Source: a virus
IMG/VR virus record: IMGVR_UViG_3300010885_007319
Location: 1 to 45,270 of that record
Length of the DNA stretch: 45,270 bases
Reading direction: 5' to 3' (one strand)
The notes beneath the pieces were generated by a model. The model was not told the DNA's origin, searched no databases, and was given only the letters and a program-made list of their open reading frames with translations. Numbering within the stretch: the first letter of the stretch is position 1; every line of letters begins with the position of its first letter. Both the position numbers and the translations under genes were made by a program. This document shows, one piece after another, positions 1 to 45,270 of the stretch.

Positions 1-342
1 AAAGATGCACTTACTTTTTCAATTAGTGCCAAACTGCCGTCAAGTGGTGAGCCGTGGAAAGATGCTATCAAGCCAGAAGTGGTGTTGGCATACGAAGATG
101 TTGGACACGCATATCTTAAATTTGTTGTAGCAACAGAACAGGATATCGAAGATGCATTAAAGGCAATGCAACAATATCGAGATGCTGGATTCAAAGGCAA
201 CGTCTATTTAATGCCAGTTGGAGGTGTTGAAAGCGTATATAATGTTAATAACAAAACTGTTGCGTTGGCTGCAATGAAACACGGTCTCCGGTATAGTGAT
301 CGTTTGCAGGTGCCGCTTTTTAAAAACGAATGGGGTACCTAA
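1..342 (+). CDS. queE: 7-carboxy-7-deazaguanine synthase, C-terminal part (5' end outside window)
   Basis: QueE is a radical SAM enzyme that converts 6-carboxytetrahydropterin to 7-carboxy-7-deazaguanine (CDG), a precursor of preQ0 and queuosine. Only the last 113 residues are in the window; the frame is open from base 1, so the gene is cut by the window edge and not visibly broken. The call rests on the C-terminus: a VYLMPVGG segment, then GLRYSDRLQVPLFKNEWGT, which matches the typical QueE ending (RLHVxLWGNxWGT). The CxxxCxxC cluster motif would lie upstream and cannot be checked. In phages, preQ0-pathway genes are known to feed 7-deazaguanine modification of genomic DNA that protects it from restriction; that role here is inference, since no transglycosylase gene (dpdA type) is in the window. 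The next gene starts 1 base after the stop, so it is co-transcribed. Confidence 0.85.
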   Translation, partial: KDALTFSISAKLPSSGEPWKDAIKPEVVLAYEDVGHAYLKFVVATEQDIEDALKAMQQYRDAGFKGNVYLMPVGGVESVYNVNNKTVALAAMKHGLRYSDRLQVPLFKNEWGT

Positions 343-343
343 C

Positions 344-712
344 ATGAAACAGTTTATTAAAAATTTATTTGGCGTTAAACAACCAGTAGTTGAAGTTAAA
401 GAAGAAATTAAACAGCTCACACCAAAAGAGCAAGCAACTGCAAATAAAGAACCTTGGGTAGCGGTACTAGATACTCACGTTAATAAAGACAATATTCGTA
501 ATGGATTTTTTGAACTTGATTGGAACGAGTATTTTGTGTTACAATTAAGAGCGTCCGGATACAATGGTGAAACTGATGAAGCTATTGTAGATCAATGGTT
601 CTCCGAACTATGTCGCAACGTTGGTGCAGAAAATGGTGTCAATATGGAGCGTAGAGGGGCCGGATATATCAACGTAAATAGTTTAGGTAACGGAAAGACT
701 GAGGTTTTTTAA
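344..712 (+). CDS. Conserved T4-like phage hypothetical protein (122 aa)
   Basis: The product is 122 residues. I started it at ATG 344, just after the queE stop, rather than at an upstream in-frame codon that lies deep inside queE. It has a basic N-terminus (MKQFIKNLF), a Lys/Glu-rich linker to about residue 37, and a globular part with the conserved-looking stretches GFFELDWNEYFV and DQWFSELCRNV. From memory, proteins with this FELDW...DQWF.xxCRNV pattern are common in T4-like cyanophages, without known function. The stop overlaps the start of the RNase H gene (TAATG), indicating translational coupling. No catalytic motif, signal peptide or membrane segment is visible. Confidence 0.8.
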   Translation: MKQFIKNLFGVKQPVVEVKEEIKQLTPKEQATANKEPWVAVLDTHVNKDNIRNGFFELDWNEYFVLQLRASGYNGETDEAIVDQWFSELCRNVGAENGVNMERRGAGYINVNSLGNGKTEVF

Positions 713-1704
713 TGTCAAAGACATATATTCTGGTAGACACAGCTAATACATTTTTTAGAGCCAGACATGTCATCCGTGGCAGTTTGGAAGATAAAGTTGG
801 TATGAGCTTGCAAACAGTGTTTATGAGTGTGCGCAAAGCATGGCGTGACTTTAAAGGGGACCACGTCATCTTCTTCTTGGAGGGACGTAGCTGGCGCAAA
901 GACTTTTATGCTCCTTACAAGCGTCAACGTACAGAAGCCCGTGCGGCACAGAGTCCACGTGAGCAAGAAGAAGATCGAGTATTTTGGGAAACATTTGATC
1001 AATTCAAAGACTTTATTACTGCAAAGACCAATGCCACAGTGCTGCAACATAAACAGCTCGAAGCAGATGATCTAATTGCAGGTTGGATACAAAGTCACCC
1101 AGAAGACACCCACGTGATTATTTCGACAGATGGCGACTTTGCACAATTGATTGCGCCCAACGTAAAACAATACAATGGTGTAATGCAGATTACAACAACA
1201 CACCAAGGATACTTTGATGAAAAAGGCAAGTATGTGGTTGATAAGAAAACTGGATTGCCAAAAGGGCCACCAGAGCCAGAATGGTTGCTGTTCGAAAAGT
1301 GTATGCGTGGTGACCCATCAGACAACATCTTTAGTGCATATCCGGGAGTACGCGAGAAAGGCACAAAAAATAAAGTTGGTCTCCGTGATGCATTTGCTGA
1401 TCGTGATTCCAAAGGCTATTCTTGGAACAATCTCATGCTCCAACGTTGGACCGATCACGAAGGTGCAGAACATCGTGTGCTAGATGATTATACTCGCAAT
1501 GTAAAATTGTGCGACCTAACTGCACAGCCAGAAGACATTAAAGCACTTATGAAAGAAACAATTAAAACGGCAACTACATCTGATAAGAATATTTCACAAG
1601 TTGGTATCCGTTTGTTAAAACTTTGCTCAGAATTTGATCTGGTAAAAATTAGCGAGCAAATACAAAGTTACGCCGAACCGCTTAATGCAAGGTATTCACA
1701 ATGA
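712..1704 (+). CDS. rnh: Phage RNase H / 5'-3' flap exonuclease (FEN family)
   Basis: 330 residues, similar in size to T4 RNase H (305 aa). This nuclease removes RNA primers and flaps from lagging-strand fragments. The acidic metal-binding residues of the FEN/PIN family are in place: D9 in YILVDTAN, the EADDL motif at 117-121, the STDGDF motif (D140, D142), and GDPSDN (D201, D204), which precedes the helical DNA-binding part. A basic patch (YKRQRTEAR, 69-77) matches the clamp region. The start overlaps the stop of the preceding gene by one base and the end overlaps the next gene by ATGA, so it sits in a coupled operon with queE and small conserved genes. T4 RNase H is the nearest known relative by organisation; the assignment is firm at family level. 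Confidence 0.93.
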   Translation: MSKTYILVDTANTFFRARHVIRGSLEDKVGMSLQTVFMSVRKAWRDFKGDHVIFFLEGRSWRKDFYAPYKRQRTEARAAQSPREQEEDRVFWETFDQFKDFITAKTNATVLQHKQLEADDLIAGWIQSHPEDTHVIISTDGDFAQLIAPNVKQYNGVMQITTTHQGYFDEKGKYVVDKKTGLPKGPPEPEWLLFEKCMRGDPSDNIFSAYPGVREKGTKNKVGLRDAFADRDSKGYSWNNLMLQRWTDHEGAEHRVLDDYTRNVKLCDLTAQPEDIKALMKETIKTATTSDKNISQVGIRLLKLCSEFDLVKISEQIQSYAEPLNARYSQ

Positions 1705-2183
1705 ACTCAACAGCAAAAATTCTAGTACCAAATAAAGAATGGTTAGTTAAAGATAATGGTCATAAAATTGGATCAATTAGTAAATCTAAAAAGGGTTATT
1801 CTTTTTTAAAAAGCGGAAAGCAAATCAATTTTAAAAATTTAGCCGAACTTAAATCGCAAGTTGGTATTGTGGTATTTGAAGAAAATATTAAAAATATTCG
1901 TCCTGAAAAAACTGAAATTAAAAATTATGCCATATATGATTTTCCGTGCAGTTCAAAACCATACGATCCAGTTTACAATGTAAAAAAGAAATTACCTTTA
2001 TTTGCTAAAAGTGATAAGAGCAAAAGTCAGTATTGTGCAGGTTATTATATTATTCAATTTAAAAAAGGATGGGTTAAAAGTTTCTGTCCAAAATTAATTA
2101 CATTAGAACGATATCCATTTCACGGTCCTTTTAAAAAAGAATCTGAAATGAAGACAATGCTAAACGCAGCAAATAAATCATGA
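1701..2183 (+). CDS. Conserved hypothetical protein (160 aa)
   Basis: Starts in an ATGA overlap with the RNase H gene and ends in an ATGA overlap with the next gene. The product is 160 residues, Lys-rich and probably soluble. The N-terminal part looks like a small beta-domain (KEWLVKDNGHKIGSISK...). The C-terminal half has the segment AGYYIIQFKKGWVKSFCPK followed by ERYPFHGPFKKESEM; a similar pattern occurs, as I recall, in uncharacterised T4-like cyanophage proteins. No known catalytic motif is seen. The codon bias is more AT-rich than RNase H, as in other small genes of this cluster. Confidence 0.8.
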   Translation: MNSTAKILVPNKEWLVKDNGHKIGSISKSKKGYSFLKSGKQINFKNLAELKSQVGIVVFEENIKNIRPEKTEIKNYAIYDFPCSSKPYDPVYNVKKKLPLFAKSDKSKSQYCAGYYIIQFKKGWVKSFCPKLITLERYPFHGPFKKESEMKTMLNAANKS

Positions 2184-2401
2184 AACAATTAAACACATTA
2201 CCTATTGAAGAGTTCTTAGACAAGGCTAGAGTGGCCATTAAGAGTAATCAAAAAACTTTATCACTATCCATTAAAGAAGTAACTGATTTACAAAATAGTT
2301 TAAGTGTTGTAATGACACGATTAACTGGAGAATTAGATAAAATTGCTACAACTACTTCTGCAGAACCAGTAACTATCAGCATGGATGGTGGTAAATTTTA
2401 A
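2180..2401 (+). CDS. Small hypothetical protein, helical (73 aa)
   Basis: 73 residues starting in an ATGA overlap with the upstream gene. The middle (residues about 10-60) reads as amphipathic helix with heptad-like leucines (LSLSIKEVTDLQNSLSVVMTRLTGELDKI), so a short coiled coil is likely. The last residues (TISMDGGKF) resemble the C-terminal tail of other small phage proteins but are not diagnostic. Function unknown. Its stop codon lies two bases before the left arm of the inverted repeat that brackets the next start codon. Confidence 0.72.
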   Translation: MKQLNTLPIEEFLDKARVAIKSNQKTLSLSIKEVTDLQNSLSVVMTRLTGELDKIATTTSAEPVTISMDGGKF

Positions 2402-2402
2402 C

Positions 2403-2458
2403 TAGGCCTGCTAAATATATACGCACTTTTTGGAGAACGTATTAAATGAGCAGGCCTA
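2403..2458 (+). promoter_or_regulatory. Inverted repeat bracketing RBS and start codon of the 2446 gene
   Basis: TAGGCCTGCT at 2403-2412 and its exact reverse complement AGCAGGCCTA at 2449-2458 form a 10-bp perfect stem with a 36-base loop. The loop carries the ribosome-binding site (GGAG, 2432-2435) and the ATG at 2446-2448; the right arm is codons 2-5. A transcript reading through from upstream would put the start codon at the base of this hairpin. Seen directly in sequence; the regulatory role is inferred by analogy with T4 genes such as e and soc. Confidence 0.6.
2411..2418 (+). promoter_or_regulatory. Possible late promoter (CTAAATAT) inside the hairpin
   Basis: CTAAATAT, a partial match to the T4 late consensus TATAAATA (core TAAATA kept), lies at the start of the hairpin loop. 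Transcription from it would begin near 2424, after the left arm, so late mRNA would lack the hairpin and keep the GGAG site. The match is imperfect and could be chance in AT-rich DNA. Confidence 0.35.
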
Positions 2459-2745
2459 AACCGAAGATACTTTTAGAAATTACTAATAAAAAAACTTATA
2501 AAACAGATCAAGTTTTAGAAGCCGATGCTATTTGGGCTATTTTTTATCAGGACAAACCTATCAATTTAAAAACTGGCAGTATTGTGGCACAGCAATTAGG
2601 TCCAAAATATAAAAAAGTTAGTTTTTCAAACTCGGGCCATGCTATTAATCTTGCTGAAAAACTTAATAAAATGTTTAATACCAACGAGTTTTCCGTTTAT
2701 AAACTGACTACAGGTGAAAAGTTGTCAGATGAATCAAAAAATTGA
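2446..2745 (+). CDS. Conserved hypothetical protein (99 aa)
   Basis: 99 residues. ATG 2446 follows a good ribosome-binding site (TTTGGAGAA, 11 bases upstream of ATG). The sequence carries a KPINLKTG...GPKYKKVSFSNSGHAINLAEKLNKMFNT pattern, which I recall from uncharacterised T4-like cyanophage proteins. It is basic and probably a small soluble alpha/beta protein. The start lies in the loop of the 2403-2458 inverted repeat, so translation may be switched between early and late infection. The 3' end overlaps the next gene by 17 bases. No function can be assigned. Confidence 0.78.
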   Translation: MSRPKPKILLEITNKKTYKTDQVLEADAIWAIFYQDKPINLKTGSIVAQQLGPKYKKVSFSNSGHAINLAEKLNKMFNTNEFSVYKLTTGEKLSDESKN

Positions 2746-3106
2746 AATTACCAAATACGTAGCAGGCCAAACTGGCCTTGCCACTGACGAAAAATCTGTT
2801 AGAAAATTTGTTGCAGAATGGTGGCAAAATCCTAGACCAAAAGAAAAAGGAGGATTAAAACTAACAGAAGAGGGCTTTGCTCGTCTTACTACACAGTTCA
2901 AACCCCATAGAGTCAAATTTGATCAACCTGTAGAATATACAAATCAATTAATACTTAGATTGGATAACTTTATTGAATGCCCATGGTTTGTATCTAAAAA
3001 AGAAATATTTGTGTTCAACGATAAAATGGCTGTGCAATTAGTGTTGTTTTCTGGCAACATTGTAAAATTTAGCACCGCAAAAGCAAAAAGTCTAAAATCC
3101 GCTTGA
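2729..3106 (+). CDS. Conserved hypothetical protein (125 aa)
   Basis: 125 residues from ATG 2729; a GTG at 2714 would add five residues (MKSCQ) and cannot be excluded. The protein shows EWWQNPRPKEKGGLKLTEEGF, then a C-terminal half with LDNFIECPWFVSKKEIFVFNDKMAVQLVLFSGNIVKF. From memory this WW.NPR / CPWF / EKMAxQLxLFSG pattern marks a conserved T4-like marine phage family of unknown role. The TGA stop (3104-3106) lies inside the -35 hexamer of the promoter for the ATPase gene, so it is the last gene of the first cluster, although read-through is likely because no terminator is seen. Confidence 0.78.
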   Translation: MNQKIEITKYVAGQTGLATDEKSVRKFVAEWWQNPRPKEKGGLKLTEEGFARLTTQFKPHRVKFDQPVEYTNQLILRLDNFIECPWFVSKKEIFVFNDKMAVQLVLFSGNIVKFSTAKAKSLKSA

Positions 3107-3131
3107 CATAGACACCAATTCCGTGTATAAT
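3103..3131 (+). promoter_or_regulatory. Consensus sigma70-type promoter
   Basis: TTGACA (3103-3108), 17-base spacer, TATAAT (3126-3131): a perfect match to the bacterial housekeeping consensus. It lies 62 bases upstream of the MoxR-like ATPase start. The -35 box overlaps the stop codon of the preceding gene. This suggests early transcription by unmodified host polymerase. Confidence 0.85.
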
Positions 3132-3193
3132 TAACACATACTGAAGCACAGTGCAATCAGTAGTTAAATTAACCCAAACACTGAAAGTTTAAA

Positions 3194-4273
3194 ATGGCAG
3201 AGCAAATTTCCGCAAATCGTACAGTTACACCTAACGAAGCCAAGCGCTCAATTCGTAAGTGTATTAAAATTCAACGTCCTGTGTTTATGTGGGGCCCCCC
3301 TGGTATTGGTAAATCCGATATTGTTAAACAACTTGGTGATGAACAAGGCCGCGAAGTTATCGACGTTCGATTGTCGCTATGGGAACCCACTGACATTAAA
3401 GGTATCCCTTATTACAATAGTACAGAAAATACTATGACTTGGGCTCCACCTGCAGAACTGCCTACAGATCCTAATTCTACCGCAATCTTGTTCTTAGACG
3501 AATTGAATAGCGCGGCTCCTGCTACACAGGCGGCGGCTTTCCAATTGGTTCTTAACCGTCGTGTCGGTACTTATGTATTGCCAAAAGGTGTTGCTATTGT
3601 TGCCGCCGGTAACCGTGAAACTGATAAAGGTGTTACGTATCGTATGCCTGCTCCATTGGCTAACCGCTTTGTTCACTTGGAATTGAAAACCGATTACGAA
3701 GATTGGTTGAACTGGGCCACTGCAAACCGTATTCACGAACAGGTGGTAGGCTATGTCGGTTTTGCTAAACAGGACCTGTATGACTTTGATCCAAAGTCCA
3801 GCTCACGTGCATTTGCTACTCCCCGTAGCTGGTCATTTGTTAGCGAATTGTTGACAGATGACGATTTGGATGAAGGCACATTGACTGATTTGGTCGCAGG
3901 TGCAGTCGGAGAAGGATTGGCATGTAAGTTCATGGCACACCGTAAAGTGGCAAAACAGATGCCTAAGCCAGAAGATATCTTAAGTGGGAAAGTTAAGAAG
4001 TCCGATATCAAAGAGATCTCTGCAATGTATTCTTTGACGGTGTCATTGTGCTACGAACTCCAAAGTGCTGATCAGAAGAAGATCAAAGGTTGGGATGCTA
4101 TGGCTGACAATTTCTTTGGTTTTATGATGGACAATTTCCCAACTGAATTGGTTGTAATGGGTGCAAAGGTAGCATTAACAAATTATCAACTGCCATTCGA
4201 TGCCAGTAAAATGCAGAACTTTGATCGGTTCCATGCAAAATATGGCAAGTACATTATCCAGGCAATGGAATAA
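3194..4273 (+). CDS. MoxR-type AAA+ ATPase
   Basis: 359 residues. Walker A is GPPGIGKS (34-41), Walker B is ILFLDE (98-103), sensor 1 is AAGN (137-140), and an arginine-bearing PLANRF follows at 154-159. This arrangement (Walker B followed by LNSAAPATQAAAFQLVLNRR) fits the MoxR/RavA branch of AAA+ proteins, which act as chaperones or remodelling ATPases, commonly with a VWA-domain partner. Such a partner is the next gene (4353). The pair is separated by a terminator and a second promoter, so each may be controlled alone. The target in the phage is unknown; capsid or tail remodelling, metal insertion or host takeover are all possible. Start chosen at ATG 3194, which begins the only long frame after the promoter; the upstream SD is weak (TGAAAG). 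Confidence 0.9.
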   Translation: MAEQISANRTVTPNEAKRSIRKCIKIQRPVFMWGPPGIGKSDIVKQLGDEQGREVIDVRLSLWEPTDIKGIPYYNSTENTMTWAPPAELPTDPNSTAILFLDELNSAAPATQAAAFQLVLNRRVGTYVLPKGVAIVAAGNRETDKGVTYRMPAPLANRFVHLELKTDYEDWLNWATANRIHEQVVGYVGFAKQDLYDFDPKSSSRAFATPRSWSFVSELLTDDDLDEGTLTDLVAGAVGEGLACKFMAHRKVAKQMPKPEDILSGKVKKSDIKEISAMYSLTVSLCYELQSADQKKIKGWDAMADNFFGFMMDNFPTELVVMGAKVALTNYQLPFDASKMQNFDRFHAKYGKYIIQAME

Positions 4274-4277
4274 AATT

Positions 4278-4297
4278 GGCCCGTAAGGGCCTTTTTT
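4278..4297 (+). terminator. Rho-independent terminator after the MoxR-like gene
   Basis: GGCCC, loop GTAA, GGGCC, then six T (4292-4297). It sits 4 bases after the stop codon of the ATPase gene. The stem is short but GC-only and is followed directly by the T tract, so it is a standard intrinsic terminator. Confidence 0.8.
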
Positions 4298-4299
4298 AC

Positions 4300-4328
4300 T
4301 TGCTCTTTTGACAAATTCAATGTATAAT
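4300..4328 (+). promoter_or_regulatory. Sigma70-type promoter for the VWA gene
   Basis: TATAAT at 4323-4328 with TTGCTC at 4300-4305 (17-base spacer), 24 bases before the VWA start codon. A full TTGACA also lies at 4308-4313, but it is only 9 bases from this TATAAT; it could pair with TATACA at 4330-4335 (16-base spacer) as a second promoter. Either way transcription restarts after the terminator at 4278-4297. Confidence 0.65.
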
Positions 4329-4352
4329 ATATACATACTAGTAAGGACTGTT

Positions 4353-5609
4353 ATGACATCTGTAATGAAAACCGAAAAAATTAAGAAACCTGTTCCTACC
4401 AAAGAGTATACGCAGGCAGAAAAAAATAAGATTGTTGAAAAACTAGTCACAGCCCGTATTGGTTTGCTATTGCGTCATCCATTCTTTGGCAACCTTGCTA
4501 CACGTATGAAGTTGATTGATGCCAGTGACTGGTGTGCTACATTGGCCACAGATGGTCGTAACTTCTATTACAATAACGACTTTGTAAATAAACTTAAACC
4601 GAAAGAAGCAGAGTTTGGTTTTGCACACGAAGTTCTCCACAATGTATTTGATCATATGGGTCGTCGTGATCATCGTGATCCTGTGTTATCAAACATTGCA
4701 GCAGACTATGCCGCTAATCAAATTCTTAAAGATGAGCGCATTGGTGAAATTCCTACATTCATTAAGATTTTTCAAGATAACAAATATCGCGGCATGAGCT
4801 ATGAACAGATCTATGATGACATTTATGAAAAAGCTGATAAAATTGACATTGGTTCTCTAGGCGAGCTGTTGGACGAACACTTGGATGGCGACGACGAAGG
4901 TGACGGAGAAGGAGAAGACGGTGACCAAGAAGGTAAAGGCAAGCGTCCAAAATTGACCGCTGAAGAAAAGAAAGCCATCCGCGATGAGATCAAAGAAGCC
5001 ATGGTAGCGGCTGCACAGGCAGCAGGTGCTGGCAAAGTCCCTGCAGGTATCCAACGTATGATCAGTTCGTTTACTGAACCTAAAATGGACTGGCGCCAGA
5101 TGTTGCGTATGAATATTCAAAGTATTCTTAAGAGCAATTTTAGCTTTAGTCGTCCTAACCGCAAGAGTCAACACTGCGGCGCTATCTTGCCAGGCATGAT
5201 GAACGAAGAAACTATCGATGTGTCCGTAGCAATTGACATGTCTGGTTCTATTAGCGACAAAATGGCCATGGACTTCCTAAGTGAAGTCAAGGGCATTATG
5301 GACGAATATCAAGATTTTAAACTGGACTTGTGGACATTTGATACCCAAGTGTATGGCTATCAACGTTTTACCGGAGATACTGCTGATGAGATCTTGTCTT
5401 ACAAATGCCAAGGCGGTGGCGGTACTGATTTTGATGTAAACTACGAGTTTATGAAGAATGAAGGTATTGAGCCAAAACGATTTATTATGTTTACAGATGG
5501 ATACCCTTGCGGCAGTTGGGGCGATGAGAATTATTGCGAAAGTCTGTTTATTATCCATGGCAACGATTCTATCATTTCTCCCTTCGGCCAGACTGCGCAT
5601 TATAAATAA
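4353..5609 (+). CDS. VWA-domain protein with HExxH metallopeptidase-like N-terminus (DUF2201/VWA-like)
   Basis: 418 residues from ATG 4353, which has TAAGGA six bases upstream; earlier in-frame codons lie in the promoter. N-terminal domain: HEVLH (92-96) in the context GFAHEVLHNVFDHMGRR, with a downstream NIAADYAANQIL, as in the putative metallopeptidase domain paired with VWA-like domains. Residues 176-192 form an Asp/Glu/Gly linker. The C-terminal VWA domain has the MIDAS motif DMSGS (295-299), GGGTDF (356-360) and TDG (381-383), so metal-dependent ligand binding is expected. It is the natural partner of the MoxR ATPase upstream. Whether HExxH is an active protease or only structural cannot be judged. 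The role in infection is unknown. Confidence 0.88.
   Translation: MTSVMKTEKIKKPVPTKEYTQAEKNKIVEKLVTARIGLLLRHPFFGNLATRMKLIDASDWCATLATDGRNFYYNNDFVNKLKPKEAEFGFAHEVLHNVFDHMGRRDHRDPVLSNIAADYAANQILKDERIGEIPTFIKIFQDNKYRGMSYEQIYDDIYEKADKIDIGSLGELLDEHLDGDDEGDGEGEDGDQEGKGKRPKLTAEEKKAIRDEIKEAMVAAAQAAGAGKVPAGIQRMISSFTEPKMDWRQMLRMNIQSILKSNFSFSRPNRKSQHCGAILPGMMNEETIDVSVAIDMSGSISDKMAMDFLSEVKGIMDEYQDFKLDLWTFDTQVYGYQRFTGDTADEILSYKCQGGGGTDFDVNYEFMKNEGIEPKRFIMFTDGYPCGSWGDENYCESLFIIHGNDSIISPFGQTAHYK
5601..5608 (+). promoter_or_regulatory. TATAAATA late-promoter match at the VWA gene end
   Basis: An exact TATAAATA covers the last codons of the VWA gene. It lies only 12 bases before the ATG at 5621, so a transcript starting about 6 bases after the box would have almost no leader. 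It may drive the cluster at 5919 and beyond, or be a chance product of the Tyr-Lys-stop codons. Confidence 0.4.
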
Positions 5610-5620
5610 GTAGGTACTTA

Positions 5621-5917
5621 ATGTCGTTAAGCAGAGGTGAAATTAATCCATTAAGTGTACTGAAGATGAGGAAATTAAACTTTATCCCGGAACACTTTAC
5701 AAAAATTTCAGTAGATACGTTTATTGATATCAAACTTCTTGATCACTGGATCGGCTATAACTTAAATAGCAGGTATGGGATAAAGAAGAAAATAACGCTA
5801 GACCATAATAAAAAAATGGTCGACGTTATTGAGATAGGCATGGAAGACCCCAGGGAAGTCACTATGCTAACATTAGGTTGTCCCCACATACATAAAAATA
5901 AAAAGGATATATTTTAA
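5621..5917 (+). CDS. Hypothetical protein (98 aa)
   Basis: 98 residues, basic, begins 11 bases after the VWA stop, so it probably shares that transcript. The sequence (MSLSRGEINPLSVLKMRKLNF..., then DVIEIGMEDPREVTMLTLGCPHIHK) has no motif that I recognise. The C-terminal CPHIHKNKK has one Cys and two His, too little for a zinc site alone. The gene stops one base before the next start. I can give no function. Confidence 0.65.
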   Translation: MSLSRGEINPLSVLKMRKLNFIPEHFTKISVDTFIDIKLLDHWIGYNLNSRYGIKKKITLDHNKKMVDVIEIGMEDPREVTMLTLGCPHIHKNKKDIF

Positions 5918-5918
5918 A

Positions 5919-6200
5919 ATGGAAAATACAAAAGCTCAAGTAGCAAGTACAGAAGGCATCGGCGGAGCAGCGCCTGCTGCGGCTCAACCAGAATTGAGCA
6001 TTAGCGATTTGCAAAATCTTCGCGCATTGGTAGAAACTGCGGTTCGTCGTGGTGCATTTCAAGCCAACGAAATGACTGCGGTTGGTTCAGTGTTTGACCG
6101 TCTCAATAACTTCTTAATTGCAATCGTACCAAAAGAAGAAGCTCCTGCTGTAGAAACTGCTGCTATGGAAGTCCCCGCAGAAGAAGCCGTAGCAGAATAA
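5919..6200 (+). CDS. Conserved small acidic T4-like protein (93 aa)
   Basis: 93 residues. The core (residues about 26-68) reads SISDLQNLRALVETAVRRGAFQANEMTAVGSVFDRLNNFL, a pattern I recall from uncharacterised T4-like cyanophage proteins; it is probably a two-helix unit. Both ends are low complexity: Ala/Gly/Pro-rich at the N-terminus and a Glu/Ala/Val tail (EEAPAVETAAMEVPAEEAVAE). The ribosome-binding site AAAGGA lies 12 bases upstream of the ATG. Location between the VWA gene and thyA suggests membership of a middle-gene cluster. Function unknown. Confidence 0.75.
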   Translation: MENTKAQVASTEGIGGAAPAAAQPELSISDLQNLRALVETAVRRGAFQANEMTAVGSVFDRLNNFLIAIVPKEEAPAVETAAMEVPAEEAVAE

Positions 6201-6217
6201 TTCAAACTGGAAAAAAT

Positions 6218-6790
6218 ATGAAGCACGTAGGAAAAATGAAAAACAACGGCGCCAAAGTTGTTGTAGCCTACCGTACCTTGCCCGGAGATGCCTATAACGC
6301 ACTAGTTGTAGGCACCGGAAATCTAGGAGATAGTTATCATGACTCTTTGATGAGTTTGGTACAAGGTCTGGATGCACAGCAAGCTAACGAGTTAGCAGAT
6401 TTGTTATCTGTAAGAAAATTTACAGACGGCAGTAATATGCTCCAGTGGTTACATGCTAACGGACACCTTAAAAAAGTTCCAACATCCGGCGTGTTAATGA
6501 CTCCAACTCCACAATCTAGTGTATCATTAGACGAACTTAACCAAATTATTGCAGAACAAAAAGGCGTAAGTCTTGATGATCTGGCAATTACAGATGGTAA
6601 AATTCCTAATCCCAAAAAATCAAAACCGCTTGAACCAGTTGCCGAAGAACCAACTGCTAATTTAACACCAACTGAGTTGAGATCACGTGCTGATGCCTTG
6701 TTTAAACAAGCTCAGCAATTGCGTAAAAAAGCAGACGAGATTGATCCTCCTAAGAGTAAAAAGAAATCTGTAGCTGTTGAAGTTGAATGA
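6218..6790 (+). CDS. Conserved T4-like phage hypothetical protein (190 aa)
   Basis: 190 residues; GGAA lies 10 bases upstream of the ATG. The N-terminal domain (1 to about 130) begins MKHVGKMKNNGAKVVVAYRTLPGDAYNALVV and continues with YHDSLMSLV, SNMLQWLHANGHLKKVP and LMTPTP, then LDELNQIIAEQKGVSLDDLA. I recall near-identical architecture in T4-like cyanophage proteins of unknown function. The C-terminal 60 residues are a charged Lys/Glu/Ala tail with helical character (TPTELRSRADALFKQAQQLRKKADEI) and a basic end. The stop overlaps the thyA start by ATGA, so thymidylate synthase is translationally coupled to it. Confidence 0.82.
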   Translation: MKHVGKMKNNGAKVVVAYRTLPGDAYNALVVGTGNLGDSYHDSLMSLVQGLDAQQANELADLLSVRKFTDGSNMLQWLHANGHLKKVPTSGVLMTPTPQSSVSLDELNQIIAEQKGVSLDDLAITDGKIPNPKKSKPLEPVAEEPTANLTPTELRSRADALFKQAQQLRKKADEIDPPKSKKKSVAVEVE

Positions 6791-7671
6791 CACATCCCGA
6801 ACAGGCATATCTTAACGCACTGAAGGAAATATTAGCCAATGGGGAGGACCGGCCTGATCGTACAGGTACAGGTACTCGTAGTATATTTGGCCTTCAGATG
6901 CGCTTTGATCTAACACAAGGTTTCCCCGCAGTTACTACAAAGAAACTGGCGTGGAAAGCATGTGTTAGTGAATTACTTTGGTTCATTGAAGGTAGTGGTG
7001 ATGAAAATCGTTTAAGAGAAATCTTACATGGTGAACGGTACAGTGAAAAGAAAACTATCTGGTCAGACAATGCCACAGCACCATATTGGGTTGAAAAGCG
7101 ATTACAACGGCATGCAGGAGACTTGGGTCGCGTATATGGAGTACAATGGCGCAGATGGAGAAAACCCCTAGTACGTGTCAATAAAGTTGTCCTGCAAAAT
7201 CACGATCAATTATTAGAATTGATTGCAGGTATTAAGGACGATCCGTATAGTCGCAGACATATTATATCAGCGTGGAATCCCGGAGAGCTTGACCTAATGG
7301 CACTTCCGCCCTGTCATATGATGGCTCAATTTTATGTCAGCAATGGCAAGTTAAGCTGTCAAATGTATCAACGTAGTGCTGATTTTGGATTAGGTATTCC
7401 ATTTAATATTGCAAGTTACGCATTGTTTACCCATATGATTGCCCAGGTATGTAATCTAGAAGTGGGCGATTTAATTATTACAATTGGAGATGCACACATT
7501 TATAATAATCATGTGGATCAGGTAAAAGAACAGTTAACACGCAACCCATTCCCATTGCCTACATTGAAGTTGAATCCAGATATTAGTGTTATTACAGATT
7601 TTGGAATGGAAGATATAGAGCTAGTCGGCTACGAAAGTCATCCTAGTATCCAAATGCCAATGGCTGTATAA
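6787..7671 (+). CDS. thyA: Thymidylate synthase (ThyA type)
   Basis: 294 residues, in the normal range for ThyA and T4 Td (286). It methylates dUMP to dTMP using methylene-tetrahydrofolate, supplying dTTP for phage DNA. Seen: the N-terminal phosphate-binding motif DRTGTGTRSIFG (24-35), W in LLWFI, the catalytic cysteine C176 in LPPCHMM, the dUMP-binding QRSADFGLGIPFNIASYA, and DAHIYNNH near the C-terminus. The protein ends MPMAV, a normal hydrophobic closing tail. No intron or interruption, unlike T4 td. It starts inside the preceding gene's stop (ATGA) and is the last + strand gene before the structural operon that converges on it from the right. Confidence 0.97.
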   Translation: MTHPEQAYLNALKEILANGEDRPDRTGTGTRSIFGLQMRFDLTQGFPAVTTKKLAWKACVSELLWFIEGSGDENRLREILHGERYSEKKTIWSDNATAPYWVEKRLQRHAGDLGRVYGVQWRRWRKPLVRVNKVVLQNHDQLLELIAGIKDDPYSRRHIISAWNPGELDLMALPPCHMMAQFYVSNGKLSCQMYQRSADFGLGIPFNIASYALFTHMIAQVCNLEVGDLIITIGDAHIYNNHVDQVKEQLTRNPFPLPTLKLNPDISVITDFGMEDIELVGYESHPSIQMPMAV

Positions 7672-7673
7672 TC

Positions 7674-7706
7674 AAAAAAGGAAATGCTCCAAAAAGGGGA
7701 GCATTT
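7674..7706 (-). terminator. Intrinsic terminator of the structural operon
   Basis: Read on the - strand: AAATGCTCC (7706-7698), 7-base loop, GGAGCATTT (7690-7682), then CC and six T (7679-7674). It lies 27 bases after the last structural gene ends at 7733. On the + strand it has no T tract, so it acts mainly on the 26.6-kb leftward operon; it begins only 3 bases past the thyA stop. Confidence 0.8.
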
Positions 7707-7732
7707 GCCAATGTTATTATTAAAGAAATAAC

Positions 7733-8959
7733 TTAAACTACCAGCACTTCAATAACTCCAAAGCCTTCGGATTGCGTTCCGAGGGCTTTTCCTATTATTG
7801 CTCCGCCAAATACATTGCTGGCAGCGATTCCATATCCGGGTATACTGCTAGTAACAATTAGATCACCCTTTTTAATATAGCCTTGAACTTTGCAAGGAAC
7901 TCGACCTTTTAAGGCAATATAGGGGTGAGTTTTGTCGGTTCCTGCCTCAGAATTCATCATATATGCCGGGTTTTTACTCACTATGCCCGCTACCCTTGTA
8001 TCAGCAAATGTTGCGGTAACAGTGACTTCTTTTTCACCACCGATAATCAACACGGTTCCGGGTTCGTACACAGCATCTGCTTCATACCTTTCTGCAAGGT
8101 CGGCATATCGAGCAGCCGACGCTGTTGCATTTACTACGCTAGTAGCTGGATTAAAATAAAAAGAAGGATTTGTTTTTAAACTTTGATTACCAGTTGCACT
8201 GATAGCAAATGGAATATAATAATTTGCATTGGTAGTGGTACTGGCTAAACTAACACGCTGAGCCGCCTTAGCTGTTAATGATTCAGATGCGGTTCCCCAA
8301 AAGTAATAACCACTGGCATCTGAGCTTCCATTCTCATCACATCCGGCAAGTGTTAGGCCGTTACGAACACCGTTGGAATAATTTGTAATTAGGTTAGAAC
8401 TGGGTTGAGGAATTAATGTGTTATTAGATAATGCGGTTCCCAAATTAGCAATTGTAACAATTGGTGTAGAACCTATTTCGCCTTTGATAATAAAATATTC
8501 TACATTGTTAATATCGTTATTACTAATTTCCTTGCCAAATACCCAAGCTGCTTTTGTAGAAGAACCTGATACTGGTCCAATGATTTGATATTCTCTACCG
8601 TCAAATGCTTTTAATTGTCCATTGGAAGAATCCCACCATAGGTCACCAACTGTGGATGTATTAGGAGTAGTTGATTGCACATTAAGATTAGCAATGCTCT
8701 TAAAGTTACTACCATCATAACACACATTTAATTTTTTTGTAGAAACTGAACTATCAAACCAAAGTTGCCCCTGAATTGGCTTAGACGGTGCTTTGCTGTT
8801 AGAAAAATTTTCTAACAAGTATAGAAAGTTTTGATCAACAACTTGTCCGTAACCAGCATAATTTTTACCCACAAATGTTAAATTTGTAGTGACATCTAAC
8901 GATGCGTCCTGCACTGTAGTGAGTTTTGACCCGTTGGTTTTATTTAAAATATATGACAT
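7733..8959 (-). CDS. Tail structural protein, paralogue 1, with C-terminal processing-like domain (408 aa)
   Basis: Last gene of the structural operon. The N-terminal about 130 residues (SYILNKTNGSKL..., TFVGKNYAGYGQ, LYLLENFSNS, IQGQLWFDSS, VGDLWWDSSNGQL, IIGPV) match the start of the next two genes, so the three are paralogues. This ENF/GQLW/GDLWWD module is, as I recall, widespread in virion proteins of marine T4-like phages. The C-terminal about 130 residues (ARYADLAERYEADAVYEPGTVLIIGG, then VAGIVSKNPAYMMN, GRVPCKVQG, KKGDLIVTSSIPGYG) resemble domains at the ends of phage fibres and suggest, remotely, the Peptidase_G2 intramolecular chaperone group; that is inference. It probably forms a tail fibre or baseplate appendage. 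Confidence 0.75.
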   Translation of the reverse strand: MSYILNKTNGSKLTTVQDASLDVTTNLTFVGKNYAGYGQVVDQNFLYLLENFSNSKAPSKPIQGQLWFDSSVSTKKLNVCYDGSNFKSIANLNVQSTTPNTSTVGDLWWDSSNGQLKAFDGREYQIIGPVSGSSTKAAWVFGKEISNNDINNVEYFIIKGEIGSTPIVTIANLGTALSNNTLIPQPSSNLITNYSNGVRNGLTLAGCDENGSSDASGYYFWGTASESLTAKAAQRVSLASTTTNANYYIPFAISATGNQSLKTNPSFYFNPATSVVNATASAARYADLAERYEADAVYEPGTVLIIGGEKEVTVTATFADTRVAGIVSKNPAYMMNSEAGTDKTHPYIALKGRVPCKVQGYIKKGDLIVTSSIPGYGIAASNVFGGAIIGKALGTQSEGFGVIEVLVV

Positions 8960-8981
8960 GATGTTTTATTATTGTTATGCA

Positions 8982-9749
8982 TTACCAAGATCCGGTATCA
9001 GACATTCGTATACGGGACCACGCATTAGTGGCTGTACAAATATATAGAAAATTAGTACCAAATGCAAATTGCCCAACTGTACCGGTAGAATTCCAGTGCA
9101 CCGGAGGATTTTGGCCAAGGTATAAATCTCCGGATAATTGAATATTTCCTAAGATAGTTAATCCCTGAACAGTAGAAGTTGTGGTGCCGGTAGTTAAGTA
9201 AGAATATGTTGTACTGGTACTGATAGAAAATTTGGTTGAAGAAATGTAGCCTAATGTTTTTCCATAATTTCTTATCAAGGTAATATCCTGATAATTTCTA
9301 CTGGTATCTAAAACAGTAACCGGCGGTAGAATCCAACCATTGTCTCCAATAATTTTAGGAAATGCTGGTCCAATAATTTCTACTATGTTATTTGACAATA
9401 CATTTAACTGTCTATTAGTAGTATCCCACCATAGATCACCGTTGACAAAATTTTCAGGTTGATTGGAAGATACAATAGCTCCACTAATAGATTTAAATTG
9501 TGTATCATATACCATTAATCTTTTAGTAGTTGTATTATACCATAGCTGTCCTTTTAGCGGATTAGTAGGCGGGGTATCAGTTGTGTTGGCAAAATTAGCT
9601 AATAATTTTACAAGATTGTTGTTTAATTGTTCGCCAAACCCATCATAATTTTTACCTATTAATGTAAGGCTAGTGGCAGTTTTATTTGCTGTACTATTTG
9701 CTAGTAATAACAAAGTAGTGCCGTCGGTATTAAGTATTGTATATGCCAT
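8982..9749 (-). CDS. Tail structural protein, paralogue 2 (255 aa)
   Basis: 255 residues with the same N-terminal module as its neighbours: TSLTLIGKNYDGFGEQLNNNL, NPLKGQLWYNTT, VNGDLWWDTTNRQL and EIIGPAF. The middle part is short, and the C-terminus (TVGQFAFGTNFLYICTATNAWSRI...TGSW) matches the ending of paralogue 3 (TTGQIVWDAEYVYVCINTNTWKRS...STW) but not paralogue 1. This shared ending is likely a small beta-rich tip domain. It lies 12 bases from paralogue 3 and 22 bases from paralogue 1, in one operon. Role as fibre or baseplate component is inferred from position after the giant tail gene. Confidence 0.72.
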   Translation of the reverse strand: MAYTILNTDGTTLLLLANSTANKTATSLTLIGKNYDGFGEQLNNNLVKLLANFANTTDTPPTNPLKGQLWYNTTTKRLMVYDTQFKSISGAIVSSNQPENFVNGDLWWDTTNRQLNVLSNNIVEIIGPAFPKIIGDNGWILPPVTVLDTSRNYQDITLIRNYGKTLGYISSTKFSISTSTTYSYLTTGTTTSTVQGLTILGNIQLSGDLYLGQNPPVHWNSTGTVGQFAFGTNFLYICTATNAWSRIRMSDTGSW

Positions 9750-9761
9750 ATTAGTTCTCTA

Positions 9762-10955
9762 TTACCATGTGCTCAATGCAGATCGTTTCCAAGTATTGGT
9801 ATTAATACATACATAAACATATTCAGCATCCCAAACAATCTGACCCGTTGTGCCGGTATCAGAGGCACTAAGAGGTGTATAATGATTAGAAGATACTAGT
9901 CCATTAGAAACGGTTAATGATCCGTCAATACGAGTATTTCCGTTAACACTCAACAATGTATTTGCCGTAGGAGTTACTGTATTAATACCAACAAAAGAAC
10001 GAGATACCACTACCGTTTTAACAGGGGTAGAATCAGTAAGACTCTTGGTATTGAATATAATTTGACCACCCGGTACATTATTTGTAACAATAGCATCATT
10101 ACCTTGTTTATGAAATTGGATATAATTTGAAGGGGTGTCGTTAGCAACCCTAATAACAACTCCATCCCGCCCTTGAGGTGATAACAAATTAGGAGTTACA
10201 AATACCAGCTTGCCCGTTATCTGCTGACCAATAGAACTGCTATCATTTTTTAACAAATAGTTAGCGGCAACTTGACCGCCCAGTTGACTTGCATCATTGG
10301 CAATACCCTGAAGTTTCCAAGACTGTGTTGCTTTGTTTGTAAGAGTTATACCGGGTAAAATTGAAGGAAATCCTTCCATACCAGCAGGATAAGTGGCAGG
10401 GACAAATGCTGCACCGGATGATATAACTGATATAACATATCCGTCAACCCAATTTAAAATTACACGACGAATACCGTTTGTTGCCGAATCAATTAATTCA
10501 GTAGCTTCTGAACCAGTTTTAAATATTGCCGATACAGAAGGTCCAACAGTTATCCAATTGTTAATGGTATAAATCTTAAGTTCATTTTTAACAGTGTCAA
10601 CCCAAATGTCTCCATTTTTTAAACCAGTTAACGGTTGAGTTGGTTGCTGATATATTCCGCTAGCACCGGCCCAATTTGCACCAACTGCGGTACCATTATT
10701 AATTCTTAAGACTTTGTTAAAAGGATCACTAGTGTCATACCATAGCTGACCTTCAATAGGATTTGCAGGAGGATTAGCACCGGCAAAATTTTCTAACAAA
10801 TGAACAAAATTTTCTGCAACACGCTGACCATAGTTGGGATATCCGCGACCTACTAAATTTAAACTAGTATCAACAGTATTAATGCCCGGCGGCATATCTG
10901 GTACCGTAATTGTTTCTATCTTAGTTGGGTCCGAAAAAGTTAGTTTATAAGGCAT
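9762..10955 (-). CDS. Tail structural protein, paralogue 3 (397 aa)
   Basis: 397 residues. N-terminal module: TSLNLVGRGYPNYGQRVAENF, LLENFAGANPPANPIEGQLWYD, LKNGDIWVDTVKNEL, WITVGP. A middle region of about 200 residues is unique, and contains NPNLLSPQGRDG-like beta-rich sequence (VVIRVANDTPSNYIQFHK, GQIIFNTK, GNTRIDGSLTVSNG) of the type found in fibre head or tip domains. The C-terminus is the TGQIVWD...TWKRSALSTW module. Downstream paralogues share either the N-terminal or both modules, consistent with tandem duplication followed by exchange of middle regions. Host recognition is a likely but unproved role. Confidence 0.73.
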   Translation of the reverse strand: MPYKLTFSDPTKIETITVPDMPPGINTVDTSLNLVGRGYPNYGQRVAENFVHLLENFAGANPPANPIEGQLWYDTSDPFNKVLRINNGTAVGANWAGASGIYQQPTQPLTGLKNGDIWVDTVKNELKIYTINNWITVGPSVSAIFKTGSEATELIDSATNGIRRVILNWVDGYVISVISSGAAFVPATYPAGMEGFPSILPGITLTNKATQSWKLQGIANDASQLGGQVAANYLLKNDSSSIGQQITGKLVFVTPNLLSPQGRDGVVIRVANDTPSNYIQFHKQGNDAIVTNNVPGGQIIFNTKSLTDSTPVKTVVVSRSFVGINTVTPTANTLLSVNGNTRIDGSLTVSNGLVSSNHYTPLSASDTGTTGQIVWDAEYVYVCINTNTWKRSALSTW

Positions 10956-10957
10956 AG

Positions 10958-11605
10958 TTAGATCCCGTTGCTAAGACTTTGAATTCTTACTGTATAATCA
11001 ATTTGAATCATACGATTTAAAGATTTTTGTACAGGATGAAAAATAACGTGCGTAATTAAATCGCCCATCCCAGGGCCTTCTGGACTATATGCTCTTAATC
11101 CTAATTCATCAAAGATATACTGACCGTCTGTATTTGTAGCATTATCAAATACTGCTTGTCCATTAGGTTCGCCAAAATCCAATAAACAACTGACCAACAC
11201 ATCAGTATATGCTGTTCCTAATACATGGCGAACTTGCATAAAATTTCTTGCAGGGTCTAAATCAGTGGGTTGACGAGCATCAACCGATTTTCTGTAAGTC
11301 TCGTTATATAATGCAGAATTGACCCCCACAGTGTTAGGAGTTAGATAGGTAATGATACCAGTGTCATCAACGCGGGTTCCTCCATTTCCAAAAGCCATTT
11401 CTGCAATAGTGCCGCTTCCCTGATTACTTAAACTGCGTGCCAAAGCCATTGAAAAGTTTTCATAGTGAATAGCATTACGTTTATCAACTAATACTTCTTT
11501 GGTTACAGGATCAAATATTTTAATATGACCCTGTACCTTAATATTTCCCTGTTCGTTGGGACGAGATGCCGGCAGTGTTGTCTGCTGTGTAGGTTGGCTA
11601 TTCAT
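10958..11605 (-). CDS. Conserved virion-associated protein (215 aa)
   Basis: I start at ATG 11605 (MNSQPTQQ); an ATG at 11620 would add five residues (MENNK). GGAA lies 9 bases upstream of 11605, while 11620 has no ribosome-binding site and sits only 5 bases after a perfect late promoter, so late mRNA would begin about there. The first 25 residues are Gln/Thr/Pro-rich and flexible. The core has IKIFDPVTKEVLVDKRNAIHYENFSMALARSL, MAFGNGG, and TYRKSV, a pattern I recall from T4-like marine phage structural proteins. It lies between the giant tail protein and the fibre paralogues, suggesting a tail or fibre-attachment role. Fold and function unknown. Confidence 0.72.
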   Translation of the reverse strand: MNSQPTQQTTLPASRPNEQGNIKVQGHIKIFDPVTKEVLVDKRNAIHYENFSMALARSLSNQGSGTIAEMAFGNGGTRVDDTGIITYLTPNTVGVNSALYNETYRKSVDARQPTDLDPARNFMQVRHVLGTAYTDVLVSCLLDFGEPNGQAVFDNATNTDGQYIFDELGLRAYSPEGPGMGDLITHVIFHPVQKSLNRMIQIDYTVRIQSLSNGI

Positions 11606-11625
11606 TTTATTGTTTTCCATGCTGA

Positions 11626-11633
11626 TATTTATA
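11626..11633 (-). promoter_or_regulatory. T4-type late promoter (TATAAATA)
   Basis: Exact TATAAATA on the - strand just upstream of the 215-aa gene. It would start an internal transcript for this gene and the three fibre paralogues, allowing more of these than of the giant protein. gp55, the sigma factor that reads this box in T4, is encoded at 34437. Confidence 0.6.
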
Positions 11634-11638
11634 CTAAT

Positions 11639-14600
11639 TTAGTTACTGTAATAATATTGATCTGGCAATTCTGCAGGACCGTCTTGCAAGAATTTTGCAG
11701 GTATAGTATTACTATCCATTATTGACAAAGTTTTAGTGGATGAGACTTCGTTATTCCAAACCGTTGATCGGTTAAATTGGCGTTTTACCACTGTTAGCCT
11801 AACTCCGGTATCTATTCCGCCAGGGATATTTAATGTCAACCGCTGACCAGAAACAGTAAACTCCGGTGGCTGATAATTCAATCCACGATGCTCGTATCCT
11901 TTAAATGATTTTGCATCCTTTGAATCAGTATAAACCCAAACTTGATTATTAGAAGCAATAACATAGGCATCACCGTAATTGACAGTATCGGGCAATTGAT
12001 CAACTGTTGATTTAGTTCCCAATATATGTAGTGCAGGACTATCATAAGATAAATCAATATTTTGATGATAGGTGCCAACTTTGTTTAACAGCCTTCCACC
12101 ATAGTACACTGAAATTTGATCTGCTGCCAAAATACCAGAAGCCGTCGACAAAGTAATTCCATCATTGGCAAAAGTACCGGTGTTTGCACTATTGATATTA
12201 TAACGTACTATTTGCTTAACCGTTGATATTGTATAGTTTGTAGCAGTAGACACAGTTAATTGAGATTGTCGATATATATTCTCACCAAATGGAACCGTTT
12301 GACTAGGGCTTTGATCAATTACTCGTGTGCCAACTCTATTGTTAAAACACGGCGCTGTGCCCAAAGTACTTCTGCGTAATTGCCCCAACACGTTGTCGAT
12401 TATTGTAAAGAATTCAATTCGTTCCCCATTAATAATAATCACACCCGGAATATTTTTATTTACGTTTGCCGGAGTAAGCACACTGGCGTTGGCTACATGG
12501 ATTTCAGTATCAGTAAATGATAAATCCTGTGTCAAATATGTAGTATTGCTTTTGCTTAATCGTTTAAAATGAGTTCTATTAAAAATATCATTAAAAATTC
12601 TATAACCTAAAATTAAATTTGTATTATTAAATGTTGTTATAATTACTGGACCAGAAAATTTATTAGAAATTTGAACAGTAAGTCGATCATCAAGAATTTC
12701 AAAATCAATGAAGTTAGTTAATGGTACTCCTGCAACTGTTACCCAAATATAATTTTCATCCAATACAGGACGACTTATTTTGTATCGATTGCTTGTATTT
12801 TCGCTAAATGTCTCAGTCCTCATTAACATATTATCGGTATTGCTATATGTTATTATTTTAAGATCTCCAACACCATTCTTCCATTTTAATATTGCATCAA
12901 CTCCAGATGTACAAAGATATAATTTAGACCCGATAATATCATATTCATAATTTTGTTGGTTCGGAGGATAGCCAGTGCTGCCCGGTTTACTTACAATAGC
13001 AACTACGTCTCCTGGTTCCAATCGAAGAATAGTTATAGTAACATAATTTGATGCAAACGTAAAATCAAAACCGCGGCGCAATTCAACTCCGTTGACGTAA
13101 ACTCTAATATTATCTATACCAAATGTGCCGGCATTATTAATAGCAAACACTCGATTACTGGCTACGGTATAATAATCAATATGGGGCGGAGTTAATTTCT
13201 TACCGTTAAATTCTACTATGGCATTTGCAACTTCTGGTTTAGACGTATCCATTGCGTATGTAAGATCAAAAGGAATTTCAATATACGGAGCACCCGGCAG
13301 GATGGGAACGGGATTACTAGTATTGGTTATAACTTGTTCCCTAATTTCGCTATGCAATCGTTGTTCAGTACCAAAGAACCAAACTGTTACAGTATTGGTA
13401 CCAACTGGTAAATTATAGATATTAACAATTGCTCGGTTATCGTTTCGACCACCAAAAGATAATATATATCCATATTCGGTGCTGGTACTGACTTGAGAAA
13501 GGGTACGACCATTTACAGTTACATAAGCTGATTTAGCGCCAGCACTTTCTACGTGCAATGTTGATTGTGTAGATGTTATAGAACGAGTATTTAATAACCC
13601 CGCTTCTTCATTTGTACTCAAACTGCCCATACTAATGATACTATAAGATACTGTGCCACGAACAGTTTGGGGTACAATAATTAACTCAGTAGTTTCCCAA
13701 TTGACCGAATAATCTGTACCGTAAGATAATATCTTATTATTAAATGTAACTACTAAACTGTCCGTATTTAATGGTGCCAGGCTTAGTCTGCGAACTGTGC
13801 TAACGCCAATATTATATATTTCAAACGACGAAGTTAATATTACAGGAGAACTATTGGGATTCTTGGTGTAAACATTAATACCAAGACTATCGTGAATCTC
13901 ACCAGGTACAAGCTCTTCAGGAGCATGGCTTGTGTTAGGTGTTAAGAATCCGTCACCGTCAATTATAATATCCGTTGGACTAATACCCAATGCACTTATA
14001 CGAGTTGAGGTATTCCATGTGCCGCCTTCAATTACACTATCTAACAAACTGGCGGCAGAATTATAATCCCAAAATTCAATTTTGGAATTAATAGCAATAG
14101 TGTTGGTTGCAGTGTGATTAAAAACAACGGTATTGCTAGCAGTATTAACTTTAACTACTTGAACTGTATTTGCATTAAATTTATTAGTAGTGGTGCTAGT
14201 TACATTGACATGGTGTCCCACTGCAATACCCCGAACAGAGTTTAATGCAATACTGGTCCACGTACCACCAACAGATATTGAACTACTGGTAGATACTGCA
14301 CTAGTATAATATCCTACTTGATCGGCCCATACAGAAGTATCATATCCGGAAACATCCCACTCAGTACTGTAATCAAATTTTAGTCCTTCAATTCTAGTTT
14401 TAGGATACTCTATACCAGTCATTAATTGACCAAGATCTAGGCCCGGCATGCCGCTAGTTGCAGTATAATAATTTAAAATTCTATCAGTAGCACTTAATAA
14501 ATCAAGATTCTTTTCATAAGAAATTTTTATTATTATGCCGTCGCCCGGTGCGCTGTTTAAAAATACAAGATTACTACGCTGTTTATGATATTCACCGTGT

Positions 14601-17600
14601 GCAGCCTGATAGTATTTTATAGTAAATTCTGATAGTAATGCACGGACCCCGTCAACAGTAACAATAATTTTATTTTTATCAGGGGCAGCTAACCAGGATA
14701 ATTCAAATTCAGAATTTAACCCGTTACCAATAAATTCATCAACATTGTTTAAATTATCCAACTCAGGAATTTTACTAGTTCTATCAAATTTAATTCCAAT
14801 AGTATTTGATCGAACCTTTTGATTGACTAGTTGTGCATATATTTTTGCCGGTATAATATGTTCGCCACCACCAACCAATGTCGCTATGGGAGTAACATAA
14901 TAACCTTGTCCGGGATCAGTGACTATAATAGAAGTAACTGCGCCAGAAGTTATATAGGCAATTGCTTTTGCTCCGTATCCAGTATCACCGTTGGCTGCGG
15001 TAATTATTACACTAGGAACCGAGGTATATCCACTGCCCGGCTTGCCTACTGAAATGCTTCCCACATAATAAGAATGATTATCGGCCCACGATTTCCAAGG
15101 ATATGTTGTTAACATAGAGCTATCATCGTCAACTGTAATGAACTTATTAGTTACTTTATTGTATTTAGACGGGAGATCAAAATCAGTTGTATAAGATTTA
15201 GAATTATCTACAACAGAATTGTTAGTGGTAAATGTTCTAACCCGTGTATGATAAGGTTTAACTTCGGCAATATAATTTTCATAATTAATAGCATCTGATA
15301 ACTTATAGATCGGTGGCTGAGATAATTCTCCAGAATAATTTGTAACATTAATAAATGAAGTTTTGAATGCCCAGTCTAACAACTTTTGTTCAGACATTGC
15401 AAATTTAACTGCTTTAAAGAATAATAAATTCCAATTAATTTTTAATTTGTTAATGAATATGTCATTCTTTAACGCTTTTAAAATATATTCCAATTCTAAA
15501 TTAGGTGCTTGATCAAATAAAGTTTGATCATATGTATTATTTTGATCCCAACCCAACTCGCTGATTGAAGCATTCCACAAGCTATTTGAAATTTGTATTG
15601 TACCGCTTTCAGCATAAACTATATCAAAATCAACATCAAATGTTCCGACGCCTGTGTTAGTTTTTTCTAATATAATAAATTTGCCAAGTCCGCCATTTTT
15701 AACTTTTACATAAGACCCCGCGGCCAATGTAGGTAATTCTATAAGGTTGTACACATGATCAACTACATATGAATAATCTAAAAATTTATTATAAGTCGAG
15801 CTAACCCAATCAATATATTGCCAGTACAAGGATGTATTATATCTTTGAGTATGTAATCGAGTCCACGACGCTGAAGGAATATCATATGCAAATTTAGTCC
15901 ATTTATTATTATAAGTACTGTCAGTTAAAACAACAACAGTATACGGACGTACTATTAATTCGGGCGCTGTTACAAATCCCGAGCCGGCATTAACAATAGT
16001 TGCAGAAACTAGCTGACCTACTTCGTTAATTTCTGTAGTAATTACTGCATTACTATTTCCTAAGATAGTAACAGTGGGACTAATACGATATCCGTAACCG
16101 GCATTGTTAATTTTGATACTACGAATTTGCCCGTTCATAACGGTACAAGATAATTGTGGTTTTTCAAAACGATGACTATCAATTAATAGTAATGATTCAT
16201 TATCTTCTACTATTTGATCATACTCGTGTGTGTATGCATCGGGTATAATTTCTTGTTGATCTAAATTAATAAAACTATAGTTACCGGTAATACGTTCATT
16301 AATCAATACACTGTTGGCAAATTCAATTGTATTTCTTAATGCAGCAACTCGGTCTTTGAACAGGGTTTGCCTTGGACGAATATTAATTCCGTAACGAGAT
16401 CTTTCAGACAAACTAGGATCAGGAACAAGATTACCAAAACTATCATGTCCAATTAAACTGTCCATTAATTTCTTTTCTATTAATGCAGGAGGCGTGCCTT
16501 TTTCGGCACCCTCCTGCAATAATAACCATTCAGTGTGTTTAGGAATTTGATTATTAATACTATCTGTAGATATATTTAGATGTATCCTATCTCCAACCAA
16601 TTGATTGCCAATGTTGGCTACTGCTAACGCATTATTTGCTAGGATAGAAACATATTGCAAACCATATGATGCAGGATTTTCAATAATTTTTGCTACAGTA
16701 TAAGTATTGTTTCTTCTATTTTTTACATTAGGAGTAATAATAGAATTTTTAACCCAATAGTAATAATAGTTTGTAAATGACCCACTGATACTGTTATAGA
16801 TCTGTTTAACAGAGATAACACTGTTGTCGGGGTGTTTAGGTTGACCACTTACTCCTCTAGCTAGTCCGGCAGGCGTGTCTGCAATAGTAGCCCACTGACT
16901 AGGTAGTAATGATGATCCAGTCCATTCATATACATCGATACTAGACCCAGGGAACGTTTTACCCCAGTTGGTTTTTCTATATTCTAAACTACCTTGTTCG
17001 TACCATACATATTTTACAGTACTTAGGTCCCACCATAATTCACCCACGTGATTATCTAACCAATGATTGTTGGTATTGTTTACAGTTATTTCAGTACCTA
17101 AAGAATAAATCGCCGGATCAAATGCTGATTTGTATTTTAATTCTTGCTCAGCAACTCCTGAAATTTTTCCTTTTAATGGATCAACAACATCTAAGTAACT
17201 AATAACGCTGTCATTGAAAGAATCAAATAATGCAACTTTTCTTACAGTGTCAACCAATACAAGATCTGGCTGATATCTTAATAAATTCCAACTGTGTGCG
17301 GTTACATTTTTCTTATTGAATTTGTATAGCGAACTAATTTCATCATCTTCAAATGTGCTATTTTGATATGCAGGTGCACCAACATATACGGTATTGGCAT
17401 TAACTGCTACACTGTAACCAAAGTTAGTTCCGTTATTTGTGTTAGACGGTAAGAATTCGTCTGCTAGTTTAAATAATTTATTTTTTCTATTATAAACATA
17501 TGCTGATCCAGAATTAGTAATAACGTCAAAGAATGTAGTTGAGGCCAAGTCAAATGTTGTTGCTGCATCATTTTCAACACTGTTAGGATCATTAACATAG

Positions 17601-20600
17601 GGAGTACCTAATACAGGTTGTTCTTCCATTAAAGATACATATTTGTCAAAAGTTTCTACAATATGATTATTGGTACCAATTGCTGTAATTACTAATTCAG
17701 TAGCATCTGCATTTGAATCAATGTCTTGGCCAAACTTCATACCAACGCCGGCAACAGGATTTGTAATAACTTGTGATAAAGAAAACAGTCCCGAAATACC
17801 ATTTCTTTCATAGACTGCAACTTTTCCATAAGATTGATTTGATCCTCTTGAATTAGGAGCAGATACAAACATATAATTGCCTGTAACATTCATAGATATA
17901 GTATTACCAAAATTAGCATGGTGTTCAAACGGGCTAGTTATTGTTTGTAAATGATTGGTAGTAGTTCCACTGAACAACGACACTAACCCGGAACCGGTAG
18001 ACCAGCCCGGAGCTGAGATTGCAATAATTTCAGCATTAGGTGTTCCACTAATACTTGCACCCCACTGACTTCCAACATCAGACAGCTGAATTGAAGATGT
18101 GCTAACTTTTTTAATATAGTCAATTTTAATGGTTCCCACCGCAGTGGTACTAGTAGTGATCCAATAAGAATAAACAGAACCTGTACCAGTAGTAAAATTT
18201 TGGGGGGCTCCAACTAATAATAATTTACCAGTAGACATGCCTGCCTCGTATAAACTGCTACCAAATAATTCATTATTGCTAGGGTTAGGGCTTAACAAAA
18301 CTCGCTGGGGGAGTTCAGCAATACTTACAGGATTAATACTACTAATTTTTACTAATCCTTCTTGTGTATAATTAGAAGGAATACCGTCTTTTGATGCAAA
18401 TCGAACAGTGGTTGTTGTAGTAGATGATTTAACATTACTAACCAACGGAGCTCCTGCAAATAATAAACCATAACCAGTTGATCCGTTTGCATCAGAAAAC
18501 GGATGATCGTCATAAGCAACTGCATAACCAAATCCTGTATCACTACCGGGGGTAGGGGTATGATAATAATTTGTATTATTGTTAATGCCGTATCTAAATT
18601 TTAATTGAGTCGAGTTGGCTAATTCAGCATAGACAAACACATTACCTACGTTATTTTGAGTAGCAAATCCCGGAGCGCCTACTAAGAAAACTTTTGAATT
18701 CTTTTGTTTAGAAATAGACCACCCTAGGTGTTGAGCCGGAGTAGTACCAATTGCTTTGAGAGAAGATTCATTATAATTTTTTATTTTTTGATAAGTTGCC
18801 CATTTACCGTTGATATCAGTATCCGCCCATACAATTGATTTATTTGATAATTTTAAAAGTTCGGTATCTGAAGGAAGTGCATCAAAAGAATTATATCTAG
18901 AGCTGGTAAACTTAAACAATAGTCCCGGGGTGTCAGGGGCCACGCTGCTGGCAACATTTGTAGAAGTATTTTTTACACTAAATTTGTCTAGTTGAGAAAC
19001 GGAAGAAACTTCATAAACACCATTAACGGTAGAATCAAATTCTGCAATGGAAACAGTTTCGCCTACCGATAGTCCGTGGATATAATCAGTGACAAAATTT
19101 AAATGATCAACTTCTGAAGTCATACTTACCACTCTAGCCGGAGCTAGGGTATGTCTTAAAACATCCCAATCGCCGTTACTGGTAGATCCTAACCATACTT
19201 TACTACCTTCAAGTAAAGTATTAGTAGTAAGAGATAATAAATTACTTTTGTTAAATGCTGTTAAATTAACATCATCAAATCTAACGTATCCTGCAGGACT
19301 TAATTGCAAAATATCTATATCAGACGTTGTTGTAAACGTAGCAGTTGAAACATAATTTTTTGGTTTAATAGACAAGGTGTCTGCTGAAATGTATCTAATT
19401 AGATCGTTAGGAATTGATGGAATAGAATCTACTAAATTAATAACCTGCGGATTATCATTAAAGGTACCTTCTTGTAAAGGAATTTCAATTTCGTCGGCTG
19501 TGCTATAGGCACCATAATGCCCCACACGGAATGCCCATTCCTCCTTATAATCAATGTTTCCTTTTAGATTATGAATACTGGCTCTGGCCAATTTAGAAAT
19601 AGCATTACCTGTACCTTTTTCTTTAATAAATCCTTGATAGAATTTATACTGGCTAATAGGATTTGTAAAGATATTGTTTAGATAAATTCGAGGAGTATAT
19701 CCAGTTAAGTGTTGTGCGGCTTTTTGTTGACCTGCATCAAAGTTGTCAATGTCCAAACTATAAAAATCAGTAAACTGACTAATTTTATAATCAAAGTTAG
19801 ATAACAATCCCGCAACCGGTTCTTTACCCAATACAGTCCATTTGGTAAAATCAAAAGACGGTGAACCTGCAACATTTTTGTCAGCGGCGTAATATTTGCC
19901 ATCAAATCTAACAACATCGCTATATAGGTAGTCGGTAAACTGTGTCCACTCATAAATTTGTGCTGTGTCGTAAACAAAACCGGGACTAAAATAATCGCCG
20001 TCCCAGCCCGCTGTTCTAAATCCAACTAACTTCATACGGCGTTGACGGTAACCAGTTTCAATGTTAAAAATTGTGTCATTAAATAATGTAAAATTATTAA
20101 ACACCATTGCATGTTCTTTTTGCACTGAATTTAATCTAGCAAAATAAATTCCGTCTGTGGAGTTTACCGCTTGGATTGTGCAAACACCATCTTCTCTGTT
20201 TACTGTTAGAGATGTTTTTGGAAAAGCAACACCGTTAGCTTGAAGTACACTATACTCGTAGAAACTATCAAAGATATTGTCAACTACAGAAGTGGGTAAT
20301 CTAAATGTAATTTGATTTGCAAACGGACTTAGAGTAATAACACTATTATCGGCCCAGTTCTGCGTAGTCCAATACAAGTATTCTTTAGCAGAATAATTCC
20401 AATCTAATGTAGATTGCAGTTCGCTATTGTACTCAACAAAAGAAAATCCGTTGTCCTCAAGCCAAGCACCATACCCTACGATTAGATCATATATTTGCTG
20501 AAGTGTAGAAAATTCTGTGCCATAAGGAATTTGAGTAACTGATGATTTGTCAAATTGGGATGCAATCTGAACTGTTGCTCCACCAGTAACAGGTAAAGTA

Positions 20601-23600
20601 GGAATCTGTTGAAAATAAGATGCATTAAATGTATTGTCACTTCTATGACTGGATTTAACAATATAATATTTGTTAGCATAATATACAATTTGGCCTTGCT
20701 GATAATATGTTCCAGATATTGCCGCATTGGCAGTAGTGGTGTCCGCAGGTAATAATCCTGTTGCAGAACCTGTTGTACTCGGCGCCCATGTTAGATAAGG
20801 TTCCGATATGCCGCCAACTGTGATAGCAGGAGTGTTGGAATTACGAGTAACGGTATAAATGTTAAAATAAGGATGCTTAGAATCGTATCCTTTTATAATA
20901 AATCCTGTGTTGCTTTTTTGTACAATAATTCCAGATATAGCAGTAGACTTGATAGGATTGCTAACATTTAAAATTAGAGAATAATCCTCTGGTTGTAAAA
21001 TTGCACCAGGACTAGTGCTGACTGGATCAATTGCATCAATGATTATTTGTAATTCAGAATTGTCAACAAATCCGCCAACTTTATAAAATAAATTTACATC
21101 AATATTTTGCAAATCAGAAATCAATTCTTGATCATATTTGTTTGTACGTTGTCGGCCCACTTCGCTAACATAAACACTATAACCAGTGGTTAGTGTTGCA
21201 CCGTGCTGAGTATATACATTTTTAAGATTTAAAAAACTGTGGTCTGAGCCATATGACCACTGCCCTGCTTTATTTTTATTGACTCTAATAGGATCATACA
21301 TTAATGCTGAATATAATGCAGGTTTGGTCAATGCTAATAATTTTTGTAAAACAAATGGCCAGTAGCTGCTGCGGCGCCATGCAGTTTCTGCTGCGCCTTG
21401 ATCACCCAACATCCACGATTGCTTTTGATTATAAACAGTAATATTAGATGCAATTAATACAGTAGGATCAACCAAATCACCAGAGTCATCAACTGGTAAT
21501 AAATTCAACAGACCGATGCGAGTATAGAACGGATTAGTTCCTGCACGAGACCCATGACGTATTATACCGTGTTCTAAATCAGACCAAAGAATTGTATTGC
21601 CGGCGGTGTAAGGAGCAGGACCATATTCGGTTTCCCACCAGATTGGCTGGTCAATAAATCCCAACATCTCCCAAGGTGCAGTATGTGGTCGATCTGTATC
21701 GTAGAAATATTTGTAGACATTTCTCCAACTGCCACTTAACTGTAGACCTAACGTAGCATTATAACTACCTGTGTAATTCCAAGTAAATGGATTGGCCAAA
21801 TCAAATGCAGAATTTTGAGTATAATCAATCCCATGAATTCCGGACCAAGTGCTGAAATCACGTTGAATAATTTCATTAATTTCTTTTACAGAATATTCAT
21901 TATTTCTAAATGCTCCGGGCATGACCGCATTAATGTCAATTAATTCATTTCTGTATGTTGCTTTGATGTTGTTGTATATTCTTTTTTCTAATTCAAGAAT
22001 AATATTATCCCTATAGTCATTGTAGGCTAGTAAAATACTGCCATCATGGCATTGGATAACATCAGTAGGTGTAATATAACTAGTATCTGTAAACTTAATA
22101 GGAGCAAATTTAGGATACAATCCCAATTTAGTAGGAGTAGGAGGAACAAAGTTTCCTTCAGTATTGGCATAATCCTTAATTTCTATTTGATCACCAACTG
22201 CTAAATTTTTTAAGATTTCAATATATGAATCATTTGGAACAAATACATAATCTATTCCGCAAGTTAATTGATTACTATTTAAATAGACCAGCACAGACCG
22301 CATGGTCAATGCTAACGGATCGTATTCTAAAGTGATAGGATATAACTTATTTTTTGGGTTAGAAACATGCCATACTCTGCTGGTATAGTCTTTTCCGTAC
22401 GGTGCCATATCTGACATATAGTAGGAACTTGCAGAAGTTTTGTTAGCATTAATTTCTTTAAGGGCAATGTCAACTGCTGCTACTGGATTTGTTTGCAGAT
22501 CTAATGATTCAATTTTAGATAAAAATGCTAACTTAAATTGATTGTATTGATTGGCAGCTTTGGTCAATGCATCAATTACACTGTGTTCTTTTTGCCCAAT
22601 AAAAAATTGTGCAAAGGGCATTGGGTTTAAGTTTGAAATCAACCGCTTTCCACGCACAGCTAAATTAGCACGATCTCTTAATGCAATACCAGATAGCCCA
22701 GCAGTCATTGTGTTAAGGTGATCACTGATTTCACTAAGTGTCAGTGAGGAGATGGGGCCGTTTAAAGGATTATTAGTAAGACCCAGTGGTGCTTCGTAAT
22801 AAGAGTTTTCGTCAACAGTTATTAATGGAATAGCATACGGGTCTGCTTTAGACCATACATTAAAATAATCATTGCCAATTTTATAATAGGTAATGCCAGT
22901 GGATACGGTAGTTGTTACACGAGATGACGATACAATAGAAATAGAGCCTGTTGTAAAATAATTATTAAACAAGTAACTGCCTTGGCCAACACTATTTTTA
23001 TATTTTAAAGGAAATCCTAAAATAGTATCATTTGCGCCTTGGCCTATTGCATAACCAAAAATTTTATTACCTTTAAAGTCGCTTGCATACACATTAATAT
23101 CACTATAGCTATTGCCGTTATTGTCAAACAAATCAAACAAAGGAGCTTGATTTAGTGCAGTATGTTGTTGAGCAAATTTCCAAGTATCTCCGTCAAACCA
23201 CCAACTAGTACCGGCGTTTTTTATTCCAATTGCAACTGAAACTACAGATTCTGCAACAGGAGATTCAACTTCGACCAAAGTCAAACGCATCTTACTGTCA
23301 ATGAATACATATTCAACTTGATATATTTTAGATCTTACCATGTCATCTGTATCGGCAGAGAATACAATTCTATGACCTTGTTGTAAAAGTTGACCATCCA
23401 CAGTATGACCAGCAGATCCTTCAACTAGACTAAATGCATCAGTAGTAATTTCATCAATAAGATCAATTTCAGCAAGTCCATGAGATCCAAAATTATATAA
23501 TTTTAAATTTGCAACAAATTCAATAATTGGTCGGCAAGCACGCATCTTTAAAGGAAGTATCAGTTCTTTGCCCAATGCTGCTGCTGTAGCGGTAATAATA

Positions 23601-24400
23601 TCTTTATGTACCCAGCGATTATAACGCGACCAAGGATTTAAATCTTTACTGGCACGGTTAATAGTAATGTATTCAGGGTCAACTGGTAATTTTTTAAGAG
23701 CATCAAATGGATAATGATCAAAACCGTCAACATCAAATGCGTTTTCGTATACTTTGGCCAAAGCTTCGGGGCTGTCTAATAAATTGTAGTCCACTAGTAC
23801 AATTTTTGTTCCAACTCCTTCCACAAAATAATCTTTATTTAAATAAGACTCGGGTACTACGGTTGCAGTAAATCTAATCTTCATGCCGTTAGATAACACT
23901 AGGCCATTGGCAAATGTATATGTTGGTTGCCCTACAATGCTGTTTATATCTACAGATTGGTCAATATTGATAGTATCAGGACCGGTTACTAACCAATAGT
24001 ACTGTTGATAATTTACAAACTTATCCCAGTCAATATGCGGATTATAGGAATAAAATTCAGATCTAAATAATCTATCAAAATTATCAGTACTGCCACCATA
24101 TAGATTAATTTCATTAACTAGGTCATCTAATCCAACCACATTGTTGATTGTGCCTGTGGTATCTTTAACAATTAATGCAGGGTCTAATTGATAATTTTTT
24201 CTAAAAGGCAATGCCTCAGAAATATAAACATCGCCATTTTTATATGTGGGAGTATTTGTAGAACCAATATAACCATCTAGTCTTTCTAATTGTGGCTTTT
24301 GAATTAACTGATCAATCGTACTAGAAAGAAATTTAGAGTTTTTAGTGGTACGTAAAAACTCGGGAAGTAGATTAACTGATTTTATATTTTTATCTGCCAT
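11639..24400 (-). CDS. Giant tail/baseplate structural protein (4253 aa) with FG-GAP beta-propeller
   Basis: One open frame of 12.8 kb with no break. The N-terminus (NLLPEFLRTTKNSKFLSSTIDQL..., then ISEALPFRKNYQLDPALIVKDT, LYGGSTDNFDRLF, YNPHIDWDKFVNYQQYYW) matches, from memory, the start of very large virion proteins in T4-like cyanophages and pelagiphages. Near residue 1000 is another typical block (GAAETAWRRSSYWPFVLQKL). Residues about 1892-2364 form seven FG-GAP-like repeats. GxGYxxxPxVxI repeats appear twice (NAGYGYRISPTVTI; GSGYTSVPSVII) around residues 2750-3120. Near residue 4000 is PGVIIINGERIEFF...LRRSTLGTAP, a small beta-domain common in phage tail proteins. Its place directly after gp6 suggests a baseplate-attached, perhaps host-recognition, structure. 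The exact role is unknown. Confidence 0.82.
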   Translation of the reverse strand: MADKNIKSVNLLPEFLRTTKNSKFLSSTIDQLIQKPQLERLDGYIGSTNTPTYKNGDVYISEALPFRKNYQLDPALIVKDTTGTINNVVGLDDLVNEINLYGGSTDNFDRLFRSEFYSYNPHIDWDKFVNYQQYYWLVTGPDTINIDQSVDINSIVGQPTYTFANGLVLSNGMKIRFTATVVPESYLNKDYFVEGVGTKIVLVDYNLLDSPEALAKVYENAFDVDGFDHYPFDALKKLPVDPEYITINRASKDLNPWSRYNRWVHKDIITATAAALGKELILPLKMRACRPIIEFVANLKLYNFGSHGLAEIDLIDEITTDAFSLVEGSAGHTVDGQLLQQGHRIVFSADTDDMVRSKIYQVEYVFIDSKMRLTLVEVESPVAESVVSVAIGIKNAGTSWWFDGDTWKFAQQHTALNQAPLFDLFDNNGNSYSDINVYASDFKGNKIFGYAIGQGANDTILGFPLKYKNSVGQGSYLFNNYFTTGSISIVSSSRVTTTVSTGITYYKIGNDYFNVWSKADPYAIPLITVDENSYYEAPLGLTNNPLNGPISSLTLSEISDHLNTMTAGLSGIALRDRANLAVRGKRLISNLNPMPFAQFFIGQKEHSVIDALTKAANQYNQFKLAFLSKIESLDLQTNPVAAVDIALKEINANKTSASSYYMSDMAPYGKDYTSRVWHVSNPKNKLYPITLEYDPLALTMRSVLVYLNSNQLTCGIDYVFVPNDSYIEILKNLAVGDQIEIKDYANTEGNFVPPTPTKLGLYPKFAPIKFTDTSYITPTDVIQCHDGSILLAYNDYRDNIILELEKRIYNNIKATYRNELIDINAVMPGAFRNNEYSVKEINEIIQRDFSTWSGIHGIDYTQNSAFDLANPFTWNYTGSYNATLGLQLSGSWRNVYKYFYDTDRPHTAPWEMLGFIDQPIWWETEYGPAPYTAGNTILWSDLEHGIIRHGSRAGTNPFYTRIGLLNLLPVDDSGDLVDPTVLIASNITVYNQKQSWMLGDQGAAETAWRRSSYWPFVLQKLLALTKPALYSALMYDPIRVNKNKAGQWSYGSDHSFLNLKNVYTQHGATLTTGYSVYVSEVGRQRTNKYDQELISDLQNIDVNLFYKVGGFVDNSELQIIIDAIDPVSTSPGAILQPEDYSLILNVSNPIKSTAISGIIVQKSNTGFIIKGYDSKHPYFNIYTVTRNSNTPAITVGGISEPYLTWAPSTTGSATGLLPADTTTANAAISGTYYQQGQIVYYANKYYIVKSSHRSDNTFNASYFQQIPTLPVTGGATVQIASQFDKSSVTQIPYGTEFSTLQQIYDLIVGYGAWLEDNGFSFVEYNSELQSTLDWNYSAKEYLYWTTQNWADNSVITLSPFANQITFRLPTSVVDNIFDSFYEYSVLQANGVAFPKTSLTVNREDGVCTIQAVNSTDGIYFARLNSVQKEHAMVFNNFTLFNDTIFNIETGYRQRRMKLVGFRTAGWDGDYFSPGFVYDTAQIYEWTQFTDYLYSDVVRFDGKYYAADKNVAGSPSFDFTKWTVLGKEPVAGLLSNFDYKISQFTDFYSLDIDNFDAGQQKAAQHLTGYTPRIYLNNIFTNPISQYKFYQGFIKEKGTGNAISKLARASIHNLKGNIDYKEEWAFRVGHYGAYSTADEIEIPLQEGTFNDNPQVINLVDSIPSIPNDLIRYISADTLSIKPKNYVSTATFTTTSDIDILQLSPAGYVRFDDVNLTAFNKSNLLSLTTNTLLEGSKVWLGSTSNGDWDVLRHTLAPARVVSMTSEVDHLNFVTDYIHGLSVGETVSIAEFDSTVNGVYEVSSVSQLDKFSVKNTSTNVASSVAPDTPGLLFKFTSSRYNSFDALPSDTELLKLSNKSIVWADTDINGKWATYQKIKNYNESSLKAIGTTPAQHLGWSISKQKNSKVFLVGAPGFATQNNVGNVFVYAELANSTQLKFRYGINNNTNYYHTPTPGSDTGFGYAVAYDDHPFSDANGSTGYGLLFAGAPLVSNVKSSTTTTTVRFASKDGIPSNYTQEGLVKISSINPVSIAELPQRVLLSPNPSNNELFGSSLYEAGMSTGKLLLVGAPQNFTTGTGSVYSYWITTSTTAVGTIKIDYIKKVSTSSIQLSDVGSQWGASISGTPNAEIIAISAPGWSTGSGLVSLFSGTTTNHLQTITSPFEHHANFGNTISMNVTGNYMFVSAPNSRGSNQSYGKVAVYERNGISGLFSLSQVITNPVAGVGMKFGQDIDSNADATELVITAIGTNNHIVETFDKYVSLMEEQPVLGTPYVNDPNSVENDAATTFDLASTTFFDVITNSGSAYVYNRKNKLFKLADEFLPSNTNNGTNFGYSVAVNANTVYVGAPAYQNSTFEDDEISSLYKFNKKNVTAHSWNLLRYQPDLVLVDTVRKVALFDSFNDSVISYLDVVDPLKGKISGVAEQELKYKSAFDPAIYSLGTEITVNNTNNHWLDNHVGELWWDLSTVKYVWYEQGSLEYRKTNWGKTFPGSSIDVYEWTGSSLLPSQWATIADTPAGLARGVSGQPKHPDNSVISVKQIYNSISGSFTNYYYYWVKNSIITPNVKNRRNNTYTVAKIIENPASYGLQYVSILANNALAVANIGNQLVGDRIHLNISTDSINNQIPKHTEWLLLQEGAEKGTPPALIEKKLMDSLIGHDSFGNLVPDPSLSERSRYGINIRPRQTLFKDRVAALRNTIEFANSVLINERITGNYSFINLDQQEIIPDAYTHEYDQIVEDNESLLLIDSHRFEKPQLSCTVMNGQIRSIKINNAGYGYRISPTVTILGNSNAVITTEINEVGQLVSATIVNAGSGFVTAPELIVRPYTVVVLTDSTYNNKWTKFAYDIPSASWTRLHTQRYNTSLYWQYIDWVSSTYNKFLDYSYVVDHVYNLIELPTLAAGSYVKVKNGGLGKFIILEKTNTGVGTFDVDFDIVYAESGTIQISNSLWNASISELGWDQNNTYDQTLFDQAPNLELEYILKALKNDIFINKLKINWNLLFFKAVKFAMSEQKLLDWAFKTSFINVTNYSGELSQPPIYKLSDAINYENYIAEVKPYHTRVRTFTTNNSVVDNSKSYTTDFDLPSKYNKVTNKFITVDDDSSMLTTYPWKSWADNHSYYVGSISVGKPGSGYTSVPSVIITAANGDTGYGAKAIAYITSGAVTSIIVTDPGQGYYVTPIATLVGGGEHIIPAKIYAQLVNQKVRSNTIGIKFDRTSKIPELDNLNNVDEFIGNGLNSEFELSWLAAPDKNKIIVTVDGVRALLSEFTIKYYQAAHGEYHKQRSNLVFLNSAPGDGIIIKISYEKNLDLLSATDRILNYYTATSGMPGLDLGQLMTGIEYPKTRIEGLKFDYSTEWDVSGYDTSVWADQVGYYTSAVSTSSSISVGGTWTSIALNSVRGIAVGHHVNVTSTTTNKFNANTVQVVKVNTASNTVVFNHTATNTIAINSKIEFWDYNSAASLLDSVIEGGTWNTSTRISALGISPTDIIIDGDGFLTPNTSHAPEELVPGEIHDSLGINVYTKNPNSSPVILTSSFEIYNIGVSTVRRLSLAPLNTDSLVVTFNNKILSYGTDYSVNWETTELIIVPQTVRGTVSYSIISMGSLSTNEEAGLLNTRSITSTQSTLHVESAGAKSAYVTVNGRTLSQVSTSTEYGYILSFGGRNDNRAIVNIYNLPVGTNTVTVWFFGTEQRLHSEIREQVITNTSNPVPILPGAPYIEIPFDLTYAMDTSKPEVANAIVEFNGKKLTPPHIDYYTVASNRVFAINNAGTFGIDNIRVYVNGVELRRGFDFTFASNYVTITILRLEPGDVVAIVSKPGSTGYPPNQQNYEYDIIGSKLYLCTSGVDAILKWKNGVGDLKIITYSNTDNMLMRTETFSENTSNRYKISRPVLDENYIWVTVAGVPLTNFIDFEILDDRLTVQISNKFSGPVIITTFNNTNLILGYRIFNDIFNRTHFKRLSKSNTTYLTQDLSFTDTEIHVANASVLTPANVNKNIPGVIIINGERIEFFTIIDNVLGQLRRSTLGTAPCFNNRVGTRVIDQSPSQTVPFGENIYRQSQLTVSTATNYTISTVKQIVRYNINSANTGTFANDGITLSTASGILAADQISVYYGGRLLNKVGTYHQNIDLSYDSPALHILGTKSTVDQLPDTVNYGDAYVIASNNQVWVYTDSKDAKSFKGYEHRGLNYQPPEFTVSGQRLTLNIPGGIDTGVRLTVVKRQFNRSTVWNNEVSSTKTLSIMDSNTIPAKFLQDGPAELPDQYYYSN
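17311..18727 (-). repeat. Seven FG-GAP-like blades (predicted beta-propeller) inside the giant tail protein
   Basis: Residues about 1892-2364. Blades begin, in order: LGWSISKQ (then VFLVGAPG), GFGYAVAYD (GLLFAGAP), LFGSSLYEA (LLLVGAPQ), QWGASISGT (IIAISAPG), NFGNTISMN (YMFVSAPN), KFGQDIDSN (LVITAIGT, with an insertion before GSAYVYNRK) and NFGYSVAVN (TVYVGAPA). Each pairs an FG-like turn with a GAP-like turn and most end in a GxVxxY strand. Seven is the number expected for a closed integrin-alpha-type propeller. Seen in sequence; fold is inference. Confidence 0.7.
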
Positions 24401-24402
24401 GT

Positions 24403-27400
24403 TTAACTTCTAGTAATAATATTTTTGGTATTCAATTGTGACGCGGTAATAGCACTAATAATTTCTATGTTACCCACCGATGCCCCACTAACAAACAACT
24501 CGTTACTCAAACAGGTAATCTCATAGAAACTACCAAAATTATTTGGGCTTGCCGGAACAATAACAAAGTTTGTTATGTCCGGAGTTAACAAATTCATAAC
24601 ATAAGTTGCTAATTCACTGAAGTAAAAACTTTGACCAAAATCCCAATTTTGTAAACTGAAAAATTCATTTATTGCAGTTAATATTCTGCTTTGCAATGTA
24701 TTAGTGCTGAGTGTACTATAAGTACTTTGAACAGCTTTAAATGTAGCTTGCAAATTTATATCGGCTTGATTACCAAACAATACTTTATATTTTACTGGCT
24801 GGAATATAATCTCGTCGCTAATAGTTTTAATAGGTTCCAAGTAAGCGGAATAATCTTGTGCAAGACTGGAGCTAGTAGGAGCTAATGGTTCAGTACCAAC
24901 GCCAGAACTTAACCAATATCTATAATTTGCATCATAATTGGCAGTTAATAGATAAACATCCATAATATTACTCTTACTGGGATCAATTCTTCTATCTTCA
25001 CTACTGTTGTGAGTGTAGTGGAATTTTAAATTTTCACGACCCATATAGGCAACATAATTGGGATTATATATCCAAGGAGAAGTGGTATCGGACAACTGTG
25101 CAGAATAACTGTTGACAACATTATATCCCGGATCATAGAAATAGAATAAATCCCCATCTGTGGGAATAATCTTACCACTGCTGATTAAATTATATGCATC
25201 TTTAGGTGTGGGGCATGCCGTAAACATATCGATATCAATTGGAGTGTAGGTCACACCATCGGATTGAAGTTGAAAATATACAAATTTATCTAAAAAGTTT
25301 GTTACTGCATTTGTACTAGTAGTGGCAACTATATTATCAAATGCATCAGGATCAGAAATTTGACCTAAATTGTTATGGTCATAAAAACTAACTTTAACTT
25401 TTGACGGATCAACATATCCATCTACTTCAACAATATTATCATCAACTTGCCATTGATAATCTTTACCTAACCCGGTACTAAACTGTGTATTTTTTGTATT
25501 AATAGATAGTACAGTAATTTGATCTTTAACCAAAGTATTATTTGTAAAATCGTAATTCAATGAGTTGGGGTCAACATAAAAGGACGTTTGCCTTGTACTT
25601 TCAAATATATAATCAATGGCACGATATTGTACTCGATAACTGTTACCTTGCCATACAAATGCAATTAGCCAACTGGCATCACTACTGGAATTTCTATTAT
25701 CACCCTGATACAATAAACTAAAAGGATTAATTAAATCTAAATTAGTATCTTGAATAATTTTCCATGTTCTAGTTAATGTATCAAATCTTAGACCAAAGTT
25801 TGTTTGTTGGGTACACAATCCAACTAGATCATTTTCAAAAGTATAGTTAAAAGAGTTAACAAATGCTGGGATTACTTCGTAGGGAACTGCGGCAGTATCC
25901 ACCATGTTGCTTAAAATTACGGGACCGGTGCCGTCGGCAAGTGTGCCAAGTCCGGTGTTCGAACCATCACCTACAACTTTATTAACCATGACCCAGATAT
26001 AGTTTGCAGTAGAATCAGATGAGTTCTTGGTCAATGCACCGTTGGGTTTAAAATATGCTTTAGCAGGATTATAACGAGGATCAGTAGTAGGCAAACTGGC
26101 AGGTGCTACAAATTTAACCATTGCGCCTTGATCAATATATCTTAAATTGTTAGAAATATATAATCCCACACTGGAAGGATTTCCGTTGCTAACAAAATGT
26201 CCGCTGGATTGATTTGATCCTTTGCTATCTTGAATCCAAGATAGATTTAAATCTAATAAATTGGGTCTAGTGTACTGATCAAAATATAAAGATCTTAACG
26301 CGGGGTTGGATACTAAGGTAGCTAGCCTATTTTTAATAATTGACCAAACTTCATTTTGATTTTTAAAATTAAATGTAAAACTTTGCTCTAAATTCTTTTT
26401 GTATAAAATACCATCAGTGGCAAAAATATTTGTACTGCTATATTTGCCACTGACATCAGTAAGTTCAAAGTATTTACTAATTCCGCTGGTAACGCGAGCA
26501 ATGCTTTTGACTTTAAGGATACTACTTCCTAATTTTAATGGAGCAATATTATAGTCTTCAGCAGTTACCATGCGATTCTGTGTGTAATAAATCTGAGGAG
26601 CTTTTAATTTAATACTTTCATTGGTCTCAGATGTTGCACTATTTCCTACAGTATATTGCAATCCCAAAGTTAATGTCATTGTCTGTGATTGACCAACTTG
26701 ATTAACGTATGGAATATTAACAACTATACCGCTCATCTGTTCTGGTTTAATTGTGTAATTTAACGCATTACTTTGACGATAAAATAAGGCAAAATTACCT
26801 TGTGGCAAATTACCAAAACTACCATCAGCAAAATTTAAATCAATTTGATCTTGGTCACGACTTGCTACACTATATATATTTCTATTGGTAGAACTGATAC
26901 TATTGTAAATGACATTATTACCACTCACTGCGGGTACTTTTGTCCATAGAGTAGAGTAGTTGCCATTTGCATCCAATTGCCATAACCATACATCGGAGTT
27001 GTTGATATTAGAAACGTTAACACCAATAATTTCGTTGGCAACCGGATTGGATACAGTAAAGTTAGATACGCCCAGCTGACCTTGTTTAAAGTGTGCAAAG
27101 AATCCCGTATTTTTACTGTCAGTTCCCTGATTATTATTTTGATAAACAAAACTAAATGTGTTGGCAGGGAGAGGAGCTTCCTCGGCAATGGATGTGTTAT
27201 TAAAAATTGTTGACGAAACAATTTCAAAATTCATTGAAATACCATTGACATTTTTTAAGAAAGTATAAACAGGTACGTCAGAATTTGTGCTGTTGATTCT
27301 ATATTGATCTGTTACAATACCATTTATAGTTTGACGGTTATAAGGCGTGCCAACTGCGTAAGTATTTGGCATGGCCGAATTCATTATATTAACAAATTGC

Positions 27401-27861
27401 TCATACCAGCTGGGATTAGTAGGGTCGTTCCATCCAATTGTAGTATTGGCCAAATTAATCCCATTTGAATCAATAACGCTGTCAGTAGTAGACAACGCTG
27501 TAATTTTTAACAAGCCCGATGCTGGTACATTACGGGTAGGCGCATAACTGATCAATTGTGCAAGTTTAAGAATACTGTCTCGACGCTGGGCAGTTTCTAA
27601 AAAGTTTTCACGGGCATTTAAGTCAATACGAAAACTTAAATTTTGACCCAAGTATGCTATTAAATCAACCAGCGCAATATATTCGCTACTGTCAACGTAG
27701 TCATTAAAATCTTCTGGATAATTTTCCTGAAGATAAGAAATCATAACACGCCTTAGCGTGTCAAAATCATAGCTTTGAAATTCAGCGTTAGTAAAAGATT
27801 TGTAAATCTTTTTCCAATCTTCTGCAACAAACATTTGAGTAGGGGTTGATGGAATAGTCAT
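24403..27861 (-). CDS. gp6: Baseplate wedge protein gp6-like
   Basis: 1152 residues, against about 660 for T4 gp6, so enlarged. T4 gp6 forms the continuous ring of wedge subunits that drives sheath contraction. The N-terminal part carries the family pattern: FDTLRRVMISYLQENYPEDFNDYVDSSEYIALVDLIAYLGQNLSFRID (given in pieces: YLQENYPEDFNDY, LIAYLGQNL), then ARENFLETAQRRDSILKLAQLISYAPTRN, which is the hallmark baseplate J/gp6 helix. The middle contains DLNFADGSFGNLPQG-like text and TAEDYNIAPL, typical of baseplate J proteins. The extra length is in the C-terminal half. It is followed after 2 bases by the giant tail gene and preceded by gp25, as in other T4 relatives. Confidence 0.88.
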   Translation of the reverse strand: MTIPSTPTQMFVAEDWKKIYKSFTNAEFQSYDFDTLRRVMISYLQENYPEDFNDYVDSSEYIALVDLIAYLGQNLSFRIDLNARENFLETAQRRDSILKLAQLISYAPTRNVPASGLLKITALSTTDSVIDSNGINLANTTIGWNDPTNPSWYEQFVNIMNSAMPNTYAVGTPYNRQTINGIVTDQYRINSTNSDVPVYTFLKNVNGISMNFEIVSSTIFNNTSIAEEAPLPANTFSFVYQNNNQGTDSKNTGFFAHFKQGQLGVSNFTVSNPVANEIIGVNVSNINNSDVWLWQLDANGNYSTLWTKVPAVSGNNVIYNSISSTNRNIYSVASRDQDQIDLNFADGSFGNLPQGNFALFYRQSNALNYTIKPEQMSGIVVNIPYVNQVGQSQTMTLTLGLQYTVGNSATSETNESIKLKAPQIYYTQNRMVTAEDYNIAPLKLGSSILKVKSIARVTSGISKYFELTDVSGKYSSTNIFATDGILYKKNLEQSFTFNFKNQNEVWSIIKNRLATLVSNPALRSLYFDQYTRPNLLDLNLSWIQDSKGSNQSSGHFVSNGNPSSVGLYISNNLRYIDQGAMVKFVAPASLPTTDPRYNPAKAYFKPNGALTKNSSDSTANYIWVMVNKVVGDGSNTGLGTLADGTGPVILSNMVDTAAVPYEVIPAFVNSFNYTFENDLVGLCTQQTNFGLRFDTLTRTWKIIQDTNLDLINPFSLLYQGDNRNSSSDASWLIAFVWQGNSYRVQYRAIDYIFESTRQTSFYVDPNSLNYDFTNNTLVKDQITVLSINTKNTQFSTGLGKDYQWQVDDNIVEVDGYVDPSKVKVSFYDHNNLGQISDPDAFDNIVATTSTNAVTNFLDKFVYFQLQSDGVTYTPIDIDMFTACPTPKDAYNLISSGKIIPTDGDLFYFYDPGYNVVNSYSAQLSDTTSPWIYNPNYVAYMGRENLKFHYTHNSSEDRRIDPSKSNIMDVYLLTANYDANYRYWLSSGVGTEPLAPTSSSLAQDYSAYLEPIKTISDEIIFQPVKYKVLFGNQADINLQATFKAVQSTYSTLSTNTLQSRILTAINEFFSLQNWDFGQSFYFSELATYVMNLLTPDITNFVIVPASPNNFGSFYEITCLSNELFVSGASVGNIEIISAITASQLNTKNIITRS

Positions 27862-27878
27862 ATTTTTATTTTATACCG

Positions 27879-27886
27879 TATTTATT
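27879..27886 (-). promoter_or_regulatory. Possible late promoter upstream of gp6 (AATAAATA)
   Basis: CAATAAATAC on the - strand, 17 bases before the gp6 start. The core ATAAATA matches the T4-type late box, but the first base differs and the resulting leader would be about 10 bases without an obvious ribosome-binding site. A twin CAATAAATAC lies before gp25 (28349-28356). Weak. Confidence 0.3.
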
Positions 27887-27906
27887 GTGCGTATAAACTA
27901 GGTACA

Positions 27907-28344
27907 TTATTGCCGTGTTAACCCGATACTTTGATCAAAGGTCAATTTCATGTTGGCAGTTTGGTCGGTTCCATTTAGCAACAGTGTTAATTCAAGTACA
28001 TAGCCGTTGGGATATTCTGTTAAATCTATTTGAGTAGGAGTTACTCTAGGATCAGAGTTACATACATTAGTCACATCTGCCTGTAGTGCATCTCGAGTTT
28101 GTTCGGTCAACGGTTCCATGATCAAGTCCCAAATTGCACTACCAAATGCAGGATTCATAACCCTGCTGCCTTTTTTTGTATTGAAATGATTTATAATATC
28201 TTGTTGAATTAGTTCAAGATCATACAGTTTAGAACCGGTACTGGCAGGATCCAGAGAACTAAATCCTCTGTACATATGAGTTTTGCGTACATCCTGTTGA
28301 TATAGGCTTGATGCATTAGAAATTTCAATAGACTTGTATGGCAT
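27907..28344 (-). CDS. gp25: Baseplate wedge protein gp25-like
   Basis: 145 residues; T4 gp25 is 132. gp25 (lysozyme-like fold without lytic role) joins wedge and sheath. Diagnostic stretch: LELIQQDIINHFNTKKGSRVMNPAFGSAIWDLIMEPLTEQTRDAL, i.e. the family pattern of a helix, then GSRVMNPxFG, then a Trp and IMEP followed by a helix. The C-terminus is a beta-hairpin (YVLELTLLL). It lies between gp5 and gp6 on the same strand, the expected place for a wedge gene. The start ATG 28344 is the only good one; no strong ribosome-binding site is seen. Confidence 0.9.
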   Translation of the reverse strand: MPYKSIEISNASSLYQQDVRKTHMYRGFSSLDPASTGSKLYDLELIQQDIINHFNTKKGSRVMNPAFGSAIWDLIMEPLTEQTRDALQADVTNVCNSDPRVTPTQIDLTEYPNGYVLELTLLLNGTDQTANMKLTFDQSIGLTRQ

Positions 28345-28351
28345 ATTGTAT

Positions 28352-30448
28352 TTATTGTCCTGATTTAACCGGAGCTCCGGAGCCGTCTGTTATAATTACT
28401 CCCGTACCAGATTTTACAAATTTGCTGAATAGATCTTTGAGATAGGGAAGTTGTGACGTTACTTTTGAAGCAGCATCGGCTTTGCTAACATAACCTTTCT
28501 TGCCAGTATCTAAAGGATTTTGTTGATATGCTTTTGTACCAGCTTCAAATAAATGATAATCCATAGGCTTGCCAACTGCGGCGGGCCACAAAATTGCCAT
28601 ATATAGATCTGCTAAACTAGGCTTAGCTACTTTGGCAATAGGACCAGATTTAAAGTATTTTAATACCCAGTCCATCTGGGCTGTTCGAGTTAATCCTGCA
28701 AGTTCAATTGTAGTTGTACCCAACGATTTAGCAGTACTCGGAATAAATTGTATTAAACCAGTTGCTCCAATACTGTTAACCAATGACGGATTAAATGTTC
28801 TACCTGTTTCAAACGCCATGCAGGCAAACAAATCTAAATAATTGCAATTTAATTGTTCTGCAACCGAAATAACCTTGTTCATAAACTTGCCGTCTTGTGT
28901 CCAATCTTTAGGTTGGTCGGGATTAATCAGGGGAAACTGTTTGCCTGCGGTAGGAACAGCCCCAGTAGCTCCTGCTACCGTATCTGTGCTAACTGCGGTG
29001 TATAAAGACGGATTAGTATTCTCATGTTGAGACCACGGCTCGTGCATAGGTACACGTTGCATAATACTTTGTACATCAGTTGATTTATAAAAATTGCCAG
29101 CTGACCAACCTGCAGATTTACTGGTAGAAGGCAACGAATATATGGGCAAAGCTAGATCAGTAGCAGCTTTGGCAGACGTTGCTGTTGCTGCTAACGGTCC
29201 ATTCATATGTATTTCTGAAGCCGATTCTAAAATGTTGCCACCGCTAGAAATATTTGTATTTCCGCTAGCACTAAAAAAGTTAGTAGCAGCAGTGATATTA
29301 AAATTACTAGAAGCTGATTGATATACAGACACTGCTGTCAAATGTGCATCTGCACCTACTTTTAATTTTAAATCATTGGCAACGGATAAGTCAGCAGTAC
29401 CGCCAAATAGTAAATTACCATTTTTGCCCACTTGAATATTAAAATCATTCATGGCATTTATGTTAAAATTTCTCCCTGCTTCAAGATTAAAATCTCTATC
29501 AGCGCGGAGATTAAAATCTGCCTCGGTATGTATACTTACACTGTCTTCACAATAGATGTCCATTTTACCGTTGCTAGTTAATTCTATCCACGCTGTACCT
29601 TTGCTATTGGCAATATAAATTAAATCTTGACTATTGTGCATTAAGATTTGATGGCCGGTTCGAGTCCGTATGCGTACCAGTTCATTCTGGCCATCAACAT
29701 CACCGTCATCCATAACAAATGTACTGCCACCCAGCCGACTAACTGGCACTTGACGATTGCCTTCATATCCAATTTTGCCTTTTTTAGCGCCTGCACTTGT
29801 ATCTAGCGGGCCGGGGGTGCTGATACCAAATACAGTACTGGGAACTTCCCGGCGAGCACTACTGGATGTTACTCCTCTAATAGTATCTAATAACAAACCT
29901 TGTGATAGTAATCGGTCTGCAAAAGGATGTACTGCTTTAGCAATCTTATTTACATTAAGTCCTTCATTTAGTGTTTGACTCTTTTTATGTATTTCTGCAA
30001 CTGGCAAATAGCTGGTACTGTATTTCAATTCTTGATCAGTGGTCAACGCAGATTGTTTACTAGCGGCAATACCCGGTACCATGTGATTTTGATACTCATC
30101 GGGAACGCAGCCTATCCAATAACCTTGATTAGGATCGCCGTCAATAAAAATAACCAATACCCTAGTGCCAACATCGGGTGGTACCATCCACATTCCGTAA
30201 CTTTTCTGTACATCGTTAAAATCACTACTATTATTGCCCTCAAATCGGATTGAAGTAACACCATAAAAGGGACTAAGATATCTGACAGGATAGGTGGTAC
30301 TTTGCAGTGCTATAGAGCCAGGAATACCTTTGGTCAATGCAACTTCTATACTGCCCATATTGGACGGATCTAAGTGATTTGTAATTTCTGCAAGAAAAGG
30401 TCCAGAACTGGGTAATCTTGCTTTTCCTCTAAATTCAATATTTGCCAC
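28352..30448 (-). CDS. gp5: Baseplate spike gp5-like with C-terminal lytic transglycosylase domain
   Basis: 698 residues. Domains: N-terminal OB-fold (about 15-125: FLAEITNHLDPSNMGSIEVAL, WMVPPDVGTRVLVIFIDGDPNQGYWIGCV), linker, VgrG/gp5-type region (about 245-300: LVRIRTRTGHQILMHNSQDLIYI), then short beta-helix repeats (about 305-420: DFNLRAD RDFNLEAG RNFNINAM NDFNIQVG, written with gaps between repeats). Unlike T4, no lysozyme is inserted after the OB domain. Instead an SLT-type lytic transglycosylase lies at about 525-670, with catalytic Glu in CMAFETGRTFNP (about residue 547) and the GATGLIQFIPST motif. The protein should pierce the outer membrane and cut peptidoglycan. It sits beside gp25 and the hub gene. 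Confidence 0.88.
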   Translation of the reverse strand: MANIEFRGKARLPSSGPFLAEITNHLDPSNMGSIEVALTKGIPGSIALQSTTYPVRYLSPFYGVTSIRFEGNNSSDFNDVQKSYGMWMVPPDVGTRVLVIFIDGDPNQGYWIGCVPDEYQNHMVPGIAASKQSALTTDQELKYSTSYLPVAEIHKKSQTLNEGLNVNKIAKAVHPFADRLLSQGLLLDTIRGVTSSSARREVPSTVFGISTPGPLDTSAGAKKGKIGYEGNRQVPVSRLGGSTFVMDDGDVDGQNELVRIRTRTGHQILMHNSQDLIYIANSKGTAWIELTSNGKMDIYCEDSVSIHTEADFNLRADRDFNLEAGRNFNINAMNDFNIQVGKNGNLLFGGTADLSVANDLKLKVGADAHLTAVSVYQSASSNFNITAATNFFSASGNTNISSGGNILESASEIHMNGPLAATATSAKAATDLALPIYSLPSTSKSAGWSAGNFYKSTDVQSIMQRVPMHEPWSQHENTNPSLYTAVSTDTVAGATGAVPTAGKQFPLINPDQPKDWTQDGKFMNKVISVAEQLNCNYLDLFACMAFETGRTFNPSLVNSIGATGLIQFIPSTAKSLGTTTIELAGLTRTAQMDWVLKYFKSGPIAKVAKPSLADLYMAILWPAAVGKPMDYHLFEAGTKAYQQNPLDTGKKGYVSKADAASKVTSQLPYLKDLFSKFVKSGTGVIITDGSGAPVKSGQ

Positions 30449-30463
30449 GAATTGTATCTCTTT

Positions 30464-33316
30464 TTATATTGGTCGGTCGGGTAATTCTGCACCAGGTGCA
30501 AGTTCGAATGGCGCCAAGGGCGGAAGATTTTCTGCAGCATTTGCAGTTTTTAATATAATACCTTGAGCCTGGGCCGCAATAAGATCGACACCGCTGGGTA
30601 TCTTAGCAGATAATACTATCATTGCGCCAATATCTTTGGCAGATAACTTCAGTAGCTGGTCAGATGTTATGCCAAACTTTGCAGCAGCATCTGTTATTCC
30701 AGAAGTTGCTCCCTGTAGTGCATTTGTAATCTTATTAACTTCGCCGGATATTTTATTAAGTGGTGCTGATATTGCAGCATTTATTTCGCCGGTAACTCCG
30801 GTAAGTGCTCCGTTGATTTTGCCAACAATTTGTGCAGTGACTCCTTGAATTGATGTAGGAATTTGACTGATGCCCTGTATTAAATCAAACAATGATGATG
30901 TCCGTTTATTTTCTGGAACAATATTACGTGCCGTATCTGCTACCGTTTGTTGCAACGGATTAGGTTCCCTGTCAAACACATCAGAAATATTAGTTGGTGT
31001 AATATTGGGTTCATTGTTTACACCAACTAATCGCATAACTTCTAAATGCTGTTTAAATGTACCTTCTCTAAAACTAGATCTAACACGGTTAACTCTATAA
31101 ACTCCACCAAAGGAAATTTTAGCAGGGTCAAACATCATCCTTCCGGATTTATTCAATGGTTGCATATCTATAGGATTTTTAAAATTCAAACCTAACAATA
31201 CCTGACTGTATGTATGATTAGCTTCGCCGTCAGTAGTCTCTCCAACTGTCATTACATCAGGAACATAATTACCGAGGCCGCCTGTTACTAGGTAAAAAGG
31301 ATCTCCTATGATTTCAAGATCACCAGTTAACATACTAAACTGACTATTAGCAACAACTGACCTAAACCAATTTTTTGCCATTATATCATAAGGTTCAGAA
31401 CTAGGTGTACCACTATTGCCACCTAAATTTTTAACGTCATTACCATCATTTGTAATTTGTGCCGGGGCACCACCGTTTCCCTTTTCTTTAACAGATTTAG
31501 TATCTATCGGATTGGCCTTAAGAGCTACACCATTATTATTTGCTGCGCCGTTTTGGGCAGCAATAAAATCACTATTACCTAATGCTTTAGGCAATGCTTC
31601 ATAAAACATAGAATCAAATTTTAATTTAAAATTTAATACATCTGTATTCTTTCCAGTGTATATATAATTGTAATCACGTAATGTTAATGATGCAGCTATT
31701 GCAGGATCTAAGTTTTGACTAGCATATCCAGGAATTTGAGTATATAAAATTTTATATGCTGAAACTACAAAAGTATATTCTTGAAGCTGTTTTCCTAGCA
31801 CGGCATCAAGTCCTATGTCTCGAGTCTCCACATTAACTATAAAAAAATCAACCATATTAGTAATAGGATCTGCTGCGGCTTTTACATTTTTTAATATAGT
31901 TGCAAGATAAGTGCTATCTCGAATTACAGAAGAAATAATTTCATTTATCGCCTGACCATTGGCAAATGTAACTGTTGTTCCTCCAGGAGTTGTATTATCC
32001 CAACCTAACCCTGTACCGGAATCAAATGATCCAAAAGTTGTATCATTCTGTGCAGATTTACTACCAGTGTTGGGTTGATACGCATCTTTAGTTGATAATC
32101 CGTTATCTGGAAACTCTTTGTTTTGCCTACTTTTTAAAAGTTCTGTAATTTTAGCGGAAGCAATTCTTTCAGCACCCGGAGCGAATCTTATTTTGTATTC
32201 ATCACTCTTTGCAGCATTAGCAGCCGGTTTGCTAGACTTGTCATCGTGTACTTGTTGTTTAGAACGCTTGTCCATAAAATCTGTTAACAGATCTTTTACA
32301 TTTTCACCAGTACAAGTTATAGAATTTTTTAATTTATTAGCTTCACCAAAGGCAACTTCATTAATCGGAACTCCTTGACATTTATATTTTGTACCGTTTT
32401 CAGTAACATCAATCTCTACCTTTTTAAATATAAAAGGAATATATCTTGTAGATTTAGGAACAGTTGTAGATTTTGGTAGAGGTTGATTGTCAGGATACCC
32501 TACAAACTCTACTTTTAATAAAAACTTAGCGCCCATATAGGAAAGATTGCCAGTAGATACGGCTGCTACATGTAGTGCTTCTATAAATCCGCTAATGCTA
32601 AGTGGTTCAAATACATCAAACGATAGCGCAGTAACTAGTGTAGTATTACTAGCTTCACTAAATGCCATTGTGGTCGCAATTTCAACATTGTCAATATACA
32701 TATCAAATCTTCCAGGACTTGATTTATTAAAATCATTAACTACTTGTTTAACAAATTTAGAACTGTATACAACATCTGTTCTGCTAGAAACGTAATCTCC
32801 CAACTCAGATGCTATTACAGTATTTGTTGTTTTAGTTACATCTGATACATTATTACCGTTGAATACATTAGATCCCTTACCTCCACTTTTTAAAATAACA
32901 TAATCAAGATGAGTATTGTTTCTATATGTTTTAGGATCGGCGGCTTGCTTACTGTTAAGCGCTGCTAGGGTAAAATTATAAGTGTAAGACCTATAAGAAT
33001 TTAAAATATTCTTGCCTGTTATTTTTTTAGGCGGAGTTGCAGGAACAGTATTACTACCAATTGATGCAGATTGTCTTTTTAATCTAGCAGTTTCTGCGTC
33101 ATTTTGATCAGGCGCAGAGGGTGGGTCAGTCTTACGCACTACAGGAGTTGATGGGATTTTGGTAGCCGGAGCAGCCGCTGCCGGAATAGGATTTGGTTGT
33201 GTAGGAGTTGCAACAGGCTGCTTAAAAGATGCAGTTACTGCGGCGGCTCTTTTATCAGCTTCGAGTTGCTCTGCATTTGTTCTTCTAGCAGGAGCAGATG
33301 TGCCGGTTGTTGCCAT
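30464..33316 (-). CDS. Large baseplate hub-type structural protein (950 aa)
   Basis: 950 residues. The first about 95 are low complexity (Ala/Pro/Thr/Lys-rich) and probably disordered. The middle has beta-rich segments such as RFDMYIDNVEIATTMAFSEASNT and AKFLLKVEFVGYPDNQPLP, then YIPFIFKKVEIDVTENGTKYKC. Around residues 700-770 is GVYRVNRVRSSFREGTFKQHLEVMRL, which looks like a hub or tube-like end domain. The C-terminal about 150 residues are helical and Ala/Ile-rich. Position between gp5 and gp53 fits a gp27-type hub protein that binds gp5, but T4 gp27 is only 391 aa and I see no decisive motif. So hub is an inference from context; structural protein is safer. Confidence 0.6.
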   Translation of the reverse strand: MATTGTSAPARRTNAEQLEADKRAAAVTASFKQPVATPTQPNPIPAAAAPATKIPSTPVVRKTDPPSAPDQNDAETARLKRQSASIGSNTVPATPPKKITGKNILNSYRSYTYNFTLAALNSKQAADPKTYRNNTHLDYVILKSGGKGSNVFNGNNVSDVTKTTNTVIASELGDYVSSRTDVVYSSKFVKQVVNDFNKSSPGRFDMYIDNVEIATTMAFSEASNTTLVTALSFDVFEPLSISGFIEALHVAAVSTGNLSYMGAKFLLKVEFVGYPDNQPLPKSTTVPKSTRYIPFIFKKVEIDVTENGTKYKCQGVPINEVAFGEANKLKNSITCTGENVKDLLTDFMDKRSKQQVHDDKSSKPAANAAKSDEYKIRFAPGAERIASAKITELLKSRQNKEFPDNGLSTKDAYQPNTGSKSAQNDTTFGSFDSGTGLGWDNTTPGGTTVTFANGQAINEIISSVIRDSTYLATILKNVKAAADPITNMVDFFIVNVETRDIGLDAVLGKQLQEYTFVVSAYKILYTQIPGYASQNLDPAIAASLTLRDYNYIYTGKNTDVLNFKLKFDSMFYEALPKALGNSDFIAAQNGAANNNGVALKANPIDTKSVKEKGNGGAPAQITNDGNDVKNLGGNSGTPSSEPYDIMAKNWFRSVVANSQFSMLTGDLEIIGDPFYLVTGGLGNYVPDVMTVGETTDGEANHTYSQVLLGLNFKNPIDMQPLNKSGRMMFDPAKISFGGVYRVNRVRSSFREGTFKQHLEVMRLVGVNNEPNITPTNISDVFDREPNPLQQTVADTARNIVPENKRTSSLFDLIQGISQIPTSIQGVTAQIVGKINGALTGVTGEINAAISAPLNKISGEVNKITNALQGATSGITDAAAKFGITSDQLLKLSAKDIGAMIVLSAKIPSGVDLIAAQAQGIILKTANAAENLPPLAPFELAPGAELPDRPI

Positions 33317-33317
33317 A

Positions 33318-33617
33318 TTATATACCTAACGATTTTTTAATAGTACTAAGTTTGGGTAAACGTATTACTAAACCTGCTACAAGATCAAACATGGGATCTT
33401 GAATGATAGCAGGATTCCTTGCAGCAAATACCCACCATAGGCCGGCATCACGATACAAATCATAGGCCAACAAATCTGGTCTGTATTCATAGTCTTTAGT
33501 CACAGTATAAGAAATATCATCTGTTTGGCTAGGAATATCTCGGTAATTCAATACATCTAAATATCCGTTGGTAGATAATGTAGAATAGTATGGACTATTT
33601 GCTAGGTAAGTTGCCAT
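33318..33617 (-). CDS. gp53: Baseplate wedge protein gp53-like
   Basis: 99 residues from ATG 33617. This start is preferred over 33650 because it overlaps the upstream stop as TAATG and has AAGGAG ten bases before it. The family pattern is clear: Y.YRPDLLAYDLYRDAGLWWVFAARNP, then DPMFDLVAGLVIRLP, as in T4 gp53 and related wedge proteins with a LysM-like end. T4 gp53 links wedges into a hexagonal baseplate; at 196 aa it is twice as long, so this is a compact version. The neighbours are all baseplate genes. Confidence 0.82.
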   Translation of the reverse strand: MATYLANSPYYSTLSTNGYLDVLNYRDIPSQTDDISYTVTKDYEYRPDLLAYDLYRDAGLWWVFAARNPAIIQDPMFDLVAGLVIRLPKLSTIKKSLGI

Positions 33618-34324
33618 TATAGATAAACTCCTTGATAGTTGCTTAACCAATCAGTGACTGAGAATTTTTGCATTTCATCTCTGCTGTACATGGAATTGCA
33701 GGTAATGCTAACAGTAGCAGATACAGGCACTGAGGTTTGCCCATAAGTAGTATTTGGAGAGTTTGGATTCTTGCCAAGAGTAAAATAATCAACTTCGGCG
33801 GGCATGTCAATCTTGTAAGTGGCAATTGAGATCGGAATACTGTCCATTACATATTTTCCATAGGCTGATAATCTGCAAACAGGGGGAGGAGCGCCTGCAT
33901 CAGTATCAGATCCAAATCGCATTTTGGTCAATGCTTTGAGCAAATGCACAGTGGATATATAATTAATTGCATCTTGTTCGTTTTGAACTGTAAATTTTCC
34001 GGTAATGTTAATAGCACCGGCAGCACTGTATTTGTAAAAATATTGAGTGTAGTTACTATGCACTGGATTTACTGCCGCATAATCTGCCCTAACATCATAA
34101 GTGATTGAAGGAGTATATGGAAAAATTATTCCGCCAATATTATATAGGGCGCCACGGCTGCCCCATGTTGACGGTACCAAATAATCATCAGGCACTAGAA
34201 TACGAACTCGAGATTCGTTCTTCTTGGCCGACTGTTGCAAACTTTTGATATTAACAGCAGCAGGTGACGATTTTTGAGGTTCGGCGCCGGCAGTTAATAT
34301 CATACTTCTAAGATCGAATCCCAT
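33617..34324 (-). CDS. Baseplate/tail-tube-like structural protein (235 aa)
   Basis: 235 residues from ATG 34324, which has AAAGGAA 6 bases upstream; a longer form from 34342 would start before that site. It is the first gene of the structural operon. Sequence hallmarks: PSTWGSRGALYNIGGIIFPYTPSITYD, NPVHSNYTQYFYKYSA, INITGKFTVQNEQDAINYISTVHLLKALTKMRFG, GAPPPVCRLSAYGKYVMD. The layout (a beta-rich protein with a helix carrying KALTKMRFG) is, as I recall, conserved in T4-like marine phages and looks like the tube-type fold of gp48/gp54. That match is inference. The role is probably at the tube-baseplate junction. Confidence 0.65.
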   Translation of the reverse strand: MGFDLRSMILTAGAEPQKSSPAAVNIKSLQQSAKKNESRVRILVPDDYLVPSTWGSRGALYNIGGIIFPYTPSITYDVRADYAAVNPVHSNYTQYFYKYSAAGAINITGKFTVQNEQDAINYISTVHLLKALTKMRFGSDTDAGAPPPVCRLSAYGKYVMDSIPISIATYKIDMPAEVDYFTLGKNPNSPNTTYGQTSVPVSATVSITCNSMYSRDEMQKFSVTDWLSNYQGVYL

Positions 34325-34382
34325 AATAGTTCCTTTATCCATTATTTAACCAATAAATAATATGCTAAGTTAATTTAAATGG

Positions 34383-34410
34383 TTGACTTACCTCAGATAC
34401 ATGCTATAAT
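34383..34410 (+). promoter_or_regulatory. Sigma70-type promoter for gp55
   Basis: TTGACT (34383-34388), 16-base spacer, TATAAT (34405-34410), 26 bases before the gp55 ATG. It lies in the 112-base gap between divergent operons (structural - strand, gp55-46 + strand). It predicts early expression of the late sigma factor by host polymerase. Confidence 0.78.
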
Positions 34411-34436
34411 CAAAGTTGAGGAATAATAATAACAAT

Positions 34437-35360
34437 ATGTCACTTGTATTCAGTACCCGAAAAGTAAAATATCTAAACAATCGAGATTTGCTAGCAGAAA
34501 TTCATAAGAGTAAATGCAGCTTTTCAAGTTTTGTAAAACCAGAATATCAACAATACGATATCATTTTAACCAATTTAGACAAGGTTAATATACGAACCAT
34601 TGCCGATGCTAAACGTGCCAAGGCCAAACGATTGGGTCTACACGCATTTGCAACTGCCAGACTGTCGGGTGATAAAAAAATTAAACTAGCAGAGTGTACA
34701 CCTGATTACACAACAATTACTAAAACAGATGTTATTATTCGCATAATGACTTTTGATCATATTCCGCTTGCTCCGGGTCGTAAGAAAACTGTCAAAAGCA
34801 CCGCAGACGGACATGACAAAGTGAACTTTCCTCCTTTCCAACATTGGAAATTTAATGATGCCGGAGAATTAGAATGCATCGGCAAAAGCCATTGGAAAGG
34901 TCCAGTGGATACTGGATCATTTAGTAAGGATCACGGACGCATTACAGAGAATCTAGGTAAGATGTATATCAAACTTAGCGAGCGCTATGCACAGCGCAGC
35001 AACTGGCGAGGTTATACCTATATCGATGAGATGAAGGGGCAGGCTATCTTACAGTTAAGTCAGATTGGTTTGCAATTTGATGAATCAAAATCAGAAAATC
35101 CGTTTGCCTACTATACCGCAGCAGTAACAAACTCATTTACTCGTATTTTAAATCTTGAAAAGAAAAGTCAGAACATCCGCGATGACCTGTTAGAAGAAGC
35201 AGGATTAACTCCTAGTTCAACTAGACAAAATTCTCATACATACGCAGAAGAAACTGCTCGCCAGGCAGAACTATATAAAAATATGCGTATGCCCAAAAGC
35301 GAAGAAGATGTATTTGAAGACGGCGAAGGTGATAGCGAAACTGACGAAATTAAACCTTGA
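34437..35360 (+). CDS. gp55: Late transcription sigma factor gp55, long form
   Basis: 307 residues from ATG 34437 (GAGGA 14 bases upstream). gp55 replaces sigma70 on host polymerase and recognises the late box TATAAATA. The sigma region-2-like core is at about 170-262: SERYAQRSNWRGYTYIDEMKGQAIL, NPFAYYTAAVTNSFTRILNLEKKSQNIRDDLL and TPSSTRQ. T4 gp55 is 185 aa; this protein has an extra N-terminal domain of about 160 residues, containing RIMTFDHIPLAPGRKKT and CIGKSHWKGPVDTGSF. From memory the same extension is found in gp55 of T4-like cyanophages. The C-terminal tail is acidic (EEDVFEDGEGDSETDE) and may bind the flap or clamp. TATAAATA boxes at 11626, 41292 and elsewhere support the function. 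Confidence 0.92.
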   Translation: MSLVFSTRKVKYLNNRDLLAEIHKSKCSFSSFVKPEYQQYDIILTNLDKVNIRTIADAKRAKAKRLGLHAFATARLSGDKKIKLAECTPDYTTITKTDVIIRIMTFDHIPLAPGRKKTVKSTADGHDKVNFPPFQHWKFNDAGELECIGKSHWKGPVDTGSFSKDHGRITENLGKMYIKLSERYAQRSNWRGYTYIDEMKGQAILQLSQIGLQFDESKSENPFAYYTAAVTNSFTRILNLEKKSQNIRDDLLEEAGLTPSSTRQNSHTYAEETARQAELYKNMRMPKSEEDVFEDGEGDSETDEIKP

Positions 35361-35385
35361 CATTTAAAATACATCCTGCTAAACT
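35357..35385 (+). promoter_or_regulatory. Sigma70-type promoter for gp47-gp46
   Basis: TTGACA (35357-35362), 17-base spacer, TAAACT (35380-35385), 20 bases before the gp47 ATG. The -35 box overlaps the gp55 stop codon, the same design as the promoter at 3103. It allows early recombination-gene expression independent of gp55 transcription. Confidence 0.7.
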
Positions 35386-35405
35386 CGTAGCTAGGAGAAT
35401 AATTA

Positions 35406-36419
35406 ATGCCCTTGTTTAAAAAGGTAGCGTGTTTTACCGATATTCACTATGGCCTAAAGTCCAATAGTACAACACACTTACGTGATTGCGAAGAATTTGT
35501 AGATTGGTTTATTGCAGAAGCTCAGAACGCAGGTTGCGAAACTTGTATTTTTCTTGGCGACTGGAGCCATAACCGAAATAGTCTAAACTTGTTTACGCTA
35601 GATAGCAGTTTACGCTGTCTAGAAAAACTAGGTGCAGCATTTGAACAGTTCTTCTGGTTCCCAGGTAACCACGATCTGTTCTATAAAGACAAGCGTGATA
35701 TCCATAGTAGTGCGTTTGGACGCCATATTCCCGGCGTAACTGTCGTGGATTCTATCACCACTCTAGGCGATGTCACCCTTGTACCATGGTTAGTAGGCGA
35801 TGAGTGGAAGTCTATGAAAAACATTAAAAGCAAATATGTCTTTGGACATTTTGAATTGCCCAAGTTCTTTATGAATGCCATGGTACAGATGCCCGATCAC
35901 GGTGAACTCAGAGCCGAAGACTTTACTAGTCCAGACTACGTATTCAGCGGACACTTCCATAAACGTCAAACCAACAACAAAGTACACTATATTGGAAATG
36001 CATTTCCGCACAATTTCTCAGATACATGGGACGACGATCGAGGAATGATGACGTTAGAGTGGGGAGGCGATCCCAAATACATCAACTGGCCTGACTGTCC
36101 CAAGTATAGAACTGTCAAGCTGAGTGATCTTATTGACAAAAAAGATGAGATCATGAAATCAAAAATGCATATCAAAGTCAATTTGGATATTGACATTAGT
36201 TTTGAAGAAGCTAATTTCATCAAAGAAACATTTATTAAAGAATACGATATCCGTGAGATCAGCCTTATACAAGATAAAACCAATTTAGATGGAACTATTG
36301 ATGACAATCTAGATGCCACCTTTGAAAGTGTTGATCAGATTGTGACAGAACAGTTGATCAATATTGAAAATGGTCAGTTTGACAAGAATACACTACTTGA
36401 AATCTATAATAATCTCTAA
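35406..36419 (+). CDS. gp47: Recombination nuclease subunit gp47 (Mre11/SbcD family)
   Basis: 337 residues; T4 gp47 is 339. With gp46 it resects DNA ends for recombination-dependent replication. All calcineurin-like phosphoesterase motifs are visible: D12-x-H14 (TDIH), GDWSH (51-55), GNHD (87-90), GHFE (147-150) and GHFHKRQ (182-188). AGGAG lies 8 bases before the ATG, so the start is firm. gp46 starts 6 bases after its stop, the usual arrangement for co-translation of the complex. Gene order gp55-gp47-gp46 follows the T4 core order. Confidence 0.95.
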   Translation: MPLFKKVACFTDIHYGLKSNSTTHLRDCEEFVDWFIAEAQNAGCETCIFLGDWSHNRNSLNLFTLDSSLRCLEKLGAAFEQFFWFPGNHDLFYKDKRDIHSSAFGRHIPGVTVVDSITTLGDVTLVPWLVGDEWKSMKNIKSKYVFGHFELPKFFMNAMVQMPDHGELRAEDFTSPDYVFSGHFHKRQTNNKVHYIGNAFPHNFSDTWDDDRGMMTLEWGGDPKYINWPDCPKYRTVKLSDLIDKKDEIMKSKMHIKVNLDIDISFEEANFIKETFIKEYDIREISLIQDKTNLDGTIDDNLDATFESVDQIVTEQLINIENGQFDKNTLLEIYNNL

Positions 36420-36425
36420 TACAGC

Positions 36426-38210
36426 ATGGCATTTAAACTCCGTAATATAACCGTAAAGAACTTTATGAGTGTGGGCAACCAGACTCAAGCAGTTGATTTT
36501 GACAAGCAGGCGCTGACATTGGTACTAGGTAGCAATCACGACCTAGGCGGTGATGACACAGGATCTCGTAATGGAACAGGTAAAACTACCATTGTCAACG
36601 CATTGAGCTATGCACTGTATGGACAAGCGCTGACCAACATTAAAAAAGAAAACTTGATCAACAAAACCAACGGTAAAAACATGCTGGTCACTGTTGAGTT
36701 TGAAAAGAACAATACCAAATATCGTATTGAACGAGGTCGTAAGCCTAATGTTCTACAGTTATTTGTCAATGACAATCAATTAAAAACTGACGAACACGAA
36801 GATGATAGTCAAGGCGACAGCCGTGAGACACAAAAAGCAATTGAACAGATGCTGGAAATGTCCCACACAATGTTCAAGCACCTAGTTGCACTAAACACTT
36901 ATACTGAACCGTTCCTAAGTATGAAGGCAGCAGAACAGCGTGAGGTCATTGAACAGTTGCTGGGTATTACTTTGTTAAGTGAAAAGGCCGAAGCATTAAA
37001 AGTTCTAGTCAAAGAAAGTAAGGATCTTATACAGAAAGAAGAGTTTAAGATTGAAGGCATCAAAGCCGCTAACGAAAATGTACAGAAAAGCATCAACAGT
37101 CTAGAGATCAAGAGCTCCGCTTGGGAAACTAAGAAAGAAAATGATATTGAGGGCCTAGGTCGTGCTATGATGCGGCTGGAGAATGTTGACATTGAAACTG
37201 AACTGTCTGCACACCTACAACTTAAACAGTGGACTGATAACAATCTTAAAATCAATAACTTAAACAAACAGAAGGCTACTCTAGAATCAGCAATGAGTCA
37301 ATCTGAGAGAACTGTTAACAAATATAAAACAGAACTAGAAAGCCTAGCAAATAAAACATGTCACGCTTGTGAACAAGAGCTACACGATCATAAACATGAG
37401 GAAATGACCACTACTGCTACTCAACATTTTGAAGAAGCATATGATTATTTTCAAAAGATAAGTGCTCAACTTAAACAAGTTGTTGAAGAAGTTGCGGCAA
37501 TTGGAGAACAGCCGCATCGTCCCCAGACATTCTACGAAACAGAAGCCGAAGCGCTAGGGCATAAGAACAATTTAGACGGACTTGAAAAAAGTTTAACTGC
37601 TAAAATTGATGAATCAAATCCTTACCAAGAACAGATTGCAGAACTTAAGAAGACTGCTATACAAGAAATCACATGGGACCATATTAATGGATTGACCAAA
37701 GTCAAAGACCATCAAGAATTCCTGCACAAACTGCTGACCAACAAAGATAGCTTTATCCGTAAAAAGATCATTGATCAAAATTTAAACTACTTAAACAAAC
37801 GGTTGGGTTACTATATTGACAAATTGGGATTGCCACATCGTGTTATATTTCAAAATGACCTGTCAGTTGAAATTACTCAACTGGGACAGGATCTAGATTT
37901 TGACAATTTGTCTCGAGGTGAGCGCAATCGGTTAATTTTATCTATGAGTTTTGCATTCCGTGATGTATGGGAAGGACTGTATCAAAGTATTAATTTATTG
38001 TTTATTGATGAGCTAGTCGATGCAGGTATGGATGCCGCAGGTGTGGAAAGTGCTCTAGCGGTCCTAAAAAAGATGGCACGAGAACGCAATAAGAATATAT
38101 ACTTAATATCACACAAGGACGAATTGGTAGGTCGTGTAAACAATGTTCTACGAGTAATCAAAGAAAATGGTTTTACTTCTTATGCAAACGATGTAGATTA
38201 TGTCGACTGA
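36426..38210 (+). CDS. gp46: Recombination nuclease ATPase subunit gp46 (Rad50/SbcC family)
   Basis: 594 residues; T4 gp46 is 560. Walker A is NGTGKTT (49-55) after a longer-than-usual loop (LGSNHDLGGDDTGSR). Residues about 170-440 form the coiled coil, with a zinc hook CHACEQ (C312 and C315). The ABC signature is LSRGERNRLIL (about 494-504) and Walker B is NLLFIDELVDAG (about 524-535). The C-terminal ISHKDELVGR is the switch region. All hallmarks of Rad50-like SMC nucleases are present. It overlaps the next gene by 11 bases. Confidence 0.95.
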   Translation: MAFKLRNITVKNFMSVGNQTQAVDFDKQALTLVLGSNHDLGGDDTGSRNGTGKTTIVNALSYALYGQALTNIKKENLINKTNGKNMLVTVEFEKNNTKYRIERGRKPNVLQLFVNDNQLKTDEHEDDSQGDSRETQKAIEQMLEMSHTMFKHLVALNTYTEPFLSMKAAEQREVIEQLLGITLLSEKAEALKVLVKESKDLIQKEEFKIEGIKAANENVQKSINSLEIKSSAWETKKENDIEGLGRAMMRLENVDIETELSAHLQLKQWTDNNLKINNLNKQKATLESAMSQSERTVNKYKTELESLANKTCHACEQELHDHKHEEMTTTATQHFEEAYDYFQKISAQLKQVVEEVAAIGEQPHRPQTFYETEAEALGHKNNLDGLEKSLTAKIDESNPYQEQIAELKKTAIQEITWDHINGLTKVKDHQEFLHKLLTNKDSFIRKKIIDQNLNYLNKRLGYYIDKLGLPHRVIFQNDLSVEITQLGQDLDFDNLSRGERNRLILSMSFAFRDVWEGLYQSINLLFIDELVDAGMDAAGVESALAVLKKMARERNKNIYLISHKDELVGRVNNVLRVIKENGFTSYANDVDYVD

Positions 38211-38517
38211 AAAAATGGATAGATATCGTGAGCTATATTCAAAATATATAGAGCACTCTGTAAATTTGCATAACTATCATCGAGTATTCATCAAGCATGT
38301 GGGATACGATACAGGATTAGCAGTTCGAAAAAATATTAGAAGTATGATAGAAATTGAGAAAGAATTAAAAAATCTTTGTAAAGAAGCATATTTTGAAAAT
38401 AAAGAAAACGTAAAAATTGCCAAACAGGCAGAAAAAGACAGGCTACTTGCAGAAGCCAAAGCCAATGCAAGGCCTCGAGGAAGACCAAAAAAGGAAAGAT
38501 CAAATGACAACAAATGA
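38200..38517 (+). CDS. Small basic protein with AT-hook-like end (105 aa)
   Basis: 105 residues starting inside the gp46 end (ATG 38200). The N-terminal part (MDRYRELYSKYIEHSVNLHNYHRVFIKHVGYDTGLAVRKNIRSMIEIEKEL, shown in pieces: YRELYSKYIEHSV, HRVFIKHVG) is helical. The C-terminus is strongly basic and ends PRGRPKKERSNDNK, which contains the core RGRP of AT-hook DNA-binding peptides. It may bind AT-rich phage DNA or accompany gp46/47; this is inference from one motif. No homologue is known to me with certainty. Confidence 0.7.
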   Translation: MSTEKMDRYRELYSKYIEHSVNLHNYHRVFIKHVGYDTGLAVRKNIRSMIEIEKELKNLCKEAYFENKENVKIAKQAEKDRLLAEAKANARPRGRPKKERSNDNK

Positions 38518-38698
38518 ACAACTACAACAGCAGGTTGCAGAATTCTTAGCTGAAGATGCAAAATTTACAGCAGGCAATGCCGCCGCAGGTACTCGTGCTC
38601 GCAAAGCATTGGGCGAAGTTGGCAAATTAGTCAAAGCTCGCCGCAATGAAATCACTGCTGAGAAGAATGCTCGCAAGGAAGCCAAGGCAGCAAAATAA
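38504..38698 (+). CDS. Small basic helical protein (64 aa), conserved in T4-like phages
   Basis: 64 residues from ATG 38504, with AAGGAA 8 bases upstream. The frame is open further upstream (to 38417) but that part overlaps the preceding gene and has no good site. The pattern FTAGNAAAGTRARKALGEVGKLVKARRNEI...KNARKEAKAAK is a Lys/Arg/Ala-rich helix similar to small T4-like cyanophage proteins I recall. It has the composition of a histone-H1-like or nucleoid protein, so DNA binding is possible. Overlaps the previous gene by 14 bases. Confidence 0.75.
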   Translation: MTTNEQLQQQVAEFLAEDAKFTAGNAAAGTRARKALGEVGKLVKARRNEITAEKNARKEAKAAK

Positions 38699-38701
38699 TC
38701 A

Positions 38702-39130
38702 ATGACTTGGACTTATCAAGGTCAAGTTGTAAATGAATTACCCGAGGACTGTGTGGGATATGTTTATCTTATCACTTGCACAATTTCGGGTCGCAAATAT
38801 ATTGGCAAAAAATTAAGTAAATTCTCTAAAACAACCTATAAGACTGTTAAGTTAAAAAATGGCACAAAAAAGAAAAAGAAAATTAGATCAAAGATAGACT
38901 CAGATTGGCGAGAATACTGGGGCAGTAGCCCTAATCTCCAAACTGATATAGACACCTTAGGCATAGACAAATTCACTCGAGAAATATTATACTACTGTAA
39001 ATCAAAAGCAGAAACATCTTACGTTGAAGCAAAAATCCAATTTGAAAGAAAAGTGTTAGAATCAGATGATTATTATAACGGCATTATAAATTGCCGTATC
39101 CATGGCTCCCATATAAAAAATAAAATTTAG
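38702..39130 (+). CDS. GIY-YIG-family-like nuclease (142 aa)
   Basis: 142 residues starting 3 bases after the preceding stop. The GIY-YIG core is present in degenerate form: GYVYLITCTISGRKYIGKKL (about 16-35) gives the first two strands, with RKYIGKK for YIG. Then comes a basic insert (KLKNGTKKKKKIRSK), DWREYWGSSPNLQTDI and the helix CKSKAETSYVEAKIQFERKVL with the conserved Glu. Known members of this T4-like phage family are homing-endonuclease relatives, but some are domesticated. No NUMOD motif follows the core. It is immediately upstream of the structured non-coding region, which is the reason for the finding on that site. Confidence 0.75.
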   Translation: MTWTYQGQVVNELPEDCVGYVYLITCTISGRKYIGKKLSKFSKTTYKTVKLKNGTKKKKKIRSKIDSDWREYWGSSPNLQTDIDTLGIDKFTREILYYCKSKAETSYVEAKIQFERKVLESDDYYNGIINCRIHGSHIKNKI

Positions 39131-39480
39131 GCACCTTAAGCGGTAACAAGCAAGCGTCAGCTAATATCGGACGCCCTGGACCAGGATCTCGGATCGCTGG
39201 GATGGAAATCTCTTGCCGCTAAGAGTACTCAATCACTATCCTTTACAGGACGAAGATCGCAAATTCGCCGCGGTTTGATTGTTTGAATAATAGAAAAAAG
39301 GCAAAATGAAGGGCTAGAGACGCCCTACGTAAGCAAGTATGTTAGTGTATATTTGTTTACCGCCGCTGGAATAAGACTGAGCTCGTGGTACAGGCCAACC
39401 GCCACTGTAACGCTCTAACACTAAGTGATATATGTTCAACTCGAATAATGTTTCTTTGCCCTGCTCGGGCAAAGTGTGAC
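39131..39480 (+). ncRNA. Candidate structured non-coding RNA, undescribed
   Basis: No open frame above 60 codons is present. The first 100 bases have 54 G/C, while neighbouring genes are clearly AT-rich. Stems I can pair by eye: closing helix 39135-39143 with 39216-39223 (one bulged A); GCGTC/GACGC 39154-39158/39170-39174; CCTG/CAGG 39175-39178/39182-39185; CAATCA/TGATTG 39230-39235/39276-39281 enclosing TCCT/AGGA; AGGGC/GCCCT 39310-39314/39322-39326; a 12-bp stem 39329-39340/39349-39360 with two G-U pairs, valid as RNA only on the + strand; and CTTTGCCC/GGGCAAAG 39454-39461/39467-39474. A near-late box TATAAAAA at 39112-39119 would start RNA close to 39125. It does not match tRNA, tmRNA or RNase P hallmarks. 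Ends are approximate. Confidence 0.6.
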
Positions 39481-39642
39481 TGAACAATCTGAATAATATT
39501 AATACAGCTTCGCTTATATCAGTATTTCATAAATAATCAACTATAAACAATTGCTCTGAGCGATTAGCGAAAGAGCATGTGAACGTAGTTCACATTAATA
39601 AGATAAATCATAAATAAAACACCAAGTTAGGACTTTCCTGTT
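39481..39642 (+). promoter_or_regulatory. Leader region with late promoters and hairpins, no gene
   Basis: The remaining 160 bases of the 39131-39642 gap hold CATAAATA at 39528-39535 and again at 39609-39616, both one base off the TATAAATA late box. Between them lie TGCTCT/AGAGCA (39552-39557/39572-39577) and an 8-bp stem ATGTGAAC/GTTCACAT with a GTA loop (39577-39584/39588-39595). No T tract follows, so these are not intrinsic terminators. They would be in the leader of the upstream start only. The nearer box is 27 bases from the next ATG. Confidence 0.5.
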
Positions 39643-40155
39643 ATGAAAATTAATGAACTAATCGTATTAGAAGAAACTCAAGTAGATGAGTTAAATCTTG
39701 CAGGTATGAAATCTGCTTTAAAGACCGGAGCTGGTGCGGTTGGCGGTGCTCTTAAGACAGGTGCACGGATGGCTGGTCAAGGAATTGTTAAAGGAGCTCA
39801 AGCAGTTGCTAAAAATGCACCTGCTATTGGCCAAGGAGTTAGCAATGTTGCCCAAGGGTTAAGTACTGCTGGAGTAGGACTGGTTAAGGGTGCAGGAGAT
39901 ATTGCTAGTCAAGCTGCTGGTGGTATTGGCCAAGCTGCCCTAGCAGGACTAGGCGGTGCAGTCCGTGGATATAAAACTGCTAGGAGTGGTGGCAAATTTA
40001 GTAATGCAAGTTGGGATACAGGAACTGCTAATCCTCCTAGTTCTTCCCCAATGGCACCTGCTGCTGGTAATCAAGAGCTAGATCAATTAAAAGCACAACT
40101 TCAAGCAATGGATCAACGTTTGCAAAAAGCAGGTATTGCTGAACGTAAATCTTAA
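39643..40155 (+). CDS. Gly/Ala-rich protein with capsid-targeting-like N-terminus (170 aa)
   Basis: 170 residues. The N-terminus MKINELIVLEETQVDEL resembles short leader peptides of T4-type internal head proteins (for example MKTYQEFI...), which the gp21 protease removes at L-x-E sites; an LEE is present here. Residues about 20-115 are a Gly/Ala-rich repeat of amphipathic helix (ALKTGAGAVGGALKTGARMAGQGIVKGAQAVAK...), with glycine-zipper spacing. The C-terminal part is a Pro/Ser linker followed by a helix QELDQLKAQLQAMDQRLQKA. So it could be an internal capsid or membrane-active protein packaged in the head; this is inference. Late-type boxes upstream support late expression. The stop overlaps the convergent gene at 40152 by four bases. 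Confidence 0.7.
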   Translation: MKINELIVLEETQVDELNLAGMKSALKTGAGAVGGALKTGARMAGQGIVKGAQAVAKNAPAIGQGVSNVAQGLSTAGVGLVKGAGDIASQAAGGIGQAALAGLGGAVRGYKTARSGGKFSNASWDTGTANPPSSSPMAPAAGNQELDQLKAQLQAMDQRLQKAGIAERKS

Positions 40156-40379
40156 AAGAAGGGCAGTCCGCTTTCTTTGGTTGTTTCCAAATTACTTTTA
40201 ATCAATTCAGAAACAATTTCTCGATCTTGAAAATCCATAGTAAACGCTTGTTCAATGGTTATAGCACCTCGCATAAACCACGCCATCTTGTACAGTTCTT
40301 CTCTTAAGGCTTTTGACTCTTTATCTAACTGACTAACCTCTTGATTAATTTCATCCAAGGTCATTGTCAAAAGCCTCAT
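40152..40379 (-). CDS. Small partner of gp26, possible tail-assembly chaperone (75 aa)
   Basis: 75 residues starting in an ATGA overlap with the gp26-like stop. The helix-rich sequence has KMAWFMRGAITIEQAFTMDFQDREIVSELIKSNLETTKESGLPFF, and I recall the same pattern (MAWxMRG..., ETTKxxGLPFF) in T4-like cyanophage proteins found after gp26. A tight pair of genes next to a tape measure gene is the usual setting of tail-assembly chaperones, such as gpG/gpGT of lambda or gp26/gp51 of T4. There is no -1 frameshift slippery site evident; the overlap is ATGA. Chaperone role is inference. Confidence 0.72.
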   Translation of the reverse strand: MRLLTMTLDEINQEVSQLDKESKALREELYKMAWFMRGAITIEQAFTMDFQDREIVSELIKSNLETTKESGLPFF

Positions 40380-41248
40380 TCGAAAAAATCTGAATTATTA
40401 AAATTAATGGGAACTTTGTACGATACAGGGGCACCTTCGGCCTGCTGTTCTTCTGTAGTGGTAAATTCTAAAGGTTTAAGATCGTTTGATTCTTTTAGAG
40501 TGTTCAAATGCTCTTGTAACGCTTTAAATAAATCTTTATCAGAATTTGCTACAAACTCAGCAATAAATTTCTTATCTGTAACTTCTGCATCTTGCGTAAC
40601 AATTTTAAAAATACTTTCTGACATTAGATCAATCGTAACATTAGTTAACTTGGTAAAACTTTCATTGAAAATTTCTAACTTACGTTCATCTGTAATACTT
40701 GCATCATTGGACATGTTTAAAATTCTATTGGTCTCAAAGCTCTTGATACTGGTCTGTGTCAAGTGTTTATAAGTTAATGGACGTACAAATACAATAAAGT
40801 CTGGACTAATAGCAACTTGCTCAACCCAATGGTTTCTTTGTTGCTGAGATAGTAGTATGCTTAGGTCAACATCAAAATCAACTTCTTCATTGATCACAGG
40901 GATTTTATGACTGAACGGCATCTTGTTACCGTAGGTTGCCATTCGAATTGCGATTAGTATTACATCTAAATCAATAGTGGGCATTGCCCATGCATTCTTA
41001 ATGTTAGGGACACAGCTCTGGATAACGTCGACCATGCTCTGTCCATTCATTAATGCATCTGGAGTTTTAAACAACAGCTCATCTCGAGCTGTCATTGAAA
41101 AAACAGGGAACTCACCGGTTTCTGTCATAGTCAAACTGCCCGGCGCCCAATAGTTTCCACCGCTGGGTAAGGTAATGTAAATCTTAGGTTGGCGCATGAA
41201 GCTGGCCAACGGGTTATTCATCTTGGGTTGAAAGGTAGTAGTTTGCAT
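40376..41248 (-). CDS. gp26: Baseplate hub assembly protein gp26-like
   Basis: 290 residues; T4 gp26 is 208. Diagnostic text: LASFMRQPKIYITLPSGGNYW, FPVFSMTARDELLFKTPDALMNGQSMVDVIQSCVPNIKNAW, and DLDVILIAIRMATYGNKM, matching the T4 baseplate hub/assembly family as I know it. The C-terminal part is helical and acidic. GGAGA lies 8 bases before the ATG, and a perfect late box (41292-41299) lies 44 bases upstream. It is transcribed away from the tape measure gene, with which it probably works during tail assembly. Confidence 0.82.
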   Translation of the reverse strand: MQTTTFQPKMNNPLASFMRQPKIYITLPSGGNYWAPGSLTMTETGEFPVFSMTARDELLFKTPDALMNGQSMVDVIQSCVPNIKNAWAMPTIDLDVILIAIRMATYGNKMPFSHKIPVINEEVDFDVDLSILLSQQQRNHWVEQVAISPDFIVFVRPLTYKHLTQTSIKSFETNRILNMSNDASITDERKLEIFNESFTKLTNVTIDLMSESIFKIVTQDAEVTDKKFIAEFVANSDKDLFKALQEHLNTLKESNDLKPLEFTTTEEQQAEGAPVSYKVPINFNNSDFFE

Positions 41249-41260
41249 AATTTTATCTCC

Positions 41261-41268
41261 GATAAATA
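41261..41268 (+). promoter_or_regulatory. Late promoter for tape measure gene (GATAAATA)
   Basis: GATAAATA, seven of eight matches to TATAAATA, 58 bases before the tape measure ATG. It faces the opposite-strand late box at 41292-41299, so the two transcripts would start within about 12 bases of each other and overlap slightly. Confidence 0.5.
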
Positions 41269-41291
41269 AACAATAGAGGTATTTCTATCTT

Positions 41292-41299
41292 TATTTATA
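41292..41299 (-). promoter_or_regulatory. Late promoter for gp26-like gene (TATAAATA)
   Basis: Exact T4 late consensus on the - strand, 44 bases upstream of the gp26-like start, with GGAGA in the leader. It is the clearest late promoter of the window and confirms the gp55 recognition sequence. Confidence 0.75.
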
Positions 41300-41326
41300 T
41301 ACGTACAAAATGGTGGATTTTAATCT

Positions 41327-43663
41327 ATGAACGGTGCTGCTGAAGCAATTCTCGAAGACTTATTAAGGAGTAGTAGAGCCCAAGAGGCCATACTGCAAAA
41401 ACTCGCTGGTAGTTTTTCACCTACTAGTGGCGCATCGGCAACAGCTGGATTAACGGCTGTAGGTGTTGCTGCAAAATCTGCCGGAATAGCATTATCAACA
41501 ATAAAAGGTGCGTTTGATTTATTTTCTGGTTTGATATCTGGCTTAGGTAGTATTATTGGACAAACAATTGGACACTTTGTAAACTTAGGTTCTAATCTAT
41601 TTGACTTTGCTAAGAAAGCTGCATATGGTACAGCACAGTTAAGTGACTTCATTAACGTATTCAAAGACTTACCATTAGTTGGTCGAGCATTTGAATTGTT
41701 TGCGGGCGTTATCAAGTATCAAGAAGAATTGCTAGGTGTATATAGAAATTTAAGCAACTCTGGTGCTACGTTTGGCGGCAGCTTAGAAGCAATGAATCAT
41801 GCAGCAAATCAAGCATATCTATCATTGGGAGAATTTCAAAGTGTAGTTCAAAAGAATTCTGACTTGTTTGCCGGCCTAGGTGGTGCAAATGTAGATAGGG
41901 GTATTGTGGCGTTTGTAGATGCTAATAGAAAATTAATGGGGCCTGAAAGTGAATACGCCCAGGGTATTCTTGGATTAGGTGTAACCGCTGAGCAGGCTTC
42001 GGGATTCCTTGCAACTACCATGCGGTCGCAAGGATTTAAAGATAAACAGTCAACTGCTACCGCTGATCAGCTAGCAAAGTACACTAACGAATATGTTAAA
42101 ACTTTGGATGAAATGTCTAGATTAACAGGCATGCGTAGGGATCAAATAGATGAAGAAGTTAAAAAAGCTGAACAAGATTCATTATTTGAAACATTTAAAG
42201 ACGGATTGAGTAGTGCGCAGGCAGCAGCAGCAACAAATATGATTGCAATGGCTGCTCCGTATGGTAAGGCAGCAGTAGATGAGGTCAAAGCAAGATTACG
42301 AGGGTTAGATGTACCTGTATCAGAAGCAGGCGCAAAATTAGCTATTGTAACTAATGGAATAAGTTTGACAGGCGAAGGAATACGTAAAGCAATGGAATCG
42401 GGTGACCCAGCGGCTGTGCAAAAAGCAATGGGCGACTATCTTGGCGGTATGGCAACCGCTCAAAATCAAACTGTTAAACAAGTTGGAACGCTAGGCCAAG
42501 CTGCTGGAGTTTTAGGTGACATGGTAAATGGCCCACTCCAGCGTATGGGCAGGCTAATGGAAAAAGGCATGACATTTGAACAGGCTTTGCAACAAGCTAA
42601 TTTAGATCAAGCAAACGCTGCCACTGGCTCAGCCGCAAGATTGGCAAAAGCAGAACAAAATATTAAAACATTTGGTAGTAACATGAATGACATATTCATG
42701 GAACTAATTGGTCCTCTTACAGGACCATTAATGACATTTAGTACTAGCATACTAAAAACAATAACTGAATTTACCAAAAGTGAAGGATTTACTAACACAA
42801 TTAAAGAAGTTACTAATACAATGAATGATGTTTTTGACTGGCTAAGTACAGCACTTACGGAATCTAAAGAAGTAATAGGTGATGTTTTTAAATGGTTAGG
42901 TACATCATTTACACAGATTAAATCTGCATTCGAATGGGAAGGCATAAAAGGTGGGTTTACAAAAATATTTGAAAAGATTGGTCAAGGGATTGGTAATATT
43001 TGGCAATATGTAGAACCTGGATTTACAAAATTGTGGGAGAGTGCAACACCTTCATTAATCTCAGCATTTAATGGAATAGTAGATTTTATAAGTCCTTATT
43101 TGAAAAAAGCGCTTGATGTAGTTATAGATTCAGTAAATGATTGGATCTATGAAAAAACAGGTATTGGTGAAAGTTCTGCAGATAGACAACAACGTCAAAT
43201 GCTAGAGCAAACAAAATATTATCAAAATTGGATGGAAGATCAAAAGAAAAAAATTGGTCTCCTTGGTAACAACGGATTACAACAGGTTGGACTTACTGGC
43301 TATTCAGATATGGATAAAAAGGCTATATTTGAAAAATTTCAATCTGATCGATCAGTTAATTCTACAGATGCAATACGAGCAAGTGGTGGCCAACGCCATA
43401 GTGGTACAATTGGTATGACCGGTAACTGGTGGGAGAAAGAAGACACAACTGTTAACATACAAAAAGGTGAAACTGTTGTTACACCCAGCCAAATGGAACA
43501 GATTGTAGGCGCAGCAAGCCAGACTGGCCTTGCACAAAGCATACAACAGTTAAATAGTTTAACAGCACAGATGCTGACACAAATGAAACAAACAGCAGAA
43601 TATACAAGAAGAACCTATGATGCTACCAGAGCATTAGGTGGAAATCTATTTGAGGCAGCATAA
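41327..43663 (+). CDS. Tape measure protein (gp29-like role)
   Basis: 778 residues; the tape measure sets tail length and is ejected with DNA. The sequence is largely helical. Three hydrophobic Gly/Ala-rich stretches occur near residues 38-100 (ATAGLTAVGVAAKSAGIALS..., FSGLISGLGSIIGQTIG), typical of membrane-inserting segments of tape measures. Middle part: long amphipathic helices (QASGFLATTMRSQGFKD, AKYTNEYVKTLDEMSRL). C-terminal part: repeated W-containing blocks (VFDWLSTALTES, VFKWLGTSFTQI, FEWEGIKGGF) and a beta/helical tail ending LTAQMLTQMKQTAEYTRRTYDATRALGGNLF. T4 gp29 is 590 aa, so this is longer. It lies beside gp26 and before the portal. GGTGG precedes the ATG by 10 bases. Confidence 0.8.
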   Translation: MNGAAEAILEDLLRSSRAQEAILQKLAGSFSPTSGASATAGLTAVGVAAKSAGIALSTIKGAFDLFSGLISGLGSIIGQTIGHFVNLGSNLFDFAKKAAYGTAQLSDFINVFKDLPLVGRAFELFAGVIKYQEELLGVYRNLSNSGATFGGSLEAMNHAANQAYLSLGEFQSVVQKNSDLFAGLGGANVDRGIVAFVDANRKLMGPESEYAQGILGLGVTAEQASGFLATTMRSQGFKDKQSTATADQLAKYTNEYVKTLDEMSRLTGMRRDQIDEEVKKAEQDSLFETFKDGLSSAQAAAATNMIAMAAPYGKAAVDEVKARLRGLDVPVSEAGAKLAIVTNGISLTGEGIRKAMESGDPAAVQKAMGDYLGGMATAQNQTVKQVGTLGQAAGVLGDMVNGPLQRMGRLMEKGMTFEQALQQANLDQANAATGSAARLAKAEQNIKTFGSNMNDIFMELIGPLTGPLMTFSTSILKTITEFTKSEGFTNTIKEVTNTMNDVFDWLSTALTESKEVIGDVFKWLGTSFTQIKSAFEWEGIKGGFTKIFEKIGQGIGNIWQYVEPGFTKLWESATPSLISAFNGIVDFISPYLKKALDVVIDSVNDWIYEKTGIGESSADRQQRQMLEQTKYYQNWMEDQKKKIGLLGNNGLQQVGLTGYSDMDKKAIFEKFQSDRSVNSTDAIRASGGQRHSGTIGMTGNWWEKEDTTVNIQKGETVVTPSQMEQIVGAASQTGLAQSIQQLNSLTAQMLTQMKQTAEYTRRTYDATRALGGNLFEAA

Positions 43664-43665
43664 CG

Positions 43666-44190
43666 ATGGCAAACCCAATATTTTACGTTTATCAATATGT
43701 AGATGAAGAAGGTATTCCTTTCTATATTGGTAAAGGTAGCAAAGATCGTATTAATGAAAGTCACTTGCCTTGGATACAAATTCCTCCTGTAGAACGCAGA
43801 CAGTTTATTCAAACTAATATGGAAGAAAAAGCTGCATTTGATTTAGAAATTGAATTAATTAAAAAATATGGTAGAAAAAAAGACGGTGGGATATTAGAAA
43901 ATATAAAACTAACACGATGGGTTTCACAAGCTGGATGGTGTCATTCAGCTGATACTAAGAAAAAAATATCTGAAAAAAATACTGGAAAAGTTAGAACTGA
44001 AGAACATAAAAAAAATTATCGTAAGCCTAAAACAGCAGAACACGCAGAAAAAATAAGACAGGCAAATTTAGGAAGACCGGATGACGGACGATATAGTAAA
44101 ATATCTCAAACAACAAAAGGTAGACCTTGGTCTACAGCAAGAAGAGAAGCACAAATGAAAAAACAAAATGCCAAAGGAGTATTAGCATGA
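43666..44190 (+). CDS. GIY-YIG homing endonuclease with NUMOD3 motifs
   Basis: 174 residues. GIY-YIG core: FYVYQYVDEEGIPFYIGKGSKDRI (about 6-29), a normal first part (YVYxY / FYIGKG), with E in AAFDLEIELIKKYGR (about 63) as the catalytic Glu candidate. The C-terminal half carries NUMOD3-type repeats: HSADTKKKISEKNTGKVRTEEHKK, then PKTAEHAEKIRQANLGRP and ISQTTKGRPWS, which bind DNA in Seg/Mob-type enzymes. Start 2 bases after the tape measure stop; end overlaps the portal ATG by ATGA. It is a freestanding mobile gene inserted neatly between tape measure and portal genes. Codon use is more A-rich than its neighbours. Confidence 0.88.
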   Translation: MANPIFYVYQYVDEEGIPFYIGKGSKDRINESHLPWIQIPPVERRQFIQTNMEEKAAFDLEIELIKKYGRKKDGGILENIKLTRWVSQAGWCHSADTKKKISEKNTGKVRTEEHKKNYRKPKTAEHAEKIRQANLGRPDDGRYSKISQTTKGRPWSTARREAQMKKQNAKGVLA

Positions 44191-45270
44191 GCTGGCGCAA
44201 GTACTTCACACCCGCAGATACTTCGGGTAAACGAAGCCCAGTTAGCGGATCATTATCATACGACGGTAATACAAACCCCAGCAGAACTAATTATTCTAGC
44301 TATTTGCCCGATGTATACTCTGGACATCCAAATCGTTTAGAACGTTATGGTCAGTACGATACCATGGATTGGGACTCAGAAGTCAACGCTGCATTTGATA
44401 TCCTAGCTGAGTTTTGCACACAGGCCAACGACGAAAACAAAACTCCTTTTCAAGTATTTTTCAAAGAACAGGCCACTAGTACTGAAATACGTATTATTAA
44501 AAAGTATCTACAACAGTGGACCAAACTAAACAAATTTGACAAACGTATTTTCAAAATTGTACGTAACGCATTCAAATATGGTGATGTATTCTTTGTCCGT
44601 GATCCAGAAACACAGGCATGGATGTATGTTGATCCAGCCAAAGTAGACAAGGTCATTGTTAACGAATCAGAAGGTAAGAAGCCTGAACAATATATGATTC
44701 GCGACTTCAATCCCAATCTAGAAACGCTGGCAACTACTGCTATTCAGCCCAGTGATGTACACGGCGGTGGCAGTCAGTTTGGTGGCAGCTACGGTACCGG
44801 TCAGGGAGGTGCAGGCGGGTCACGTGGCATGGTTGGATCATTTCCTACCAACACCAGTGGCAGCAGATTTAGTCAAAATCAAAATCAATATGCAATTGAT
44901 GCCAAACATGTGATCCACATTAGCATGAGTGAAGGTATTGACAACAACTATCCATTTGGTAATAGCCTAATGGAAAGTATTTTCAAAGTATTCAAACAGA
45001 AAGAATTATTAGAAGATGCTATTATCATCTATCGTGTACAACGTGCGCCTGAACGTAGAGTATTTTACATTGATGTAGGAAATATGCCCAGCCATTTGGC
45101 CATGAGCTTTGTAGAACGTGTTAAAAACGAAGTAAATCAACGCCGTATTCCCAGTTCAACTGGTGGTAGTCAAACTGTGGTAGACAGTGGATATAACCCG
45201 TTAAGCATCAACGAAGACTACTTTTTTCCGCAAACTAGCGAAGGGCGCGGCAGTAAAGTTGAAATTTTGC
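44187..45270 (+). CDS. gp20: Portal protein gp20, N-terminal part (3' end outside window)
   Basis: 361 codons are in the window and the frame is open to its end, so the gene is cut by the edge; T4 gp20 has 524 residues. It forms the dodecameric ring through which DNA enters the head and to which the tail binds. The start MSWRKYFTPADTSGK and the stretches LDLL-like NRLERYGQYDTMDWDSEVNAAFDILAEFC, KYGDVFFVRDP, HVIHISMSEGIDNNYPFGNSLME and IIIYRVQRAPERRVFYIDVGNMP are the T4-type portal pattern. A Gly/Ser-rich insert (GGGSQFGGSYGTGQGGAGG, about 192-212) is unusual. The start codon overlaps the stop of the homing endonuclease (ATGA). Confidence 0.95.
   Translation, partial: MSWRKYFTPADTSGKRSPVSGSLSYDGNTNPSRTNYSSYLPDVYSGHPNRLERYGQYDTMDWDSEVNAAFDILAEFCTQANDENKTPFQVFFKEQATSTEIRIIKKYLQQWTKLNKFDKRIFKIVRNAFKYGDVFFVRDPETQAWMYVDPAKVDKVIVNESEGKKPEQYMIRDFNPNLETLATTAIQPSDVHGGGSQFGGSYGTGQGGAGGSRGMVGSFPTNTSGSRFSQNQNQYAIDAKHVIHISMSEGIDNNYPFGNSLMESIFKVFKQKELLEDAIIIYRVQRAPERRVFYIDVGNMPSHLAMSFVERVKNEVNQRRIPSSTGGSQTVVDSGYNPLSINEDYFFPQTSEGRGSKVEIL

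Follow-up and report, generated by a model that had tools for sequence, protein, structure and literature searches.

Twin words in a predicted extended form of the Polynucleobacter-1 RNA from aquatic T4-like phages

The Polynucleobacter-1 RNA family (RF01718) was described in 2010 from Burkholderiales and from fresh or estuarine water (Weinberg 2010, PMC2864571). Our search of the literature found no function for this RNA. In type III toxin-antitoxin systems, direct repeats in a structured RNA lie beside a small protein. GOLLD, an RNA of phages, combines a variable 5′ part with a conserved 3′ part and contains pseudoknots and kissing loops (PMC12286853). Large virulent phages, too, have known satellites, one example being I55 and its jumbo phage JPTI55 (PMC12595487).

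We examined a 45,270-base IMG/VR virus record (hereafter the window, meaning this whole stretch of DNA), which contains T4-like genes for a late sigma factor, gp47, gp46, and a T4 baseplate protein. Between the stop codon of a GIY-YIG gene (39130) and an ORF at 39643, the + strand holds no gene-sized ORF (39130–39643). GC content is ~0.52 over 39150–39249 compared with 0.3–0.4 on the flanks, in keeping with the G/C-rich start in an AT-rich genome reported in a preliminary description of this DNA. The genes before the gap form an operon, gp55-gp47-gp46-nuclease, and the RNA described here lies at its end, often just before convergent genes. In phage records, as in PHROGs (phrog_447), the GIY-YIG protein family (38702–39130) is commonly labelled 'NAD synthetase'; in Pfam it is SegE GIY-YIG, and the former label is likely a spreading misannotation of this SegE-type family. 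Elsewhere in the window, the tail-gene region on the minus strand (11639–24400) contains one ORF of 4253 residues.

In Rfam scans for known elements, the 5′ half of the gap matched RF01718 (Table 1), while its 3′ half and the twin words described below are absent from Rfam 15. The RNA is therefore not undescribed, as it had been called, because its 5′ 136 nt belong to this known family; what is new is that it appears to be more than twice as long as RF01718, with the Rfam model covering only its 5′ part. Four RF01718 helices are kept in relatives (90–100% paired, with double changes), and the RF01718 match and comparative covariation together bear out the earlier idea of a structured RNA in a T4-like phage. 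Other class assignments fared variously. ARAGORN detected neither a tRNA nor a tmRNA, and the all-family Rfam scans returned no match to a group I intron or to RNase P RNA, all as anticipated; the suggested GOLLD/ROOL-like class found no backing in the same scans, which gave no GOLLD match and, for the gap region, no ROOL covariance-model match. The GOLLD model (RF02032) matched neither the window nor six relatives, in a search whose control genomes were also without GOLLD. Sub-threshold near-matches to STnc290 and pan were taken as chance.

More than 100 relatives were gathered with patterns drawn from the conserved letters. Conservation begins just after the nuclease stop and continues to ~39500, with a further conserved block near 39557–39595; in the alignments, conserved and covarying structure appears to span ~39138 to 39500 and probably reaches 39595. 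Across 48 phage sequences, 94.2% of the cells of 76 named pairs are paired and 49 of these 76 pairs show double-sided changes, whereas none of 500 shuffles was as good and slid controls were only 33–41% paired. An approximate covariation test that used an R-scape-like, tree-based null (our own approximation), applied to 91 relatives, identified 21 covarying column pairs at E < 0.05, mostly Watson–Crick, placing compensatory changes in the stems across relatives. The 12-bp helix proposed in the preliminary description (39329–39340/39349–39360) held, with double changes at 12/12 pairs, 92.5% pairing, and two covariant pairs (E = 0.012 and 0.015). By comparison, the closing stem proposed at 39135–39143/39216–39223 survived only at 39140–39143/39216–39219, and there not as a stem, being a 4-bp pseudoknot. 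Further covariant pairs lie near the 5′ pseudoknot (39150–39161, E = 0.016; 39158–39170, E = 0.0034), and the complete structure includes four non-nested interactions, comprising three pseudoknots and one kissing loop. Downstream of the core, a pair of hairpins is the probable 3′ end of the RNA. The GAGCGAUUAGCGA loop motif in the first of these hairpins occurs only once in the 45,270-base window. It is present in 23 of the 26 copies from bacteria; among the 196 from phages, 109 have it, compared with 41 on the opposite strand.

Table 1 Features of the RNA locus in the window
Feature	Position	Strand	Evidence or remark
SegE-type GIY-YIG gene (PF19835)	38702–39130	+	Upstream neighbour; dispensable, RNA also found without the gene
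Structured RNA, core extent conserved in relatives	39138–39500	+	48-sequence alignment, 76-pair structure
Pseudoknot with loop of hairpin 39210–39214/39221–39225	39140–39143/39216–39219	+	82% paired, 4/4 double changes
Rfam RF01718 Polynucleobacter-1 RNA	39149–39284	+	119.9 bits (E = 1.2e-25; gathering 37), complete model (1–141)
Pseudoknot AGC/GCU (loop of helix 39154–39158/39170–39174)	39149–39151/39160–39162	+	93% paired
Domain closed by 39230–39234/39277–39281	39230–39281	+	100% paired; 39233–39278 and 39258–39272 covariant
Hairpins inside the 39230–39281 domain	39240–39241/39248–39249; 39256–39260/39270–39274	+	
Hairpin GGGC/GCCC	39310–39326	+	Lowest E of the covariation scan in relatives, 2.6e-6
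12-bp helix	39329–39360	+	39329–39340/39349–39360
7-bp kissing pseudoknot	Loop 39342–39348 with 39418–39424	+	7/7 double changes, 96.3% paired
Conserved 3′ core, helices 39379–39382/39412–39415 and 39385–39388/39402–39405	39365–39415	+	96–100% paired
3′ core pseudoknot	39365–39369/39395–39399	+	96–100% paired
Near-invariant GGUACNGGNCAACCGCC	39387–39403	+	Invariant alignment columns
First twin word, CUC + X1 (GAAUAAU, 39443–39449)	39440–39449	+	
8-bp hairpin between twin words	39454–39474	+	95.6% paired
Second twin word, UCU + X2 (GAAUAAU, 39491–39497)	39488–39497	+	
Candidate 3′ end: hairpin 39552–39556/39573–39577, loop GAGCGAUUAGCGA; then hairpin 39578–39584/39588–39594	39552–39594	+	

Folded as a single sequence, the gap is unexceptional (z = −1.0, with 15 of 100 shuffles as good), and the evidence for RNA structure is comparative rather than drawn from single-sequence folding. 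On that evidence, we regard it as almost certain that the gap holds a structured RNA. A DNA signal mistaken for RNA, such as a packaging site or a replication origin, is something that phage and candidate satellites must share, but compensatory changes are numerous across the 14 helices and pseudoknots, with G-U pairs among them, and make this reading very improbable.

To avoid choosing relatives by their RNA, we sampled loci anchored on gp46, and these are the closest relatives because only the best 80 of 597 gp46 matches were kept. Among these best 80 matches, R1, a model of the 3′ core with a shortened and approximate calibration, matched 46 of the 52 loci that continue for at least 2.3 kb after gp46, at distances of 0.9–2.05 kb downstream of that gene. 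The remaining six of the 52 carry a third RNA type (GGUUGGCGGGCCAG...ACCGCUGUGG...), which replaces the window's RNA at the same place (L645, L656, L679, L680, L686, and L714) and has twin words of its own at the end (ACAUGAA or ACAUAAA); one copy that was searched against Rfam gave no match. A twin-word RNA, in at least three versions, thus follows gp46 at all 52 such loci from the best 80 of 597 matches, and the RNA is kept at one locus in this clade of aquatic T4-like phages. RNAs that have very different 5′ halves and no Rfam match share the GGUACNGGNCAACCGCC motif of the 3′ core. Among isolated phages, blastn found no relatives and R1 found none in 11 complete isolate genomes, a set of isolates without a positive control; a pattern scan of genome contigs yielded chance matches only.

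In the same gene neighbourhood, downstream of gp47/gp46, PA5oct-like jumbo phages have a stretch of 1.5 kb, for example at 16022–17534 of Pseudomonas phage 30-3 (LC727698.1, L639). This stretch is gene-free in some records and annotated with small hypothetical ORFs in others, is near-identical in 11 isolates, and gave no Rfam or R1 match. Its predicted fold, at −281 kcal/mol across 981 nt (z = −7.3 against 20 shuffles), is much more stable than chance would give, and the stretch may be a large RNA that awaits characterisation.

The window's late genes have NATAAATA, which is like the T4 late promoter, TATAAATA. Directly upstream of the RNA no promoter stands out in the window: the TATA-like TATAAAAA box before 39131, mentioned in the preliminary description, consists of the C-terminal codons of the GIY-YIG gene (...HIKNKI), and we rejected it as the RNA's own promoter because it is conserved coding sequence with no TATA in relatives. 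At 34383–34410, a sigma-70-like pair, TTGACT (34383) and TATAAT (34405) separated by 16 nt, lies directly before the late-sigma gene at 34416; this pair stands at the head of the operon that ends with the RNA. Given a promoter at the operon head and none evident directly before the RNA, the window RNA may be cut from the operon transcript. The same arrangement, with the RNA at the operon end and often just before convergent genes, would also suit a cis-acting element that serves as 3′ UTR, processing signal, or terminator of the gp55-gp47-gp46-nuclease operon. We consider such a role improbable, as two loci have the RNA in inverted orientation to the adjoining genes and others have it outside the operon, the bacterial copies described below are divergent from their neighbour gene, and three distant copies have near-perfect sigma-70 promoters of their own directly upstream.

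The RNA usually lies beside the nuclease gene, and the adjoining GIY-YIG gene had led to the suggestion of a decayed intron of that nuclease. At other loci, however, the RNA persists without the nuclease gene, apart from it, or inverted relative to it, and an intron origin is excluded for this reason. A group I intron was likewise rejected, there being no covariance-model match, and the RNA is intergenic in all contexts with no interrupted gene, leaving the intron reading a negligible probability. Inversion, nuclease-free loci, and own promoters in three distant copies together argue that the RNA is an independent gene.

The 3′ end of the RNA is laid out as A-CUC-X, a hairpin, and then UGAC and A-UCU-X (Table 1). 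In 170 of 190 distinct RNAs, which together use 14 different words, X1 is identical to X2, compared with an expectation of 22.6 under shuffled pairing (maximum 38 in 2000 shuffles). The 20 unequal pairs were not accepted as true exceptions, since most look like wrong anchor choices in the automated word finding. Covariation at columns 39443/39491 and 39449/39497 is of identical letters rather than of base pairs. We found no cis partner complementary to X inside the RNA beyond chance, and the complement of X is not enriched in neighbouring phage DNA. These observations bear on the possibility that the molecule forms an RNA-only assembly of the GOLLD/ROOL kind, with X as part of the contacts between RNA copies. 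Its variable 5′ and conserved 3′ parts, as reported for GOLLD (PMC12286853), and its kissing loops and pseudoknots fit such an assembly, but there is no GOLLD match and no complement of X turned up within the RNA above the chance level, and we judge this reading to be rather unlikely.

RF01718 is also present in Burkholderiales chromosomes. In one bacterial genus, which is likely Polynucleobacter, 186 genomes of ~2 Mb contain 25 copies in 20 genomes, and by coordinates every one of the 25 lies head-to-head with a DUF6641 gene. Twin words were found in nearly all bacterial copies (e.g., AACAAAAG, AGCGAAA, and GGCGAAAG); usual satellite words are NNNGAAAG, compared with RGAURAW for usual phage words. 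Some DUF6641 genes without an RF01718 neighbour adjoin other twin-word RNAs, and the rest have different neighbours. At L749, L755, and L745, DUF6641 is accompanied by a small ORF and then an RNA-like stretch with ACGCGGGUUG...CUAAUGACCCCGCCCU; the RNA-like stretches at L749 and L755 also contain twin words. The motif NTAAATA occurs on the divergent strand at 51 of 52 DUF6641 loci (shuffles mean 11), nearly always 118–141 nt from the DUF6641 gene match, and as a motif match it may represent a T4-like late promoter. DUF6641 was not found in the IMG/VR phage collection by a two-pattern search, yet PHROGs holds a matching family. The libraries searched gave no toxin or defence match for it, solved structures gave only weak matches above E 0.05, and we found no literature that names it.

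Several of these loci lie in islands (L773–L778), present once or twice per genome, that combine an integrase, a clamp-loader-like ATPase, DUF6641, a twin-word RNA, and defence cargo. The integrase is of the tyrosine type (PF00589/phrog_216), the ATPase matches the T4-type clamp loader (phrog_168, E = 3e-22), and the cargo includes AbiEi and a methyltransferase. Of the traits by which satellites are recognised, an integrase and helper-type late promoters, the islands have both, the promoters as a motif match only. Because their gene content is that of a phage satellite, the islands look like candidate satellites of T4-like phages, and the bacteria that bear them are likely hosts of the freshwater T4-like phages carrying the RNA. 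Island and phage RNAs differ in their 3′ cores, with one weak R1 match (E = 0.008), and their kinship is suggested by RF01718 and the twin-word layout.

These comparisons show that the gap encodes one predicted non-coding RNA of ~365–460 nt, an extended form of the Polynucleobacter-1 RNA, with a scaffold built from interchangeable 5′ and core modules and a 3′ end that always has two copies of X around a hairpin. Because the twin words and their setting persist on a changing scaffold, the words would seem to be the functional end of the molecule. The X copies stay equal and change in step, and the best explanation is a single partner, for example a dimeric protein, that reads the two of them. 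Retention of the RNA by both phages and satellite-like islands points to action in trans while the phage grows, and we hold such action to be quite probable. Our main reading, to which we assign a probability of roughly 0.5, is that of a trans-acting scaffold RNA on which a single partner finds a recognition word twice. The scaffold would hold both X copies unpaired and at a fixed spacing, and a two-handed (dimeric or bivalent) partner would bind them at once, such that any change in the partner's taste would require both copies to change together.

Binding of the twin words to one shared partner is slightly favoured over other explanations of their identity, which could instead come from a constraint inside the RNA or between RNA copies. 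Since the RNA occurs in satellite-like islands too, the partner is most likely something that phage and island both need during T4-like phage growth; we infer this class from the RNA's carriers alone. One candidate would be a phage-encoded late, replication, or packaging factor that the RNA recruits or redirects, although that the partner is phage-encoded is only a tentative suggestion. The usual satellite words differ from the usual phage words, so that the same partner is not obvious. As the two-pattern search of the phage collection gave no DUF6641, that protein may itself be the partner in bacteria. More speculatively, T4-like phages and their satellites might each carry a scaffold RNA ending in a duplicated word as parts of a helper-satellite RNA module, the RNA acting in trans in the phage programme and the satellite version, with DUF6641, redirecting it. 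If the islands are satellites, an RNA common to phage and parasite would offer an unusual handle on helper exploitation.

Alternatively, X could copy the site at which a host protein binds or cuts RNA, making the RNA a counter-defence or antitoxin-like decoy that aids the survival of phage and island in the same host. Short, diversifying twin words in phages and in islands with defence genes are consistent with a decoy, as is a small protein, DUF6641, that always lies beside the bacterial RNA. Nevertheless, DUF6641 has no toxin or defence match, the words are stable over hundreds of phages, and the scaffold is far larger than known decoys, and we therefore consider a decoy unlikely and prefer the scaffold RNA with a single partner for both words.

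Bacterial copies of the RNA share with type III toxin-antitoxin systems direct repeats in a structured RNA and an adjoining small protein. They differ in having only two repeats and a gene that is divergent rather than co-transcribed, and DUF6641 showed no relation to known toxins in the libraries that were searched; membership of that class was rejected on the grounds of the divergent neighbour and its lack of a toxin match. The phage RNA and GOLLD (RF02032) have a variable 5′ and a conserved 3′ part in common, an analogy only, but show no match in sequence or structure, the phage RNA being about half the length of GOLLD and no tRNA having been found in the window. ROOL and the phage RNA are both ornate and phage-borne, with no ROOL match in the gap region. 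Like the I55 satellite, the bacterial islands have a tyrosine integrase and defence cargo, and no transfer genes were noticed in the island parts that were read; the integrase sites and the genes are different, and the islands are classed as candidate satellites by their gene content only. The main text of the I55/JPTI55 paper (PMC12595487) makes no mention of a twin-word RNA. The closest relationship is with Polynucleobacter-1, whose complete model fits the 5′ 136 nt and which shares the freshwater setting and the Burkholderiales. Its model stops at 39284, and the accessible portion of its published description is without the outer pseudoknot, the entire 3′ domain, twin words, any setting in phages or islands, and the link to DUF6641. 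Polynucleobacter-1 thereby gains its real length, a carrier in abundant freshwater T4-like phages, an island setting, and an always-adjacent gene, DUF6641.
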